A DNA stretch of 64,000 bases from Blautia coccoides. GTDB taxonomy: Bacteria; Bacillota; Clostridia; Lachnospirales; Lachnospiraceae. Position numbers and translations under genes: made by a program. The stretch covers positions 2,762,501 to 2,826,500 of the forward strand of contig NZ_CP136422.1 of NCBI RefSeq assembly GCF_034355335.1, read 5' to 3'. This document shows positions 1-64,000 of the stretch, in pieces (the stretch's first letter is position 1; every line of letters starts with the position of its first letter). The notes under the pieces were generated by a model that did not search any database, was not told the DNA's origin, and saw only the letters and a list, made by a program, of their open reading frames with translations.

Positions 1-173
1 AAGCCAACCTGTTGAAAATGGTCACAGAATCAGATATTTTAAAATTGAGCAAGTATTAGTATTCATTAACATTTAACAAGCAAAAGTGCAGGAAGAGATA
101 AAGCATGCAGGTGAAGCACCGGTTGCTTATCTGGGACAATTAATACGAAAAGTATGCAGGGAGGCGGAGACAT

Positions 174-530
174 ATGGGTTGGATTTTAAAAATATTTGCT
201 GTATTGGTGGGAGTTTTTATGATGTGTATGGTCACCAGGACGGCAAAACAGAAAAAAATGAATGAAGTGCAGTCTATTTTTTGGTTTATAGGGGCCATAG
301 GTATCATCTTTATGGGGCTGTTCCCCGGCGTGCTGGCATGGATGGCCAATATACTGGGGGTTTGGTGGGCACCGGCAATCCTGATTTTTTTTCTGATCGT
401 GCTGCTTTTATTCATAGGCTTTAATCACGCCAAGGAAATCTCCATACTGAAAGCAGAGGTAACAGAATTATCCATGCAGGTCAGCCTGCTGAAATATGAA
501 AAGGAACAAAGAGAAGCCAAAGAATCATAA
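174..530 (+). CDS. DUF2304-like small membrane protein
   Basis: A 118-residue membrane protein with hydrophobic segments at about residues 2-20, 34-60 and 67-86 and a charged, heptad-like helical tail (86-118) that probably lies in the cytoplasm. Size and layout match the DUF2304 family, whose genes often sit beside polyprenyl-phosphate-type family 2 glycosyltransferases. That fits its place at the head of the exopolysaccharide genes, 30 bp before the PelD-like gene. The ATG at 174 has a GGGAGGCGGAG ribosome site just upstream. It has no enzymatic motif. The family assignment is by pattern only, and the gene could also belong to an operon that begins left of the window. Confidence 0.75.
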   Translation: MGWILKIFAVLVGVFMMCMVTRTAKQKKMNEVQSIFWFIGAIGIIFMGLFPGVLAWMANILGVWWAPAILIFFLIVLLLFIGFNHAKEISILKAEVTELSMQVSLLKYEKEQREAKES

Positions 531-560
531 ATCGGGAACAACAAAAGGAATGGGAAGTTT

Positions 561-2693
561 ATGAAAATATTGATATGCAGTAATTACGGAGATATCTGTA
601 ACCGTCTGATCGAGCGTCTGAAGAAAGAAAAGCAGGAAATCTATCTCATCACAGGAAGTCAGGAGACACAGAAGAATTCTGCTTTCCAGACTTATGCTTT
701 TCCATATGGCAGTGAAAGTATCCCCCGAATTTTCAATAATGTGAGACCGGACATTATGATCGTTATGGGGTGTTTTGATCCTCTGTATAGCTGGAGAGAT
801 GAACAGAAGCAGTCTGTGGAATACATATCAGGTCTCAGCAATCTTATACTGGCTGCCAAGCATGCGGGAGTCAGGCAGATCGTCTATGCATCTACACTGG
901 ATGTCTATGAGCAGAACGGCAGGGAGGAGATTGTGAAAGAGACACTGCCTTTGGCAGGGAGTCTGAGACTAAAGACATTTCTTCAGGCAGAACGGCTGTT
1001 AAGCGAATTTGCAGAGGAATCCTTTGAGATGAGTGTTTTGCGGTTCCCTGAAATATATGGGAAACTGGATTATGACCGCTTTGATGTCTGTCAGAGAATG
1101 GTCAGAGAGTGTGTGGAGAATCAAAAAGGCACATATTATCCGGGAATCTATCACAGGATCCTCTATATGGATGACGCGGTAGAATGTATGATGCAGTGCG
1201 TTTTCCGGGAGAAGACAGAGTCAATGTACTGGATCAGAGGGGAAGAATACAAAGAAGAACAGATCGCTGACACTCTGAAAAAAATCTCTGAAAAAAGCGG
1301 CAGTCCGGTGGAATGGGAGTCATGCAGTCTTGAGGCGGAGGAAGTACCGCACAGGCTGGAATTGGATCATAAATTGTGCGGATATGATCTTGTCAGAATA
1401 AAATATCCAATGGAAACAGGACTAGAACACCTTTATCATCAATGCAGACAGAAGAATATAAAAGAAAATAAGAAAAAGCAGCTAAAGGAATCTGCCTGGG
1501 AAAAAGTAATGATCCCTGCGCTGGAGACAGTGGGCCTTTTTATCCTTATTGTCCTGTTGTCCCGATGGCTTTCCCACACATGGGTGAAAGACAGTCTGAA
1601 TCTTTATTTGATCTATGTTGTCATCATTGCAGCGACCTATGGCATAGCCCATGGGCTTTTTGCCTCTGCGCTGTCTTCTGTGTTTCAGATCGCCGTACTG
1701 GTCAGCAGCAGCGGAATTCAGGTGTTTTCCAATGATTACAGTGTATTCGTAGGTATTCTGGAAATCGTTGTGGTAGGTGTTTTGACCGGTTTTATGCGGG
1801 ACAAATATAAGAGAAAGAATAATGACCTTTCCGATGAAAATACATATCTGTCCAGTGAATTAAAGGATATTGAAAAGATCAATGACAGCAATGCCTATGT
1901 CAAACAGATATATGAGGAGAGACTGGTCAATTATAAAAACAGTATGGCGAAGCTGTACGAAATTACTGCCCAGCTTGACTTCATGGAGTCCAGAAAGGTT
2001 ATGTTCGGGGCCATTAAGGTTATCATGAACATGATGGACACAAAAGATGTATCCATTTATGTTTCAAGCAAGAAGTCGGGATATTACAGGCTGAATGCTT
2101 CAGGTTCAGAAAAAGCAGCCGGCCTTGGACGTTCTCTCTGTATAGACCGCAGCAGCAGTCTTTACCGAACCATCTCAAAGAAAGAAGTTTTTGTAAACCG
2201 GGAAATGAACCCGGATTATCCGGTCTATGCAGGAGCCACGTACAGCGGTGATGAAATTGAAGCTGTTATTATGATATGGGTGGAAGACCTGAATAAGATC
2301 AATCTCTACTATACCAATATGGTGGCACTGCTGTGCAGGCTGATCGAGAAGGCAGTCACCCGGGCAATCCTGTATGAACAGTCCATCTTTCGGGATGCCT
2401 GTCTTGAAGGAACAGAGGTGCTGAATGAAACAGCAATGGCGAAGGCCATTCAGACGTGCCAGGAGGGGCGGAATCAGGGGCTTCTGGAGTATGTGATTCT
2501 GGAGACAGGGATAAAAGACGCTTCCGTTTTTGAACAGGTGCGCAGATATATACGTGATACAGATGTCCTAGGTCTGCATGAGGGAACGCTGTGGATACTG
2601 CTGACAAATACCAAAACAGAAGATGCCCAGTATGTAATTGCACGCATAGAGCAGGCCGGGCTGTCCAGTCAGATAGTTGAATGGAAGGAATAG
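561..2693 (+). CDS. degenerate SDR (epimerase-like) fused to PelD-like c-di-GMP receptor
   Basis: A 710-residue fusion. Residues 1-290 have the extended SDR (NAD-dependent epimerase) layout, with YASTLDVYEQ near 109 and RFPEIYGK later. The dinucleotide glycine motif is lost (CSNYGDIC at 6-13) and the YxxxK pair has Ser134 in place of Tyr with Lys138 kept, so this half is probably inactive. Residues about 315-420 hold several membrane helices, followed by a coiled linker, a GAF-like domain (about 480-600) and a degenerate GGDEF-like end without the GGDEF motif but with an RxxD I-site-like sequence, RDTD at 665-668. That order is PelD, the c-di-GMP receptor that switches on Pel export and polymerisation. 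PelE-, PelF- and PelG-like genes follow. Confidence 0.8.
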   Translation: MKILICSNYGDICNRLIERLKKEKQEIYLITGSQETQKNSAFQTYAFPYGSESIPRIFNNVRPDIMIVMGCFDPLYSWRDEQKQSVEYISGLSNLILAAKHAGVRQIVYASTLDVYEQNGREEIVKETLPLAGSLRLKTFLQAERLLSEFAEESFEMSVLRFPEIYGKLDYDRFDVCQRMVRECVENQKGTYYPGIYHRILYMDDAVECMMQCVFREKTESMYWIRGEEYKEEQIADTLKKISEKSGSPVEWESCSLEAEEVPHRLELDHKLCGYDLVRIKYPMETGLEHLYHQCRQKNIKENKKKQLKESAWEKVMIPALETVGLFILIVLLSRWLSHTWVKDSLNLYLIYVVIIAATYGIAHGLFASALSSVFQIAVLVSSSGIQVFSNDYSVFVGILEIVVVGVLTGFMRDKYKRKNNDLSDENTYLSSELKDIEKINDSNAYVKQIYEERLVNYKNSMAKLYEITAQLDFMESRKVMFGAIKVIMNMMDTKDVSIYVSSKKSGYYRLNASGSEKAAGLGRSLCIDRSSSLYRTISKKEVFVNREMNPDYPVYAGATYSGDEIEAVIMIWVEDLNKINLYYTNMVALLCRLIEKAVTRAILYEQSIFRDACLEGTEVLNETAMAKAIQTCQEGRNQGLLEYVILETGIKDASVFEQVRRYIRDTDVLGLHEGTLWILLTNTKTEDAQYVIARIEQAGLSSQIVEWKE

Positions 2694-3602
2694 ATGTGGA
2701 TTATGAAATGGCTGATTATACTTTTGATCGTCAATGCAGTCACTGCGCTGATTTATGTATTGATACAAATGGGAAGGATGAAATGGCAGAGAGGACTTAC
2801 TGCCGGATTGTTTATGCTGGCTGTCCCCGTAGTAGGCGCTGTATTTCTGGCCATTTCAGAAGGGATCAATGTGCTTTTGTTCCGTAAAAGAGATTTTTTA
2901 TTGGACAGCAGTGAGCTGAGTTTTAATAAACAAAGAACAAAAACAGTGAATGCGCCGGATATAGGAAAAAGCAGTGATCAGGTCCCTGTGGAGGAGGCTT
3001 TACTTGTCTCTGATAAAAAAGATAAGCGTCAGGTATTCATTGACCTGCTGAAAAAAGAGGATTACGAGAAATCTCTGGAAGTGATACGGCAGGCGGTAGA
3101 AGATGAGGATATGGAAATTTCCCATTTTGCATCTTCCTTTATCTCCGATACGGTCAGCCGGTATAAAGAACAGGAAGAACGTCTGAGGAAAAACTGTGAA
3201 GACAGAAAAGAAGAGTCCTTGGTCCGGTATGCAGAGTATCTTCTGAACATGCTGCAATATGATATTTTCAGTGTGCCGGAACGCCGTACTTATCTGGAAC
3301 GCCTGGAGGGAGCCTTTAACCGCCTGGAGGAAAAAGAGAGTTCTCTGATCACGGGAACTATGCTGGCCCGGGCAATGACACTGTGGTCTAAACTAGGAGA
3401 ACCGGGCAAAGAGGAACTGCTTGTGCAGACTGCGGAAAAATACGCACTGAAAGATTTAGAGGCATTGAAAATCTGCCTGAAATATTACATGAAAAAAGGA
3501 GAGCGTGAGAAATTCTTTGCACTTCTGGAAGAAGTGAAGAAATCGTCCCTGACACTGGACGGGGAAGTCCTGGAATGGTTACGCTTTTATGAACATAAGT
3601 GA
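2694..3602 (+). CDS. PelE-like membrane-anchored helical protein
   Basis: A 302-residue protein with two N-terminal membrane helices (about 1-22 and 33-58), a linker, and an all-helical cytoplasmic part (about 95-302) rich in Glu, Lys and Leu that looks like TPR-type helical pairs. This is the architecture of PelE, which in Pel systems links PelD to the PelF glycosyltransferase. Its start codon directly follows the stop of the PelD-like gene, with an AAGGAA ribosome site inside the end of that gene, so the two are translationally coupled. Sequence identity to characterised PelE cannot be judged by eye; the call rests on architecture and gene order. Confidence 0.65.
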   Translation: MWIMKWLIILLIVNAVTALIYVLIQMGRMKWQRGLTAGLFMLAVPVVGAVFLAISEGINVLLFRKRDFLLDSSELSFNKQRTKTVNAPDIGKSSDQVPVEEALLVSDKKDKRQVFIDLLKKEDYEKSLEVIRQAVEDEDMEISHFASSFISDTVSRYKEQEERLRKNCEDRKEESLVRYAEYLLNMLQYDIFSVPERRTYLERLEGAFNRLEEKESSLITGTMLARAMTLWSKLGEPGKEELLVQTAEKYALKDLEALKICLKYYMKKGEREKFFALLEEVKKSSLTLDGEVLEWLRFYEHK

Positions 3603-3612
3603 GAGGTAGAAA

Positions 3613-5868
3613 ATGATCGCAGCTAATATAACCAATATAATAGAATTCGCGGCCGGATACGCTTTGGTTGTTATCTTTCTGCCGTCGTTATGTTTTCACA
3701 CCTTTGTCAGAGAAAAAGGGTGGCTGTACCGTATCTGTTTTTATCAGACAATAGGCAATGTATATCTTATCAGCATAGGCTATTTGCTGGCCTATATGAA
3801 ATGTTTTTACAGATGGTCTGTTTTGATCTTTATGGTGCTGATCCCTCTGCTCCTGAATCTTTTGGTAAGGCGTAAGTCTGCAGCAGCTTTTTTAAGGGAA
3901 CGCAGGAAGAACATCAAAGACATTGCCGCCGGCGTCTACGGCAGGAGAAAACTGAGGCGTGACCTTTTTATGATAGGGAAAGACCGTGTACAGAATTATT
4001 ACAGAGAGAATATTAAGGGGAATCTGTTGGAATTGGCGCTGGTTTTCCTGGTCATGGCCTTTGTACTGTATTTTTTCGGAATGTATAAATTTACATCCGC
4101 AGCCTATGGGCACACGGATGAGGAGACTCATTTATACTGGATACAGTCCCTTTTGGACAATAATATTTTTCCGGTAGGTATGTATCCCTTTGGGCTTCAC
4201 TTTTTAACAGGAGTTATTTCTACGGTTTTGGGTATCTCGGCAGTCCGTACATATTTGAACATCGCTGTATTTTCAACCTTTATGATATTTCTGTCTGTCT
4301 ATATACTGTTGAGAAGCCTGATAAGATCCAGATTCGCGGCTCTTGGAGCCTGGGCAGTCTTTGCTGTCTCTGACATTTTTACCACTGTAACCTATTTCCG
4401 CTTTCAGTTTTCCTTTCCCATGGAATTCGGGCTTGTGGCTTTAATGCTGATGCTTCTGGGGTTGATCTCCTATGTAAAAGAAAAAGAAAATACGTCTCTG
4501 TGGATGTTTATTCTGTCGGTTTTCTGGTGCTTTCAGGCACATTTCTATGTGGCTATCATAGCAGGGATCCTGTGCGTTTGCTTTGGTATTGTGTTCTGTG
4601 TGCGGATGCTGAGAGATAAGATGCTTTTCAAAGTGATCGCAGGGGGAATCCTGGCTCTCATTTTATCAATGCTTCCTTACGGATGCGGATATCTTTTGGG
4701 GTATCCATTTGAGCGTTCCATAAACTGGGCACTTTCCATTATGCAGGGGGATTATGGAATGGAGACACTGGAGCAGCAGTATGAGGAGGAAACAGAGAAG
4801 GCATCCCAGAATGCTTCCGGGGAGGAGAAGGACGATGAGGATGAGCCGGAATTTGATCTGAGCAAGGTACATTCCCCAGAGGATGCAGTGCGGACCGTAC
4901 TTGAGATGCTTGCCTCAAAGACTGTCAGCAGTATGTTTTATGCAAAGATCATTCTGGCTTTGAATGCGTTTGCTCTGCTGTATGGACTGTTCGGGATCAT
5001 ATTCGCAAAAGAGAAGTGGCAGTACCTCATTTATGTATTTCTGGCATTGGCCTGGGTTGCATTATTCGCATTGCATTCCTGTTATCTTGTGGGAGCGCCC
5101 GTGTTGGTGGAGATGTACCGGGCAGCCACCTTCCTCGCTGTATTTACGGTTCCGCTTTTGGCTATGCCGGGGCAGTTTTGCTACGATTGTCTGATAAGAT
5201 GCGGCGTACAAAAGAAAATAGCGGATTATCTGGTTTTAGCGGCGGGATGTGCAGTCATGGGTGCGATTTGCAGCCATGGGGCAGTTAAAAAAGGGAGATA
5301 TTTTGAAATGACCGTGACAGAGGCAGATATGCGTGTCTGCCTGGATTTGATCGATAATTATAAAAAGGAAACCTGGACGGTTATGTCCACTACCAATGAC
5401 CTTTCCGCTGTATCGAGGGACGGATACCATTATGAAATACTGGATCTTTTGGATAAGCTGGAAAAGAATAAACGAAAGATTTTCATCCCGACAAAATACA
5501 TTTTTGTGGTAACAGAAAAAAATGTGACACAGTATTACGATTCAAAAAGAAAGATAGACCGCAGCAATGTTATAGATTTCACAGTACCCGTATCTCCTGA
5601 ACTGGCACGGCAGGATTTGGATATTCCCGAGGAGGGCAGCAAAGGAAGGGACAGACTGTATTATTTTCAGCGGCAGATCGTCATGTCTAAGCTGTATTAC
5701 TGGATGGAACAGATGAAGGTGGTCTTTCCCAATGAGATTTCTGTTTACTATGAGGATGACTGTGTCACCGTTTATAAAATACAGCAGGATGAATATTTTC
5801 TGCTGAATCTTGCAGTGGACTATACAAAAAGTATACCGGCAGAGGAGGAGGATGGAAATGGATCATAA
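3613..5868 (+). CDS. large multi-spanning membrane protein, GT-C-like
   Basis: A 751-residue protein with a dozen or more membrane segments. An early extracytoplasmic loop carries HTDEETHLYW (from about residue 167), then a loop ending MYPFGLHF. An acidic residue pair in the first big outer loop followed by an aromatic-rich loop is typical of GT-C fold glycosyltransferases, which use lipid-linked sugars on the outer face of the membrane. A highly acidic linker lies near residues 390-420, and a soluble domain of about 190 residues ends the protein. The gene sits between the PelE-like gene and a GT2 gene of the kind that charges polyprenyl phosphate, which suits a lipid-linked sugar user or polymerase. 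The exact role is unknown. Confidence 0.55.
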   Translation: MIAANITNIIEFAAGYALVVIFLPSLCFHTFVREKGWLYRICFYQTIGNVYLISIGYLLAYMKCFYRWSVLIFMVLIPLLLNLLVRRKSAAAFLRERRKNIKDIAAGVYGRRKLRRDLFMIGKDRVQNYYRENIKGNLLELALVFLVMAFVLYFFGMYKFTSAAYGHTDEETHLYWIQSLLDNNIFPVGMYPFGLHFLTGVISTVLGISAVRTYLNIAVFSTFMIFLSVYILLRSLIRSRFAALGAWAVFAVSDIFTTVTYFRFQFSFPMEFGLVALMLMLLGLISYVKEKENTSLWMFILSVFWCFQAHFYVAIIAGILCVCFGIVFCVRMLRDKMLFKVIAGGILALILSMLPYGCGYLLGYPFERSINWALSIMQGDYGMETLEQQYEEETEKASQNASGEEKDDEDEPEFDLSKVHSPEDAVRTVLEMLASKTVSSMFYAKIILALNAFALLYGLFGIIFAKEKWQYLIYVFLALAWVALFALHSCYLVGAPVLVEMYRAATFLAVFTVPLLAMPGQFCYDCLIRCGVQKKIADYLVLAAGCAVMGAICSHGAVKKGRYFEMTVTEADMRVCLDLIDNYKKETWTVMSTTNDLSAVSRDGYHYEILDLLDKLEKNKRKIFIPTKYIFVVTEKNVTQYYDSKRKIDRSNVIDFTVPVSPELARQDLDIPEEGSKGRDRLYYFQRQIVMSKLYYWMEQMKVVFPNEISVYYEDDCVTVYKIQQDEYFLLNLAVDYTKSIPAEEEDGNGS

Positions 5869-6589
5869 AGTGGTTTTGGTGATACCTGCCTATAATGAGC
5901 AGGCAAATATCGGAAATGTGCTGCGCAAAATACAGGAGATCAATACAGATCACTGGCTGGACGTGGTGGTGATCGACGATGGATCTTCTGACAATACCTA
6001 TGGTGAGGCCCTGGCGTGTAAGGTTACAGTGATAAGGCAGGTTTATAATATGGGATACGGAGCTGCACTTCAGACAGGTTATAAATACGCGGTAGAGCAC
6101 GGATATGAATATCTGCTGCAGATGGATGCAGACGGACAGCATGATGTGAGAAATCTAGAACGGATTTACAAAAAACTGACTGCCATACAGGAGAGACAGC
6201 CGGACATTGTCATAGGCTCCCGTTTTTTATCTGCAAGCCAGACATACCCTGTCTCTAAGATCAGGCTGGTAGCGATCCGTATGTTCCGTTTTGTGATCCG
6301 CAGACTGACGGGATATATCCTGACTGACCCCACAAGCGGACTGCAGGGACTGAACCGCAGAGCCTTTTCCTGTTATGCCTCATATAGCAATTTTGATATT
6401 AAATACCCGGATCTCAACATGATACTTCAAATGCTTCTTCGGGGATACCATATAACAGAGGTACCTGCTATCATGCATATCCGCACAGAGGGAATTGCCA
6501 TGCATTCAGGGGCTGCCCATGCTGTGAAATATATGATACTCATGTGTCTGAGCACATTTAATGCGTTTATTCGTTATAAAAGAAAGTAA
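5858..6589 (+). CDS. GT2 family glycosyltransferase, polyprenyl-phosphate type
   Basis: A GT-A glycosyltransferase of about 243 residues. It shows the N-terminal VIPAYNEQANIG, the nucleotide-binding VVIDDGSSDNT, and LQMDADGQHD, whose DxD-like site binds metal and nucleotide sugar. The lack of C-terminal membrane helices and the short length resemble DPM1-type enzymes that put a sugar on polyprenyl phosphate, a likely donor for the GT-C-like protein encoded just upstream. The reading frame overlaps the end of that gene. AGGAGG at 5846-5851 favours the ATG at 5858; the ATG at 5852 is too close to it. Confidence 0.85.
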   Translation: MDHKVVLVIPAYNEQANIGNVLRKIQEINTDHWLDVVVIDDGSSDNTYGEALACKVTVIRQVYNMGYGAALQTGYKYAVEHGYEYLLQMDADGQHDVRNLERIYKKLTAIQERQPDIVIGSRFLSASQTYPVSKIRLVAIRMFRFVIRRLTGYILTDPTSGLQGLNRRAFSCYASYSNFDIKYPDLNMILQMLLRGYHITEVPAIMHIRTEGIAMHSGAAHAVKYMILMCLSTFNAFIRYKRK

Positions 6590-6599
6590 GGGAGATTTT

Positions 6600-8249
6600 G
6601 TGGACAGAAAAAAATTTCAGACGAAAAACCAACTGAAAAGATATACCTATGTATATATTGTTCTCATCCTTTTTCTTTTGCTGTCTGCATTTCTGCTGCT
6701 GGCTAACCTGTCTAAAATCATGATGTGGGCAGAGAATAAGAAGGAGAAGCCGCCAAGCACAGCAACAGCAAAAGCGGAAGATGCGGTACAGGACAGTGAA
6801 CTGGAGCGCGCACACGCCTGTGTCATTGGCAGTGGGAACCCAGATCTGCGGGAATTGATCGGTCTTCAGATGACAGTTATGAAAGAGAGCCTTGGCAGTG
6901 TGCAGTCCATAGACGATCTGAGAGACAGGGAACTTCCGGAATTAAAGCTCCTGATCATAACAACAGAAAAAATAACAGAACAGGATACGGAGTGGCTGGA
7001 AGAACAGGTGAAAAAGAGAAAACATGTATTTTTTGCGGTATTTCCCGATGATACAAGTCTCAAGAGCAGAAGACTCAGAAATCTTTTGGGGATATACCGG
7101 CTGGGGAAAGAAACTGTTTATGAGGCCATGAGAACGTCCCAGAACCTGCTTCTCGGCACGATCTCAGAGAGTGAAGATTCTCATATACCGGCCAGGGAGA
7201 TAGAGTTAAAGAAACAGACCCAGATATATATTTCTGCGCTTTTGGAAGATGAGGATGTGGAGAATGAAGACCTGCCACCTCTGTTCTGGAGCTATGTGGG
7301 AGAGAAAGGCGACGGCTTTGTGTATGTGAGCAATGGACAGCTTGCCGAGACTCCTTTGGGATACGCAATGCTCAGTATGATTTTCTGTGACCTGTCGGAA
7401 ACCTATATCTATCCTGTGGTGAATGCATACTGCGTGGCTGTAAAAGGCATGCCTTATGTTTCAAATATAAGATCAGATATATTGGAAAAACACTATTCCC
7501 GTGATGCAAGAGGCGTTCAGAGGGATTTGTTTTATCCGGAATTAAAGCGGTGCTCAGATATCTATGGTATCCGTTTTTCTTACTTTACTCCTGATTACGG
7601 AAGTGATGCCCTTGAAAAAGAAGGGGAACTGGTTTATTTCTGTCAGGAAATAGAGGCGGCCAAAGGAGAGATCAGTCGTATTCTCTTGGACGGAACTATG
7701 GAGATTGTAGACAGCAGCAGCCGGGCGGTTGAATGGACTGAGGATTTTCAGTTCCGGGATGGTAAGGACCAAAGACTTAATGTGCCGCTGCTCCTTGACA
7801 ATATGTCTGATTATCTCCAGGAGAGGCAGTTTGTGGACGGAGGTCTGCGGGGGCTTGGAATGATAACCGGGCTTATAGACATTCCTGAGATCCTGGAGGA
7901 TGAAGATGAGGATGAAAAGCTGGAATGGATGGAATACTGCAAGATCATGGAAACTGCCATGGGTACACATAAGAAATATTATCCATGGATTGACAGGGTA
8001 ACGCTCAGCGAAGCTGCCGGGAGAATTGAAAATCTGCTGGCTATAGAGCCAAAGTATACCTACAGCAGTGACGGAGTCAGAATAGATATCGGAAACTTTG
8101 AGAAAGAGGCATATTTTTATATGCAGACACCCAATAAGATCACGGGCACAGAAGGCGGCGAGATAACAAAAATCGGCGAGGAGCTTTATATGATCCGTGC
8201 AAATAACAGTCAGGTGAAGATTGACTGGAAACAGGAAGTGATGGAATGA
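6600..8249 (+). CDS. DUF2194-like membrane-anchored protein of the Pel-type cluster
   Basis: A 549-residue protein with one N-terminal membrane anchor (about 16-38) and a large extracytoplasmic part. Size, anchor and position beside pelF/pelG fit the DUF2194 family, which may be a remote relative of polysaccharide deacetylases. I see no TFDDG-type metal motif and no HxxxH pair: the strand where a deacetylase motif would be expected reads VAVKGMPYVSNI. A structural or degenerate role is therefore possible (inference). The start is a GTG at 6600 with AAGGGAGA upstream; an upstream in-frame ATG lies inside the preceding gene and has no ribosome site. The stop overlaps the pelF start (ATGA). Confidence 0.65.
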   Translation: MDRKKFQTKNQLKRYTYVYIVLILFLLLSAFLLLANLSKIMMWAENKKEKPPSTATAKAEDAVQDSELERAHACVIGSGNPDLRELIGLQMTVMKESLGSVQSIDDLRDRELPELKLLIITTEKITEQDTEWLEEQVKKRKHVFFAVFPDDTSLKSRRLRNLLGIYRLGKETVYEAMRTSQNLLLGTISESEDSHIPAREIELKKQTQIYISALLEDEDVENEDLPPLFWSYVGEKGDGFVYVSNGQLAETPLGYAMLSMIFCDLSETYIYPVVNAYCVAVKGMPYVSNIRSDILEKHYSRDARGVQRDLFYPELKRCSDIYGIRFSYFTPDYGSDALEKEGELVYFCQEIEAAKGEISRILLDGTMEIVDSSSRAVEWTEDFQFRDGKDQRLNVPLLLDNMSDYLQERQFVDGGLRGLGMITGLIDIPEILEDEDEDEKLEWMEYCKIMETAMGTHKKYYPWIDRVTLSEAAGRIENLLAIEPKYTYSSDGVRIDIGNFEKEAYFYMQTPNKITGTEGGEITKIGEELYMIRANNSQVKIDWKQEVME

Positions 8250-9667
8250 GAGTTTGTCTGATCGTGGAAGGGGCATATCCCTATGTAAATGGCGGCATGT
8301 CCAACTGGATACAGCAGCTTATGCTGTATATGAAGGATACAGAGTTTATCGTACAGAGTATAGCAGCCAAGAGGGAGGAGACCAGGAGCTTTAAATATCA
8401 AATCCCGGATAACTGTCTGGAAATCCAGGAAGTTTATCTGCTGGATGATGATTATATGAGCAACAGGCGCCAAAAGAGACTGAAAATGACCTCTGAGGAA
8501 TACGAAGCTTTTGAAGGACTTCTGTTCGGCAAAGAGGTGGACTGGAAGACCATCATCCGCTTTTTTGCGGAGAAGGAGGTGTCCCTGAATGCGCTTTTGT
8601 CAGGAGAAGATTTTCTGAGCATGGTTCTGGCTTACTATAAAGAGCATTTTGCAAGGATTCCTTTTACGGACTTTCTCTGGACTATGCGGTCCATGTACCT
8701 GCCGCTGTTTACCATGCTGAAATCAAGGACTACAGAAGCAGATCTGTATCACTCAGCCTCCAGCGGATACGCAGGTATCTGGGGAGCCATGCAGAGATAT
8801 CTCTATGACAAACCCTTTATTATGTCTGAGCATGGGATCTACACCCGGGAACGGGAGGAGGAGATCATTAAAGCAGACTGGGTAAAGGGGATATATAAGG
8901 ATCTGTGGATCATGCAGTTCAGAAAAGTGGGAATGTGCTGCTATGATTTCGCGGATCAGGTGGTTGCCTTATTTGAGGAGGCCAGACAGTTCCAGATCGA
9001 GCTTGGATGCAGTGAGAACAAGACAATGGTGATACCAAATGGTGTGGATTCCCACAAGTTTGAGAATATTCCCCAAAAACAGGAGGAAGATCCCTTTATC
9101 CATGTGGGTGCAGTACTGAGGGTAACGCCGATTAAAGATGTAAAAACCATGATCGGAGCTTTTGGCCTTGCAAAAAGCAAAGAGCCGAGACTGAAGCTCT
9201 GGATCATGGGGTCTCTGGAAGAGTCTGAGGAATACGCACAGGAGTGCCGCAAAATGGTGGCTGACCTGAATATACAGGACGTGGAATTTACCGGTATTGT
9301 AAATATTAAGGATTATATCGGAAAAATGGATATTTTACTGCTGACCAGTTTAAGTGAAGGCCAGCCTCTGGCAATTTTGGAAGGATTTGCGGCTAAAAAA
9401 CCATTCATAGCCACCAATGTGGGAAACTGCCGGGGATTGATCCAGGGAGAATTTGACGACTGGGGAGATGCGGGATATATTGCACCTGTAATGAACACTT
9501 CCAAGATCGCCAATGCAATTCTGGATTTGGCCGGCAGCCCGGAAAAACGGAAGAGAATGGGCGAAACCGGCTACCGCAGAGTCTGTACCTTTTATGACGA
9601 AAAAAATATTTTTGAACAGTATTATCAGTTATATAAGAGGATGGCAGAAAAAGAAAAGGTGAAATAA
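8246..9667 (+). CDS. pelF: PelF-type GT4 glycosyltransferase
   Basis: A 473-residue soluble GT-B fold glycosyltransferase. The N-terminus MRVCLIVEGAYPYVNGGMSN is the PelF signature, and the nucleotide-sugar site SEGQPLAILEGFAAKKPF holds the EX7E motif of GT4 enzymes near residue 370. PelF is the cytoplasmic polymerase of Pel polysaccharide and works with the PelD/PelE/PelG membrane complex. The gene overlaps the DUF2194 gene by 4 bp and ends 1 bp before pelG. Length is slightly below the roughly 500 residues usual in proteobacteria. The donor sugar here is not known; UDP-GlcNAc or UDP-GalNAc would be expected from characterised Pel systems. Confidence 0.9.
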   Translation: MRVCLIVEGAYPYVNGGMSNWIQQLMLYMKDTEFIVQSIAAKREETRSFKYQIPDNCLEIQEVYLLDDDYMSNRRQKRLKMTSEEYEAFEGLLFGKEVDWKTIIRFFAEKEVSLNALLSGEDFLSMVLAYYKEHFARIPFTDFLWTMRSMYLPLFTMLKSRTTEADLYHSASSGYAGIWGAMQRYLYDKPFIMSEHGIYTREREEEIIKADWVKGIYKDLWIMQFRKVGMCCYDFADQVVALFEEARQFQIELGCSENKTMVIPNGVDSHKFENIPQKQEEDPFIHVGAVLRVTPIKDVKTMIGAFGLAKSKEPRLKLWIMGSLEESEEYAQECRKMVADLNIQDVEFTGIVNIKDYIGKMDILLLTSLSEGQPLAILEGFAAKKPFIATNVGNCRGLIQGEFDDWGDAGYIAPVMNTSKIANAILDLAGSPEKRKRMGETGYRRVCTFYDEKNIFEQYYQLYKRMAEKEKVK

Positions 9668-9668
9668 T

Positions 9669-11111
9669 ATGGCTGGAATAGGATTTGAACTTAAAAAAAT
9701 ATACCGTAAAGAAGGAATAGCCAGAGCAGTGGCAGGGGGCATATACAGTTCGGTTGTCACGATCGGGCCAACAGTTGTGGTGATCGTCACCTTATTGTTT
9801 TTGTACCTTGCCCTGAACATGATGAAGGTTTCTTTTATGACAAGGGAGCTTTTATCCTCCACAATTTTGTATGTGTTTATATTTTCTATTATACTGACAG
9901 CCCCGTTCAATGCGGTGTTCTCCAGATATCTGGCAGATAAATTCTATATGGACGAATATGCCAACATTCTGCCCTCATTTTATACAGGTATACTCATACT
10001 GGGAATTCTGGGAACCGGAATATCTATACCTGTGATGCTGAGTCTATATTTCAGAGGGGGCATTGATCTGCTATTTATATTGGCGGCATATGTGTTTTGG
10101 ATGTCATCTGTCCTGTTGTTTTTTTCTGTCACCTATCTGCACGCAACAAAGGATTATAAGATAATAGCCATATTTTTTCTGGTGGGTATGCTGGTGGTAG
10201 TGCTGACAGCCCTGGTATTCCGGTTTGTCTTGAGAGCGGACAGGATACATTCCATACTGTACGGGATGGCAGCGGGGTTTCTGACCATCGCTGTGCTGGA
10301 GTTCTCCTATATCAAGAGATATTTCAGGACAGTGAGTCAGAATTATACGGAATGCCTTTGGTATCTGGTTCACCATGGGAAGATATGGCTGACGCAGTTG
10401 CTTTATATGCTGGGTCTGTATGTCCACAATTTTATATTCTGGACAACACAGCAGCGGTTGACCGTAGCACAGACATATCACAGCCATCAGTCATATGATA
10501 TGGCTTCCTGTCTCGCTATGTTCACCAATATTTCCACTATGATTCTTTTTACAGTGGTGGCGGAGACCAGGTTTCACGAGGCCTATCAGGATTATATGGA
10601 ATCTATTATCGGAGGAACCTACAAAGCCATACAGAAAAACAAAAAAATCATGTTTCGTACCTTATCACAGCAGATTGGACAGGTCTTTGGTATGCAGTTG
10701 GCAATTACCTCTGTCATTTTCCTGGTGCTGCTGATATTTGGCCCTTATATAGGCTTTTCAGGGATGATCATGGAGATCTATCCTGTTCTGGCGGTGAGTT
10801 ATCTGGGAATCTTCCTGTTGTATGGGAATCTGGTATATCTGTATTATTTTGACGATACCAAGGGAACGCTGCTGTCAGCTCTGGCATATTTTGCGGGTAC
10901 AGTTCTGGGAACACTTGTTTCCAAGAATCTTCCGGTGGCTTTTTACGGGATGGGAGCTTTTTTCGGAATGCTCTGTGGTTTTACTGCCAGCTACTTCAGG
11001 ATCCGGTATCTGGAAAAGAATTTTGAAGCCCATATATTCTGCCACTATAAAATCATAGATACGATGAAGTCTTCCCAAAAAGGCAGGATCGTGTATCAAA
11101 AACAGGCTTGA
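9669..11111 (+). CDS. pelG: PelG-type polysaccharide transporter
   Basis: A 480-residue integral membrane protein with about 12 helices. The N-terminus MAGIGFELKKIYRKEGI, followed by a GxxxSSVVTIGPT helix, is characteristic of PelG, a flippase-superfamily (MOP) protein that carries the Pel chain across the cytoplasmic membrane. It starts 1 bp after pelF, so the two are surely cotranscribed. No outer-membrane porin gene (PelB) is present, as expected for a single-membrane cell. Confidence 0.9.
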   Translation: MAGIGFELKKIYRKEGIARAVAGGIYSSVVTIGPTVVVIVTLLFLYLALNMMKVSFMTRELLSSTILYVFIFSIILTAPFNAVFSRYLADKFYMDEYANILPSFYTGILILGILGTGISIPVMLSLYFRGGIDLLFILAAYVFWMSSVLLFFSVTYLHATKDYKIIAIFFLVGMLVVVLTALVFRFVLRADRIHSILYGMAAGFLTIAVLEFSYIKRYFRTVSQNYTECLWYLVHHGKIWLTQLLYMLGLYVHNFIFWTTQQRLTVAQTYHSHQSYDMASCLAMFTNISTMILFTVVAETRFHEAYQDYMESIIGGTYKAIQKNKKIMFRTLSQQIGQVFGMQLAITSVIFLVLLIFGPYIGFSGMIMEIYPVLAVSYLGIFLLYGNLVYLYYFDDTKGTLLSALAYFAGTVLGTLVSKNLPVAFYGMGAFFGMLCGFTASYFRIRYLEKNFEAHIFCHYKIIDTMKSSQKGRIVYQKQA

Positions 11112-11144
11112 GTATCTTATAAAATGTGAAAAGGAGGCGTGACA

Positions 11145-12644
11145 GTGAGTGGAGGGGACAGCAGACTGCAGAGTAATGTGATCATAGGAGTGTTTCATCA
11201 GGTTCTTTCTCTGCTTATCAATATGGTTTCCAAATATGCGGTCAGAACATATCTGGGTGTGGAATATCTGGGACTGCAGACCGTATTTGGAAATTTCTGC
11301 GACATTTTCACATTTGCCTTTATGGGGATCGGCACCGCCATGATGTACAGTCTGTACCGCCCGCTGGCACTTGGAAAGCGGAAGGAACAGGCGGAGATCT
11401 ATCAGTATTACAGGAGGATCTACCGTATTCTTACTGTGGCGGTAATGAGTATAGGAAGTGCAGCCGTTTTTCTTGTACTGGTAGTTGTACATGCGGATAT
11501 CAGAGTCATGGAGATCACAGGCACTTATTTCCTCTATCTTGGGTCTGTGCTTATCTATAACCGCCTGTTTCTGGAATATTATTATATCATGGCGGATCAG
11601 AAGAGATATATCTGCTGCCTGGTTATGAGCACAGTGGACGGCGCGGCGCTGGTGTTTCAGGTTTTTGTGCTGAAAACAGCTTATAATTACTCGTTGTTTT
11701 TGCTCTGCGTGCTGGTTAAAAATATCATCACATACTTTATACTTCACAGCTATATCAAACGCAGGTATTCTTATCTTCTGCAGGAAGAAGGAATGCCGGG
11801 TACGGCAGAACAGAAAGAAATCCGGAAAAATGTAAAAGATCTGATCATTTACAGGGCAGGAAATGTACTGGTGAACAGTACGGACAGTATTGTTATCTCA
11901 GATCTTCTCAGCACAGCCACAGCAGGCTGTTATTCCAATTATATGTTTGTGAGTATGGGGATCCAGAGCATGATCTCAAGCTTTTTTGATTCTATTTTAG
12001 CGAAAATAGGACATTCTGTCAGCCTGGATGGCCGGGATAAGCAATACAGTGATTTTTTAAAGCTCTCTGCAGTTAATATTATGGTGAATGGGATTACAGT
12101 CATAGGATTTTATTGGCTGGTACAGGATTTTATCAGTCTTTGGATGGGAGCAGAGGTTTTGCTGGATATGAAGGTCCCGGCTATTGTTGCCCTGAACCTG
12201 TATTTGACCGGAATCCGGCAGACTACGGCAGCTTACAGACAATCGGCGGGACTGTTTCAGAAGGTGGGATACATTGTTTTGGGAAAGGGACTGCTCAATC
12301 TTGTCCTGTCCTATATCCTGGGAGCTGTATACGGCCTTATGGGAATTTTGACGGCAACGGCAGTCTCATCAGTGATAACTCTTTATTTTTATGAGCCGTA
12401 TATGGTTTACCGATATTTCGGAAAATCCTGGAAACCGGAGGCTGTTTATCAGATCGTCAGCGGAGGATTGACTTATGTGATCTTGAGGATCGTTGGCATT
12501 CCAATGCAGGCTATGCCTGCCCATTCCTGGTTTTGGCTCTGCATAAAGGGCATGCTGTGTCTGCTGCTTTCTTTGGTGTGCTTTTTTCTGTTTGGAGCTG
12601 TGGTATCAAAGATTATAAAAAAGTTGGGGGAAAAACAGCTATGA
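11145..12644 (+). CDS. Wzx-like polysaccharide flippase (MOP superfamily)
   Basis: A protein of about 499 residues with 12-14 predicted membrane helices. An early stretch, NMVSKYAVRTYLGVEYLGLQ, resembles lipopolysaccharide/teichoic flippases of the polysaccharide_synt family. It is a second transporter beside PelG and suggests that the locus makes either a lipid-linked repeat-unit polymer or two glycans. The preferred start is GTG 11145, 7 bases after AGGAGG at 11132-11137; GTG 11139 is too close to that site. It overlaps the next gene by 4 bp (ATGA). Confidence 0.85.
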   Translation: MSGGDSRLQSNVIIGVFHQVLSLLINMVSKYAVRTYLGVEYLGLQTVFGNFCDIFTFAFMGIGTAMMYSLYRPLALGKRKEQAEIYQYYRRIYRILTVAVMSIGSAAVFLVLVVVHADIRVMEITGTYFLYLGSVLIYNRLFLEYYYIMADQKRYICCLVMSTVDGAALVFQVFVLKTAYNYSLFLLCVLVKNIITYFILHSYIKRRYSYLLQEEGMPGTAEQKEIRKNVKDLIIYRAGNVLVNSTDSIVISDLLSTATAGCYSNYMFVSMGIQSMISSFFDSILAKIGHSVSLDGRDKQYSDFLKLSAVNIMVNGITVIGFYWLVQDFISLWMGAEVLLDMKVPAIVALNLYLTGIRQTTAAYRQSAGLFQKVGYIVLGKGLLNLVLSYILGAVYGLMGILTATAVSSVITLYFYEPYMVYRYFGKSWKPEAVYQIVSGGLTYVILRIVGIPMQAMPAHSWFWLCIKGMLCLLLSLVCFFLFGAVVSKIIKKLGEKQL

Positions 12645-13954
12645 AAGGGGAAAAGAAGTATTCCGTTCTGATACTATGGCCTTCCAGTGCTTCCGAGGAG
12701 GGGCAGAGGAAGGCAGAACATCTTCTGGAACAGTGGAAGATTCCTGTATACGAAAAAAAGATATCCATGCGTATGACTCTCTCGGAATTCACGGAGTTTA
12801 TTTACTCTGTTTATCACAGGGAGCCCTGGGCGGATAAATGGAAGAATGTAAAAAATAAGGCTTCCTGGTGTTACGCGGAGGGGTATCCGGTTGTATTTTA
12901 TAAACTGGAAGGGAAAAAGCTGCCCCAGATCCAGGTGATAAAGCAGGAGTTAAGAAACACTTTTAAAATGCAGAAGAATTCTGTGCATTTGGTGGAAAAA
13001 TGCAGGGAAGAAACATGGGAAAAGATCAATAAAAAGGCAGCAGGCCAATACCAGGGAGTGATAAAAGAGGTTTTTCATAAATATCCCTATGTATGCAGTT
13101 CTCTTCGCCTTAAGGGGCATGAACTGGCGGAAGAAGAGACTGTGGACGCGGGTGTGCTGTGGAATCCTTTAAGATTTGACTTAAATTCCAAGATCATATA
13201 TATTGAAGCGCTGAAGAAGGAAAAAGATATCCCGGACGCTCTGGCTCTTTACAAGCGGCATATAGAAGTTTTCTGCGGCGGCAGAGTGGTGGAAGCCGGT
13301 AACCAGGCAAAGGATGGAATGGGAAAATATGTGGAAACACTGCATAGTTTATACCGGCTGTTCCGGGAAGGGCAGGAGATTCCGGGGGATCCCATACCGG
13401 TGGATGAGGATTATGCGGCACTGGACGGTTCCCACCGCACTGCGCTGGCCTGGTGCTTTGACAGGAGACTGAGAATCTACCACATTGCGAAAAAACGCAG
13501 ATTTACCTGGGACTATTTGTTTTTCAGAAAACGGGGAATGGCAGAAGCGGATCTGCTGAAAATGGCTCATAAGTATTATGAGGAGCACCCTATGTATTGT
13601 CTGGTATTCAGAGGAAAGAGAAGAGAAGCCCCGTTACATAGGAAATTGAGCGGATTCTGCTCTCCGGTCTATATAAAAAGGCTGAAGAAGAATAACAGTT
13701 GCTATGTATTTCTGGACAGGGAGTTTGACAACAGGGAAAAAGTGACGGAGGAAGTACAGGGGATTTTTAAAAGAAACAGCATTGTCTGTTTGAAAAGCCG
13801 GCAGACAATGGATGCGGCTTTTGCAGAGCTTTTACGTGAAAATGAAGAGGTGGGAAGTCTGCAAAAAAATGCCGGTAAAGTCAGAAGAAAAATAGTATAT
13901 TTGTACTTTGTACTGCTTCGTGCCATAAAGCAGAGACTGGGGATGCCGGTATAG
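12641..13954 (+). CDS. hypothetical protein with a ParB-like DGSHR motif
   Basis: A 437-residue soluble protein that I cannot assign firmly. The middle contains IPVDEDYAALDGSHRTALAW (about 260-280), like the DGxHR signature of ParB/sulfiredoxin-fold proteins, a fold that includes nucleases, CTPases and free-serine kinases. The N-terminal 180 residues begin with a Rossmann-like strand (SVLILWPSSASEEGQ), and the C-terminal 90 residues are basic and helical. It lies inside the polysaccharide operon, overlapping the flippase gene and ending 13 bp before a GT2 gene. A role in making or transferring a phospho- or amino-acid substituent on the glycan is possible but is inference only. Confidence 0.5.
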   Translation: MKGEKKYSVLILWPSSASEEGQRKAEHLLEQWKIPVYEKKISMRMTLSEFTEFIYSVYHREPWADKWKNVKNKASWCYAEGYPVVFYKLEGKKLPQIQVIKQELRNTFKMQKNSVHLVEKCREETWEKINKKAAGQYQGVIKEVFHKYPYVCSSLRLKGHELAEEETVDAGVLWNPLRFDLNSKIIYIEALKKEKDIPDALALYKRHIEVFCGGRVVEAGNQAKDGMGKYVETLHSLYRLFREGQEIPGDPIPVDEDYAALDGSHRTALAWCFDRRLRIYHIAKKRRFTWDYLFFRKRGMAEADLLKMAHKYYEEHPMYCLVFRGKRREAPLHRKLSGFCSPVYIKRLKKNNSCYVFLDREFDNREKVTEEVQGIFKRNSIVCLKSRQTMDAAFAELLRENEEVGSLQKNAGKVRRKIVYLYFVLLRAIKQRLGMPV

Positions 13955-13967
13955 AGGAGGGATGAAG

Positions 13968-15044
13968 ATGAACAGGACTGAGATCAGTTTCATTATCCCG
14001 GTATATAACGGGGCAGCCTGTATTAAAAAAATGCTGTCCTCTATTTTGCGGGAGAGGGATATCTGCTTCGAGGTAATTGTTGTGGACGATGGATCTACAG
14101 ATGAAACGGGAAGGCTTTGTGATGAGCTTGCAGACAGAGAACCAAGATTGTCAGTATATCACACCAAAAACCAGGGACAGGGAAAAGCAAGAAATTACGG
14201 GATGAAGAGAGCGCAGGGAAAATATCTGTTTTTTGCCGATGCAGACGACAAGGTGGAGTGGAGCGGAATCCGCATATTGCTTAAGAAAGCCGAAGCCGGG
14301 AAATGCGATCTTGTCTGTGGTTCCTATAAGAGGATTGACAGCAGAGGCGAAGAGGAAGTGGGCAAAGATCTGCCGGAAGGTTATCTGGGGAAAAAGGGAA
14401 GCCGCGATGAAATATCCAGATATCACAAGGTTAAGACTTCAAGTCTTTTCGGCTATGTGTGGAATAAACTATACAGAAGGGAATTTCTGGATGAAAACGG
14501 GCTTTTCTTTGATGATGTCAGAAGAATATACATGGAAGACACCCTATTTAATCTGAAGGTTTTCTGCAAAGATCCGGTCTATTATCTGTGCCCTGTATGT
14601 GTGTATCAGTATGACGTAACGGGGGCGTCCACCACCAGAAGGCCGGACACGAAGATCGCGGAAAAAAGTGTAAGAACCCTTTCTTTCTATTCGCGTTTTC
14701 TCAGAGAAGAGAAAAAAGAGGATGAGAACAGGGAGCTTTTTGTTCCTCTTGCCATGCGTATGTTCTGCTGGGCACTGGTGAGAAATATTCCTCATGAAGG
14801 AATTTCGTTGAAAAGGCTTAAAGGCAGAGTCAGAGTATTTTTAAAGGAACCGTCCTTTTTTAAAATGGTGAGAGATAAAAACAGCTTTGCTGCGTTGTCA
14901 AGCCTTCCGGTGTGGGAGGAACGCTTTTTTTACAGCTCATGCCTTTGGATGCTGGGCGGGAAAATAAGACAGGAGATACTGGCGGTCATGTTCTTGCTGG
15001 CATATCCTGTCATGAAACTATATATTAAAAGCCGAGTAAAATAA
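13968..15044 (+). CDS. GT2 family glycosyltransferase
   Basis: A protein of about 358 residues with a GT-A domain: FIIPVYNGAACIKKMLSS, VVDDGSTDETGRL and the DxD-like FADADDKVEW, followed by a C-terminal basic region. It resembles the EpsJ/WaaV-type glycosyltransferases that add side sugars during exopolysaccharide assembly. ATG 13968 is preferred because GAGGAGG at 13954-13960 then sits 7 bases upstream; ATG 13962 is an alternative. It is 12 bp from the next, related GT2 gene. Confidence 0.88.
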   Translation: MNRTEISFIIPVYNGAACIKKMLSSILRERDICFEVIVVDDGSTDETGRLCDELADREPRLSVYHTKNQGQGKARNYGMKRAQGKYLFFADADDKVEWSGIRILLKKAEAGKCDLVCGSYKRIDSRGEEEVGKDLPEGYLGKKGSRDEISRYHKVKTSSLFGYVWNKLYRREFLDENGLFFDDVRRIYMEDTLFNLKVFCKDPVYYLCPVCVYQYDVTGASTTRRPDTKIAEKSVRTLSFYSRFLREEKKEDENRELFVPLAMRMFCWALVRNIPHEGISLKRLKGRVRVFLKEPSFFKMVRDKNSFAALSSLPVWEERFFYSSCLWMLGGKIRQEILAVMFLLAYPVMKLYIKSRVK

Positions 15045-15056
15045 GAGGAAATCATT

Positions 15057-16058
15057 ATGAAATGTAAAATCAGTGTTATCGTTCCGGTCTATAATGTAAA
15101 GCCGTATCTTCCAAAATGCATAGGGTCTTTACTGGGACAGACATTCTCGGATTATGAGATCATACTGGTGGATGACGGCTCCTTGGACGGGAGCGGTGAT
15201 CTGTGCGATATGTATGCGGAGCAGGATAACATACGGGTCATCCATCAGAAAAACGGAGGACTGTCGGCAGCCCGCAATACGGGGACCGTATATGCGGATG
15301 GAGAATACTTAACCTATCTGGACAGTGATGACTATGTGGCTCCCCGGTATTTGGAATGTCTGTATCATAATATCATAAAATATAAGGCGGATGTTTCCGT
15401 ATGCGGGTATCGTCTGGCCTGGGAGCATGAGGATGGTACCGTCACTGAAGAAAAAGAGAAAAAGGAACAGGTGATGGAATACTGCATAAGCGGACATGCT
15501 GCGGCAGCCAGGATCGTGGAGAAAAACGAACGCGGTATGATCGTGGCGTGGGGAAAGCTGTATCATAGGAAGTGGAAGGAACTGCTGGTCTATCCTGAAG
15601 GGCGGATCAATGAGGATGAATTTGTGACATACAAGATTTTGTATGAATCCCGTCATGTGGCAGTCACGACCAGGAAATATTACTGCTATCGCCAGAGGGA
15701 GGGCAGTATCATGTCCGAAGGCTATAATGAAAGGCGTTTGGATAAGCTGGCAGCTCTGAGAGAGTGCGCAGAATATTTTGAAAAAAAAGGTGACAGAAGG
15801 GAGACGGCATATGCCAGAAAGCGGTATCTGCTGAATGTTCAAATATCCTGGTACCGTGTGTGGAAATACATGCCCAACAGAAAAAAACTTCTAACACATC
15901 TGGAGCAGGAACATAGAAAATATTACCGTAAATATAACAGATGTATCCGCAGAGCAGAAAACGCTGCTGACCGGATCGCTGTCATGATATTCCGTCTGTG
16001 TCCCAGGATATATGCCGGGATCTGTGAGGTGGTTTTGAAACTGAATCCTCAGATTTAA
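15057..16058 (+). CDS. GT2 family glycosyltransferase, EpsJ-like
   Basis: A 333-residue GT-A glycosyltransferase. The N-terminus SVIVPVYNVKPYLPKC, the nucleotide-binding VDDGSLDGSGDLCD, KNGGLSAARNTG and the catalytic-site LDSDDYV form the complete GT2 set. The C-terminal third is basic with many Tyr and Arg. It follows the other GT2 gene by 12 bp and precedes the DUF4832 gene by 16 bp in the same operon. Acceptor and donor sugars cannot be told from sequence. Confidence 0.9.
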   Translation: MKCKISVIVPVYNVKPYLPKCIGSLLGQTFSDYEIILVDDGSLDGSGDLCDMYAEQDNIRVIHQKNGGLSAARNTGTVYADGEYLTYLDSDDYVAPRYLECLYHNIIKYKADVSVCGYRLAWEHEDGTVTEEKEKKEQVMEYCISGHAAAARIVEKNERGMIVAWGKLYHRKWKELLVYPEGRINEDEFVTYKILYESRHVAVTTRKYYCYRQREGSIMSEGYNERRLDKLAALRECAEYFEKKGDRRETAYARKRYLLNVQISWYRVWKYMPNRKKLLTHLEQEHRKYYRKYNRCIRRAENAADRIAVMIFRLCPRIYAGICEVVLKLNPQI

Positions 16059-16074
16059 AGGAAAGGAAACTGCA

Positions 16075-17382
16075 TTGAAGAAAAGAATGATTCTATTTGT
16101 TCTGCTTCTGATCATTCTGATCTTATGTCTGTATCAGGGACGGAATAAGTATCGGACATGGACAGGGGAAGAAACTTCTGAAGCTTTTACCAATCCGCGG
16201 ACAGGCTGGTACTGTCAGTATGATATTCATGACACAGAGGCTATGCGGAGAGAAGCAGAGAAAAATAATGCACTTAAGATTGTACTTCTGACTATGGATC
16301 TGAAAAAGGAGGCGGACAAAGAGCAGCTTTCCGCTGAAATTCTGGACGCATTGGAGCAGGCGCTTCTGGCAGCAGAGGAGGCTGGGGTTTCTGTGATCTT
16401 CAGGGCGGCATACGATTGGAAGGGAGAATATGAGGATCCTCCCCGCAGCCATATACTGTCACACACCGGAGAGATCTGCGGGGTATTAAACAGACATGCA
16501 CAGCAGATCATGGGCGTGCAGGCCGGCTTTTTAGGGCCCTGGGGAGAATGGCATGCTACAGACTATGTGGAATACGACACAAAAGAAAAACCATTTCAGA
16601 TAGAATTTCTGGAACATCTGCTGGAGAATCTGGATGTACGTATTCCTGTCGGGGTGAGAAAGCCCCAGTTTATCCGGCAAGCTTTAAAATATGATCTCAA
16701 AACAGACCGTCTGGGAATTTATAATGACGGCCTGTTCGGATCGGATACAGACCTGGGCACTTACAAAGACGGAGAGAAGGACAGGAGAGAAAGTCTTGAA
16801 TTTCTTGAGAAGACAGTCTCCACTTCCTTTAACGGCGGGGAAATGCCTTATGTTTCGGAGGTTTCGGATGTAAATAATGCGGTAAAAGAGCTTTCTATGA
16901 TGCATGCCTCATATTTAAACGGCTATGCGGACCAGGCAGTTATCAGCCAATGGAAAGAACAGACCTTTGAAGATATGTCAGGTTATGATTATATTACGTC
17001 ACACCTGGGATACCGAATATGGGTAGAGAAAGTTCGTTTCCCGCAGAAATTGAAAAAAGGAAAGGAAGTTACCGTGGAAGGGACAGTGAAAAACAGTGGT
17101 TTTTCTTATATTCCCTCTGATATGGAGGCTTTTCTGAAGATTCAGTCAGAAGATTCCCAACAGATACTTCCTCTTTCTTTTTCAGCAGACGCCAAAGACA
17201 AAGGGGAATTTTACGTGGATTTTGTGCCGGATGGCCGCTTTGGAAAGGATGAGAAGACAGAAGAGCTTGATATTTATATCATGTTCGGACTGCCCGGAAC
17301 AGAGAAAATAGAACCTGTCAGACTGGCAAATGAAGGGTATTTCACAGAAGGCGGATGGTTTTTAATAGGAGATGACAGGTAA
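16075..17382 (+). CDS. DUF4874/DUF4832-type secreted or anchored protein, glycosidase-like
   Basis: A 435-residue protein with an N-terminal signal anchor (about 3-20), then a domain beginning FTNPRTGWYCQYD with a QAGFLGPWGEWHA motif, and a C-terminal beta-sandwich-like part. This is the DUF4874 (TIM-barrel glycosidase-like) plus DUF4832 pair, often found in polysaccharide loci. A hydrolase acting on the product glycan outside the cell is plausible; the GEWH motif resembles the acidic residue at strand 4 of clan A glycosidases. The start is a TTG at 16075 with AAAGGAAA upstream. It is the last gene of the locus; a weak hairpin (17381-17406) lies at its end. Confidence 0.75.
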   Translation: MKKRMILFVLLLIILILCLYQGRNKYRTWTGEETSEAFTNPRTGWYCQYDIHDTEAMRREAEKNNALKIVLLTMDLKKEADKEQLSAEILDALEQALLAAEEAGVSVIFRAAYDWKGEYEDPPRSHILSHTGEICGVLNRHAQQIMGVQAGFLGPWGEWHATDYVEYDTKEKPFQIEFLEHLLENLDVRIPVGVRKPQFIRQALKYDLKTDRLGIYNDGLFGSDTDLGTYKDGEKDRRESLEFLEKTVSTSFNGGEMPYVSEVSDVNNAVKELSMMHASYLNGYADQAVISQWKEQTFEDMSGYDYITSHLGYRIWVEKVRFPQKLKKGKEVTVEGTVKNSGFSYIPSDMEAFLKIQSEDSQQILPLSFSADAKDKGEFYVDFVPDGRFGKDEKTEELDIYIMFGLPGTEKIEPVRLANEGYFTEGGWFLIGDDR

Positions 17383-17392
17383 GGGGCAGTTG

Positions 17393-18940
17393 TCACATTA
17401 CCCCTTTCCTGCATTGTACAGGCGTCACGCCGGTATAGACTTTGAACATTTTAGAAAACTGACGATAGTCATCATATCCGACAGCTATGGCAATGGAACT
17501 GACAGACTCATCGGTGGTGAGCAGAAGCTGCTTTGCCTGCTGCATGCGGCGCATAGTCAGATAGTGTTTTATACTGACACCTGTTTCTGCCTTAAAACAC
17601 TGGCTCAGATAGGACGGGCTTACGTTGAGGCGTTTGGCAATATCGCTTACAGACAGGGGCTGCGTATAGTGTTCTTCTATATGCCGGAGAACCTGGCGGA
17701 CCACCCTGTTGCTGATATTATGTGTCTTTACCTGCTGTTTTGCCAGGGTGTTGATACAGTCCAGCACGCGGGCATAGCTTTCCTCTATGGTGCCTAATTG
17801 TGTGGTCAGTACAAGCCAGGGGCTGTCAATGGTCTCCATCAGCAGTTTGACAGACAGTTCGTCTTTCAGGGACTTCAGAATGGATTCGCTTACCAGATAA
17901 TACAGCTTATAACTCATACTGGGTTTGACGATCTTGAGATAAAGATGCCGGATCAGTTTAGGAAGCTCCTCATTGCTGATATCAAAACTGAGATAATGTT
18001 CAATGGCGTCAATGGTGTTCTGGATCTCATCTCTGCTGAACCAGCGCTGATGGGTCTTGATATAATCATTGGAGATGGCGACTGCCTCCCGGCAGAAAAA
18101 ACGGTAGGCACAGGTCCTTTTAAAATCCTGATGTCCCCGGCTGATATCCTCCGGTCCCTGCAGCAGGTCACTGATAAAACAGTTGGAGGAGATTTGTCCG
18201 GCGGCTTTTGAAAATTCCAGTGCCAGATGGTCTGCCTGCTGCCGCCTTGTACGGGCGCAGGAAGGGCGGGAAGCATTCACAAGGATATAGGCAAAGGAGA
18301 TATCTGAAAAGATGATTTCTCCTCCCTGGTTTTCTTCCAGTATCAGCAGGAAATCCTCCAGACGCAGTGCATGAAGGAAATAATGGATCGATTTGTTTAC
18401 CGGGTAATCCACCAGTGCGGTTTTGTCAAGCTCCCACATAAACAGATAAAAATCCGATGAATGAATGTGCAGATCATATTGTTTTCTGGAGCTTTCAAAT
18501 TCTTCCTCGGTAACACCGTACAGCATCATTTTCATGGCTTCCCTTCGCTCCAAATGACGGAAGGCGTCCGGAAAACGATTCTTCCAGCTCTGATGGGGAT
18601 ATTGCAGTGACACCACATGTTTTCCTTCGGCTGCGGTGAGGAAAAAATCATGGAGCCTGTTGTCCCGCTGTGTGGTTTCTACAAAGCAGCAGACACCGTT
18701 CTCGTGGAGTTCAAACAACAGAAAAAGGCGCGCAGTACATGCATGATAGATGGCAGCCAGGCAGTCCTGAATGCGGGATGCCGGCCTTTGGATCATCAGG
18801 ATCACCGCAACCGGAGAAAAGCTCAGAGTTTCATCCACAGATGGAAGCCTGTCTGTATACAGTACATGATGTCCATGTTGGTTTCCGGCCCGGATAAAGC
18901 CGGGCTTCATGTCAGCATTTCCAAAAACTAAGATTTTCAT
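17393..18940 (-). CDS. AraC family regulator with large N-terminal sensory region
   Basis: A 515-residue protein. The C-terminal 100 residues carry the two AraC helix-turn-helix motifs (LSVSDIAKRLNVSPSYLSQC and the VSSIAIAVGYDDYRQFSKMF signature). The N-terminal 400 residues form no domain I can name; a short N-terminal stretch looks Rossmann/receiver-like, but a phosphoacceptor pattern is not clear. The length resembles YesN-type regulators. It is the downstream neighbour of the cupin gene on the same strand, separated by a terminator, and may control that gene. It faces the DUF4832 gene tail-to-tail, 10 bp apart. Confidence 0.85.
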   Translation of the reverse strand: MKILVFGNADMKPGFIRAGNQHGHHVLYTDRLPSVDETLSFSPVAVILMIQRPASRIQDCLAAIYHACTARLFLLFELHENGVCCFVETTQRDNRLHDFFLTAAEGKHVVSLQYPHQSWKNRFPDAFRHLERREAMKMMLYGVTEEEFESSRKQYDLHIHSSDFYLFMWELDKTALVDYPVNKSIHYFLHALRLEDFLLILEENQGGEIIFSDISFAYILVNASRPSCARTRRQQADHLALEFSKAAGQISSNCFISDLLQGPEDISRGHQDFKRTCAYRFFCREAVAISNDYIKTHQRWFSRDEIQNTIDAIEHYLSFDISNEELPKLIRHLYLKIVKPSMSYKLYYLVSESILKSLKDELSVKLLMETIDSPWLVLTTQLGTIEESYARVLDCINTLAKQQVKTHNISNRVVRQVLRHIEEHYTQPLSVSDIAKRLNVSPSYLSQCFKAETGVSIKHYLTMRRMQQAKQLLLTTDESVSSIAIAVGYDDYRQFSKMFKVYTGVTPVQCRKGVM

Positions 18941-18985
18941 ATATCGGTTTGCCGCCTCCCTTTTGTCCTCTGGATCTTAAATGAT

Positions 18986-19031
18986 AAAACGGCCGGAACC
19001 TAGGAATCCTTTTCCTTGTTCCGGCCGTTTT
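18986..19031 (-). terminator. intrinsic terminator after the cupin gene
   Basis: A 14-bp perfect inverted repeat (AAAACGGCCGGAAC at 18986-18999 and its complement at 19018-19031) around an 18-base loop. The arms end in A/T runs, so it can work on both strands. It lies just past the end of the cupin gene and upstream of the AraC gene on the minus strand. Confidence 0.85.
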
Positions 19032-19038
19032 CAACTGC

Positions 19039-19995
19039 TTATTTTATAAGATGGCCGCGCACATAACATTTATGTTTGGAAAGAATGGCTTCCGCTTCCG
19101 TCTCTGCTTTTTTTGGGTCAGCCGCGTATAGGGCGTACAGCTCTTCAATGGCCCGAAGCCCGAAACCTTCACAGTTATAATCAAAGAGTACGGCTTTGTC
19201 AGGGGCTGTGATCTCGCCTGAGAGGTGGGTGGGAATATGCAGCACGTCACGCTCCTTGGCAGTAAACGGCTCCATGCCGTCTATGCGTACCTCCACAGAA
19301 CCTTCCTGAACAATGAAAAGACTGTAGAAGGGATTTTGGGCACTCCAGCTTAACTGGAAACCAGGCTCCATACAGAGCTGCCAGATTTCTTTGTGTCCCT
19401 TTGTCTCCCAGCGTGCAACCTTCTGCCGCAGTTCGCATCCCTCAAATTTATAGATACACAGACCACTGTTGTAGGGACGAATCTGATAAATCTGCTCTTT
19501 GGGAACTGTCTCTGTGACAGGGGTATAAGTATAGTAGAGACTGTCAGTGCTCTGGCCGTCTTTTGCCATGTCGAATTCAGTTTTATTATATTCTTTAAAA
19601 CGCAGGTTGGCAATACAATCTTCGCCCATCTGGGTTTCCTGGAACAGCTCCCGCCATATGGTTCCCGCGTCGATCCAGGTGAATTTGTGTGGGGTATAGG
19701 CTGCCAGATGGACAATGTCGCCTTTGGTGCAAACAGCTTTTTTGCCGCAGATCTCGGTCAGTACAGAACCGCCGTCCACAAGAAAGGTTTCTACACCGCG
19801 GGTATGTTCATGATAACACATCTCATGGTTGGGATCCACGTAAACCGTGTCCAGCAATTCGTTGTGCTGGTAAGGCCCGTATGGTTCGATCAGGTATTTG
19901 GAATAAGTCTTTTTTCCACCGTAGTATTCGTCAAAGTCCATGAGCCAGGTCTTTTCCGGGTCAATGTGAATGGGGTGAAGGGTATACTTTGTCAT
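19039..19995 (-). CDS. cupin-fold protein
   Basis: A 318-residue protein with two cupin-like halves. The first half has the metal-site pattern NHEMCYHEHTRGVETFLVDGG and a later APHKF-like element (YTPHKFTW), near residues 60-110. The second half has a LFIVQEGSVEVRIDG strand set without an obvious His triad. An isomerase or dioxygenase role, or sugar/aromatic acid sensing, is possible; the substrate is unknown. The start is ATG 19995 with AAGGAGGACAC upstream on the minus strand; a longer frame to 20037 lacks a ribosome site. The upstream TATAAT (20074-20079) has no good -35, which would suit control by an activator such as the neighbouring AraC protein. Confidence 0.75.
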   Translation of the reverse strand: MTKYTLHPIHIDPEKTWLMDFDEYYGGKKTYSKYLIEPYGPYQHNELLDTVYVDPNHEMCYHEHTRGVETFLVDGGSVLTEICGKKAVCTKGDIVHLAAYTPHKFTWIDAGTIWRELFQETQMGEDCIANLRFKEYNKTEFDMAKDGQSTDSLYYTYTPVTETVPKEQIYQIRPYNSGLCIYKFEGCELRQKVARWETKGHKEIWQLCMEPGFQLSWSAQNPFYSLFIVQEGSVEVRIDGMEPFTAKERDVLHIPTHLSGEITAPDKAVLFDYNCEGFGLRAIEELYALYAADPKKAETEAEAILSKHKCYVRGHLIK

Positions 19996-20079
19996 AATGT
20001 GTCCTCCTTGATCTTTTCTTTTGCCGGTTACAATCATGCGGATGACAGAGATCCACTGATCATTTATTGTTATATTATA

Positions 20080-20613
20080 GCAGGGAATGTTTTCTTTTCG
20101 GTATCTTTATTTTGGTAAAATGTGTGCTTTTTATCGTAAGATATACCGTTGCAGGAAAAGGAGAATGGCTTACAAAAGCTTATACTTATGGGGATAAATG
20201 CGCATACGTAAAAAATATTTTGCTTAAAGTGTGGTTTTTTTTAAAGTACAGTCAGCGGCCTTTTTTTGGCAGTACCGGTTTTACTGAAATCCGGCAGTAA
20301 GTGTTTTCCTGCGCAAAACGTCTTCCGGCACAGCGGCCTGCGGACAGTAACCGAAGTTAAACTTTCCGGAATTCTTTCAGAGCTGCCATTGCCTGACAGA
20401 AAGAGATTATGGTATATTTAGTATAGAGGTTAAGCAGAGCAGGCAGCGCTGTAATACAATAAAGTTTTGTGTGTTTTACAGGGGAGAAGTACCGGGAGAA
20501 GAATCGTGATTTCCCAAAAGCCGTGGAAGTGGCAGCGCAGGATTTAAAAAGGCAGAAGTAAGCGAGTCATCCTTGGGAGGAGGGGGATCATACCGGAAAT
20601 ATAGAGAAAATTC
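20080..20613. other. intergenic region with remnants and a possible promoter
   Basis: No intact gene is visible. A plus-strand promoter-like pair, TTGCCT at 20389-20394 and TATATT at 20413-20418 (18-bp spacer), precedes a stretch around 20480-20560 that can be read as a short C-terminal-like peptide (EKYREKNRDFPKAVEVAAQD) ending in a stop. Together with the VOC remnant that follows, this suggests an area of gene decay. Confidence 0.4.
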
Positions 20614-20809
20614 CTGCAGGCCTTGAACAAATGTGGGATAGCGCATCTTGCATTTGAAGTAGACGATGTTGAAAAGACATTGCTGCTATTGCTTGAAAAA
20701 GGCGGTAAACAGATTGGAGAACTGGTAAAGGCAGAATATGAAGGCGGTCTTTGTATATGCGGCTGATTGTGAAGGAAATATTATTGAGATACAAAGCTGG
20801 TCGGAATAG
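20614..20809 (+). pseudogene. remnant of a VOC/glyoxalase-family gene
   Basis: Read from 20614, one frame gives GIAHLAFEVDDVEKTLLLLL and then KGGKQIGELVKAEYEGG, a typical C-terminal half of a vicinal-oxygen-chelate (glyoxalase/bleomycin-resistance) protein. Near 20752-20762 the frame breaks, and the next frame continues with VYAADCEGNIIEIQSWSE and a stop, which is the usual family C-terminus. The N-terminal half has no readable match and contains stops. It is therefore a frameshifted, 5'-truncated fossil. Confidence 0.65.
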
Positions 20810-20893
20810 ATCATGAAATCCTATGATTTCAATGTTATAAATTCCGGCTTTTAAGGTGAACAAATTTGAGCTTGAAAAGGAGCGAAAAGTAAA

Positions 20894-21331
20894 ATGTGTG
20901 AAGAATGTTACTCTGATGAAAATAGAGCTACTCCATTATTAAATCCCTTGGACTGTTTAGAAAACCACACGCAGTATATATGTGGAACCTGTGGCCGCTG
21001 CATTTGTATTGAACATGATAAAAATAGAGGATTACAAAGGTGGAATTTTCCGTTCAGGTCGTTAGAAATTGCAAAACTCTATTTACGAACGGCTGACTAT
21101 ACAACAAAAAAGCCGTGTGGTATTTATGAAATAGAAAATAGCAAAGGCAGAGTATCCTATAAAATATTTGCGGATGATGAGGAGTTGCATATTTTCCTGA
21201 AAAAAAATAAAGATAAGAAATGCAGACAAATATCCCCGGTCTTTACAGTTGGAGAATATAAAGAATATCCACATACAGAAGTACGGAAATTAACTGCTGA
21301 TGAAATAAAAGGATATATGAGTGAACGCTGA
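20894..21331 (+). CDS. conserved-looking hypothetical protein with N-terminal Cys cluster
   Basis: A 145-residue protein of unknown function. Five cysteines in the first 43 residues (CEEC and a CGTCGRC knuckle around 32-38) suggest a small zinc-ribbon-like module. The rest alternates strand and helix and is Lys/Glu rich, with no catalytic motif. AAGGAG lies 12 bases before the ATG. It is AT-richer than its neighbours and lies next to the decayed VOC gene, so it may be a recent arrival. Confidence 0.6.
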   Translation: MCEECYSDENRATPLLNPLDCLENHTQYICGTCGRCICIEHDKNRGLQRWNFPFRSLEIAKLYLRTADYTTKKPCGIYEIENSKGRVSYKIFADDEELHIFLKKNKDKKCRQISPVFTVGEYKEYPHTEVRKLTADEIKGYMSER

Positions 21332-21452
21332 ATTTCAGCTTGTTAAAAATTTGAAGCTGTTGAGGTGACACTAAAGACAGTACGGAAGGGTTGATCTGGA
21401 TGCTCTTTTCAAGGCATTGGATCATGCACGTTGAGGCAATCTCATATTTTTG

Positions 21453-21481
21453 TTTACATATGGAAAAGTATGGTATATAAT
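21453..21481 (+). promoter_or_regulatory. sigma-A promoter for the riboswitch transcript
   Basis: TTTACA (21453-21458), a 17-bp spacer and TATAAT (21476-21481). The expected start near 21488 places the whole FMN aptamer in the leader. Confidence 0.75.
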
Positions 21482-21536
21482 CAAAGACAACAGACGATGT
21501 TTACTACATTTCTGATTTCAAAAAATGAATATTGAA

Positions 21537-21666
21537 GTCTTTGTGGCAGGGTGCAAGTCCCTACCGATGGTATAGTCCATGACCCGCTTTGGCGGCTGAG
21601 CTGGTGACTCCTTGATCGAAAAAGGGGAATTCCAGCACCGACGGTATAGTCCGGATGAGAAAAGAC
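21537..21666 (+). ncRNA. FMN riboswitch (RFN element)
   Basis: The conserved RFN core is readable: GGCAGGGTGCAAGTCCCTACC, the first GGTATAGTCC, then GGGGAATTCCAGCACCGACG and a second GGTATAGTCCGGATGAGA. P1 is closed by GTCTTT (21537-21542) with AAAGAC (21661-21666). The element senses flavin mononucleotide and controls the riboflavin importer gene that follows, through the terminator at 21684-21720. Confidence 0.93.
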
Positions 21667-21683
21667 ATTTTCTGTGAAACTAC

Positions 21684-21720
21684 GCCCGGAGCATATCTTA
21701 TGTCCCGGGCTCATTTTTTT
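21684..21720 (+). terminator. riboswitch-controlled intrinsic terminator
   Basis: A 12-bp stem with one mismatch (21684-21695 with 21699-21710) around a 3-base loop, followed by TCATTTTTTT. It sits between the FMN aptamer and the ribU ribosome site, as the expression platform of an OFF switch should. Confidence 0.9.
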
Positions 21721-21736
21721 GAAGGAGGATACGACA

Positions 21737-22399
21737 ATGGACCAGACAAACGAAACAACCAATGCAGCTTTTGACCATGGAATGAGGGCCGTAACCGGTA
21801 CGAAAATGCGGGTGAAGAAGACAGCATTTATCGGCCTTATGGGGGCAGTGAGCGCTGTTCTCATGCTTTTCAGATTTCCGCTTCCTTTTATGCCGCCCTT
21901 TATGTCCTTTGACTTGTCGGGATTGATGGAGATGCTGGGCGGGTTTATGTTCGGCCCGGGTGCGGCACTCATGATCATTGTGGTAAAGATACTGCTGCAG
22001 CTTGTCATGCAGGGCAGCTTTTCTCTGGGAACCGGCGAGCTGCAGAATTTTATCCTGAGCTTCTGCTATGTTATGCCGGCGCTGCTGATCTATCACAGGC
22101 ATAAGACAAAGAAGACGGCATTAGCCGGCATGGGTGTCAGCACGGTACTGGTGGGAATTGTGGCAATTTTTACAAATCTGTACCTGATCATTCCGTTTTA
22201 TGTGCGTCTGTTTGGCATGACTATGGATGAGATCATATCCATGTGCAGTGCTGTGAATCCGGCTATGAAAAATGCCTTTTCCATGGCAGTTTTAGGAATC
22301 CTGCCCTTCAATCTGATCAAGTATGGAGTGACGTCAGTTTTGACATTTCTGTTGTACAAAAGATTGAGCAGGGTGATCAGGAGTATTGTAGAAAAATAA
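21737..22399 (+). CDS. ribU: riboflavin ECF transporter substrate-binding protein RibU
   Basis: A 220-residue membrane protein with about six helices and the RibU pattern: an N-terminal basic lead, then FIGLMGAVSAVLMLFRFPLP, a short loop MPPFMSFDLSGL, and YLIIPFYVRLFGM in the second half. RibU is the S-component that binds riboflavin and works with the shared EcfAA'T energy module, encoded elsewhere. Control by the FMN riboswitch directly upstream supports riboflavin as substrate. The start is ATG 21737 with GAAGGAGG 8 bases upstream. Confidence 0.93.
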   Translation: MDQTNETTNAAFDHGMRAVTGTKMRVKKTAFIGLMGAVSAVLMLFRFPLPFMPPFMSFDLSGLMEMLGGFMFGPGAALMIIVVKILLQLVMQGSFSLGTGELQNFILSFCYVMPALLIYHRHKTKKTALAGMGVSTVLVGIVAIFTNLYLIIPFYVRLFGMTMDEIISMCSAVNPAMKNAFSMAVLGILPFNLIKYGVTSVLTFLLYKRLSRVIRSIVEK

Positions 22400-22415
22400 A
22401 GGGGGATAAACAAAA

Positions 22416-22901
22416 ATGAAATTTACAATGGACAAATCTATCAGCTATGAGGACGCTGTAGGACGTATGTTTGAAATGCTGGGAAACAGTAAGATCATGG
22501 CACTGGCGTCCAGCCTCGACGACTATGTTATGGTGAGGAATGTGAGCTGCCTTTTTTACGATGATAAGATCTATTTTAAAACAGATAAGAATTTCAGAAA
22601 GACGAAACAGCTTCTGGAAAATCCCAATGTAGCTCTGTGCTGGAGCGGCGTCCAGGTAGAGGGAACAGCCTTGAACAAAGGACTTGTTGTGGAAGAACCA
22701 GGAAGAAGATTTGAAGAGGGATACAAAAAATATCTGTGGGAGAGCTACAACAAATACAGCCACGAGGATACAGAAATCCTTATAGAAGTGTCACCGAGAT
22801 ATGTGGAGATCTGGGATACAAGTGAAGACGGATATGCGTATCAGCTTTTTATTGACTTTGATAAAAAGTCTGTAGAGGTGAAACCATACGATAAGAAATA
22901 A
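22416..22901 (+). CDS. pyridoxamine 5'-phosphate oxidase-fold flavin-binding protein
   Basis: A 161-residue split-barrel protein: KIMALASSLDDYVMVRNVSC, then DDKIYFKTDKNFRKTKQLLE and NPNVALCWSGVQVEGTA match the PNPOx-like FMN-binding family. It lies 16 bp after ribU, so it is expressed from the same FMN-sensing leader and probably uses or stores the imported flavin. The substrate is unknown. A hairpin terminator follows. Confidence 0.85.
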   Translation: MKFTMDKSISYEDAVGRMFEMLGNSKIMALASSLDDYVMVRNVSCLFYDDKIYFKTDKNFRKTKQLLENPNVALCWSGVQVEGTALNKGLVVEEPGRRFEEGYKKYLWESYNKYSHEDTEILIEVSPRYVEIWDTSEDGYAYQLFIDFDKKSVEVKPYDKK

Positions 22902-22940
22902 AGATTAAAGGTAACTATTAAGTTACTGAGCCACTGCCTT

Positions 22941-22977
22941 ATGGGTATCATAAAGTACCGGACTTTGTGATACCCAT
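22941..22977 (+). terminator. hairpin between convergent genes
   Basis: A 16-bp stem (ATGGGTATCATAAAGT with its near-complement, one G-T pair) and a 5-base loop. The following T run is weak (CTTTT, 11 bases on). It ends the riboflavin operon and lies just before the tail of the opposing dehydratase gene. Confidence 0.75.
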
Positions 22978-22997
22978 AACTGCTTTTGAGATATACT

Positions 22998-24212
22998 TTA
23001 CGGGCGGACAGCAGTACCGTCCGGCAGGCGTGAGAAAAGCCAGCCAAAGTCCATGTCTGTATAAGGGAATTTAGCCGCTTCCTTCTCATCAAAATCAATT
23101 CCGATCCCGGGACGGTCACTTAAGCAGGCATACCCGTTTATGACTTCCGGACATCCGGGGAAAATTGCTTTTTCAGCCTCGTTAAAACCACTGAACTCCT
23201 GGATGCCGAAGTTTGTACATGCCAGATCCAGATGCATCTGTGCAGTCATTCCCACAGGTGACAGGTCGTTAGGCCCGTGCCAGGCAGTGCGCACACCATA
23301 GGCTTCGCAGAAATGCGCCAGCTTTTTGGCCGGAGTAAGACCTCCGATATCACTGACATGAACACGTATAAAGTCGATCCACTGGTTTTGTACAAGAGTC
23401 TTCCACTCCACAGGATTGGTGAAAAGCTCTCCCATTGCCAGAGGGATAGTGGTCTGTTCCCGTATGATCTTAAAATAATCGGCCTGTTCGGGCGGAAGCG
23501 CGTCCTCCAGGAAAAATAATTTGTAGGGTTCCAGATCTTTGGCAAGGCATAGAGTATCTGCCAGAGGCAGCCTTTCATGTACATCATGCATGATTTCCAG
23601 GTCCCATCCGAAGTCTTTTCTGATCTGTTCAAACATTTTTACAACGCTCTGCATATAAAGTTTTGGATGGTAATAAGCACCTGACGGGGCATTTTCAGGC
23701 CGGGTTATGGTCTGCATACTGCCGCCTGCATTGCCTCCGTACAGACCCAGATGGCATCGGATGTAACGGTAGCCCTGTTCCATATATTCATGGATCTTAT
23801 CCTCCACCTGTTCCATGGTGGTTCCGTCCGCATGGCGGTATACAGCGATTCCCTCCCGGCACTTGCCGCCGAACAGACTGTAGAGGGGCATGTTGGCAAG
23901 CTTGCCTTTTATGTCCCAGAGTGCCTCGTCAACACCGGAGAGTGCATTGTTGAGTACCGGACCGCCGCGCCAGTAGGAACTGCCCATCATGGACTGCCAG
24001 ATGTCTTCAATATTGTGGACCGACTTGCCAAGCAGCATGGGTTTTAAATATTCTTCCACAGCAGTGACAACTGTTTTACATCTCCAGGTGAATGTGGCAC
24101 AGCCGATACCGTATAATTCCGGTTCTGAGGTTTCCACTTTGACAACTACCAGATTGATATTCTGCGGCGCTGTGATAAAGGTTTTAATATCCCGAATTGT
24201 GATTTCTTTCAT
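22998..24212 (-). CDS. ManD/RspA-type sugar-acid dehydratase (enolase superfamily)
   Basis: A 404-residue mandelate racemase/enolase superfamily protein. The capping domain is residues 1-115 and the barrel follows, with the three metal ligands visible as Asp in IMHDVHERL, Glu in FFLEDALPPEQ and Glu in LAMGELFTNP; a catalytic His lies in TAWHGPNDLSPVG. The HDVHE sequence is typical of the mannonate/gluconate dehydratase group (ManD, RspA). It would convert a C6 sugar acid to 2-keto-3-deoxygluconate in hexuronate use, although some members have very low activity. A divergent AraC gene 370 bp away probably regulates it. Confidence 0.85.
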   Translation of the reverse strand: MKEITIRDIKTFITAPQNINLVVVKVETSEPELYGIGCATFTWRCKTVVTAVEEYLKPMLLGKSVHNIEDIWQSMMGSSYWRGGPVLNNALSGVDEALWDIKGKLANMPLYSLFGGKCREGIAVYRHADGTTMEQVEDKIHEYMEQGYRYIRCHLGLYGGNAGGSMQTITRPENAPSGAYYHPKLYMQSVVKMFEQIRKDFGWDLEIMHDVHERLPLADTLCLAKDLEPYKLFFLEDALPPEQADYFKIIREQTTIPLAMGELFTNPVEWKTLVQNQWIDFIRVHVSDIGGLTPAKKLAHFCEAYGVRTAWHGPNDLSPVGMTAQMHLDLACTNFGIQEFSGFNEAEKAIFPGCPEVINGYACLSDRPGIGIDFDEKEAAKFPYTDMDFGWLFSRLPDGTAVRP

Positions 24213-24353
24213 GATGACCTCCGTATTTTTAATGCCCTGCCGGACTGTTAGGTGATGCTATGATTTTTAATGTTTGACAGGTGCATTTTTTAAGCTGCTG
24301 CTAAAAGCACACTTAAGAGTGTGTTTCGCAGTCTGTGCAGCAGTAAATATTAC

Positions 24354-24413
24354 ATTATAATATATAACATTTTTGGTGAATCAATAGTGATTATTATTTG
24401 GTGAAAAATCACC
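24354..24413 (-). promoter_or_regulatory. dehydratase promoter with repeated TTTGGTGAA sites
   Basis: On the minus strand TATAAT (complement of 24354-24359) lacks a good -35. In its place two direct copies of TTTGGTGAA occur at 24372-24380 and 24397-24405, 25 bp apart, the second inside the inverted repeat GGTGAAAAATCACC (24400-24413). Direct repeats over a weak -35 are what an AraC-type activator uses, so this is a likely target of the divergent regulator (inference). Confidence 0.5.
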
Positions 24414-24429
24414 ATTTTTTTGTCAGATA

Positions 24430-24458
24430 TTTTCAAAAAATCAAAAAAGAGATATACT
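24430..24458 (+). promoter_or_regulatory. probable promoter of the AraC regulator gene
   Basis: TTTTCA (24430-24435), a 17-bp A-rich spacer and TATACT (24453-24458). The leader would run about 115 bases to the ATG at 24582 and contain the 18-bp repeats. Confidence 0.5.
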
Positions 24459-24465
24459 GAAGCGT

Positions 24466-24527
24466 AAAAGCAGCGGCAGCTATAAAAGCAGCGACAGCTA
24501 TAAAAGCAGCGACAGCTATAAAAGCGG
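24466..24527 (+). repeat. 18-bp tandem repeat in an AraC gene leader
   Basis: Three units of AAAAGCAGCGRCAGCTAT (24466-24483, 24484-24501, 24502-24519), the last two identical, plus a partial fourth unit. They lie between the promoter and the start codon of the regulator gene. Confidence 0.9.
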
Positions 24528-24581
24528 TGAGCGGTGAACTGTTACAAATAGTAAATAATAAAAACAGCCGGAGGTGCAGCG

Positions 24582-25478
24582 ATGCAGATCAAGGTAAATG
24601 ATTATGAGGAGACGGAACATTTTCGGGCTATCTGTGAGGACTGTTATAATATCTCGAGAACATGTGGTTATGACAGGCTCACAATGTCTCATATCCACAA
24701 CACAAGCGAAATTCTTTTTGTGGAATCAGGGGAGGCGGATTATTACATAGCGGGAAAGAAATATCATGTGGAGCCATATGATATTCTTGTCATTGGGGCT
24801 ATGGAATTCCACAGAAGCGTGATCACGGATCCACCGTATCAGAGATATGGGCTTACGATAAAACCTGCATATCTAAGAGGGATGATACCGGATAAAGACT
24901 TGCAGAAGGTATTTTCCACGCCGCCTGCAGAACGTTTCGTCGAATCTTATAAGCATATAGATCCGAAGATTTTTGCTAAACTGATAGGTCTGCTTCAGGA
25001 TCTGGCAGAGGAACAGCAGGGAGAAAAGGATTACCGGGCACAGATGCAGAGGGGTGTCCTGACCCAGACAGCAGTGCTTCTGTTCAGAGTTCTTCGTATG
25101 GAAAGAGAAGCGGGGGAGATATCTGCCGCCGATACAGCCATGAGGGAAATAAAGGATCATATTGACCTTCATTTCCAGGAAAGGCTTACACTGGAGACTT
25201 TGAGCCGGCGCTTTTATCTCCATCCGTCCACCATCAGCAAGGAATTCAAGCGCTGCTGCGGACATAACCTGAACAAATACATCAACATGGTAAGGATCTG
25301 CCGTGCAGCCTCTCTATTGGAAACCGGTACAGACAGTGTGGCTGAGATTTCTGTCAAATGTGGTTATGAAAGTGAAAACACATTCTTGAGACAGTTTCGG
25401 TCTATTATGGGGATGTCACCTCTTCAATACCGGAAGTCTATGCGAGAATGGATGAGGAAAATGAGTGAGGGGAAATAG
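24582..25478 (+). CDS. AraC family regulator with cupin sensor domain
   Basis: A 298-residue protein with an N-terminal cupin-like half (MSHIHNTSEILFVESGEADY and a PYDILVIGAMEFHR strand) and a C-terminal AraC DNA-binding half: LTLETLSRRFYLHPSTISKE, then VAEISVKCGYESENTFLRQF and the closing MGMSPLQYRK. This is the usual layout of regulators of sugar or sugar-acid use. It diverges from the ManD/RspA-type gene and probably controls it. GGAGGTG lies upstream of the ATG. Confidence 0.9.
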   Translation: MQIKVNDYEETEHFRAICEDCYNISRTCGYDRLTMSHIHNTSEILFVESGEADYYIAGKKYHVEPYDILVIGAMEFHRSVITDPPYQRYGLTIKPAYLRGMIPDKDLQKVFSTPPAERFVESYKHIDPKIFAKLIGLLQDLAEEQQGEKDYRAQMQRGVLTQTAVLLFRVLRMEREAGEISAADTAMREIKDHIDLHFQERLTLETLSRRFYLHPSTISKEFKRCCGHNLNKYINMVRICRAASLLETGTDSVAEISVKCGYESENTFLRQFRSIMGMSPLQYRKSMREWMRKMSEGK

Positions 25479-25629
25479 GCCTGCAGTCCGGGTAGAAAAA
25501 TAAAAAGCAGTCTGCAGTCCGGCAGCAAAACACTTATTTGGTAAATGCTGGTAATTCCTTTACAGCGATTGCGTTATTCTCCCCAAAAGCTATAATAGTG
25601 GAATAACGTCATACACAGGAGGCCTGCCA

Positions 25630-26487
25630 ATGCAGAAAGAAATTACCTTTACCATGAAGACAGAATTGATCGAAGAATTTTCCTGTCACTTATACAGACA
25701 GGAGAAGACAGAGGCAACCATCAGGAAATATTCCACAGATTTAAGAACATTTTTGGGATATCTGGGGAATGACAGGCAAGTACACAGAATCCGTCTTTTG
25801 GAGTACAAAGAATGGCTGAGACAGCAGTATGCAGTGAGCAGCGCCAACTCCATGCTGGCGGCAGTCAACTGTTTTTTAGATTATATGTGTTTTCCAGAAT
25901 TGAAAGTGAAAAGTTATAAAGTACAGAAGCGTATGTTTTTGGATTCGGAAAAAGAAATGACAAAGAGGGAGTACCAAAAACTGGTAGAGACAGCAAGGAG
26001 AAAGGAGAAAAGCCAGCTTGCCCTGATACTGGAGTCAATCTGTGCTACCGGTGTCAGGGTAAGCGAACTGAAGTATCTGACAGTAAAGAACCTTCAGGGA
26101 GGTCGTCTGGAAGTGTCCAATAAAGGGAAAACACGTATTGTCCTGATTCCGGAGAGCCTGCGGAAAAAACTTTTATGTTATGCCGGAAAGCAGGGAATCA
26201 AATCAGGTCCTATTTTTGTCACCAGAAATGGGAAACCCAAAGACAGAAGCAATATATGGACAGAAATGAAACTATTGGCAGAGCAGGCAGGAATTAAACC
26301 GAAAAAAGTCTTCCCGCATAATCTGCGCCATCTTTTTGCCCGTTCTTTTTATAAGACAACAAATAATCTTGCTGCACTGGCAGACGTTCTGGGACACAGC
26401 AGTCTTGAGGTGACAAGGATCTACACAGCAGATACGCTGAAGAAATTTCAGGGAATGATAGAACAACTGGATTTGATCGTTCCATAA
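25630..26487 (+). CDS. XerC/D-like tyrosine recombinase (predicted DNA invertase)
   Basis: A 285-residue phage-integrase-family recombinase. The N-terminal SAM-like core-binding domain is residues 1-95 (QEKTEATIRKYSTDLRTFLG), followed by the catalytic domain with ATGVRVSELK (first Arg), a beta-hairpin Lys in SNKGKTRIV, HNLRHLFARSFY (His-x-x-Arg), LGHSSLEVTRIY (His) and the nucleophile Tyr in IYTADT. All six catalytic positions are present, so it should be active. It is short, without an arm-binding domain, like invertases and Xer proteins. Two inverted Xer-like core sites lie 17 bp past its stop codon. GGAGG precedes the ATG. Confidence 0.92.
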   Translation: MQKEITFTMKTELIEEFSCHLYRQEKTEATIRKYSTDLRTFLGYLGNDRQVHRIRLLEYKEWLRQQYAVSSANSMLAAVNCFLDYMCFPELKVKSYKVQKRMFLDSEKEMTKREYQKLVETARRKEKSQLALILESICATGVRVSELKYLTVKNLQGGRLEVSNKGKTRIVLIPESLRKKLLCYAGKQGIKSGPIFVTRNGKPKDRSNIWTEMKLLAEQAGIKPKKVFPHNLRHLFARSFYKTTNNLAALADVLGHSSLEVTRIYTADTLKKFQGMIEQLDLIVP

Positions 26488-26503
26488 AAAACGAGACATT
26501 AAC

Positions 26504-26527
26504 ACTACATAATAAGAATTATGTAGT
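26504..26527 (+). repeat. left recombination site of the inverton
   Basis: A 24-bp core: 10-bp arm ACTACATAAT, 4-bp spacer AAGA and the exact inverted arm ATTATGTAGT. Its form matches a tyrosine-recombinase crossover site. The right site at 26765-26788 is its inverted copy. Confidence 0.85.
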
Positions 26528-26560
26528 TAATCTGAACGTTAATGCATCTGGTTAATAGAA

Positions 26561-26589
26561 ATTTTAATACATATGGCAAAAAATGTCAA
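26561..26589 (-). promoter_or_regulatory. strong sigma-A promoter inside the inverton
   Basis: On the minus strand: TTGACA (complement of 26584-26589), a 17-bp spacer and TAAAAT (complement of 26561-26566). In this orientation it points at the 3' end of the recombinase gene. Confidence 0.8.
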
Positions 26590-26665
26590 CAAAATATGCT
26601 CGGTTTGTCTTTTAAGGACAGCGGGGTAATGAAATTATCTGAGATTTCCAATTCTTATACATATC

Positions 26666-26698
26666 AAAAAGAAGCCTGCAGGCAGATAAAAGCAGGCT
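26666..26698 (-). terminator. intrinsic terminator inside the inverton
   Basis: A 7-bp GC-rich stem (AGCCTGC at 26673-26679 with GCAGGCT at 26692-26698), followed on the minus strand by TCTTTTTG. It has no T run on the plus strand, so it acts in one direction only and would stop recombinase read-through only in the flipped state. Confidence 0.65.
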
Positions 26699-26764
26699 CA
26701 AAAGAAAAGACGGCATATTCTGCTGTACCTCTCATAAGATTCCTTTAGAAGATGATCTTTTATT

Positions 26765-26788
26765 ACCACATAATTCTTATTATGTAGT
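26765..26788 (-). repeat. right recombination site of the inverton
   Basis: Arm ACCACATAAT, spacer TCTT and arm ATTATGTAGT. The spacer is the reverse complement of the left spacer AAGA, so the two sites are in opposed orientation, which gives inversion rather than excision. One arm differs by one base from the left site. Confidence 0.85.
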
Positions 26789-26833
26789 TAGAAAACAGCC
26801 GCAGGAAGGACAGAAAGCCGGAGGGAGCAGGGT

Positions 26834-27094
26834 ATGATTGAAACAGGTCGAAAAAAGTTCCTCAGAAAAAGTAAAGAAATTAAAAACAGAATGCCAAACC
26901 ATGTGGAAGAGATGGGACTTGGCAGAAAACTGACAGATAAACTGAAGAGTCACAGGATTGAGTATGTCACGGATATCCTGTCATGCACAGAGAAGGAACT
27001 GCGGGAAACCGTAGTGCTGAATGACAAGGAGATGTCTTTGCTGCGGGAAAAGATGAGAGAATTCCAGCTTGATTTTTGGGATGAGCTGTTTTGA
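26834..27094 (+). CDS. small protein resembling the RNA polymerase alpha C-terminal domain
   Basis: An 86-residue protein with a basic N-terminus (1-22). Residues about 27-78 then follow the helix-hairpin-helix pattern of the RpoA C-terminal domain: MGLGRKLTDKLKSHRIEYVT, then DILSCTEKELRE and VVLNDKEMSLLREKMREF, comparable to the helices around Arg265 and the NLGKKSL loop of E. coli alpha. The DNA-contact Arg appears replaced or shifted (RK at 31-32). It could bind DNA or sigma/activators and alter transcription. GGAGGG lies 8-13 bases before the ATG. It is the first gene right of the inverton and its likely output. Confidence 0.7.
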   Translation: MIETGRKKFLRKSKEIKNRMPNHVEEMGLGRKLTDKLKSHRIEYVTDILSCTEKELRETVVLNDKEMSLLREKMREFQLDFWDELF

Positions 27095-27276
27095 ATTTGT
27101 ATCTTGGTTGCGGCTTTGGGGATGAGCCGGTGATCTTCCTTTCATTCAAAAATTTTCCCTGGCAGAAATAGAAAAGGTACGGCTGTCCAGCCTGCCTGAA
27201 GGGTTATCGTTATTGCCAAAATTAGAATTAGTGGTAAGATTATAATATAGCCAAAGGAAAATGCAAGAAGAAAGGA

Positions 27277-27822
27277 ATGGATAATATGGAATTCTCGGAA
27301 CTGGTAAAAAGGAGATACTCTGTCCGCTCTTACAATGGAAAGAAGGTGGAGCAGGAAAAAGTAGAAAAAATACTGGAAGCCGCCCATGCGGCGCCTACAG
27401 CCGCAAATCTGCAGCCTGTTCGGCTGTTGGTGATCCGGCAGGAGGAAGGACTTAAAAAATTGGCAAAAGCGGCAAATATTTACCATGCGCCGCTTGCCAT
27501 AGTGGTATGTGCGGACCACAGCAAAGCATGGGTACGTCCCTTTGACAAAAAGCAGACCTGTGACATTGATGCCTCCATCCTCACGGACCATATGATGCTG
27601 CAGGCCGCGAACCTGGGACTTGGCAGTGTCTGGATCTGTTATTTCAAACCTGATGTATTGCGGGAAGAATTCTGTATTCCAGAGAATCTGGAGCCTGTCA
27701 ATATACTTGCAGTGGGTTATAGTGACGAGATGCCTTCATCACCGGACAGACATGAGCAAACCCGAATAACCATCAAAGAGCTGGCCTCATTTGAACATTT
27801 TAGTGATAGGGGAGAATTATAA
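27277..27822 (+). CDS. nitroreductase family FMN enzyme
   Basis: A 181-residue flavin enzyme of the nitroreductase fold: ELVKRRYSVRSYNGKKVE with the FMN-phosphate-binding Arg cluster, AAHAAPTAANLQPVRLLVI, and the C-terminal LGLGSVWICYF and PVNILAVGYSD. It would reduce nitro groups, quinones or other acceptors with NAD(P)H in the cytoplasm. Start ATG 27277, or 27286, which has better spacing from GAAGAAAGG. It ends 1 bp before the next gene. Confidence 0.9.
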   Translation: MDNMEFSELVKRRYSVRSYNGKKVEQEKVEKILEAAHAAPTAANLQPVRLLVIRQEEGLKKLAKAANIYHAPLAIVVCADHSKAWVRPFDKKQTCDIDASILTDHMMLQAANLGLGSVWICYFKPDVLREEFCIPENLEPVNILAVGYSDEMPSSPDRHEQTRITIKELASFEHFSDRGEL

Positions 27823-27823
27823 T

Positions 27824-28510
27824 ATGACGGAAGACTTTGTTTTTAATGAGAAGGTACATGCATTTTTGATTGGATCATTTTACCAGGAGATGAAGGAAGC
27901 AGAAGGCCCGGCCGGAGTGGAATGTTTTAGGAAGGCTGTCCAGAAAACAGCGGAGCAGCGGGGACACCGTATGGCTTTGAGAGCCATGCGTGACAAAAAG
28001 CCATTGGATTATAATACATACATGGCATATGGGGAGATATATGCCACCCTGCCGGGTAAAATGGAGATGGCCGGGGAGTATCCTGATGCAGAGACACGGG
28101 TTTACAGCTGTGTATGGCATGATACCTTTCAAGAAATGGGACTTGCTGAATGCGGTCTTGTATACTGCAGAGAAATAGACAAGGGCATTGTCAGAGGATT
28201 TAATCCGGACCTGGTCTTTGAACAGAAAAGCGTGCTTCACAATGCACCCTGTTGTCGTCTTGTATTCAGGAATGCCGGGCTTGACAACAGTGTGCCGGTC
28301 TCAAAAGAAGCGAAAAAGGGCTGGGATTATCACTGCGGTCATTATTACAAAACCTTCAGTGAGTATGTGCGCACTGTTTTTTCAGATGGGGAAATTATTT
28401 TAAAAAGAGTTGATGAGAAATTCGCGGACAGATTCGGAGAAAAAAGCCTGGATATACTGCAGGAATATCTAAAAACGGATTTTAATCTCATAAGCGGTGA
28501 CGCGTTTTAA
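27824..28510 (+). CDS. L-2-amino-thiazoline-4-carboxylic acid hydrolase-family protein
   Basis: A 228-residue protein of the ATC hydrolase family: the core WHDTFQEMGLAECGLVYCRE then DKGIVRGFNPDLVFEQ and an HNAPCC motif near the end of the domain. Known members open a thiazoline ring on the way to cysteine, but most homologues in gut Firmicutes are untested. ATG 27824 follows GGGGAGAA and comes directly after the nitroreductase stop, so the two form an operon ending in the hairpin at 28513-28551. Confidence 0.8.
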   Translation: MTEDFVFNEKVHAFLIGSFYQEMKEAEGPAGVECFRKAVQKTAEQRGHRMALRAMRDKKPLDYNTYMAYGEIYATLPGKMEMAGEYPDAETRVYSCVWHDTFQEMGLAECGLVYCREIDKGIVRGFNPDLVFEQKSVLHNAPCCRLVFRNAGLDNSVPVSKEAKKGWDYHCGHYYKTFSEYVRTVFSDGEIILKRVDEKFADRFGEKSLDILQEYLKTDFNLISGDAF

Positions 28511-28512
28511 AA

Positions 28513-28551
28513 ATGCGGGTGCATTGAAAATCATGTTCAATGCATCCGCAT
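28513..28551 (+). terminator. hairpin between convergent genes
   Basis: A 15-bp stem with one G-T pair (ATGCGGGTGCATTGA with TCAATGCATCCGCAT) and a 9-base loop, between the convergent ATC-hydrolase and NYN genes. There is only a short T/A tract on either side. Confidence 0.7.
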
Positions 28552-28577
28552 AAATATTTATGTGAAGTAACGGGTAT

Positions 28578-29537
28578 TTATACATCATAAACCGCCCAGT
28601 TCTGTTCTCCTTCCTCTCGGATACGGATTTCCGGAAAACTCTGTATATACTGCTTGAACTGGGAAAAACCGTAATCCCGCACTTTAAAATCGCCAAAACG
28701 GTTCCGGATCTTATTGCTGAGTGTACCCAGAGGAACACCCTGGCGGCCTGCATTTCTTACAAGCTGTATCACATATTCCTCCAGCATTTCTTTTTTGCTT
28801 TTGTCCTCATAGAGGGTGACGGATACCTGAGTCCCTTCCTGCTGCAGTTTTAATTTGGGGAAGGATTCCAAAAATTTTGACAGGAGGCTGTATCCGTACC
28901 GCCTCACATCAAAGTCAGGATATAACTTGACCAGGCGGCTTCCGACTTCACCCAGGCCTGTGATTTTATCGTTATTCTGATTCTCTGTGATGATCTTGAC
29001 AACAGCCTCCTCGATCTGTGTCTTGGAAACCACGTCGGCATTGTCCTGCTTCGTGCCTTTTTCCATGGCATGGATCGTGGGCTTTTCCTCTTTTTCTATG
29101 GCATTGTCTTCAAGCAGAAGCTCCAGTACCGTAAAAATATCACAGGCTTTTCTGAAAGAGGAAGGTGTCTTGTCCTCCCCCATGCCGATGACATTTTTGC
29201 CGCTTTCCCTCAAACGGCTTGCCAGTTTTGTGAAATCACTGTCACTGGAAACCAGGCAGAATCCTTCTAATTCACTGGTATACAGCATGTCCATAGCGTC
29301 AATGATCATTGCGGAGTCCGTTGCGTTTTTTCCGTGTGTATAGCTGAACTGCTGAATCGGTGTGATGGAATTTTCCAGCAGAACTTCCTTCCAACTGGAA
29401 TTATAAGTGCTGGTCCAGTCACCGTATATTCTCTTGTATGTAACATTTCCGTATTTGGAGAGTTCATCCAGAATTGGCTTGATGTATTTGGCTGAGACGT
29501 TGTCAGCGTCGATCAGCAGTGCGTATTTATCTTCCAT
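28578..29537 (-). CDS. NYN-domain ribonuclease-like protein with OST-HTH/LOTUS repeats
   Basis: A 319-residue protein. The N-terminal NYN (PIN-like, DUF88) domain carries the acidic metal residues of LLIDADNVSAKYI, ATDSAMIIDAMDML and VSSDSDFTKLASRLRESGK. Two copies of an OST-HTH/LOTUS-like domain follow (about 172-240 and 252-319), each with an LGxLxxxIRNRF- or VKLYPDFDVRRYGYSLL-type helix set and a VRDYGFSQF repeat. NYN-LOTUS proteins are thought to be RNA-binding nucleases. Transcribed alone on the minus strand; the target RNA is unknown. Confidence 0.88.
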   Translation of the reverse strand: MEDKYALLIDADNVSAKYIKPILDELSKYGNVTYKRIYGDWTSTYNSSWKEVLLENSITPIQQFSYTHGKNATDSAMIIDAMDMLYTSELEGFCLVSSDSDFTKLASRLRESGKNVIGMGEDKTPSSFRKACDIFTVLELLLEDNAIEKEEKPTIHAMEKGTKQDNADVVSKTQIEEAVVKIITENQNNDKITGLGEVGSRLVKLYPDFDVRRYGYSLLSKFLESFPKLKLQQEGTQVSVTLYEDKSKKEMLEEYVIQLVRNAGRQGVPLGTLSNKIRNRFGDFKVRDYGFSQFKQYIQSFPEIRIREEGEQNWAVYDV

Positions 29538-29821
29538 ATTTCCCTAACCTCTTATTCCGATGTTTTTTCACACATCATATCAAAAGTATAACATATAAAA
29601 TTAGTTTCTGGTACAGAAAAAAAGCGCGTAATATGACAGAAGTTTTCATTTGTTACTGTTCAAAAAACCACGCTTTCAGACACGCTTCAGCATATTGTGG
29701 ACTAATATCATTTGCTGTGAACAATAACATTAACTTTTTATACAGGTTCAGAAGGAAGATACCGCATAATATGTCTGCAAATGCCCATACTAAAAGGAAA
29801 AAAGAAAGAAGGGCATGGAAC

Positions 29822-30253
29822 GTGGAAACACATACTAAGAAGCTTTTAGAGGAATGTAACTCAGGCTGCAAAATGGGTATTAACAGCATGAAGCAGATCA
29901 GAGAGTATATCAAAGATGAAAAACTCAGAGATCTGACTGATGAATATATCCGCAAACATCAGGATCTGGAACTGGAGACTTCCCGGCTGCTGGAACAGTC
30001 AGGGGAGGAGGAAAAAGCACCGAGTCCTATGGCCTCTGCATTTTCACGGGTGACGACTGAGGTGAAACTCATGATAAAAGATGACAGAGGACAGATCGCA
30101 AAACTTTTGACAGAGGGCTGCAGTATGGGAATACAGGGAATCAGTAAGGCCTTGAACCAATACTCTCATGCTTCCACAGACAGCACGGCGCTTGCAAAAC
30201 GCCTTGTCAGATCAGAAGAAAATTTTATGAGAGATTTAAAGCCGTTTCTTTGA
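29822..30253 (+). CDS. helical hypothetical protein, possibly ferritin-like bundle
   Basis: A protein of about 143 residues, all helical, with ECNSGCKMGINSMKQIREYI near the start and a second NSGC-like element, EGCSMGIQGISKALNQY, in the second half. The two GC(K/S)MGI elements suggest an internal duplication making a four-helix bundle, as in small DUF2383/ferritin-like proteins. I see no ExxH metal pair. The proposed GTG at 29822 has GAAAGAAGGG upstream; the frame is open further left without a ribosome site. Confidence 0.6.
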   Translation: METHTKKLLEECNSGCKMGINSMKQIREYIKDEKLRDLTDEYIRKHQDLELETSRLLEQSGEEEKAPSPMASAFSRVTTEVKLMIKDDRGQIAKLLTEGCSMGIQGISKALNQYSHASTDSTALAKRLVRSEENFMRDLKPFL

Positions 30254-30310
30254 GCATTTGGAGCAGGTCCGGCATGCTTTGTCTGATAACAGGACTTTGG
30301 AGGTTTTGAG

Positions 30311-31330
30311 ATGCTGAAAATGAAAGCCGGAAAATATTTGGCAGTTGCCCTGAAAACAGCCATAGGAAGCTGCACTGCCATACTTGCGGCAGAGCAGTTT
30401 CACCTGGATTTTGCAAGTTCAGCGGGTATTATTGCTCTGCTGACTTTGATCAATACAAGATGGGATACCCTCAGGCTTTCTGCTGTGAGGCTTATTTCCT
30501 TTTTTGCCACCGTGATCCTGGCCTGGATGATCTTCAGTCATATGAGCAGGGAGTGGATCACATATGGGGTGTTTGTATTTTTGTTGGTGGGGATCAGCTT
30601 GTTTGTGGGATGGCAGAATACCATGTCTGTCAATGCAGTTATCGGAACACATTTCTGGACCACGCATGACTTCGGGGCAGCTACCATATGGAATGAATTC
30701 TGTCTTGTTTTTATCGGTATAACAGTGGCTGTCCTGCTGAATCTGTTTCAGCGCAACCAGAGCAGAAAAAAGCAGATTTTGCAGGATATGCGGTATGTAG
30801 AGGCCAGACTCCAGGATATTCTTGAAATGTTGGCAGACTATCTTATGCAGAGGGAAAACGAGGCGGATGTATGGGAGGAGATCGCCCATCTGGAGGAACA
30901 TCTCTCTCATTCTATGGAGCGGGCTTATGAGTATGACAGAAATACATTTCTTCCGCACACGGAGTATTACAATCATTATATTGAGATGCGGACCAGGCAG
31001 TGCAGTATGCTGCAGAGCCTTCACTGGGAAATACAGAAGATCCGTACTATGCCCAGCCAGGCAGAGACCATTGCAGAGTACATTACTTACATGAAAAAAT
31101 ATGTGGAGGAGAAAAATATTCCGAAAAAACAGATAGAACGGCTACGCCAGGTAGAAAATGCGTTCCACGAGGCACCCCTGCCCGTGACTAGAGAGGAATT
31201 TGAGGGAAGGGCTGTCTTATATCACATTATGATGGATCTGGAGGAATTTTTGCTCTATAAAAAGCGGTTTATCGAATCCCTGAGTGATAAACAGAAGAAA
31301 ATCTATTGGGAAACTGAAAAAAAGCAGTGA
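30311..31330 (+). CDS. aromatic acid exporter (ArAE/DUF939) family membrane protein
   Basis: A 339-residue protein with an N-terminal block of four to six membrane helices (about 5-135) and a cytoplasmic helical domain (140-339). The opening KAGKYLAVALKTAIGSCTAI, then ASSAGIIALLTLINTRWDT and the VNAVIGTHFW stretch match the ArAE_1 family with its ArAE_1_C tail. It is thought to export aromatic carboxylates. GGAGG lies 4-9 bases before ATG 30311. A hairpin follows the stop codon. Confidence 0.85.
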   Translation: MLKMKAGKYLAVALKTAIGSCTAILAAEQFHLDFASSAGIIALLTLINTRWDTLRLSAVRLISFFATVILAWMIFSHMSREWITYGVFVFLLVGISLFVGWQNTMSVNAVIGTHFWTTHDFGAATIWNEFCLVFIGITVAVLLNLFQRNQSRKKQILQDMRYVEARLQDILEMLADYLMQRENEADVWEEIAHLEEHLSHSMERAYEYDRNTFLPHTEYYNHYIEMRTRQCSMLQSLHWEIQKIRTMPSQAETIAEYITYMKKYVEEKNIPKKQIERLRQVENAFHEAPLPVTREEFEGRAVLYHIMMDLEEFLLYKKRFIESLSDKQKKIYWETEKKQ

Positions 31331-31363
31331 ATCATGGGCTTGCACTGGAGTTAAGCCCATGAT
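31331..31363 (+). terminator. hairpin after the ArAE gene
   Basis: An 11-bp perfect stem (ATCATGGGCTT with AAGCCCATGAT) and an 11-base loop right after the stop codon, followed by a weak TTATGAT tract. Confidence 0.65.
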
Positions 31364-31427
31364 TTATGATAGAATAGACATATGTATAAATATTCGCATA
31401 AATATACGCAGAAAGGATGGAAAAAGT

Positions 31428-32039
31428 GTGAAAAAAATTATAACCGCAGTCTTATGCTTACTGGCTGTTTCACTGTCCCTGTCCTCCTGCGGCAGGGAAA
31501 AAGCAGAAGGCGCAGCCGGGCGGCAGGCGGAAGAGGGGACAGGAAAAGTCCTGGTGGCTTTTTTCTCCTACGGCGGCAACACAAGAATGCTGGCAGAGAC
31601 GGCTGCCCGGTATTCGGGCGGGGATCTGTTCCGGATAGAAACTGAAAAATCTTATTCGGAAGATTATGACACCTGTCTGGAAGAGACGGCCAGAGAGATG
31701 GAGGAGAACGCACGTCCGGCACTTGCTTCCCATGTGGTACATATGGAAGAGTATGATGTGGTGTTGCTGGGGTATCCCATATGGTGGGGCAGCATGCCCA
31801 TGGCTGTAAATACCTTTCTGGAGGAATATGATTTTAAAGGTAAAGTTATTGCGCCCTTCTGTACCCACGGAGGCAGCGGGCTGGGCAGCAGTGTGGAGGA
31901 TCTGAAAAAAATATGTCCGGAGGCAGAGGCAGCAGAGGGGCTGGCTGTTTATGGTTCCAAAGCGGACCAGTCAGAGGATCAGGTGAAAGAATGGCTGGAC
32001 AAACTGGGACTGTATGGGGAGGAGCAGGACAGGGAATAG
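31428..32039 (+). CDS. flavodoxin-like lipoprotein
   Basis: A 203-residue lipoprotein. The signal sequence KKIITAVLCLLAVSLSLSSC ends in an LSSC lipobox, so it is anchored outside the membrane. The flavodoxin fold follows, with the FMN phosphate loop FFSYGGNTRML (about 44-54), a PIWWGSMPMAVNTFL aromatic loop and FCTHGGSGLGSS. It is a likely extracytoplasmic FMN electron carrier or NAD(P)H-quinone reductase relative. The start is GTG 31428 with GAAAGGA about 10 bases upstream. Its last codons run into the 15-bp repeats before moxR. Confidence 0.85.
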   Translation: MKKIITAVLCLLAVSLSLSSCGREKAEGAAGRQAEEGTGKVLVAFFSYGGNTRMLAETAARYSGGDLFRIETEKSYSEDYDTCLEETAREMEENARPALASHVVHMEEYDVVLLGYPIWWGSMPMAVNTFLEEYDFKGKVIAPFCTHGGSGLGSSVEDLKKICPEAEAAEGLAVYGSKADQSEDQVKEWLDKLGLYGEEQDRE

Positions 32040-32100
32040 GAGATAGAGGAATAGGAAATAGAGGAATAAGAGATAGAGGATTAGGAGATAAAGGAATAGG
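32033..32100 (+). repeat. 15-bp tandem repeat before the MoxR gene
   Basis: Four units of GGAATAGGAGATAGA with few changes (32033-32047, 32048-32062, 32063-32077, 32078-32092) and a partial fifth. The array overlaps the stop codon of the flavodoxin gene and ends just before the MoxR ribosome site. Its purine-rich units resemble ribosome sites. Confidence 0.9.
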
Positions 32101-32113
32101 GGGATATGAACTT

Positions 32114-33061
32114 ATGAAATCAAATAGAGAAGCTGTGTGGGAGGTGCTCACACAGATCAATCAGGTAATCCTGGGAAAAGAGACATTGACGGCAGAGGTG
32201 CTGGCAGCTCTTCTGGCGGGAGGCCATGTGCTGTTGGAGGATCTGCCGGGTTCAGGGAAGACAACCCTGGCACTGGCATTGTCAAAGCTTTTGGGACTGG
32301 ACTGGAAAAGAGTACAATTTACGCCCGATGTGCTGCCATCGGATCTGACCGGATTTTCCATATACAGAAAAGACCTGCAGAGATTCGTCTATCAGCCGGG
32401 TGCCGTGTTCTGTAATCTTCTTCTTGCAGATGAGATAAACCGTACGTCGCCGAAGACCCAGTCTGCCCTTTTGGAAGTCATGGAGGAAGAGCAGGTGACG
32501 GTGGAGGGAGTGACCAGGAAAGTACCTGCCCCGTTTTTTGTCATAGCCACTCAGAATCCCACAGGGACGGCAGGCACGCAGATGCTGCCCCCTGCGCAGA
32601 TGGATCGTTTTATGATATGCACTACTATGGGGTATCCCGATTTTGCCAGTGAGGTGGAGATGGCAAAAGGAACCGGAATTGAACGAAGGACTGACCATCT
32701 GATGCCTATGCTGAATGCACAGGTGCTTCAGAATATCAGACAAGAGGTGGAACAGATATTTGTCCATGACTCTGTCTATCACTATATTGTGAAGCTAATC
32801 ACTGCAACCAGGAGAAATCCTCATTTTGAAGCCGGCGCCAGTCCGAGAGGAACCATATCACTGGTGCGCATGGCTAAGGTCACAGCCTGGATAGCCGGGA
32901 ATGACTTCGTATCCCCTGCAGATGTGTCTGCCCAGTTTATTCCTGTGGTCAATCACAGGGTAAGGCTGAGTACCAGAGCGCGGATGGACGGTGTGGAAAA
33001 AGAGAATGTGCTTGCCGGTATTCTGGAACATGAGGAGAGACCATTCTTTAAGGGGAGATGA
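32114..33061 (+). CDS. MoxR family AAA+ ATPase
   Basis: A 315-residue AAA+ ATPase: Walker A LPGSGKTTLALAL (about 41-53), Walker B LLADEINRTSPKTQSALLEV with the MoxR-type sensor, and ATQNPTGTAGTQMLPPAQMD. MoxR proteins act as chaperones that mature or activate partner proteins with DUF58/VWA domains. Exactly such a gene follows after 3 bp, then a transglutaminase-like gene, a classic three-gene set. ATG 32114 follows a GGGGGA site; a four-codon mini-frame (32106-32117) overlaps the start. Confidence 0.92.
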   Translation: MKSNREAVWEVLTQINQVILGKETLTAEVLAALLAGGHVLLEDLPGSGKTTLALALSKLLGLDWKRVQFTPDVLPSDLTGFSIYRKDLQRFVYQPGAVFCNLLLADEINRTSPKTQSALLEVMEEEQVTVEGVTRKVPAPFFVIATQNPTGTAGTQMLPPAQMDRFMICTTMGYPDFASEVEMAKGTGIERRTDHLMPMLNAQVLQNIRQEVEQIFVHDSVYHYIVKLITATRRNPHFEAGASPRGTISLVRMAKVTAWIAGNDFVSPADVSAQFIPVVNHRVRLSTRARMDGVEKENVLAGILEHEERPFFKGR

Positions 33062-33064
33062 CAG

Positions 33065-34162
33065 ATGAGAAAATTACTGGTAACGCTGGTACTGATTTTG
33101 TTTTTTTATCTGGCGGGGCTTTACCGTTCTTCCTCTGTTATGATATTTCTCTCGGCATCTCTGGTTTTTATGGCAATTTTGGGAATTTTATCTAAGTATC
33201 TGGTACGCAGACTGGAAATCGGGCTGGAGCCGGAAAGGAATACTGTGTCAAAGGAGAGTACGATGACAGTGACACTGGCAGCGGTCAATCATTCCCGGAT
33301 ACCTGTCATGAAGTTTGAAGTACGTCTTAAGATATGGAATCAGGGGACATCCAATGCCGAAACGAAAAAGATACAGGGGTATGTTCCGGGAAAAGGCACT
33401 GCGAGGATAGGAGTGGAAGTCTCTCCAAAGCACTGCGGGATCTTGGAAATCAGCGGAAAGAAGGCGAAAGTTTGGGACCCTCTGTGTCTCTTTTGCGGAC
33501 AGAAAAAGACAGCGGCTTCCTTTCGGGCAGTGGTGCTTCCAAAGGGTTATGAGATGCAGTTTTCTATGGAAAGCCTGCTTTTTGGTATGGAATCAGAAAA
33601 CGGAAACAGCAGGCCCGGAGCACAACCGCCTGAAATCTATCAGGTCCAGGCTTACCGCCCCGGTGACGGACTCAGGGATATTCATTGGAAACTGACTGCC
33701 AGAAGCGGTGAACTGCTCAGCAAGCAGTATTGTGCAGAGGTTCAGGCTCCGGTATTCGTATTCTGGGATATCAGGGAGGACAAGCCTTTAAGCACCGGGC
33801 AGATGGACGCATTCTGGGAGCTTTGTTATGGGGTGAGCGCAGGCCTTCTGAAGGAAAAAGTCAGCCATTCGGTAGGATACTGGGACAGGCAGACCGGGCT
33901 GATACAGGTGTATTCCATTGCGTGCCATGAAGATATTATGAACAATCTGTGTGAAATGATACGCAGGGACGCGCTTTTTGAGGAAAAGGGATATCCGGAT
34001 GAATTGTATTTAAAAGAGATGTACCAAAGGCAGGAGGAAGGGGAAATGGTTCTTTCCATGGACACGTCCCTCAGATTACATTTATACAATAAACTGCTGT
34101 TTCAGTTTTCAGAGGAGGATTATGTGGAAGAGATCAAGAAAGAGAGATTTTTACTCAGCTGA
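33065..34162 (+). CDS. DUF58 domain protein
   Basis: A 365-residue protein with two N-terminal membrane helices (about 5-50), a beta-rich linker and a DUF58 domain with the signature YRPGDGLRDIHWKLTARSGE near residue 197. The C-terminal part is VWA-like but shows no clear DxSxS metal site. DUF58 proteins work with MoxR ATPases. It is placed 3 bp after moxR and overlaps the transglutaminase gene by 41 bp, so translation is coupled. Confidence 0.9.
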   Translation: MRKLLVTLVLILFFYLAGLYRSSSVMIFLSASLVFMAILGILSKYLVRRLEIGLEPERNTVSKESTMTVTLAAVNHSRIPVMKFEVRLKIWNQGTSNAETKKIQGYVPGKGTARIGVEVSPKHCGILEISGKKAKVWDPLCLFCGQKKTAASFRAVVLPKGYEMQFSMESLLFGMESENGNSRPGAQPPEIYQVQAYRPGDGLRDIHWKLTARSGELLSKQYCAEVQAPVFVFWDIREDKPLSTGQMDAFWELCYGVSAGLLKEKVSHSVGYWDRQTGLIQVYSIACHEDIMNNLCEMIRRDALFEEKGYPDELYLKEMYQRQEEGEMVLSMDTSLRLHLYNKLLFQFSEEDYVEEIKKERFLLS

Positions 34163-36530
34163 CAAAGGAAAAAAAGCGGGAAAAACCAGTGGACCGGTCA
34201 GCGGCCTGCTCTTTTTCGTCTGTTATTTTTGCGGGCTTTGGGGATATCTGCGGCTGTGTTCATTGATCTTCAGGCTGAATTACAGTTTGTGGCCGGTGGC
34301 CTTTGTCCTGGCTGGAGCCTGTGCGGGGCTTTGGCTTCTTCAGGATATTGTGAAGTGTAAACCGGTCTTTGTGATATTTGTGGGCATTGCCGCCGCCGGA
34401 GGCATGTTTTGGGCAAAGCGGAGTATGTATCTTACCAATATGAAAATGCTGTATGCGGCCGGAATGTGGAATATGAGAGCGATTTCTGTTATTAAAGTGA
34501 CAGGTCTGTTGTGTATCTGCATGATTTTGGGTCTGCTTTTTATTTACCTGACAGCGAATCTGGCAAAACAGGGATGGATTTTTTACTTTATTACCTTTCC
34601 CCTTGTGTTTGCCGCAATGATGGCGCAGGCAGATTTGGATATATGGACCCTCTGTTTTCCGGCTGTTTTTCATTTGGGAAACCGTATGGCCGGTGTTGCG
34701 TCCAAGACCCGCCGGAAATCAGGACAGCCAAGGGAAGGCATTTATAAAAATGCGGGAAGGGCAGTTCTTGTGCTTGTGGTCTTCTTTTTAGCTGCTGTGG
34801 GTATTGCGGGAAGAGGAGTTTCAAAGCATATGGATACCCTGTATGAGGTCCCCTTAAAGACCGGTGAACGTGCCTGGCGCATGGCGGCAGGTCTGTGGCT
34901 TCCGGAATCCGTCAAGGGCCAGGTAAACCGGGGCGGACTTTATCCAAGCGGCAGAGAGCAGATGGAAGTCATTCTCCCGGAAAAACCCAAGGAGGATCTG
35001 TACCTTAAAAGCTTTGTGGGTGATGTGTATGAAAGCGGTGCCTGGAAGGCAGCCGACCGTGAGGCTTTTTATGAAAGCTTGGACGGAGAGTACGCGGCTC
35101 AGGAGGGCGCGGACGCCAGAAAATATTTTGAAAACAGGCAGTTTTATATGATCCGTTATATTCTCTCCGGTTTGGGAGGTACAGATGGCTATGAAAATGT
35201 GCCGGGTGAAAAGAATGTGGAATTGCGGTCTCTGGCTCTGGAGAACAGGACAGTATCGCTGCCCTATATTTATGGAGAAGAGTATGGGGATGATAAGGTG
35301 CACAGGGGAACCATGTACACAGAAGAGGACTTTAAAACGGTGCTGGCTATGGCGGACGCAGATATAAGACTCAGATTTGAGGAGGAGGAGCGTGCCTACA
35401 AAACCTTTGTGGAGCAGTCCTGTCTTGCAGTTCCTGAGGAACAGGTACCACAGCTTGTGAGCATCTGCAGGTCTTATGATAATTCAGGAACAGAAGAGGT
35501 TACCGGATTCATACAGGCCTGGCTCCAGTCAAATGCAGCCTACTCCTTGAATCCCGGCGTGGCGCCCATTGGAAGGGACCCGGCAGAATATTTTATATGT
35601 GAGCAGGGAAAAGGATACTGTCAGCATTTTGCCACTGCGGCGGCACTTATGTACCGGATCTACGGGATCCCATCCCGCTATGCCGTGGGATTTAGGGCAG
35701 CGCCGGATTTATTTGAGGAGCAGGAGGACGGCAGATATAAGGCGGTTATCACAGATGTGCAGGCTCATGCGTGGGCTGAGATTTATTTAGACGGTGAAGG
35801 ATGGATCCCAGTGGAGACAACCCCGGCAGCGGGGGCACAGCAGGCAGGGAACGGCTTGGAAAACGGAGAATACATGCCAAATGCAGAGACTGCAGCCGAA
35901 GCTGCCGGAACGGAATATGAGACCAGCCGAGAGAATGGAGCAGAACAGAATGATCAGGCTGTTCCGGATGAGGAAGAAGGCCGGACGGAACCGGGGAAGG
36001 AAGAGACTGCTGATGGAACAGAAAACGGTCAGGAGGATGAGAACAGCACACAGAAGGAGCAGAAAGACAGCGGTTTAGATCAGAACCGTAGAAATAAACT
36101 ACTGGGGAGTATTCGTTCCTTTTTTGTCAGGATGGCACCAATATTTGCTGCGGCAGCAGGGATTGTTTTTATATGGGGGATGATTTGCCTTCGGCGGTAT
36201 GCCATTCTGCGCAGGCAGGAAAAATACGGCGCTGGTCAGATCATGGTCAGAATGCTGGAAGTTCTTGGGATGGCAGGGAAGATGAAGGACTGTGACGCAA
36301 TGGAAGCGGATTTTTCAGAAAAGCTGTCCCATGCAGTTCCCTCTATCAGCAGGGCGGAAGCCGTACAGATACAGAGAGCAGCCCTTCAGGAGAGCTTTGG
36401 AAATGAAGAGCTTTCTAAAATGCAGGGAAGGGAAACGCGCCGTGTCTATAAGAAAGCATGTTCTTATGTCTATAAAAACCTGCCGTGGTATAAAAAAATG
36501 TATTTCCGGTATGGAAAGGTATATGGATAA
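34122..36530 (+). CDS. membrane-bound transglutaminase-like protein (TgpA type)
   Basis: An 802-residue protein with about six N-terminal membrane helices (20-235), a large outer region, a transglutaminase-like core (about 440-570), a low-complexity Glu/Gly/Asn linker (about 575-645), another membrane helix near 665 and a cytoplasmic tail. The catalytic Cys is in GKGYCQHFATAAALMYR and the His in DVQAHAWAEIYLDG; the third residue lies in WIPVETTP, with Glu where Asp is common. Such proteins are probable envelope peptidases or amidases controlled by the MoxR/DUF58 pair. AGAGGAGG lies 6 bases before ATG 34122. Confidence 0.9.
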   Translation: MWKRSRKRDFYSADKGKKAGKTSGPVSGLLFFVCYFCGLWGYLRLCSLIFRLNYSLWPVAFVLAGACAGLWLLQDIVKCKPVFVIFVGIAAAGGMFWAKRSMYLTNMKMLYAAGMWNMRAISVIKVTGLLCICMILGLLFIYLTANLAKQGWIFYFITFPLVFAAMMAQADLDIWTLCFPAVFHLGNRMAGVASKTRRKSGQPREGIYKNAGRAVLVLVVFFLAAVGIAGRGVSKHMDTLYEVPLKTGERAWRMAAGLWLPESVKGQVNRGGLYPSGREQMEVILPEKPKEDLYLKSFVGDVYESGAWKAADREAFYESLDGEYAAQEGADARKYFENRQFYMIRYILSGLGGTDGYENVPGEKNVELRSLALENRTVSLPYIYGEEYGDDKVHRGTMYTEEDFKTVLAMADADIRLRFEEEERAYKTFVEQSCLAVPEEQVPQLVSICRSYDNSGTEEVTGFIQAWLQSNAAYSLNPGVAPIGRDPAEYFICEQGKGYCQHFATAAALMYRIYGIPSRYAVGFRAAPDLFEEQEDGRYKAVITDVQAHAWAEIYLDGEGWIPVETTPAAGAQQAGNGLENGEYMPNAETAAEAAGTEYETSRENGAEQNDQAVPDEEEGRTEPGKEETADGTENGQEDENSTQKEQKDSGLDQNRRNKLLGSIRSFFVRMAPIFAAAAGIVFIWGMICLRRYAILRRQEKYGAGQIMVRMLEVLGMAGKMKDCDAMEADFSEKLSHAVPSISRAEAVQIQRAALQESFGNEELSKMQGRETRRVYKKACSYVYKNLPWYKKMYFRYGKVYG

Positions 36531-36618
36531 ACGCATTCGCAGCAGAGGGCAGGATATCCGGGCTGCTTCCTGCTTTTGCCCGTAACTGTTAGAAATTGAA
36601 AAGCTATAAAAAGACGAA

Positions 36619-36655
36619 AAAAGAGGCTGCGCATAGAAATGCGCGGCCTCTTTTT
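36619..36655. terminator. bidirectional intrinsic terminator
   Basis: A GC-rich stem (AAAGAGGCTGCGCAT with ATGCGCGGCCTCTTT, one T-G pair) with a 4-base loop, flanked by A and T runs. It serves both the transglutaminase operon (+) and the cold-shock gene (-). Confidence 0.9.
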
Positions 36656-36667
36656 GGCAGTCAGGAA

Positions 36668-36880
36668 TTATGCTGCACAAACATTAACTGCTTTCAGTTT
36701 TCTGCTGTCTTTCGGATCCTGCTCTGTATCAAATGTTACTCTCTGTCCTTCGTCAAGGCTTTTGAATCCATTGGAAACAATAGCGGAAAAATGTACGAAT
36801 ACATCCTCTCCTGTATTGGAATCAGTAATAAATCCGTATCCCTTCTGAGCGTTAAACCATTTCACTGTACCGTTATTCAT
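36668..36880 (-). CDS. cold-shock domain protein
   Basis: A 70-residue single OB-fold protein with both RNA-binding motifs, RNP1 KGYGFI and RNP2 VFVHF, and the usual start [13 protein letters not shown]. It binds single-stranded RNA/DNA and melts structure. The start is the ATG at 36880, 8 bases after GGAGG; an in-frame ATG 15 bases upstream overlaps that site. Unlike many cspA genes its leader contains an intrinsic-terminator-like hairpin. Confidence 0.95.
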
Positions 36881-36922
36881 AATCAGTACCTCCATATATA
36901 ATATTTGGTCGTAATAAAATAG

Positions 36923-36972
36923 AAAAAAGCCAACTCAACAATGAATTAAATGGAATCATTGTCTGGTCGGCT
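36923..36972 (-). terminator. terminator-like hairpin in the cold-shock gene leader
   Basis: On the minus strand, AGCCGACCAGACAATGA pairs imperfectly with TCATTGTTGAGTTGGCT and is followed by TTTTTT (complement of 36923-36928). It lies between the promoter (36999-37027) and the start codon (36880), so every transcript must pass it. An attenuator is likely (inference). Confidence 0.6.
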
Positions 36973-36998
36973 CTAAATTCAAATTAATCACTTTTTGT

Positions 36999-37027
36999 AT
37001 CATATCATGGAGAGAAAGGAATGTCAA
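36999..37027 (-). promoter_or_regulatory. sigma-A promoter of the cold-shock gene
   Basis: On the minus strand TTGACA (complement of 37022-37027), a 17-bp spacer and TATGAT (complement of 36999-37004). The leader would be about 110 bases, long as for other csp genes. Confidence 0.85.
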
Positions 37028-37134
37028 GAATATTTTTAGAAAATACTTACAAAAGAAAATGGAAAAATTTCTGTGCAACAGAAGAGGTTTGAATACCCAC
37101 TTATTTAAAAGTGAGGATATGAAGGCGCAGTTTG

Positions 37135-37163
37135 TTGCGTTAGGCAGGAAGTGAAGTTATAAT
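37135..37163 (+). promoter_or_regulatory. sigma-A promoter of the peroxiredoxin gene
   Basis: TTGCGT (37135-37140), a 17-bp spacer and TATAAT (37158-37163), 55 bases before the start codon. Confidence 0.75.
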
Positions 37164-37217
37164 GTTGGTAGACAGGATCAAGTTAAAAAAAATAAAATAT
37201 GAAATGGAGGATTAGAT

Positions 37218-37670
37218 ATGTTGGAAATTGGAATAAAGGCACCGGAATTCAGACTGTTGGATCAGGATGGGAAGGAAGTGGCTCTGAGTGATTTTAGGGG
37301 GAAGAAAGTCGTGTTGTACTTTTATAGTAAGGATAATACGGCAGGGTGTACAAAGCAGGCCTGTAATTTTGGAGAGCTGTATCCGCAGTTTACGGAGAAA
37401 GGAGCTGTGGTGCTTGGTGTCAGTAAAGATACGGCAGCTTCCCATAAAAAATTTGCTGAGAAATATCATCTGCCCTTTCCTTTGCTTTCCGATACGGAGC
37501 TTAAGGTGATCCGGGAATATGATGTATGGAAAGAAAAAAATATGTATGGGAAAAAGGTTATGGGAGTGGTGCGGACCACCTACCTGATCAACGAGGATGG
37601 AATCATAGAAAAGGCCTTCGGCAAGGTCAAGGCAGCGGATAACCCGGCGCAGATGCTGGGAGAGATCTGA
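37218..37670 (+). CDS. bcp: thiol peroxidase, Bcp/PrxQ type peroxiredoxin
   Basis: A 150-residue peroxiredoxin. DNTAGCTKQACNFGELY (about 38-54) holds the peroxidatic Cys43 and, five residues on, the second Cys typical of PrxQ enzymes that form an internal disulfide. It would reduce H2O2 and organic peroxides using thioredoxin. The full-length fold is present through VRTTYLINEDG and KAADNPAQML. GGAGG lies before the ATG, and the MFS gene follows after 9 bp. Confidence 0.93.
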   Translation: MLEIGIKAPEFRLLDQDGKEVALSDFRGKKVVLYFYSKDNTAGCTKQACNFGELYPQFTEKGAVVLGVSKDTAASHKKFAEKYHLPFPLLSDTELKVIREYDVWKEKNMYGKKVMGVVRTTYLINEDGIIEKAFGKVKAADNPAQMLGEI

Positions 37671-37679
37671 GAGGCATCA

Positions 37680-38771
37680 ATGAGAAGGGACAGGGCTGTT
37701 TTAGGGGTTTTTTCGTGTATGCATTTTCTTGTGGATGCTGCCTGCGCGTTTGCCATGTATGGGGTATTTAAGGGGAGGGATGCCTGGTACTGGTATATAC
37801 TTTTATATAATTTCTGTGCTTTTGCTCTGCAGATGCCGTTGGGGGTGGTGCTTGATGGAATCTGCAGAGGGAAGAATACAGTGGAAAAGTATAGATGCTC
37901 TGCTGTGTTTGCTGTTTTGGGAGTTGTGTTTACTTTGGCGGAGGGATTTACACATGTGATCGTTCTGGGCATTGGAAATGCACTGTTTCATGTAGGGGGC
38001 GGTGTAGGGACGATATGGACCAGTGAAGGAGAGCGCAGTGTGTGCACACGCCTGGGCATTTTTGTGGCACCCGGAGCCTTGGGGCTGTTTTTGGGAAATA
38101 TGTGGAGCCGGTTTGCATATAAGACATGGATCGCCTTTACGGGGACATTTTTGTTGCTGTGTTTTGGGGGAATGCTCCTGTGGCTGGGACGAGGGAAAGG
38201 TTTTGGAAGCTCATGGGGCAGATTTGGTAAGCACAAGGCAGTGCCGGAAAGAAGTATGGTAGTTATCTGCTGTTTTCTGGTAGTGGTTCTGAGGTCTTAT
38301 GTGGGGATGTCGGCTGCGTTTCCCTGGAAGAATACAGTTCTTATGGGAGCGGTATGTGCCGCGGCTGTCGCAGGCGGTAAGGCAGCGGGAGGATTTCTGG
38401 CTGACCGGATCGGGATATACAGGGCAGTGGTGGGTTCTCTTGCTTTAGCGGCTTTGATGTATGGATTTGGCAGATTTTGGGGAGCAGGGGTATTAGCCCT
38501 TTTATTTTTTAACATGACTATGCCTCTGACGCTGTATCTCATGTGGAATGCGATGCGGGAACAGCCGGGGCTGGCCTTTGGGATGCTGACATTTGCCTTG
38601 TTTTTGGGATTTTTACCGGTTTATTTTCCTTGTATGCCGCCATTGGATTATCGGGTGATCGGAAGTCTGGGAAGCTTAATCTCTCTTTTCCTGCTTGTTG
38701 TTGTGACAAGACGGAAACGGAAGGGGCTTGACTCGGGGAAAGGAGCGGCAGATGGTACTGTATCTGATTAA
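37680..38771 (+). CDS. MFS-like transporter
   Basis: A 363-residue membrane protein with about 11-12 helices. It begins with a helix containing CMHFLVDAACAFAMYGVF and has repeated GGKAAGGFLADRIGIYRAVV-type loops between helices 7 and 8, as in MFS transporters, but lacks a clear drug-exporter motif. The substrate is unknown. It overlaps the following 112-residue membrane protein gene by 20 bp, suggesting coupled translation and a shared function with the two secreted paralogues downstream. Confidence 0.75.
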   Translation: MRRDRAVLGVFSCMHFLVDAACAFAMYGVFKGRDAWYWYILLYNFCAFALQMPLGVVLDGICRGKNTVEKYRCSAVFAVLGVVFTLAEGFTHVIVLGIGNALFHVGGGVGTIWTSEGERSVCTRLGIFVAPGALGLFLGNMWSRFAYKTWIAFTGTFLLLCFGGMLLWLGRGKGFGSSWGRFGKHKAVPERSMVVICCFLVVVLRSYVGMSAAFPWKNTVLMGAVCAAAVAGGKAAGGFLADRIGIYRAVVGSLALAALMYGFGRFWGAGVLALLFFNMTMPLTLYLMWNAMREQPGLAFGMLTFALFLGFLPVYFPCMPPLDYRVIGSLGSLISLFLLVVVTRRKRKGLDSGKGAADGTVSD

Positions 38772-39090
38772 AATGTTTGGTATTTCGCTGGGGCTTACAC
38801 TTGTTATCGAGGAAGCAGCCGCGTGGTTTTATGGGATAAGGCGCGGTAAGGATTTTCTGCTGGTCTGTCTGGTCAATATACTGACAAATCCGGCCGCTGT
38901 TTTCCTTGCATGGATTTGGAGGATGTATATGCCGTATGGAGGAAGATTCCTTTTCTATCTTGCGGTGGAGACAGCAGTGGTTATAACAGAAGGACTGATT
39001 TACAAAGCGTATCTGCAGGAGGGCAGACATCCAATGTGGTTTTCACTGGCGGCAAACGGATTCTCATTTCTTCTGGGATTTTGTATTTGA
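38752..39090 (+). CDS. small membrane protein, unknown function
   Basis: A 112-residue protein with about three to four membrane helices (3-22, 28-52, 58-80, 94-111). A Glu-Glu pair inside the first helix (TLVIEEAAAWFYG) and a second Glu in the third are unusual in the bilayer and suggest ion or metal contact. ATG 38752 follows AAAGGAG and lies inside the end of the MFS gene. It is followed after 28 bp by the first of two related secreted proteins. Confidence 0.65.
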   Translation: MVLYLIKMFGISLGLTLVIEEAAAWFYGIRRGKDFLLVCLVNILTNPAAVFLAWIWRMYMPYGGRFLFYLAVETAVVITEGLIYKAYLQEGRHPMWFSLAANGFSFLLGFCI

Positions 39091-39118
39091 AAGTGTATTT
39101 GAAAGGGGAGGGATACAT

Positions 39119-39898
39119 ATGAAAAAGGGAGTTAGGGTATTTTTGATTCTGGTTGTCTGTTTGGGAATTCATGTTACGGATGTTTCAGCAGATTTGATCT
39201 TTGAACCGCAGAATGCCTTTTACAAGCTTCATGCAAATAAATGTGAATATGTGAACCACACTTATACTGTAAATGGCTATGGAGGGAAAACAGAACTTTA
39301 TAAAAGTCCGTTGTCTGACAAAGTGATGGCAGTCATGAAAAATAATGAGGAACACTATATTTCTTATGTATATACAGACGAAAAGGGGAATAAGTGGGGA
39401 CTTGTTGAGGATTCGGAGAATAAAGAGGGCTGGGTTCCCATGGTGTATATGTTTTCTCATTATGGAGGAGATTCCTTTCTGGAGGAATATAAATCACAGA
39501 TAAAAAAAGAGGAAGGCAGTATTGATATTGACAGCGGAGAGAAGATCTATTACTTTGCATATCCCGGTTCCGGTGATCCTTATAATTTGAATAATGTGAA
39601 AACGGAAGGACATTCCCTCAATTATGACCGTGTTTTTATAGATGAGGAAGGGCTTAAATGGGCTTATGTAAATTATTATTATCAAGGATGGCATACATTT
39701 TGGATATGTATGGATGATCCGTCCAATTCAAATCTTCCTGTTCGGGAGGTTGACAATGAGATGCCGGAACCGCCGGAATCTATTGACCGGGTAGGCGGAG
39801 GGATCACAGTTTCTGTCTGGCTTGTGGCCGGACTTGTGGCAGTGGTCATGATGGTTACCGGATGTTTGATCTGGGGGACATACGGAAAAAAGAAGTGA
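39119..39898 (+). CDS. secreted SH3-like protein with C-terminal anchor (copy 1)
   Basis: A 259-residue protein with a signal peptide (1-23, ending VSADL), an outer region with an SH3b-like segment (TDEKGNKWGLVEDSENKEGW then VPMVYMF, about 82-108), a second similar beta unit, and a C-terminal membrane helix (about 228-252) after PEPPESIDR. It is a tandem paralogue of the next gene, so the pair probably forms an outer-surface complex with the upstream membrane proteins. Function unknown. Confidence 0.75.
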   Translation: MKKGVRVFLILVVCLGIHVTDVSADLIFEPQNAFYKLHANKCEYVNHTYTVNGYGGKTELYKSPLSDKVMAVMKNNEEHYISYVYTDEKGNKWGLVEDSENKEGWVPMVYMFSHYGGDSFLEEYKSQIKKEEGSIDIDSGEKIYYFAYPGSGDPYNLNNVKTEGHSLNYDRVFIDEEGLKWAYVNYYYQGWHTFWICMDDPSNSNLPVREVDNEMPEPPESIDRVGGGITVSVWLVAGLVAVVMMVTGCLIWGTYGKKK

Positions 39899-39926
39899 TC
39901 ACCAGACTGCTAAAAAGGAGATTCAG

Positions 39927-40688
39927 ATGAAAAAAGGAAAATATATGCTCCTGGCAATACTGCTCTGTTTAATTTTTCAGGCAGAAATTGTACGCGGAGA
40001 TATTATTTATGAGCCTAGTGATTTTTTCTGGCACATCCATTCCGAACAGTGTGTCTATAGAAACCGCAGCTATATTGTCAATGGACGAGAAGGCAGGACA
40101 AGTCTCTACACCAGCCCCATCTCCTTTAAAAAGCCGTCTGTATTGAAAAATGGTGACTGTTACAATGTTACATATATCTATACGGATAAGAAGAATAATG
40201 ATTGGGGATATATTGACGGCAATGGAAAAAAGGGATGGGTTCCGCTGGCGTATATGTATCCGGTATATGACAGCACGTCCTTTAAAGAGGAGTATGAGAG
40301 CCGGCTGACCAAGGAGAACGGTGAATTGGAAATGCAGGCGGGGGATGTTGTTTACGAATGGAACTATCCAGGCTCTGAGAACCCGTATAGTATGGAAATA
40401 GACAGTGAAACCACGGTTTACTATGGACCGGTTTTCAAAGACGAAGACGGGCATAGCTGGGGAAATGTAGGATACTTGTTCGGAAACAGGGACTTTTGGA
40501 TTTGTATTGATGAGCCATGGAACGGAGATCTGCCGCGCAGGGAAATCAGCATTGAAATACCGGAACCACCGGAATCTATTCAGAGAGAGTATGGGATCTT
40601 CTATGTTATTGTTGTATTTGGAATGATCGCGGCGGTAATATATGCTACAAAAACCCTTATACAGAAATTTTATAGGAAGATTGAATAA
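39927..40688 (+). CDS. secreted SH3-like protein with C-terminal anchor (copy 2)
   Basis: A 253-residue paralogue of the preceding gene with the same plan: signal peptide (1-24), the CxYxxxxYxVNGxxGxTxLYxSP segment, SH3-like TDKKNNDWGYIDGNGKKGW then VPLAYMYP, the NYPGSENPYS loop (YPGSGDPYN in copy 1), then IPEPPESIQ and a membrane helix with a basic tail. Both copies keep a single conserved Cys near residue 40. AAGGAG precedes the ATG. Divergence between the copies is large, so the duplication is old. Confidence 0.75.
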   Translation: MKKGKYMLLAILLCLIFQAEIVRGDIIYEPSDFFWHIHSEQCVYRNRSYIVNGREGRTSLYTSPISFKKPSVLKNGDCYNVTYIYTDKKNNDWGYIDGNGKKGWVPLAYMYPVYDSTSFKEEYESRLTKENGELEMQAGDVVYEWNYPGSENPYSMEIDSETTVYYGPVFKDEDGHSWGNVGYLFGNRDFWICIDEPWNGDLPRREISIEIPEPPESIQREYGIFYVIVVFGMIAAVIYATKTLIQKFYRKIE

Positions 40689-40808
40689 ATTATAATCCTA
40701 TGATGAAGCCCTGGCAGGATGAATATACTCGCCCATTAAAAGCTGAGTATTAGAAATAGTGTTGGATGTGGGATTATACTTAAAATAAGTTTATAAGGAG
40801 AGATTAAT

Positions 40809-41294
40809 ATGGCTGATATGCTTGTCAAATTATACAATATCAACTCATTTTCTGAGCAGGAGGATAGGCTGTTAGAACATGGAGTTAGAATAAAAAGAGC
40901 TTTAGCACCTGATAAAAGTAAAATTATTAAATTTGCCCAGACATGTTCAAATGAAGATTACTCTGATGAGGTAGAAATTGCGTTTTCTAATCATCCCATT
41001 ACCTGTTATATTGCAACAAAGGAGAAAAAAATCATAGGGTTTGCCTGTTTTGAGGTTACTGCAAAAGACTTTTTTGGACCTATGGCAGTGTTGGAGGAAG
41101 AGAGAAGAAAGGGAATTGGAAAGGCACTATTATTGAAATCACTTCATTCTATGGAGGAATTAGGATATGCATATGCAATAATCGGGTGGCCCACAAAATC
41201 AGCAATTCCTTTTTATGAAAAATGTGTAAATGCAAAAATGATTGAAGAGTGTTCTTCCGGTTTATACAAACGAATGATAGAAATCGATGAATGA
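40809..41294 (+). CDS. GNAT family N-acetyltransferase
   Basis: A 161-residue acetyltransferase with the acetyl-CoA loop EEERRKGIGKALLLKSL (about 97-113) and the closing WPTKSAIPFYEKCVNAKMIE. The substrate is unknown. It is visibly AT-richer than its neighbours, hinting at recent acquisition. TAAGGAGAG precedes the ATG. A long imperfect inverted repeat follows its stop codon. Confidence 0.88.
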   Translation: MADMLVKLYNINSFSEQEDRLLEHGVRIKRALAPDKSKIIKFAQTCSNEDYSDEVEIAFSNHPITCYIATKEKKIIGFACFEVTAKDFFGPMAVLEEERRKGIGKALLLKSLHSMEELGYAYAIIGWPTKSAIPFYEKCVNAKMIEECSSGLYKRMIEIDE

Positions 41295-41302
41295 TTAAAG
41301 TT

Positions 41303-41357
41303 GGGGTGCGAAAAAATTACTGGTCATACAACCAAGATAGTAATTTCTCTGCACCCC
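41303..41357. repeat. imperfect inverted repeat after the GNAT gene
   Basis: GGGGTGC (41303-41309) pairs with GCACCCC (41351-41357), and an inner AAATTACT pairs with AGTAATTT. No T run follows on the plus strand. It lies between the convergent GNAT gene and the 77-residue gene, so it may be a terminator or a small element end. Confidence 0.5.
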
Positions 41358-41378
41358 GATTCTCTCGAAATATGTTTT

Positions 41379-41612
41379 TTACCAGTCTTTCATAACCTGA
41401 ATGACCACATCCTCATAATCTCCGGTGATATCTTCATTATATCCCCCGTGTCTTACATTCGTCTCCACGCCCCAGCCGTTTTCCTGGTATTCCCAGATGT
41501 GATAAGGGACGCCTCTGTAATCAAAGTCCAGGCTGCCACAGCCGTCTACTTCGTTATATTGAAATTCCAGAGATTTTTCGTTCAGAAGATTTTGTATTTT
41601 TTCCAGGCGCAT
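41379..41612 (-). CDS. small acidic hypothetical protein
   Basis: A 77-residue protein of unknown function: MRLEKIQNLLNEKSLEF then QYNEVDGCGSLDFDYRGVPY and HIWEYQENGWGVETN. It is a compact alpha-beta protein rich in Glu, Asp and Tyr. The start at 41612 has AAGGAAGG upstream on the minus strand. Nothing around it suggests a role. Confidence 0.65.
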   Translation of the reverse strand: MRLEKIQNLLNEKSLEFQYNEVDGCGSLDFDYRGVPYHIWEYQENGWGVETNVRHGGYNEDITGDYEDVVIQVMKDW

Positions 41613-41749
41613 AAGCATTTCCTTCCTTTGTGTTTTCTATAAATAGTATTGTATCAAACAGAAAAGAAAATAGCCAGTATCCATGCGGAAAATGACAGCA
41701 GAAATTTTTTGACCGACCGGCCTAAGTCTGTGTGCCGTGTGTTTAGTTC

Positions 41750-42745
41750 TCAGCTAAAATACAGAATCTTCATATGCGGAAGCTTCCTGGCAAGCTCCGC
41801 CCGGAAAAACAGTTCTCCTTCCTGCCTGGCAGACGGATGATACCCATATTTACCCCGGCCCCGGACCTGCATCAGTTCTTTGTCGTAAAGTTCCGGGGCA
41901 TCCGGGAATGCGTCCTCATTGATCTTACGATGGACAAAGCTGTAGCTCATAAAGATGATCTCGATAAACGCGGTTTTTTTCACTTTTTCAGAGAGTTTTT
42001 CCGAGAGGACAGTGATCAGTTCACGGTACAGATCCTGCCAACCGGGAAGGAAAATAACAGGGGCAATGAGGATACCGCAGGGATAACCCGCCTCGCACAT
42101 TTGATTCAGGGCCTCGATTCGTTTGTTCAGCGGCGAGGTGCCCAGCTCGATTTGGCGGATGATTTTTTCCGGGTTTACGCTCATACGGAAAATGATCCTG
42201 CCGCCGTGCTGGAGGGGAAGAAGAGGAGCGATATTTGCAAATTTGGTTGGAAATGTAAGACGGCCTTTTTCATTTTTTGCAAAGCGCTCTATGGTCCATT
42301 CCAAATTATGTGTGATGGTATTTTCAAGGACCAGGTCACTGTTGCTGCCGATTTCAAAGGTGAGATTTTCCAAAGAGCGGTTTGCGGTTTTCATGATCTT
42401 ATCAAGCATTTCTTCCCGGTTTACGAAGAGACGCAGATAGGAGCATTTATTGTAGTTGCAGACCAGATAGCAGTACAGACAGGCGGCAATGCAGCCGGAT
42501 GAAGTGTAAGGTACCAAAAAGTCAGAGACTTTGGCATTGGGGACATGCCGATGGGTTTTGCGGATGCCGATAATGAGATACTGCTTCATTTCCCGGAAAT
42601 CGGAATTTGGGCGTGTGCGCAGTTCATCTATTTTATTATGGCTGTCAATGGGAATCCAGGTTCTGTCCTGATATTTTTGCTTCAGGTAATGCCCAAGTTC
42701 ATAGCCCATGGCTGCTTCTTCATAGTAAATTTTGTCTGGAAACAT
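41750..42745 (-). CDS. splB: spore photoproduct lyase-like radical SAM protein
   Basis: A 331-residue radical SAM protein. The [4Fe-4S] motif is Cys85, Cys89 and Cys92 (SSGCIAACLYCYLVC), followed by SYLRLFVNREE and FEIGSNSDLVLEN, the layout of spore photoproduct lyases that reverse 5-thyminyl-5,6-dihydrothymine in spore DNA. From memory of the B. subtilis sequence (FEAACTSD), the hydrogen-donor Cys141 position is Ser134 here, so this may be a divergent family member. It lies 28 bp upstream of an AraC gene on the same strand. Confidence 0.85.
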   Translation of the reverse strand: MFPDKIYYEEAAMGYELGHYLKQKYQDRTWIPIDSHNKIDELRTRPNSDFREMKQYLIIGIRKTHRHVPNAKVSDFLVPYTSSGCIAACLYCYLVCNYNKCSYLRLFVNREEMLDKIMKTANRSLENLTFEIGSNSDLVLENTITHNLEWTIERFAKNEKGRLTFPTKFANIAPLLPLQHGGRIIFRMSVNPEKIIRQIELGTSPLNKRIEALNQMCEAGYPCGILIAPVIFLPGWQDLYRELITVLSEKLSEKVKKTAFIEIIFMSYSFVHRKINEDAFPDAPELYDKELMQVRGRGKYGYHPSARQEGELFFRAELARKLPHMKILYFS

Positions 42746-42773
42746 ATATACGGACCTCCAAGTTAGTATAAAC

Positions 42774-43631
42774 TTAGGATGGCAGTTCCGGTGAAAAATA
42801 TTCTCTGATCCCGCTCCGTATCTTCTGAGGTGTATCGCCGTACAGCTTTTTAAATGTGCGCATAAAAACTTTGTAATTACTGATCCCGTTTTTTTCCATA
42901 AGCACAGTGATACTGTCGTCTGTGTTTTTCAGATCTTCATATAAATGCATTGTGCGGACAGAATTCAGATACTCCAGAAAAGTCTGTCCTGTGTATCTCT
43001 TAAACAGACGGCAGAAGTATTCGCGGCTTACAGCCAGGCTTGCGGCAGCGTCATCCAGAGTAAGCTGCTCTTGAAAATGGTTTCGCACCCAGTCCATAAC
43101 CTGTGTGACACGTTCCAGGTCTCTGTTGGCCCTGGTCTCCGGTGCGGAGGGGAAAGCAGAACAGAAATTTTTATATAGGTGGTACAGAAATTCGTAGAGG
43201 TTGGCCGCAAAAAAGAACTGATAGCCACTTTCCTGACAGGTATAGGCATCCAGCATATGTTCCAGATTCCGGCGCAGACTGGAAAAAACATCTGCTTTCT
43301 CTGCAGGTGTGATCATGGTCTGAAAATGCAGGTTTGTGCCGGATGGCAGGAAATTTTGGAGCTGTCCGGCGGAAATCTGCAGCAGAATATAGCTGACAGA
43401 GCCATTGGCCCGGGTCATGTGGAGTTCTTTGCTGTTGATGACCATCAGACTGCCTGGGGTGAGCAGATAGGAACCGGCCTGTACAACTGCGGTCAGCTCT
43501 CCTTTCATCATATATAAAACTTCCAGATAATCATGCCAGTGGGCAGGAATAGTCAGGTCTTTGCACTGGGAGAGCATGAATTTTGCAGGCAGACCGTTTG
43601 TCTCACTGATCTTCTCGTAATGGTATGGCAT
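42774..43631 (-). CDS. AraC family regulator with cupin domain
   Basis: A 285-residue regulator: N-terminal cupin (AHWHDYLEVLYMMKGELTAV with the sugar-binding strand set) and two HTH motifs in the C-terminal 100 residues (LTLDDAAASLAVSREYFCRL and a second ending NYKVFMRTFKKLYG). It diverges from the GH3 glycosidase gene and very likely controls it. The start at 43631 has AAAAGGAGAAAAG upstream; longer frames lack this site. Two matching bipartite sites lie in the intergenic region, one in its own leader. Confidence 0.9.
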   Translation of the reverse strand: MPYHYEKISETNGLPAKFMLSQCKDLTIPAHWHDYLEVLYMMKGELTAVVQAGSYLLTPGSLMVINSKELHMTRANGSVSYILLQISAGQLQNFLPSGTNLHFQTMITPAEKADVFSSLRRNLEHMLDAYTCQESGYQFFFAANLYEFLYHLYKNFCSAFPSAPETRANRDLERVTQVMDWVRNHFQEQLTLDDAAASLAVSREYFCRLFKRYTGQTFLEYLNSVRTMHLYEDLKNTDDSITVLMEKNGISNYKVFMRTFKKLYGDTPQKIRSGIREYFSPELPS

Positions 43632-43652
43632 GGACTTTTCTCCTTTTAGACA

Positions 43653-43679
43653 GTAACTGTGAGGGGACTGAACAGTTAT
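43653..43679. promoter_or_regulatory. bipartite operator copy 1 (AraC leader side)
   Basis: GTAACTG, 13 bases, CAGTTAT. This is the same arrangement as the site at 43820-43846, which differs only in the last base. The two centres are 167 bp apart. Confidence 0.6.
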
Positions 43680-43819
43680 CGTTTGATTTATCAATACTGA
43701 CAGAGAACCTTCTGGGAATATTCTAGCAAACCGGGAGGAAAATATCAATATCGGCCTATAAATAGTTAAAAAGAGCCGTAGAAATTTCCCTATTTATTCG
43801 TCATAATAAAAGACAGATA

Positions 43820-43846
43820 GTAACTGGAAAGACACAGAACAGTTAC
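43820..43846. promoter_or_regulatory. bipartite operator copy 2 (GH3 side)
   Basis: GTAACTG, 13 bases, CAGTTAC: a perfect 7-bp inverted repeat 34 bases before the glycosidase start codon. Confidence 0.6.
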
Positions 43847-43880
43847 GGTAAATACAGATAAGTGATCCGGGAGGAATACC

Positions 43881-46466
43881 ATGAAATTAAAAAACAAGAC
43901 ATTTACAGGAACTACTTCAAATGAAGTGACGGCCAGAGAGACAGAAAACAGAAAGCTTGCACGTTTGGCAGCAGCAGAAGGCTTTGTGCTTTTGAAAAAC
44001 CAGGACCATATCCTGCCTCTGAAAAAAGGGATAAAACTTGGCCTGTATGGTGCAGGTGCGGTGAAAACCATCAAGGGGGGAACTGGCTCCGGTGATGTAA
44101 ACGAGAGAGAATGTGTCAATATCTGCCAGGGTTTAGAAAATGCCGGATATGAGATCACGAGCAGCGCCTGGCTGGAGGCCTATGCATCCCTCTATGAGGA
44201 AACACGGCTGAAATGGCGGGATGAGATACTGGGGAAATTAGAAGCATATGACAACAATTTCTTTGAAGCATATTCCACCACACCGTTTTTTATGCCCTGT
44301 GGGAATCCGGTTGATGTGGATAAGGCTTCAGCCGATGGCGCGGACACGGCAATCTATGTATTAAGCCGTATAGCAGGAGAGAACGCGGACCGTCACGACA
44401 CAGAGGGAGATTATTATATTTCCGCAGAGGAAAAAGCGTTGATCGCCCAGCTTTCAAAAGCTTATGATTCTTTGGTGCTGGTCATCAATACAGGCGGCCT
44501 TGTGGATTTGGCCTTTGTGCAGGAATTTGACAATATAAAAGCTGTACTGCAGTTTGTACAGGCGGGACAGGAGGGCGGCAGTGCCTTCGCGGACGTGGTA
44601 TCCGGAAAAGTGACACCAAGCGGTAAGCTGGCTGATACCTGGGCTTTCGATTATAAAGACTATCCGAACAGTGAAACCTTCAGTTTTAAAAACGGGGATG
44701 TGAATACAGAAAAGTATCAGGAAGGCATTTACGTGGGATACCGCTACTTTGACACATTTGATGTACCCGTGCTCTATCCGTTTGGTTTCGGCCTTTCCTA
44801 TACAGACTTTATGATCTGTACGGAAGAGATTAAAACAGTAAATACAGAAAGCGGAAAGCCGGAGATCGCGGTAACTGTGAAGGTGACCAATACAGGAGAT
44901 ACATATTGCGGCAAAGAAGTCGTACAGATCTATGTTTCCTGTCCTCAGGGAAAACTGGCAAAAGAATACCGCCGTCTTGCCGGATTTGCCAAGACAGAGG
45001 AACTGAAGCCGGGAGAATCCTGCAGAATAACTATCACATTCCCGGTTTATCAGCTTGCCTCTTTTCATGAAGAAAATGCAGCCTGGGTTCTGGAGGAAGG
45101 AACCTATGGCGTCTGGAGCGGAAATTCCATTCAGGGCGCCAAGCTTGCAGGAAGTCTGTGCGTGGACAAGGATGCCATTTTAGTGCAGTGCGAACATATC
45201 TGCCCGGTAAAAGAGGAGCTGACAGAGCTGACACCGGACAGCAGCAGGATGAAGGAGAAGGAGGCAGCGTGGCTTGAAAAGGCGGCAGGGCTTCCCTCTG
45301 TACATATTGACGCGGAGAAAATAACAAAAGAGACAGTGGTTTACACAGAACTGCCGGAACGTTTTACCGGCAGGGCGGGAGAAATCGTGGAATCTCTTTC
45401 CGTAGAACAGCTTATTCAGATGTCTGCAGGCGATCCAGGGAAAGGCCAGGATGCAGTCCTTGGTTCTGCGGGGATCACTGTGCCCGGAGCAGCGGCTGAG
45501 ACTTCCTCCGCGGCATCCGGTGAGCCATGGAATCTGCCCTCAATAGCTCTGGCAGACGGTCCTGCAGGACTGCGTCTGAACCAGAAGTATCAGGTTGTGG
45601 ACGGGGAGATCGTGCGTGAAAACTTTATGAAATCCATTGAAAAAGGATTTTTTGCTGAGCCGTCACCGGAGGTGGGAACCGCGTACTATCAGTTCTGTAC
45701 AGCCATCCCTGTGGGAACCCTCCTTGCACAGACCTGGAATGCAGAGCTTGTAAAAGAAGTGGGGGAAATGATAGGAAAAGAGATGGAGCTTTTCCAGGTG
45801 ACTTTATGGCTTGCGCCGGGTATGAACATTCACAGAAACCCTCTCTGCGGAAGAAACTTTGAATATTATTCAGAGGACCCTCTGCTGTCAGGCATCATGG
45901 CTTCTTCCATGACTCTGGGTGTGCAGAAAGTGCCGGGATGCGGAACCACGATCAAGCATTTTGCCTGCAATAACCAGGAGGATAACCGTATGGGATCTGA
46001 CTCCGTACTCTCCGAACGTGCACTGCGGGAAATCTACCTGAAGGGATTTGAGATCGCGGTGAAGAATTCCCAGCCAATGTCTATTATGACCTCCTACAAT
46101 ATGATCAACGGCGTACATGCCGCCAATTGCTATGATATCTGTACCAGGGCGGCCAGAGATGAGTGGGGATTTGCAGGAGCTGTTATGACAGACTGGACGA
46201 CAACCTTTGCCTCACCGAGAGGTGAGTGTACAGCAGCAGGCTGTATGCGTGCGGGCAATGATATGGTAATGCCGGGTATACCAAAAGACCATGAAAATAT
46301 CCGCCGGGAACTGGAAGAGGGAACTTTGGATATCCGTGAACTGAAACGCTGTATCTGCAATACGGTAAATCTGATCCTGCAGTCCAACCGGTATGAGGAC
46401 GCGGTCAGCTATCTGGAACAGTTTGAAGGACTGGACGCATACCTGAGTGTAGAAAGATCAAATTAG
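43881..46466 (+). CDS. glycoside hydrolase family 3 enzyme with permuted domain order
   Basis: An 861-residue beta-glycosidase. The alpha/beta sandwich domain that normally ends GH3 enzymes comes first (AAAEGFVLLKNQDHILPLKK at about 34-53), followed by a fibronectin-III-like part (about 320-425), and the TIM-barrel domain lies in the C-terminal half. The nucleophile is Asp771 in VMTDWTTTF, near the end. This order is known from rumen and gut Clostridia glycosidases. There is no signal peptide, so it acts on imported oligosaccharides, such as beta-glucosides or xylosides. It is controlled by the divergent AraC gene. GGGAGGA precedes the ATG. Confidence 0.92.
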   Translation: MKLKNKTFTGTTSNEVTARETENRKLARLAAAEGFVLLKNQDHILPLKKGIKLGLYGAGAVKTIKGGTGSGDVNERECVNICQGLENAGYEITSSAWLEAYASLYEETRLKWRDEILGKLEAYDNNFFEAYSTTPFFMPCGNPVDVDKASADGADTAIYVLSRIAGENADRHDTEGDYYISAEEKALIAQLSKAYDSLVLVINTGGLVDLAFVQEFDNIKAVLQFVQAGQEGGSAFADVVSGKVTPSGKLADTWAFDYKDYPNSETFSFKNGDVNTEKYQEGIYVGYRYFDTFDVPVLYPFGFGLSYTDFMICTEEIKTVNTESGKPEIAVTVKVTNTGDTYCGKEVVQIYVSCPQGKLAKEYRRLAGFAKTEELKPGESCRITITFPVYQLASFHEENAAWVLEEGTYGVWSGNSIQGAKLAGSLCVDKDAILVQCEHICPVKEELTELTPDSSRMKEKEAAWLEKAAGLPSVHIDAEKITKETVVYTELPERFTGRAGEIVESLSVEQLIQMSAGDPGKGQDAVLGSAGITVPGAAAETSSAASGEPWNLPSIALADGPAGLRLNQKYQVVDGEIVRENFMKSIEKGFFAEPSPEVGTAYYQFCTAIPVGTLLAQTWNAELVKEVGEMIGKEMELFQVTLWLAPGMNIHRNPLCGRNFEYYSEDPLLSGIMASSMTLGVQKVPGCGTTIKHFACNNQEDNRMGSDSVLSERALREIYLKGFEIAVKNSQPMSIMTSYNMINGVHAANCYDICTRAARDEWGFAGAVMTDWTTTFASPRGECTAAGCMRAGNDMVMPGIPKDHENIRRELEEGTLDIRELKRCICNTVNLILQSNRYEDAVSYLEQFEGLDAYLSVERSN

Positions 46467-46540
46467 GCTGTCAGAGTAAGATAGGGCTTGTGGTGAGGGC
46501 AAAGTAAAAAGAACGCCCGGTAAAAGGAACTTATAAAGAG

Positions 46541-46570
46541 GGAGCGGGAGCAATGAATGCCCGCTCCTTT
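46541..46570 (+). terminator. terminator after the GH3 gene
   Basis: An 8-bp GC-rich stem (GGAGCGGG with CCCGCTCC at 46560-46567) and an 11-base loop followed by TTTCG. The stem is strong but the T run is short. Confidence 0.65.
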
Positions 46571-46707
46571 CGTATTGCTATTTTTTTGCTCCTTTATTAT
46601 AATAAAAACAGTTCCGAAACGGTTGTTGTCCGCTGACAAAGTCCTGTGGATCGTAACCGGTAACCGCGATATAGAAATGCTGAAAAAAGAGAAAGCAGGA
46701 GGTAGTC

Positions 46708-47055
46708 ATGAAAAAATGGTATAATGAAGAATATGAGTGGGAAATTGAGGTGACAGGGTTCCTTCGCAGTGAACATACGGAGAGATACTGCAGAAACGGT
46801 GAAGAGATCGGGGACAAGTATACCTGTACCTATGGCTGTCCTGTAAATGCGGATGGGCAGGGAATCTGCTCCAAAGTAATGATGATGATGTTTCCTGTTA
46901 TGGAGGCTGTCAGAAGCGGCGGAGATCTGGAGAACATCGGCGGGAACAGTAAATACAGCAAGGATATCGTATGTCCGGATGGCTGTGTTATGTTTAGAAT
47001 GACAGCGAAAAAACTTGATAATGAAAATTTTTATAAGGGTAAATTTTTTGATTAG
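46708..47055 (+). CDS. TIGR04076-family protein
   Basis: A 115-residue protein: a two-strand start (YEWEIEVTGFL), then EEIGDKYTCTYGCPVNADGQ, a CSKVMMMMFPVMEAVR helix and CPDGCVMFRMTAKKL. Paired Cys and the conserved YGCP/CPDG turns fit the small TIGR04076 family of unknown function, perhaps a redox or metal-binding module. AGGAGG lies upstream of the ATG. Confidence 0.8.
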   Translation: MKKWYNEEYEWEIEVTGFLRSEHTERYCRNGEEIGDKYTCTYGCPVNADGQGICSKVMMMMFPVMEAVRSGGDLENIGGNSKYSKDIVCPDGCVMFRMTAKKLDNENFYKGKFFD

Positions 47056-47211
47056 AATGTTTTTGGAAAATATTTTAAATTTTTGAAAGGATTCCTCCAT
47101 TACGATCGTTTTATTAATAGAAAGAGGTTTTTCACACTCTTTGACCGGTAAATTCCGGAAAAGAAAAACTTATAAACCATATCATAAAAGAGAAAAATTG
47201 GAGGAATGAAA

Positions 47212-47943
47212 ATGAAATTTCATAAAAGAAAAGTTTTGGCGGCAGCTGCAGCAGGTGTGATCCTGGCGGGTACTATGAGTACAGTGGTTATGGCAGGCGG
47301 CAAAGGGGAATACAGCCGTCTGTGGTGCCGGAATACGGTGTGCAGTGTGTATGGAGAGGATTGTCAGAATCCGGGGGAGTGTGTAAACGGAGCAGACTGC
47401 CGGAATCCGGGGGAGTGTGTAAACGGAGCGGACTGCAGGAACCAAGGTGATTGTGTAAATGGAACTGACTGCGGGAACCAGGGGGAGTGTGTAAATGGAG
47501 CAGACTGCCAGAATCAGAGGGAGTGTGTGAACGAATCAGACTCCCCAAACCAGAGTGACTTTACAGACAGTGCTGCTGGTCAGAGCCAGGTCAATGTAGT
47601 AAAGAATGTTTCCGGTCAGAATCAGACGAACACCCTTAGTAACACAGTTGGCCAGGAGCAGAGTGAAGGTGTGGATTCCACATACACTGAAACAGTTGTG
47701 GATGCTTCCGGGAGTTATGGAGAACACCATAGCGAAAATTACAGCGGTAGTAATGGGGAATACCACAACGGAAATCATAATGGAGATCACAGCGGAGACA
47801 ACGGTGAATACCACGACGGAAACCATAATGGAGATCACAGCGGAGACAACAGTGAATACCACGACGGAAACCATAACGGAGACCACAGCGGAAATAACGG
47901 AGAACATCACGGCGGAAATCATGGAAACCACCACGGAGAATAA
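47212..47943 (+). CDS. secreted Cys-ladder and His-rich repeat protein
   Basis: A 243-residue secreted protein. The signal peptide (1-28, ending VVMA) is followed by a 12-residue repeat of the type ECVNGADCRNPG, in which ten cysteines occur at exactly six-residue spacing (51, 57, 63 and so on to 105). A Gln/Asn/Ser-rich linker (110-170) leads to three 16-residue repeats EYHDGNHNGDHSGDNG (183-230) and a GNHHGE end. The Cys ladder suggests a coiled or beta-helical stack or thiol metal-binding; the His/Asp/Asn repeats suggest metal binding. GGAGG 7 bases before ATG 47212. It is followed by its probable sigma and anti-sigma genes. No family recognised. Confidence 0.75.
   Translation: MKFHKRKVLAAAAAGVILAGTMSTVVMAGGKGEYSRLWCRNTVCSVYGEDCQNPGECVNGADCRNPGECVNGADCRNQGDCVNGTDCGNQGECVNGADCQNQRECVNESDSPNQSDFTDSAAGQSQVNVVKNVSGQNQTNTLSNTVGQEQSEGVDSTYTETVVDASGSYGEHHSENYSGSNGEYHNGNHNGDHSGDNGEYHDGNHNGDHSGDNSEYHDGNHNGDHSGNNGEHHGGNHGNHHGE
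47377..47556 (+). repeat. 36-bp coding tandem repeat (Cys ladder)
   Basis: Five units of 36 bp (starting 47377, 47413, 47449, 47485, 47521), each encoding a version of ECVNGADCRNPG. Units 1 and 2 are nearly identical in DNA; the last has diverged. Unit number could vary between strains. Confidence 0.9.
47758..47901 (+). repeat. 48-bp coding tandem repeat (His-rich)
   Basis: Three units of 48 bp (47758-47805, 47806-47853, 47854-47901), each encoding EYH(N/D)GNHNGDHSG(D/N)N(G/S). The units are nearly identical in DNA, so the expansion is recent. Confidence 0.9.
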
Positions 47944-47981
47944 AACATTTTACTATATAAAGCCGAAAGGATTCTATTCAC

Positions 47982-48458
47982 ATGATGACAAAATGGGATA
48001 TCAATTTAATTGTGGAAGAATATGCAGATACCATAACCCGTATCTGTTATTCTTATGGAAAGAATTATGATGATACCCAGGACATTATGCAGAATGTGTT
48101 CTTAAAGCTGATGCGTGCTGATCCGGAATTTGACACAAAAGAGCACGAAAAGGCCTGGATCATCCGGGTCACTATCAATGAGTGCAAGGATTTCCTGAAA
48201 AGTATTTTTCACAGGCATACTTCCCTGGAGGAAGTACAGGAAATCCCCATAGAGGAAAAGGAGGATTTATCCTACATCAGGGAGGCTGTCCGGAAGCTCC
48301 CGGACAAATACAAATCTGTTATCTACCTTTTTTATTACGAAGGTTATACAGCAGTGGAAATAGCGGGAATCCTGCATAAAAAAGAAAATACGATTTATAC
48401 CTGGATGAACCGGGGCAGACAGATGTTGAAGGAAATGGTGGGAGGTGACCTAGAATGA
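47982..48458 (+). CDS. ECF-type RNA polymerase sigma factor
   Basis: A 158-residue sigma-70 family factor with region 2 (ICYSYGKNYDDTQDIMQNVF then LKLMRADPEFD, about 20-55) and region 4 (LPDKYKSVIYLFYYEGYTAV then EIAGILHKKENTIYTWMNRG, about 105-148), without regions 1 and 3, as in ECF factors. It overlaps the anti-sigma gene by 4 bp (ATGA) and starts 38 bp after the Cys/His-rich secreted protein gene, so the three form one operon, probably autoregulated. Confidence 0.92.
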   Translation: MMTKWDINLIVEEYADTITRICYSYGKNYDDTQDIMQNVFLKLMRADPEFDTKEHEKAWIIRVTINECKDFLKSIFHRHTSLEEVQEIPIEEKEDLSYIREAVRKLPDKYKSVIYLFYYEGYTAVEIAGILHKKENTIYTWMNRGRQMLKEMVGGDLE

Positions 48459-49171
48459 GCAGAAAGATCAGAGATGCATTTGAACCTGTGAAAGCAGGAG
48501 AACAGATGAAGGAAAGAACAAAAGAAGTCCTGACCGCCCAACTGGAACACTGCTCAAAGCGTCGTTTCTACCAAAGACCAGTATTTTACCGGACGCTGGC
48601 CGGGGCCTTGCTGCTGACATTGGTATTTGTGGGGAGCATGAGAGCGTACGAAATCAAAGCCGAGGCGGCATATATCACCATGGAAGGTCCGGTTGAGATT
48701 GGTCTGTCCGTAAACGGCAAGGACATAGTGATCTCGGCAGAGGGACTGAACACAGACGGAGAAAACATCGTCTCCCAGGTAGACGTCACAGGAATGCACT
48801 ACCAAGAAGCGCTGCAGGCAATTATGGAGAACGATTCCTACCAGGAGTGTCAGGGGGGAAAGGCAAAAGTGAAGGTTTCCTGTCATGACAATGAGCAGGA
48901 AACAGATATGCAGAAGAGTGCAGATGAGGCATGTCATTCTTACGGCCGGCAATACCGCCAACATCATGGCCAGGAACATGAGGAAGAGACGGAAGGACAT
49001 GTGGAAAGACATAACGGACAGAGCAGCGGGAAACATGGAGAGGATATCCGGGAAGAACCGCAGGGAGAGATACAGGGAGATCAGGAAAATCAGCAGGACG
49101 GCCAGTCATCCGGTGATCCGGGATACCGGGATGGGGAACATGGGCATGGAAATAAACATCACGGGGAGTAA
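48455..49171 (+). CDS. RsgI-like anti-sigma factor with His-rich extracellular tail
   Basis: A 238-residue single-pass membrane protein. The cytoplasmic residues 1-45 (RKIRDAFEPVKAGEQMKERT) probably hold the sigma factor, and a membrane helix follows at 46-63. Residues 71-130 (ITMEGPVEIGLSVNGKDIVI then SAEGLNTDGENIV) match the conserved outer domain of RsgI-like anti-sigmas, with EGP where others have the NP cleavage site. The tail (161-238) has 11 His plus many Glu, Gln and Gly and ends GNKHHGE, nearly the same as the end of the secreted protein two genes upstream. It may sense a metal or the secreted partner (inference). Confidence 0.8.
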   Translation: MSRKIRDAFEPVKAGEQMKERTKEVLTAQLEHCSKRRFYQRPVFYRTLAGALLLTLVFVGSMRAYEIKAEAAYITMEGPVEIGLSVNGKDIVISAEGLNTDGENIVSQVDVTGMHYQEALQAIMENDSYQECQGGKAKVKVSCHDNEQETDMQKSADEACHSYGRQYRQHHGQEHEEETEGHVERHNGQSSGKHGEDIREEPQGEIQGDQENQQDGQSSGDPGYRDGEHGHGNKHHGE

Positions 49172-49316
49172 GGATACAACGCAGTTCGCTGCGTCTCCTT
49201 CATTCGAGAAAAATCTTCCACAAACTGTGCCCGTACATCTCACGGAAAGTATTTTCCAGACACGCTTTGTGGTTCAGGAATGAAATAGTATCGTGGTGAA
49301 ATCTTATCACTGATTG

Positions 49317-49345
49317 CAGCATAGCCATTTCGGCTATGCTGTTTT
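49317..49345 (+). terminator. intrinsic terminator after the sigma operon
   Basis: A perfect 10-bp stem (CAGCATAGCC with GGCTATGCTG), a 5-base loop and TTTTG. It lies 145 bp after the anti-sigma gene. The stretch from 49172 to 49316 holds no gene that I can see. Confidence 0.9.
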
Positions 49346-49450
49346 GTATATTTATTACTGCCTCGGGAATGCCCTGCAAATGCAAGGCAGCACCAGGCGG
49401 GACAGAGGAGCTTAACGGTTACCAATTTTTTAATATACTTTGATTTCCTA

Positions 49451-49481
49451 TTGACTCTCACGTCCCGTGATAGTGTAAGAT
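49451..49481 (+). promoter_or_regulatory. MerR-type promoter with 19-bp spacer and operator
   Basis: TTGACT (49451-49456) and TAAGAT (49476-49481) are separated by 19 bp, the overlong spacing typical of MerR-controlled promoters. The spacer is filled by a dyad: ACTCTCACG (49454-49462), TCC, CGTGATAGT (49466-49474), 8 of 9 matching. The regulator gene directly downstream is therefore probably self-activated. Confidence 0.8.
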
Positions 49482-49511
49482 AAAGCTATGGACAGAAGGG
49501 AGTGTATTCAT

Positions 49512-50384
49512 ATGAAAACAGTAAAACAGGTTTCTGAGCTTTCAGGGATCAGCGTAAGGACATTACAGTATTACCATGAGATAGGGCTTCTGGAACCAAC
49601 GAAGCTGACAGATTCCGGCTACCGGTTATACGATGATGGAGCGCTGGAGACACTGCAGCAGATCCTCTTTTTCAAAGAACTGGATTTCTCTTTAAAGGAG
49701 ATCAAAGGGATCATAGAGGATCCGGCCTACGATAAAACGGCAGCGTATAGACAGCAAAAACAATTGTTGGAGGCAAAAAGGAAGAGGCTGGACAAAATGA
49801 TCTGTCTGCTGGAAAAACTGGAACAGGGGGAAAGGTGTATGAGCTTTGCGGAATTTGATACAAAAGAATATTTTGATATGCTGTCCGATTTCAGGAGAGA
49901 GCATGAAGATGCGGTTATAAAAAGCTTTGGAAGTATGGAGGCCTTCGATGAATGGGTGGATAAGTGGAAGGGAAAAGAGTCAATTCTGGTTGATGCGGCA
50001 ATGGAACACTATGGCAGCATGGAGCAATTTGTAGCCGCCATGAAAAATAATATGGAACGTATGCCTGATTTGATGGAAAGAGGGCGAAAACTCAAAGAAT
50101 CCGGTGGAATGGAACGGAATAAAGAGATGACCGAAGCGCTTGTATCTGACCTGACAAGGGATCCGGGGGCGGAGGAAGTGCAGGAGATCATAAAGGAATG
50201 TGTGGAAATGACAGAAAAACTGTACGAAGGGATGGAGATGGGAAAAGACTTTTGGGAAAGAACAGCGGACAGTTACCTGCATGAAAATGTATTAGTAAAG
50301 GCCATGGATAAGATGTATGGCAAAGGAGCTGCTGAATTTGTGGGAAGAGCTTATCAGTATTTTATTCAAAACAGAAAAGCATAG
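49512..50384 (+). CDS. MerR family regulator with TipAS-like ligand domain
   Basis: A 290-residue protein: MerR winged helix at residues 1-70 (VKQVSELSGISVRTLQYYHE then IGLLEPTKLTDSGYRLY), a dimer coiled coil (75-110), and a long helical C-terminal domain with DEWVDKWKGKE and QYFIQNRKA, like the TipAS antibiotic-binding fold. TipA-type proteins bind thiopeptides and activate resistance. ATG 49512 is chosen because the promoter's expected start (about 49488) excludes an earlier ATG. It faces the BceAB transporter genes tail-to-tail, which also relate to antimicrobial defence. Confidence 0.88.
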   Translation: MKTVKQVSELSGISVRTLQYYHEIGLLEPTKLTDSGYRLYDDGALETLQQILFFKELDFSLKEIKGIIEDPAYDKTAAYRQQKQLLEAKRKRLDKMICLLEKLEQGERCMSFAEFDTKEYFDMLSDFRREHEDAVIKSFGSMEAFDEWVDKWKGKESILVDAAMEHYGSMEQFVAAMKNNMERMPDLMERGRKLKESGGMERNKEMTEALVSDLTRDPGAEEVQEIIKECVEMTEKLYEGMEMGKDFWERTADSYLHENVLVKAMDKMYGKGAAEFVGRAYQYFIQNRKA

Positions 50385-50433
50385 GATGCAGACAGTTGGG
50401 GAGGCCGGGTAAAACTGGCTTCCCCAAAGTTTG

Positions 50434-52476
50434 TTATTCTACATCAGGCATTTTTTGCGCTGACATGATATTCCGTTTGAATTCAATATAAGTAGCAATA
50501 AAGTAGATCAGATATACACCGCCAAACAACAGCAGGGCAAGCCCGAAATAAGACCAGGAAGGGGTCTGAATACCGGAGTATTTTACAAAGTTATGGCTGA
50601 TGTAGCCTACAATGCCTCCGCTCAAAAGAACAGCACCTGCAAAGGGGCAGAGGTAGTAGATGACAAGCTGCCGGAAAACTATCTGGTTCAGCTCTTTTGA
50701 GCGCATACCAAGCTTTCCCAGAAGCTGATAACGGTACTTGTATTTTCCGGAATCTGAAAGCTGCTGAACGGCAAGGACCGTAAGGGCAACACAGAGAAAT
50801 ACAAGCCCCACATAAAATAGCGGGAAGATCAGGGTGGAGAGCAGGAATTTCATTTCTCTTGTATCATTTTCTTTTAAAAATACCAGCTTATCCGAGATAT
50901 AGATGGCGTCCGATCCGGTTTCCCGGTCCAGGCTGTCTATATAATCATCAAGCTCTTCATAGGAGTCATTTGTCATGTGTATTCCCCGCATGGACAGCAC
51001 CTGATCATAAAAATCATCTGGGAGGCTTCCCTTTATACTGGCTGCCATGAGAGAGTAATAAGGTGTCATGGATGCAGCCGTTTCGTCCGGGACGACCAGC
51101 AGATAATCAGCACCATTGTGACCGCTTTGCTCAAAGGGTTCCGTATAGATCCCGGCACAGGTATGATCTGTGTTTTGGATTTTTAAGGGCTTTGCACAAA
51201 AGGCAGCCATGGTCTTTTTAAGCCTCTTTTTTGTGTGTATCAGATACTGGTCAGGTTCCAGGGATACAGGTTCAAGACGCAGCATTTCCCGCAGGCGGTT
51301 ATAATCGCTTAAACGGATATAGGTATCGTATTTGAAGTAATAGGAGCTGTCTGTCTGTGAGAGCTGTTCCACAAGATAGCGGCTGCAGGCATTGGTGTTG
51401 TTCTGATAAATGTCATAGGCCAGGAAATCTGTGATCCCGGCGTATTTTTCAGTGAGCGTTTTTTCTTTGGAGAAATCATAGCCGGGATGCTCACTGTAAA
51501 TGCAGACATCAAAGGGGTACTTTTCCTCTGCCTGGGTATTTTGAAACTGGTTCAGCATCAGGGCATCGGATACTCCTACCAGAGCTGCCATGAAAAGAAT
51601 GGTGAGTGTACCCAGTGTAAACTGCATGGTTTTCACTTTGGAGGCAAGCTGCCGGAGAAGAAAAATATTGGCTCCGCGGTATACCACTGACTTTCCCTTA
51701 CGGATACAGCTGATAAGAAAAGCGGACAGTCCGATATAGAGAAAATAAACAGAGGCAATGAGTGCCCCGATCATGGGATAGACATTCCACTGGTTAAAGT
51801 GTCCGAAATACAACATCCACCCAAACAGGACAATAAGGATGAGAGATGCAAAAAACATCCATTGTTTTCCCGTATTGTTCCCGTTTTTCAGCTCTTCGTT
51901 CTGACGGTCCAGATACATCATTTCGCGGATATTCATCTTTTTAAACCGCCGGTTACTCCGGAACATTGCCAGTACATAAGAACCGAAGAAAATACCTGCT
52001 GTCATGAAAAAAGTCCCCATATTCCAACGGATACGGATCGTATAATCTGCCTGCACAATGGCATAGATCAGTGTGGTGATAACCTGCTGCAAAAAGAGGC
52101 CGGGAAGCAGGCCGATGAAAAAGGCAGCCAGACCGAGAAGCAGCATTTCCTTTAAAAACAGTCTTGCGATCTGCTTTTTATGAAAGCCGAGAAGCAGGTA
52201 GGTGGCAAATTCTCTGCTGCGTTTTTCAGCCATGAATTTCATCATATAGTGTACAAGCCATATCATGATCAATACAATAAAAAAGGTGGCAAGTCCCAGC
52301 ATGGCCCCCATCATGCCGGCTTCAGAGCAGAGCTTTTTTACATCGTCTGAGAAGATCATGGAGTCAAAAGAGAACATCAGGGCAGCAGTAAATATCATGG
52401 TCAGAAGATAGATGAGATAGTCCCTAAAAGAGCGCTTGGCATTGCGGAGAGCCAGCTTATTCAGCATCCCCATCAC
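50434..52476 (-). CDS. BceB-type ABC transporter permease (FtsX-like)
   Basis: A 680-residue permease with 10 membrane helices and the large extracellular domain between helices 7 and 8 (about 310-525) that marks BceB-type peptide-resistance transporters. It starts NKLALRNAKRSFRDYLIYLL. It senses and removes cell-wall-active peptides (bacitracin-like, lantibiotics) from their lipid targets and signals to the cognate kinase. It overlaps the ATPase gene by 20 bp and completes a BceR-S-A-B module. Confidence 0.92.
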   Translation of the reverse strand: MMGMLNKLALRNAKRSFRDYLIYLLTMIFTAALMFSFDSMIFSDDVKKLCSEAGMMGAMLGLATFFIVLIMIWLVHYMMKFMAEKRSREFATYLLLGFHKKQIARLFLKEMLLLGLAAFFIGLLPGLFLQQVITTLIYAIVQADYTIRIRWNMGTFFMTAGIFFGSYVLAMFRSNRRFKKMNIREMMYLDRQNEELKNGNNTGKQWMFFASLILIVLFGWMLYFGHFNQWNVYPMIGALIASVYFLYIGLSAFLISCIRKGKSVVYRGANIFLLRQLASKVKTMQFTLGTLTILFMAALVGVSDALMLNQFQNTQAEEKYPFDVCIYSEHPGYDFSKEKTLTEKYAGITDFLAYDIYQNNTNACSRYLVEQLSQTDSSYYFKYDTYIRLSDYNRLREMLRLEPVSLEPDQYLIHTKKRLKKTMAAFCAKPLKIQNTDHTCAGIYTEPFEQSGHNGADYLLVVPDETAASMTPYYSLMAASIKGSLPDDFYDQVLSMRGIHMTNDSYEELDDYIDSLDRETGSDAIYISDKLVFLKENDTREMKFLLSTLIFPLFYVGLVFLCVALTVLAVQQLSDSGKYKYRYQLLGKLGMRSKELNQIVFRQLVIYYLCPFAGAVLLSGGIVGYISHNFVKYSGIQTPSWSYFGLALLLFGGVYLIYFIATYIEFKRNIMSAQKMPDVE

Positions 52477-53221
52477 CTCCTGTCAGAGAGAGCACATCTA
52501 GAATTTCATCCAGGAATTTTTTCCTGCTTTTGGAGCCTTTCTGCAGCTCATGAAAGATTTTCCCATCTTTCAGAAATAGAATGCGTTTGCAGTAACTTGC
52601 GGAAAAAGCATCGTGAGTGACCATCAGTATGGTGGCATTCATCTGTTCGTTCATATGTGTAAAGGTCTCTAAAAGCATTCTGGCAGACTTGGAATCCAAA
52701 GCCCCTGTGGGTTCATCAGCGTATACGATTTTCGGATGGTTGATCAGTGCCCTGGCGCAGGCGCAGCGCTGCTTTTGTCCGCCGGAGACCTGATAGGGGA
52801 ATTTGTCGCAGAGGGGCAGAATATCCAGGCGTTCCATGATTTTTCTGGTCCGCTCCTGGATCTCCTTTTTGCTTTTTTTCGTCAGGGACATGGCAAGGGA
52901 AATATTCTCCTGAATGGTCAATGTGTCAAGCAGATTAAAGTCCTGGAAGACGAATCCCAGATTGTTTTTCCTGAAATCAGCCATTTTATCCTCATTGAGC
53001 TTTGTAATGTCCTCCTGATCATAATAAATATGGCCTGAGGTCACCATATCCACAGTTGCCAGCAGGTTTAAAAGGGTGGTCTTGCCGCTTCCGCTGGCCC
53101 CCATAATGCCGGTAAACTCTCCTCTGTTTACAGTAAATGAGATGCGGTCCACAGCTTTTGTAATATTATTTTTGCTTCCGTAGTATTTTTCAATATCTTC
53201 TACACGGATCAATTCTTCCAT
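52457..53221 (-). CDS. BceA-type ABC transporter ATPase
   Basis: A 254-residue ATPase: Walker A GASGSGKTTLL, Q-loop FQDFNLLDTLT, signature VSGGQKQRCACARAL and Walker B IVYADEPTGALDS. It belongs to the MacB/LolD-like group used with FtsX-like permeases. The start at 53221 has GGAAAGGAAGG upstream on the minus strand. Expression probably comes from its own BceR-dependent promoter at about 53276-53330. Confidence 0.93.
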   Translation of the reverse strand: MEELIRVEDIEKYYGSKNNITKAVDRISFTVNRGEFTGIMGASGSGKTTLLNLLATVDMVTSGHIYYDQEDITKLNEDKMADFRKNNLGFVFQDFNLLDTLTIQENISLAMSLTKKSKKEIQERTRKIMERLDILPLCDKFPYQVSGGQKQRCACARALINHPKIVYADEPTGALDSKSARMLLETFTHMNEQMNATILMVTHDAFSASYCKRILFLKDGKIFHELQKGSKSRKKFLDEILDVLSLTGGDGDAE

Positions 53222-53275
53222 AATGCTATCCTTCCTTTCCGGTTGGTGTACAGGAATTCTCCTGTTCTGGTTTCT

Positions 53276-53330
53276 ATGATACCGGAAAGTACACACGTTT
53301 CATATAAATGTAGTCTGCAGTAACCTTACA
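53276..53330 (-). promoter_or_regulatory. predicted BceR-dependent promoter of bceAB
   Basis: On the minus strand a TATCAT -10 (complement of 53276-53281) lacks a good -35, and just upstream lies a TGTA...TACA dyad (53309-53330) containing the smaller dyad GTAAGGTTAC. A weak core promoter with an upstream dyad suits activation by the OmpR-type regulator encoded next door. Confidence 0.45.
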
Positions 53331-53346
53331 ATTTTGAAAGATTGGT

Positions 53347-54381
53347 TCAGGCCTCTGCATTTTGCCCGTCTCTTGAAAAATGGCTGCTGCCGTCGGGAAA
53401 ATGAAGAAGGATTTTTGTATATTCCCCTTCCTTTGACCGGGCCTCTATAGAGATCCCCAGTTTTCTGCACAGCTTTCTGCACAGATATAATCCGATACCC
53501 GTAGACTGCCGGTTATGTCTGCCATTGGTCCCGGTAAATCCCTTGTCAAAGATGCGTCCGATCTCGCTGTCCAGAATGCCGATGCCATTGTCTTCAACGG
53601 TAAGCGCAGTACAGTTATTCTCTCTGGATGTATCAATAGATATGCGGCATACATCCTCTTTTTTATACTTTACGGCATTGAGAAATATCTGATTCAGGAT
53701 AAACTCCAGCCATTTATCATCACAGTATACGGATTCAGTGCAGCCATGCAGATCGATCTGCACATTGTTTTTGATCAGATAGGGACGGATGCGCTGTATG
53801 GCAGTCAAAACCACATCCTTCAGCAGAATTTTGTGTATGAAATAGTCCTGATACACCGTGTCGGATCTGGCATAAAAAAGTGCCTTTTCCACATCATTTT
53901 CCAGTTCTGCCAGCTGGGCTTTGATCTTCCTTGTCTCCGCTGTCCTGTTGTTGTCACAGATGAGATTCATGGAGGTGATAGGAAGCTTTACCTCGTGGAT
54001 CCAGTTTTCTATAAAGTCTTTATATTCTGTGCGCTCAGATTCCAGATGATGGACAGCGTCAATCACAGATTTGTTGGAGCTTCTGAGTACCCTTTTGTAA
54101 AGCCTGTCTTCCAGGCGGAAAGAGTCCGGCATAACTTCTGAGATGAGATAGGGCTTGTCCAGGGAATTTAAAATGTGGAACAGCTCCTTGAAATATCTGT
54201 TTTTCTTATACCAGTCAGTCACCAGGCAGACAGCCAGAAGAAAGAGCCAGGAGAGATAAAAAAGCAGAAGCTGGTTCTTTTTAAGACCGCAGGTGTATAA
54301 GTAAATAAAACTGCCTGTGATGCACAGGAAATGAAGCAGTATGGTGAGGGTTTTGTCTTTTATATAATCCGGAAAATTCAT
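53347..54381 (-). CDS. BceS-type intramembrane-sensing histidine kinase
   Basis: A 344-residue kinase with two close membrane helices (about 10-30 and 37-56) and almost no outer loop, so it cannot sense peptides itself and relies on the permease. The phosphoacceptor His is in FIENWIHEVKLPITSM; the ATP-binding domain has NQIFLNAVKYKK (N box), VEDNGIGI (G1) and STGIGLYLC (G2). It overlaps the regulator gene by 4 bp. Confidence 0.93.
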   Translation of the reverse strand: MNFPDYIKDKTLTILLHFLCITGSFIYLYTCGLKKNQLLLFYLSWLFLLAVCLVTDWYKKNRYFKELFHILNSLDKPYLISEVMPDSFRLEDRLYKRVLRSSNKSVIDAVHHLESERTEYKDFIENWIHEVKLPITSMNLICDNNRTAETRKIKAQLAELENDVEKALFYARSDTVYQDYFIHKILLKDVVLTAIQRIRPYLIKNNVQIDLHGCTESVYCDDKWLEFILNQIFLNAVKYKKEDVCRISIDTSRENNCTALTVEDNGIGILDSEIGRIFDKGFTGTNGRHNRQSTGIGLYLCRKLCRKLGISIEARSKEGEYTKILLHFPDGSSHFSRDGQNAEA

Positions 54382-55052
54382 ATGCAGTATCCCTGTCCTC
54401 TCCTTGTCTCGATCAGATGATCCACACCGATCTTGCGCAGCTTGCTGCGGATGCGGGTGATATTGACACTCAGCGTATTGTCATCTATAAATATCTGATT
54501 ATCCCACAGATCATCAATGATATCTTCTCTCGGTACGATCTCTCCGCATCTGGAAAACAGATTCCAGCAGATGCGAAGTTCATTTCTGGTAAGCTCCGTT
54601 GTCTTTCCTTTGCAGGTCAGGGTGCTGTTTAAAAGGTTCAGCTCACATCCGCGGCAGGTCAGGATACAGGAGTCAGATGCTTTGTTTTGGCTGCCGGAGC
54701 GTTTCAGCACGGCTGCTATCCGGGCAAGCAGTACAGGGGCAACGTAGGGTTTTGTAATATAGTCATCCCCACCCATCATAATGCCGTTCAGTTCATCCAT
54801 GGAGGAACTGCGGCTGGTCACAAAGATGACGGGTGTATTTTTGGTCCTGCGGATCTCCCTGCACAGGGACAGGCCGTCAATTCCCGGAAGCTGGATATCA
54901 AGCAGGATCAAATCGGGGGAAAGCTTATCTATCTGTGCGGGAATATGGGAAAAATCCTCAATGCTGTCTGCCTGATACAGGGCATTTTCCAGCATCAGCT
55001 TCAGTTCACTGCGGATATCGGTATCGTCCTCAATAATTAATATGTGATACAA
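54378..55052 (-). CDS. BceR-type OmpR-family response regulator
   Basis: A 224-residue regulator. The receiver domain has the acidic pair IEDDTDIR, phosphoacceptor Asp in LILLDIQLPGIDG, VTSRSS and KPY. The C-terminal winged helix contains TELTRNELRICWNLFSRCGE and VNITRIRSKLRKIG. It should switch on bceAB in response to the kinase. Its own promoter and a long dyad-rich leader lie upstream. Confidence 0.93.
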   Translation of the reverse strand: MYHILIIEDDTDIRSELKLMLENALYQADSIEDFSHIPAQIDKLSPDLILLDIQLPGIDGLSLCREIRRTKNTPVIFVTSRSSSMDELNGIMMGGDDYITKPYVAPVLLARIAAVLKRSGSQNKASDSCILTCRGCELNLLNSTLTCKGKTTELTRNELRICWNLFSRCGEIVPREDIIDDLWDNQIFIDDNTLSVNITRIRSKLRKIGVDHLIETRRGQGYCI

Positions 55053-55076
55053 ATTCAGGCCTCCTGCTGTTTTTTA

Positions 55077-55156
55077 TGTAACTATTTACCGGTAACAGTA
55101 AAGGTAAGGAACCGTTACATTTCTTATATTATAGTATTCCTTCCAAAGGTTTGCAA
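55077..55156 (-). promoter_or_regulatory. promoter and dyad-rich leader of the bceRS genes
   Basis: On the minus strand TTGCAA (complement of 55151-55156), a 17-bp spacer and TATAAT (complement of 55128-55133). The leader that follows holds an outer dyad TGTAAC (55077-55082) with GTTACA (55114-55119) and an inner perfect palindrome TTACCGGTAA (55086-55095). Confidence 0.7.
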
Positions 55157-55233
55157 TGAAAAGGAAAATTCATTGCGCTAATTGGGAAAAACAGGTATAA
55201 TTTTTAGAAAAGAAAATGGAAAGAGGGGAGAAT

Positions 55234-55818
55234 ATGATGGATTTGCTGCTTGTCAGACATGGTGAGCCGGATTATTCGGATATTGATGAGAGAGGGTATA
55301 TAGGGCATGGCCGTGATCTGGCTAAATTAACGGAAAAAGGAGTGCGGCAGGCAGAGCGGGCGGCTGAGGATACAAGGCTGCAGGGCGCAGAGCTGATCCT
55401 GTCCTCACCCTATACCAGGGCGCTTCAGACGGCGTCGATCATATCACGGATCACGCAGATTCCGCTTACAGTGGAGACGGATCTTCACGAGTGGATGCCT
55501 GATCTGTCTTTTATGTATGAAGGACCGGAAGAGATCCCGGCTGTATTAAGAGAAATGGAGATGTATAGAGGAGAGTGGTGCCGGGAATGCCGTTATCGGT
55601 GGGAAAGCCTCTCAAAGGTGGGAGAACGCGCCTTTTTTGCAGTGAAAAAATATTTACACTGCAAAAAAATAATCCTGGTTGCCCATGAGACGGTAATACA
55701 GCGGTTTGTGAAAATGGAATCTGTGCCCTGCGGCTCTGTGACAGAGATGGACTTTAGTCAGGAGAGCCGTTGGTTTGGGTATTATCAGGACATAAGAGGG
55801 ATGGGGACAGCAAAATGA
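55234..55818 (+). CDS. histidine phosphatase family protein
   Basis: A protein of about 194 residues with the RHG motif LLLVRHGEPDYS at the N-terminus (phosphorylated His), SPYTRALQTAS, and the second catalytic His in ILVAHETVIQRF. It belongs to the broad phosphoglycerate mutase-like superfamily; the substrate is unknown. Start ATG 55234 or 55237, after AGAGGGGAG. Its stop overlaps the MATE gene start (ATGA). Confidence 0.88.
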   Translation: MMDLLLVRHGEPDYSDIDERGYIGHGRDLAKLTEKGVRQAERAAEDTRLQGAELILSSPYTRALQTASIISRITQIPLTVETDLHEWMPDLSFMYEGPEEIPAVLREMEMYRGEWCRECRYRWESLSKVGERAFFAVKKYLHCKKIILVAHETVIQRFVKMESVPCGSVTEMDFSQESRWFGYYQDIRGMGTAK

Positions 55819-57215
55819 CAGGAGTACGCAGGACAGAGACCACGAATATACATAGCAGGGTGAATAAAACCTTTTATTACAGCTTTTTTTCCATTTATGC
55901 GGCGCTGGTGCTGCAGAATGTTATCACACTCAGTGTTAATCTGGCGGATAATATGATGTTAGGTGCTTACAGTGAAACGTCACTGGCAGGTGTGGCAGCG
56001 GTGAATCAGATCCAGTTTGTCTTTCAGCAGATCCTTATGGCACTGGGGGACGGGCTGGTGATCTTCTGCAGCCAGTATTGGGGGAAAAAGCAGATCGAAC
56101 CTATGAAAAAAATTGCCGCCGCAGCCATGCACGCGGGACTTGTGGTGGCCCTTCTTTTGTTTGTACTGGTCAGTTTATTTCCCTATCAGGTGGTCGGGGT
56201 TTTCACTACTGACAGGGACATCATTGAGGAGGGCGTACGGTATCTGAATCTTATACGGTTTACGTATTTATTCTTTGCGGTCACCCAGCTTTTGCTGGCA
56301 GCGCTCAGAAGCGTGGAGGTGGTAAAGATTGCATTCTGCCTCTCCATCATGACGTTTTTTATCAACTGCGGAATTAATTATGTGCTCATATACGGACATT
56401 TCGGTGCGCCGGAGATGGGAACAGCAGGTGCTGCGGTGGGCACGCTGACAGCCAGGATCGTGGAGTGCGCAGTGCTGATCGGATACATGATCAAAAAAGA
56501 GAAGAATCTGAATCTCAGATTGAAGGATTATCTCCGTTTTGACAGGGTCCTCTGCAGAGATTACTTTAAGATCACAGCTCCTATGGTGGTAGTACAGAGT
56601 CTCTGGGGAGTGAATACCGCTCTGCAGACGGTGATCCTGGGGCATATGACATCCGCGGCAATTGCTGCCAACAGTGCTGCCTCCACCTTGTTTTTGATGG
56701 TCAAGTCCACTGCAGTAGGGGCTGCATCCACTGCATCTATCATCATAGGAAAGACCATCGGAACAGGTGATATGGCATTGACAAAGGTCTATGCCAGGGT
56801 AATGCAGAGAATGTTCCTGGTGATAGGGATTCTTTCGGGCATCCTGCTGTTCTTTCTCCGCATTCCAATCCTAAGCCTTTACGATCTGTCGCCTGCCACA
56901 AAGGATATGGCGAATACATTTCTGATAATTTTAAGTGTGGTCTGTGTGGGAATGTCCTATCAGATGCCCACTAATAATGGAATTATCCGTGGCGGGGGAA
57001 ATGCCATGTTTGTGGTAAAGATGGATTTGATCAGCATCTGGTGCATTGTACTTCCGCTGTCATTTTTTATGGCTTTCGTGGTGAAGGCATCTCCGGCAGT
57101 GGTGGTCTGCTGTCTGAATGCAGACCAGATATTTAAGTGCGTTCCGGCATTTTTGGAATCCCACTATGGGAACTGGATACGGAAGCTGACCAGGGATGAA
57201 AGTCCGGCCCTGTAG
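55815..57215 (+). CDS. MATE family efflux transporter
   Basis: A 466-residue protein with 12 membrane helices. The first helices read YAALVLQNVITLSVNLADNM then MLGAYSETSLAGVAAVNQIQ, the typical MATE start, and the second half repeats the pattern (TAPMVVVQSLWGVNTALQTV). It is a cation-driven exporter of drugs or metabolites. Translationally coupled to the phosphatase gene by a 4-bp overlap. Confidence 0.92.
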   Translation: MTGVRRTETTNIHSRVNKTFYYSFFSIYAALVLQNVITLSVNLADNMMLGAYSETSLAGVAAVNQIQFVFQQILMALGDGLVIFCSQYWGKKQIEPMKKIAAAAMHAGLVVALLLFVLVSLFPYQVVGVFTTDRDIIEEGVRYLNLIRFTYLFFAVTQLLLAALRSVEVVKIAFCLSIMTFFINCGINYVLIYGHFGAPEMGTAGAAVGTLTARIVECAVLIGYMIKKEKNLNLRLKDYLRFDRVLCRDYFKITAPMVVVQSLWGVNTALQTVILGHMTSAAIAANSAASTLFLMVKSTAVGAASTASIIIGKTIGTGDMALTKVYARVMQRMFLVIGILSGILLFFLRIPILSLYDLSPATKDMANTFLIILSVVCVGMSYQMPTNNGIIRGGGNAMFVVKMDLISIWCIVLPLSFFMAFVVKASPAVVVCCLNADQIFKCVPAFLESHYGNWIRKLTRDESPAL

Positions 57216-57296
57216 AATTCTGGAAGGGAAGACAGAACTTTTTTGATGGATACTTATAGATTATTAATAGAATTGTGAAATGAGGGAGGAGAAAGC

Positions 57297-58022
57297 ATGA
57301 AATTTCAACCAAACAGTACATTCCTGTTTATTCTGGCAGGACTGGTGATCCTGTTCGTCATTGCCCAGTCCGTATTTTTTCTGATGAGGGCCTACAGACG
57401 CGGAAAAAGTCTGGGGATACAAACGGCACAGATGAGGAAAACCATACTGTCAACAGCCGTATTTACCCTGGCTCCTGCGGTGTCAATACTGCTGGGGGTC
57501 ATCACCCTTTCAAAGTTTTTAGGGCTGCCGCTGCCATGGCTGCGGCTGAGCGTGATCGGAGCCATTACATATGAACTTCCGGCAGCTACGTCCACAGCAA
57601 ATGCACTGCATATTTCCCTGTCGGAGACCGTGACAGACCCGAGGGTCTACACAGCGATCTGCTGGGTGATGACACTGGGTATCTTCCCGGGTCTTATATG
57701 GGTGCCGCTTTTTATCAAAAAGATCCAGGGCGGTCTTATGAAAATTAAAAACAAAGACAGCAAATGGGGCGATATCTTTATGACTGCCATGTTTTTAGGC
57801 ATGATATCCGCATTTCTCGGAATGGTGTTCTCTGACATCCGCAGCGGACTGAAGGGATGGATCCCCATTTTTGTCCTGCTGTTTTCCGCGCTTCTTATGG
57901 GGATCTGCGGGATACTCATTAAAAAATGCGGCTGGAAATGGCTGGAGAATTATGCGCTTCCTGTCAGTATGCTGGGAGCTATGATATTCGCGGCGATGAT
58001 CACACCTATGATAGGAGGCTGA
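57297..58022 (+). CDS. DUF5058 family membrane protein
   Basis: A 241-residue protein with about six to seven membrane helices, including VFTLAPAVSILLGVITLSKF and GAITYELPAATSTANALHIS. Pattern and neighbours (a second membrane protein 4 bp on, then an M20 peptidase) fit the DUF5058 family, probably part of a two-subunit transporter for peptides or carboxylates. Ribosome site GAGGGAGGAG. Confidence 0.8.
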   Translation: MKFQPNSTFLFILAGLVILFVIAQSVFFLMRAYRRGKSLGIQTAQMRKTILSTAVFTLAPAVSILLGVITLSKFLGLPLPWLRLSVIGAITYELPAATSTANALHISLSETVTDPRVYTAICWVMTLGIFPGLIWVPLFIKKIQGGLMKIKNKDSKWGDIFMTAMFLGMISAFLGMVFSDIRSGLKGWIPIFVLLFSALLMGICGILIKKCGWKWLENYALPVSMLGAMIFAAMITPMIGG

Positions 58023-58026
58023 CAAG

Positions 58027-58692
58027 ATGAAGAAAAACGGCAGAACATATGAAGATATGACACATATTTACGGACGGATCTGGATCCTCTGTGCCCTGGG
58101 CATGATTTTTGCGTATCCTATCGTCACCTGTATATATTATCAGGCCTGGCCGGGCTGGAAACCGGTGCTCACAGGCTTATTGGGGGTGGCGCCTATTTTC
58201 TGGACAGTGGGTCTGATAGAGGTACTGACCTTTGTTCCCATGCTGGGGACAGCCGGGTCTTATCTGGCCTTTGTCACAGGGAATTTGACGAATCTGAAAG
58301 TTCCTGCGGCGCTCACCGCTATGGATAATGCGGGAGTAAAGCCCGGTACAGAGAAAGGTGAGGTGATCTCCACCATCGCAGTGGCGACTTCCTCTATTGT
58401 CACTACCATAGTGATCGCCTTGGGCGTGGCGCTTCTTGTGCCGCTGACGCCGGTATTGAACAATCCGGCAGTGAAGCCGGCATTTGACAATATACTTCCA
58501 TCCCTGTTTGGCGGCCTGGCGGTTGTGTATGTGAGCAAGAACTGGAAGATTTCAGTTACCCCGCTGCTGTTCATGGTCATACTGTTTCTTTTGGTGCCGT
58601 CCCTATCCGGGTCGGTAGGTGTGCTGGTCCCTGTGGGGGCACTGATCGCCATTGGTTCGGCGAGATTTTTATATAAAAACGGAAAGTTATAG
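58027..58692 (+). CDS. membrane protein paired with the DUF5058 protein
   Basis: A 221-residue protein with six or so membrane helices: GLIEVLTFVPMLGTAGSYLA, FVTGNLTNLKVPAALTAMDN, and a VLVPVGALIAIGSARFLY end. The GTAGSYLAFVTGNLTN loop resembles substrate-binding loops of transporters. Fixed pairing with the DUF5058 gene and the M20 peptidase suggests a transporter delivering substrate to the peptidase (inference). AGGAGG overlaps the end of the previous gene. Confidence 0.75.
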   Translation: MKKNGRTYEDMTHIYGRIWILCALGMIFAYPIVTCIYYQAWPGWKPVLTGLLGVAPIFWTVGLIEVLTFVPMLGTAGSYLAFVTGNLTNLKVPAALTAMDNAGVKPGTEKGEVISTIAVATSSIVTTIVIALGVALLVPLTPVLNNPAVKPAFDNILPSLFGGLAVVYVSKNWKISVTPLLFMVILFLLVPSLSGSVGVLVPVGALIAIGSARFLYKNGKL

Positions 58693-58704
58693 GAGGGATT
58701 TGAA

Positions 58705-60149
58705 ATGCTGCAGATCATATTATGGGTTCTTTTGGCAGCAGTCATTGGATTTTTGGCTGTTATATTTGTGCGGGCCGCTATGTTCAGTCCGAAACCGGAG
58801 CGGAAGCCTTCGGGGGAACAGGTGACAGTGCAAGAGGAAAAAGTAATACAGGATATGGCTGAAATGATACGCTGTAAAACCGTATCGTATAACGATGAAA
58901 GCCTGATAGACAAGGAAGAATTCCGGAAATTCCAGGAGCTGCTTCCGAAGGTCTATCCGGAGATCCACAGCCGTCTTTCCCGGCAGTTTATCGGGGTGAA
59001 CGGTATGCTTTACCACTGGAAAGGAAAAAATGAAGGGCGTCCGGTTGTGCTTATGTCCCATTACGATGTGGTTCCTGTGGAAGAATCACAGTGGGAAAAG
59101 CCTGCGTTTGAGGGAATCGTGGAGGATGGTGTCCTATGGGGCAGAGGAACACTAGATACAAAAGGAACTCTCTGCGGGATCATGGAAGCAGCGGAACAGC
59201 TCCTGAAAGAGGGATATGTGCCGGAACATGATATTTACTTTGCCTTTTCCGGACAGGAGGAGATCAACGGACCAAGCTGCCCATCCATTGTGGATTGGTT
59301 TGAAAAAAAGGGCATTTCACCGGCAATGGTGGTAGATGAAGGCGGTGCAGTGGTGGAAAATGTATTTCCGGGTGTGTCGCGGGAGTGTGCCCTTATCGGC
59401 ATTGCGGAGAAAGGGCTTACTAACATTGAATTCCATGCAAAAAGCAATGGAGGTCATATGCCTCTATGCCTCCGGTCCACACCATTGTGGGACAGTTAGC
59501 TCAGGCTGTGACAGAGGTAGAGAACCATCCGTTTCCGCGTCAGCTCACAAAGCCTGTGAGGGAGATGCTGGATATACTGGGACGTCATTCTACGTTTCTT
59601 TACAAAGTGATATTTGCAAATCTCTGGTGTTTTGAGGGCGTATTTGACAAGGTATGCAAAAAGTCGGGTGGTGAGCTGAACGCCATGATGCGCACTACCT
59701 GTGCCGTGACAAAAATGGAAGGCGGAAAAGCTTACAATGTCATTCCGCCCAAAGCCTCTGTGGGTATGAACCTCAGGCTGATCGGCAGGGATACTGTGGA
59801 ATCCGCCAGGGATTATCTGGCACATATCATCCATGATCCCGATATAGAGGTGTCTGTGGTGGAGGGAAGAAATCCTTCAGCAGAATCCGATACCTCCTGC
59901 AGGGAGTGGGAACTTTTATCCCAGGCAGTGTGTGACACCTGGCCGGAGGCACTGGTTTCACCTTATCTCATGATGGCCTGCAGCGATTCCTGGCATTACT
60001 GCAGGATCACTGACAGGGTTTACAAATTTTCTGCCATGAAGCTGTCAAAAGAGGAGAGGGGAATGATTCACGGAAACAATGAGAGGGTTCCTGTGAAAAC
60101 CCTGGTAAAGACTGTTGAATTTTATATCAGGCTTATGAAGAACTGTTGA
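58705..60149 (+). pseudogene. M20 family metallopeptidase, broken by a 2-bp insertion
   Basis: The two frames together give a full-length M20 peptidase of about 480 residues: an N-terminal membrane anchor (1-22), zinc-site segments LMSHYDVVPV, GRGTLDTKGTLCG, FSGQEEINGPS and VVDEGGAV, then after the break [16 protein letters not shown] and the final [15 protein letters not shown]. An extra AT at 59458-59459, duplicating the end of a CAT codon, shifts the frame inside the conserved GGHASMPP motif; the first frame stops at 59499. All metal ligands are otherwise intact, so the loss is recent, reversible or a sequencing error. Confidence 0.85.
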
Positions 60150-60225
60150 GCAGCCGGCTGATCTGATTTCCTTTACCTGTGGCGAAGGCTGTTCTGCGCA
60201 GTCTTTGCCAACAGTTATGAAAGTG

Positions 60226-60972
60226 CTAAACGTTTACCGGAAAATAAATATCAATCTCGGAATTCTCATCATCCGGGCCTGTAAAACGTTCTGTATAGCA
60301 TTCAAAGTCATCACGTCCGGCAAGTTCAAAACCGCTTTTGGGGAACCAGACAACCCAGATATAATGATATGTCCGGATCAGGGTGTCTACGGTTCCCTTA
60401 TGGGTAAATTTTGCGTATGTTCCGCCGCACAGTTTTTTTATTTTCATATCTTTTGGAACCGGATAATTGTCGGGAATCTCAACACCTGCAAAGGCGGAAG
60501 ATTCACTGTCTGTATGAAAGTCATCAGAAGAACAGGTGGATCCGGCTTCATAGACGCCATACCGCTTGTTTGCCAGCAGTTCGGCAGGAACCTTCGTGTT
60601 AAACTGCTGCCATGCGGCCACTGATTCATTGCCGCTGACCGTTGTATGGAACCGGATACCCATGATAGTCACGGCAGGTATGACCGTGATCTCAGGATGT
60701 AATCCCGCATGGGTGACAATGGATTGGTCGGGCATCTGTGCTGACTGCCGGTTTCCGATCAAAATATCAATTCCGCGTTTTCTGTATTCCGTAGGTGTCA
60801 TGGCATATCTGTCTTTAAAAGCCCGGGTGAAGCTCTCTGCTGATTCAAAATACAGAGACAGCCCGATATCAATTATCTTTTTTTTGCTGTGAGTCAGTTC
60901 CCACGCCGCCTGTGTCAGGCGCCTGCCTCTTATATAGCTCCCGATGGTTTCACCCATAACTGCGCTGGTGGT
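60226..60972 (-). pseudogene. AraC/Rob-like regulator, 5'-truncated
   Basis: The readable part starts in the first HTH region (VMGETIGSYIRGRRLTQAAW) and continues through the second HTH (IIDIGLSLYFESAESFTRAF) and a complete GyrI-like small-molecule-binding domain to PVNV. Family members have about 40 more N-terminal residues with the first part of HTH1. Here the frame instead runs on into sequence belonging to the C45 gene. No ribosome site precedes the possible ATG at 60957. Confidence 0.75.
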
Positions 60973-61720
60973 TTGTGGAAGTGAGATACGTTTTGTCACT
61001 GCTTCCATCCAGGATTTCGTAAGATTTATGGCCGTCAATACATTGTAATAATGCTATTCTATCACAGCTGTCAGCTAACATCAAATTGATATTAAAACCA
61101 ATCGGGGCATCCATAGCCCAATGGACCGCTTCATCCACAGTTTTGCAGTTTTCCAGTATACTGCGGACAACGATCCAAAGCTGAAAGCCTGTCACACCTG
61201 CTTTTTGTGCACCCTCGAAATTGCCCACGGGAAGTCCGTTGCCGGCCTGACAGACAGCAAGACCGTGTTCATTCATTCCGTCACCTCTGCCGAAGAGATG
61301 CAGAGTCGAGCCAATATAGCTGTATTTTCCTTCAATCGCCGTATAAGCAAAGCACATTTCTTCCAACTCATCATGAAAATCATAATTTCTTGCCATCATA
61401 GTATGGCCGTTTTCTGTTTTGGAGGGCAGCGCCGCCATCAGGCTGCACCCGCGCTCCAGATATGTCATTGCATAGAAAATGATCTGTTCTCCTCTCACAC
61501 CGACTGTATCTGAAAATCCTCTGATCTCCTCATTGATACCGGGACAGTACCTGTCCAGAAGAGCAGTGATCTGTGCGTATTTATCCCGGGGATAAGTGTT
61601 TGGAGGAAGCAAAGCTTTCTGCAGCAGATCAGGGGCAGACAATATCCAGTTTCCTATCTGTGTTCCCACTTCATAGCTTGTTCCCGAAAAATTTTTCAAA
61701 AATACATTGGTTTTTTCCAT
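60950..61720 (-). pseudogene. C45-type Ntn-hydrolase (penicillin acyltransferase-like), 3'-truncated
   Basis: A 256-residue frame with the N-terminal pro-region (SGTSYEVGTQIGNW), the catalytic Cys in YLERGCSLMAALPS, ARNYDFHDELEE, GMNEHGLAVCQAG and the SYEILD...TSTNHQR segment. Full-length relatives have some 60-90 more residues. The frame stops at 60950 a few codons after TNHQR, where AraC sequence begins. AAAGGA precedes the ATG at 61720. The catalytic core is present, so residual activity cannot be excluded. Confidence 0.75.
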
Positions 61721-61981
61721 ATTTTTTACCATTCCTTTCTTTGATAAAAGGATTATAATTTGAAACAGAGATAGAAACTTGATATTTTTTGCGGTATGTA
61801 CTGGAGAGCCGTTAGAGGTATTTCGGAGACGGGCATGGGAGATACCGTCAGAAGTATTTTCAAGGCAGACAAGCATTGCGCCGGCAACTTAGCTGCCGTA
61901 TGGGGCAACTGGGTTTCCGGCCTGTTGCGCATTTGGACGGAGTCTGCTATGGTTGACACAGAAGGGAAAGGAGATGGCAGC

Positions 61982-62422
61982 GTGAAGATTACAGTGCACA
62001 CGGACGCAGAAGAGAAAGAGATCAATATCCACGTGACCTGCCCAGGCATGACGCCGGAGATCGAGAGGATACTCTCCATGCTGCATATGCTGAATAAACA
62101 GCTTGTGGGACATAAGGAGGGGGAGATGCATCTGATCGAAGCGGCGGATGTGCTGTATATTGATACAGCAGATAAAAGAACATTTTTGTACACTAAAAAT
62201 GAGATATATGAGACTGAGCTTAAACTCTATGAACTGGAAGAACAACTGAAGGACGCTGATTTTTTCAGGGCAAATAAGTCCTGCATTATAAACTTTAGAC
62301 ACATTGCGTCCTTGAAGTCAGAGCTGAACCGGCGTCTTCTTGTAACAATGACAAACGGAGAAAAACTGATCGTGTCCAGACAATATGCAGAGTATGTAAA
62401 AGAGAAACTGGAGGTGCGGTAG
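61982..62422 (+). CDS. LytTR-type DNA-binding protein
   Basis: A 146-residue regulator. The N-terminal 55 residues form a short alpha-beta region (VKITVHTDAEEKEINIHVTC), followed by a LytTR domain: EAADVLYIDTADKRTFLYTK, DADFFRANKSCIINFRHIAS and NGEKLIVSRQYAEYVKEKL. These stand-alone LytTR proteins are regularly paired with DUF3021 membrane proteins, as here (3 bp gap), and control ABC transporter genes. The GTG start at 61982 has AAAGGAG about 8 bases upstream. Confidence 0.9.
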   Translation: MKITVHTDAEEKEINIHVTCPGMTPEIERILSMLHMLNKQLVGHKEGEMHLIEAADVLYIDTADKRTFLYTKNEIYETELKLYELEEQLKDADFFRANKSCIINFRHIASLKSELNRRLLVTMTNGEKLIVSRQYAEYVKEKLEVR

Positions 62423-62425
62423 TGT

Positions 62426-62917
62426 ATGGAAAAGAATAAGACGGTATTTGACTTTTTGGGAAATATGTTTTGCATTTACGGAATCACTGCGGCAATGCTC
62501 ATACTGTTCGCTCTGGCCTTTGGTGAAACCGCCAAGGAAATCTCAGGTATGTTCCGCCTCGGAAAGCAGGGAATCCCTCTGGAAGTTATGGCAGAATTTC
62601 TGCTGACTTCTTTTTTGGTCACATGTATGCAGTATCTGTTTTTTTCGGAGAAGATTTTTAAGCATATGTCAGGAAACAGGCGGACAGTATACATGCTCCT
62701 GTCAATTTTTGTGATCACCAGTGCGGCAATATGGAAATTCAGATGGTTTCCTGTCAATATGTGGGAGCCGTGGGCGTGCTTCTTTCTAAGCTTTTTCGTC
62801 AGCGTTTTGGTGAGCATAGGTGTCATGAGACTGAAGATAAAGGCGGAGGACCGCAAGCTGGAAGAAGGACTGAAACGGATGAAGGAAAAATGGAAAGAGG
62901 AAGGGAAGGAATCATAA
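62426..62917 (+). CDS. DUF3021 membrane protein
   Basis: A 163-residue protein with four membrane helices (about 10-32, 45-72, 82-105, 112-132) and a charged cytoplasmic tail rich in Lys and Glu. It matches DUF3021, the usual partner of LytTR regulators, and is thought to restrain or sense for them. It lies 3 bp after the LytTR gene and 1 bp before the ATPase gene. Confidence 0.88.
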   Translation: MEKNKTVFDFLGNMFCIYGITAAMLILFALAFGETAKEISGMFRLGKQGIPLEVMAEFLLTSFLVTCMQYLFFSEKIFKHMSGNRRTVYMLLSIFVITSAAIWKFRWFPVNMWEPWACFFLSFFVSVLVSIGVMRLKIKAEDRKLEEGLKRMKEKWKEEGKES

Positions 62918-62918
62918 T

Positions 62919-63773
62919 ATGGGTTGTGAATGCAGCATCAAAATAATGGATATCACCCAAAGATTCGGGGATAAAACAGTTTTAAAAAGTATTGATCTGA
63001 CACTCAGAAAAGGGGAAATCTTTGGCCTTTTGGGTCCGTCCGGAGCAGGGAAAACCACCCTCATCAAAATCCTTACAGGGCAGCTTGTGCAGACCGGAGG
63101 AAGGGCGGAAGTGCTGGGGACAGATACCAGAGCGCTTACCAGCAGTATTTACACAAAAATGGGGATGGTGCTTGACAACACAGGATTGTATGAACGGCTG
63201 AGCTGTCGTGACAATCTGGCACTGTTTGCACAGATTTACAGGATACCCAAGACGAAAATCCGGGAAATTTTAGGGGAAGTAGGTCTTTTGGAGGCAGAGA
63301 AACGTCCGGTCAGCAAACTTTCAAAGGGAATGCGGCAGCGCCTGGTCATGGCAAGGGCATTGATGCACAGTCCTGAAATCTTATTTCTGGACGAACCAGG
63401 AAGTGCCCTGGACCCTTCCACAGTAAATGAGATCCATGATCTGATCCGCAGAGAACAGACGAAAGGCGCGACGATCTTTTTGACCACACATAATATGGAG
63501 GAGGCGGCAAAGCTATGCGACCATGTAGCCCTTCTTCACGAGGGAAATATCGTGGAATACGGAAAACCGGAAGAAATCTGCAGGAAATATAATTACCAGA
63601 ACAGGATTAAGATTCTGCTGAAAAACGGCAGGGAGATCATTCTTCAAAATGAGAAGAAAGAAGCCGGCAGGATCCAGGAGCTTTTTGCGTCGGAACAGGT
63701 GGAGAGCATCCATTCCACAGAGCCGAATCTGGAGACGGTCTTCCTGGAACTGACCGGAAGGAGGTTTGAATAG
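62919..63773 (+). CDS. ABC transporter ATPase
   Basis: A 284-residue ATPase: Walker A GPSGAGKTTLIKIL, signature LSKGMRQRLVMARALMHSP, Walker B ILFLDEPGSALDPS and the switch His in LTTHNMEEA. The C-terminal 70 residues resemble the extension of drug/peptide exporter ATPases paired with ABC-2 permeases. It is coupled to the LytTR-DUF3021 genes and to the following permease gene, probably a self-regulated export system. Confidence 0.93.
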   Translation: MGCECSIKIMDITQRFGDKTVLKSIDLTLRKGEIFGLLGPSGAGKTTLIKILTGQLVQTGGRAEVLGTDTRALTSSIYTKMGMVLDNTGLYERLSCRDNLALFAQIYRIPKTKIREILGEVGLLEAEKRPVSKLSKGMRQRLVMARALMHSPEILFLDEPGSALDPSTVNEIHDLIRREQTKGATIFLTTHNMEEAAKLCDHVALLHEGNIVEYGKPEEICRKYNYQNRIKILLKNGREIILQNEKKEAGRIQELFASEQVESIHSTEPNLETVFLELTGRRFE

Positions 63774-63774
63774 T

Positions 63775-64000
63775 ATGGATGGGAGAAAGATATGTGCCGT
63801 GTGGAAAAAACAGGTAAAAGACACTTTGAAAAATAAGGTCATACTGATCCAGTTCATTATGTTTCCCATGCTGACTGCTGTGATGCAGAATGCCATGGAC
63901 ATACAGGGAATGCCGAAAAACTATTTTGTCACGCTCTTTGCCACCATGTACATTGGCATGGCACCGCTCACAGCCATGGCTGCCATTATCTCGGAAGAAA
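63775..64000 (+). CDS. ABC-2 type permease, 5' part only
   Basis: The first 75 codons of a permease that runs off the window. It starts DGRKICAVWKKQVKDTLKNK then VILIQFIMFPMLTAVMQNAM, a cytoplasmic amphipathic lead followed by the first membrane helix, as in ABC-2 exporters. The ATG lies 1 bp after the ATPase stop, with GGAGG upstream inside the ATPase gene. Confidence 0.85.
   Translation, partial: MDGRKICAVWKKQVKDTLKNKVILIQFIMFPMLTAVMQNAMDIQGMPKNYFVTLFATMYIGMAPLTAMAAIISEE

Follow-up and report, generated by a model that had tools for sequence, protein, structure and literature searches.

Among the closest described systems are the invertons of group 139 in the hCom2 study (PMC11892184). This group holds 33 invertons, 32 of which come from Clostridia, and most of them are linked, significantly, to a single group of tyrosine-type recombinases, invertase group 35. 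The invertase is classed in that study as one that cannot be driven by the promoter of the inverton, and the ratio of the two orientations in reads shifts over passages; for the example given, the printed coordinates correspond to repeats of 26 nt with 205 nt between them (PMC11892184). In Clostridioides difficile, switches have been described in which inverted repeats lie upstream of the target and a tyrosine recombinase is involved (PMC5903667, PMC6837544, PMC5386303, PMC8890394, PMC2784873), and further inversions in Clostridia have been placed near signalling and chemotaxis genes (PMC5903667).

The locus described here lies in a 64-kb window, the whole stretch of DNA analysed, of a Blautia genome of 6.10 Mb. 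The arrangement by which promoter invertons are recognised, inverted repeats around a short intergenic segment, is present at the locus, which is very probably a self-contained phase-variation cassette, that is, a promoter inverton linked to its own recombinase. A search of the open-licence literature on invertible promoters and invertons of Blautia and Lachnospiraceae found no description of it.

Recombinase, inverted sites and promoter of the window locus

The gene at 25630..26487 on the plus strand encodes a 285-aa, Xer-like tyrosine recombinase, assigned by Pfam and structure alignment, which we propose to be the inverter of the adjacent segment. It contains a Phage_integrase domain (Pfam, E 5.7e-25), and alignment with the solved XerA/XerD recombinases showed that R143, K165, H230, R233, H256 and Y265, the R-K-H-R-H-Y set that carries out catalysis in tyrosine recombinases, are all present, which bears out the initial annotation of the gene as a catalytically complete member of this class. 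The Xer-type models NF040815 and NF001399 score high on the protein (138 and 108 bits), and the tyrosine-type DNA invertase models NF007371 and NF007370 score low (29 and 26 bits).

The first of two inverted 24-nt sites lies 16 nt beyond the end of the recombinase gene. Site 1 (ACTACATAAT-AAGA-ATTATGTAGT, 26504..26527, core at 26507-26524) and site 2 (ACCACATAAT-TCTT-ATTATGTAGT, 26765..26788) were delimited from the sequence and from their conservation in siblings; they are complementary at 23 of 24 positions (96%) in inverted orientation, with 237 nt between them. The earlier description of two 24-bp sites with 10-bp arms and complementary AAGA and TCTT spacers around 237 bp stood, except that the arms of site 2 match at only 9 of 10 positions. 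The segment predicted to flip, bounded by the sites and found inverted in sister cassettes, spans 26514..26778. The pair is unique in the window when exact 12-nt seeds, 40-1000 nt apart, are required to extend to 20 or more complementary positions out of 24. Exact copies of the core, ACATAAT-N4-ATTATGT, are found at three places in the 6.1-Mb genome, namely the two window sites and one site in a sister cassette. No exact orphan core, outside the cassettes, was found in the genome, and orphan sites for action in trans were rejected for this reason. One mismatch at most gives 12 places, nine of them in cassettes. Up to two mismatches give 53 places, and most of these are taken to be chance matches because a reversed control pattern gives 38.

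A minus-strand promoter match, TTGACA-17-TAAAAT, lies within the segment at 26561..26589 and, as sequenced, would fire out of the segment across site 1, in antisense to the recombinase gene. It matches at 11 of 12 positions and is the best of the four promoter-like matches in 25400-27600; because 3.7 such matches are expected by chance, the weight of the promoter rests on its score and conservation and not on the count. Behind the promoter is a terminator-like hairpin (26665..26699, minus strand) with an 8-bp stem, a 12-nt loop and a T-tract. The minus-strand hairpin, with the U-tract after it, folds at −13.1 kcal/mol (z −2.8; 2 of 200 shuffles were equally good). A simple terminator scan reported no terminator in the region, because the 12-nt loop exceeds the limit of the scan. 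Thus, both the minus-strand promoter and the one-way terminator proposed at the outset were recovered, the former as the best match in the region and kept in siblings, the latter by folding in spite of the simple scan. It had also been proposed that the promoter is aimed away from the downstream gene as sequenced and toward it if flipped, and the sequence agrees, since the promoter is predicted to face the downstream neighbour in one orientation only. On the plus strand of the segment as sequenced, the hairpin is present and the T-tract is absent, so that read-through from the recombinase could leak into target expression in this state.

Twenty genomes of the genus were searched, and the recombinase is more than 90% identical in three of them: the window's own, G003, which we take to be Blautia parvula NBRC 113351, and G008. 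In each of the two siblings the sites are identical at 23/24 and 24/24 positions, the promoter region (26555-26595) is identical at 40/41 and 39/41, and the hairpin region (26655-26702) at 46/48 and 43/48; the sites, promoter and hairpin are better conserved than the segment as a whole, which is 90.9% and 83.1% identical. The loss of the sites beside the recombinase in related genomes, named in the initial annotation as an observation that would count against it, was therefore not encountered, as both siblings have them. No inverted copy of the window locus was found in these three species, all of which show an OFF-like orientation, and, because all three orthologues share this orientation, we infer rather than observe the flipping of the window's own copy. 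A protein with NYN and OST-HTH/LOTUS domains is encoded at 28578-29537, and its place downstream of the cassette is conserved in the two siblings.

The cassette family and its matched spacers

Among 397 genomes of the same family, 74, its own included, contain a match to the recombinase at E ≤1e-55; the copy numbers are lower bounds because the scoring took in mostly six candidates from each genome. We collected 134 distinct relatives, 118 of which have at least 600 nt downstream, including a few near-duplicates (e.g., L138/L140). A site pair follows 102 of the 118 genes, and its threshold was reached by none of 590 dinucleotide shuffles. The 16 relatives without a pair at this threshold include L035, the sixth recombinase gene of the window's genome, and weaker pairs are seen in six of them (L073, L086, L087, L088, L090 and L146). 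The median distance from the recombinase stop to the start of the first core is 10 nt (99/102 between −25 and 100 nt), the stop codon falls inside the core in 20 cases, and the median distance between cores is 243 bp in the 102 cassettes. Relatives at E ≤1e-30 are also carried on two phage records and seven plasmid records (two from Subdoligranulum and one each from Pusillibacter, Monoglobus, Sebaldella, Streptococcus and Ruminococcus); four plasmid loci were checked: the same core pair is present in two of them, another inverted pair in the third, and no pair in the fourth. One cassette, L160 in genome G268, has three tandem cores on each side within an 89-nt inverted repeat, and its spacer is that of L081 in the same genome, which could permit exchange between the two loci.

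All 102 pairs agree, in the inverted register, at the six central bases, although the four-base spacer takes 59 forms across loci. Mismatches within loci number 37 over the 14 arm positions and zero in the central 6 bp (Fisher p 1.7e-4, comparing the 4-bp spacer with the remaining 14 positions of the core). Because the pair search itself rewards matching, the comparison was repeated with sites chosen by their arms only; the spacers then matched in 96 of 98 pairs in the inverted register versus 3 of 98 in the direct register, the exceptions being L151, for which another pair is better, and L088, a weak pair. Palindromes are rare among the four-base spacers (3/102) and absent among the central hexamers. 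Matching of this kind is a requirement of crossover sites, and recombination, when repeated, would of itself maintain the identity of the two spacers; the region of exchange may thus be about the central 6 bp. Avoidance of shared spacers by paralogous cassettes of one genome was also considered and rejected: the same spacer occurs in 3 of 72 pairs from one genome and in 110 of 5079 pairs from different genomes (assigned by hand for 20 genomes, with each remaining locus treated as a separate genome), which indicates diversity only.

In 16 of the 102 segments the better promoter match is directed at the downstream gene and in 62 at the recombinase, with 24 undecided, and strong promoters alone divide 13 to 37 in the same sense; the binomial p of 1.5e-7 for this bias is optimistic because the counts include orthologues and paralogues. 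A promoter score of 10 was found in 46 of 102 segments versus 7 of 102 shuffles. All but one of 52 strong promoters lie in the exit half of the segment, and their −10 elements end a median of 45 nt before the exit core. Hairpins in the sister segments lie on either strand, on both, or are missing, and a hairpin insulator is therefore unsupported as a rule of the family.

We compared 141 pairs of related cassettes, counting a match when its score was at least one quarter above the best of 50 shuffles. Forty-six pairs passed, 32 in direct and 14 in inverted orientation. Eight of the inverted pairs are clear and fall into five groups, two of which were also recognised by eye; the other six are weak (scores 24-53) and were given no weight. 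L024 and L008 score 185 inverted versus 19 direct, with a shuffle maximum of 33; L025 is inverted relative to L034 and L037 (217 and 228), and L091 relative to L068 and L080 (91 and 88). The remaining groups lie within single genomes: L076 and L093 (201), and L104 versus L071 (78, just under twice the shuffle maximum) and L116 (92). Because five groups show opposite orientations, the sequences indicate that inversion of the segment does take place naturally in this family. The reading of the window locus as a recombinase-linked promoter inverton, advanced in the initial annotation, is strongly supported by the family: the 102/118 pairs, the 102/102 matched centres and the five inverted groups.

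One alternative hypothesis is that the cassette once flipped and is now fixed OFF in its clade, either because the recombinase is unexpressed or because the state is selected. The single orientation common to all three orthologues agrees with this. However, the catalytic residues, both sites, the promoter and the hairpin have been kept across species whose segments are 83-91% identical; in addition, a single assembly can show one state only, and a promoter directed toward the recombinase is the commoner state of the family (62 versus 16). We think that such fixation is improbable. That the sites serve another system, as operators or in the manner of attachment sites, with the recombinase acting elsewhere, is scarcely credible: each is near-palindromic and could be bound by a dimer, but perfectly matched, locus-specific spacers fit crossover sites, sister segments are found inverted, and the genome has no exact orphan cores.

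The target gene and targets elsewhere in the family

The inverton reading leaves a single gene as the target, which the initial annotation had not named while placing the locus, correctly, in a known class. This gene (26834..27094, plus strand), preceded by GGAGG, encodes an 86-aa protein for which profiles and Foldseek suggest, weakly, a helix-hairpin-helix fold like that of the C-terminal domain of the RNA polymerase alpha subunit (αCTD). The αCTD profile PF03118 matches at E 4e-4, below the Pfam cut-off, and TIGR02027 at E 8.6e-6, far below its cut-off. The best solved relative is RpoA2 (6wmp, E 0.002); ATP synthase b chains come next, from E 0.011, and these we take for chance matches. A structure model built from three sequences only (mean pLDDT 66) overlays αCTDs at about 1.4 Å over 55-57 residues; the Foldseek probability is near 1, yet E is above 0.1, and domains of RAD51-paralogue complexes rank first, with other helix-hairpin-helix domains also matching at E above 0.1. 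In a gapless alignment to RpoA2 (6wmp), the DNA-contact positions are changed to K32, D35, N63 and E66; the equivalent residues of E. coli αCTD, which contact DNA, are R265, N268, G296 and S299. The protein is 91% and 85% identical in the two siblings, and these apart it was found in only one of 200 family genomes, its own.

The target stands alone, as a convergent HxlR-type gene comes next in both siblings (Pfam HxlR E 2.6e-33 in the one scanned), and because this gene lies between, a nitroreductase is ruled out as the target. In the window, 27095-27200 resembles, on visual inspection, what is left of an HxlR-type regulator gene at the place where both siblings carry it, and this loss may have deprived the nitroreductase at 27277 of its regulator.

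The other paired cassettes of the window's genome precede a BTAD-type regulator (L044), a 'YLSDL' protein (L034), an unannotated protein (L033) and, in L032, a protein of at least 704 aa that has no Pfam match and looks by eye like a surface protein. For the family as a whole, the first gene after site 2 was taken as an ORF by a simple rule, so that single assignments may err, and the survey of domains covers 25 of 55 target families. Among the targets are large proteins that seem to be secreted (VWA, LRR and other repeats), CpsB/CapC, sugar transferases and signal peptidases. Regulators of the HTH, Rrf2 and BTAD types (one of the last), GGDEF/EAL and HD-domain proteins and helicase-associated domains also occur.

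The YLSDL proteins, of about 77-105 aa, are encoded by the first gene after 12 of the 102 cassettes (L034:4103-4339 in the same genome, L025, L037, L052, L057, L074, L095, L100, L105, L138, L140 and L147, with L138 and L140 near-duplicates). Three members scanned singly gave no Pfam or NCBIfam match. The AlphaFold2 model (pLDDT 92, from a 12-row alignment with L099 replacing L140) had no convincing Foldseek match in the PDB (best E 0.75), so the model may represent a new small fold. Kinship between the 86-aa protein and this family is unsupported. Five other cassettes (L024, L008, L051, L144 and L145) precede proteins with repeated FGRLTV...CDCG units, and that of L024, scanned singly, showed no convincing Pfam family.

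Proposed mechanism and comparison with known systems

We propose that the two 24-bp sites are brought together by the recombinase, which cleaves around the matched bases at their centre (the 4-bp spacer with the flanking T and A) and thereby flips the 237-bp segment between them. In the OFF state, as sequenced, the promoter would fire leftward over site 1, antisense into the recombinase; in the ON state, it would fire over site 2 into the αCTD-like gene, and the hairpin, now between recombinase and promoter, could serve as an insulator. We infer flipping of the window copy by its own recombinase, activity of the promoter and an effect of the 86-aa protein on transcription, exerted more probably through binding of regulators or RNA polymerase than through DNA contact in the manner of αCTD. 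Flipping may in this way have a cellular effect. A small polymerase-like protein under a random switch is unusual, and it could make a global regulator phase-variable.

One could envision, as an unlikely extension, a two-way toggle with memory, in which antisense transcription in the OFF state slows further flipping, whereas in the ON state this transcription ceases and a free αCTD mimic rewires the access of activators to RNA polymerase. If this is true, then one flip would shift the transcription programme of the cell. The relevant geometry recurs in the family, as a promoter that does not face the target faces the 3′ end of the recombinase gene, which is the commoner arrangement (62 versus 16).

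The family also provides a rule that can be applied to single genomes without reads: a recombinase, followed mostly within about 100 nt by the core ACATAAT-N4-ATTATGT, with a locus-matched spacer. It yields 102 candidate switches in Clostridia, placed before genes for surface proteins, capsule genes, signal peptidases, second-messenger enzymes and regulators.

The cassette family described here is probably that of inverton group 139 and invertase group 35 (PMC11892184), although the main text of that study does not name Blautia and we saw no αCTD-like target or spacer rule in it. The fimS switch of E. coli, with FimB and FimE, shares with the window locus a promoter segment near 300 bp in length (314 bp in fimS), a tyrosine recombinase and a one-operon target (PMC9993118). 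Unlike FimB and FimE, the window recombinase fits Xer-type models (138 and 108 bits) and not those for tyrosine-type DNA invertases (29 and 26 bits). Some switches of C. difficile are flipped by RecV, and these RecV switches likewise have inverted repeats upstream of the target and a tyrosine recombinase that flips them. In contrast to the master recombinase of C. difficile (PMC5903667), the recombinase of the cassettes found here is their own and is encoded directly upstream. Invertons are thus known as a class, and what is new, as far as we have seen, is this locus, its target and the matched-spacer rule.
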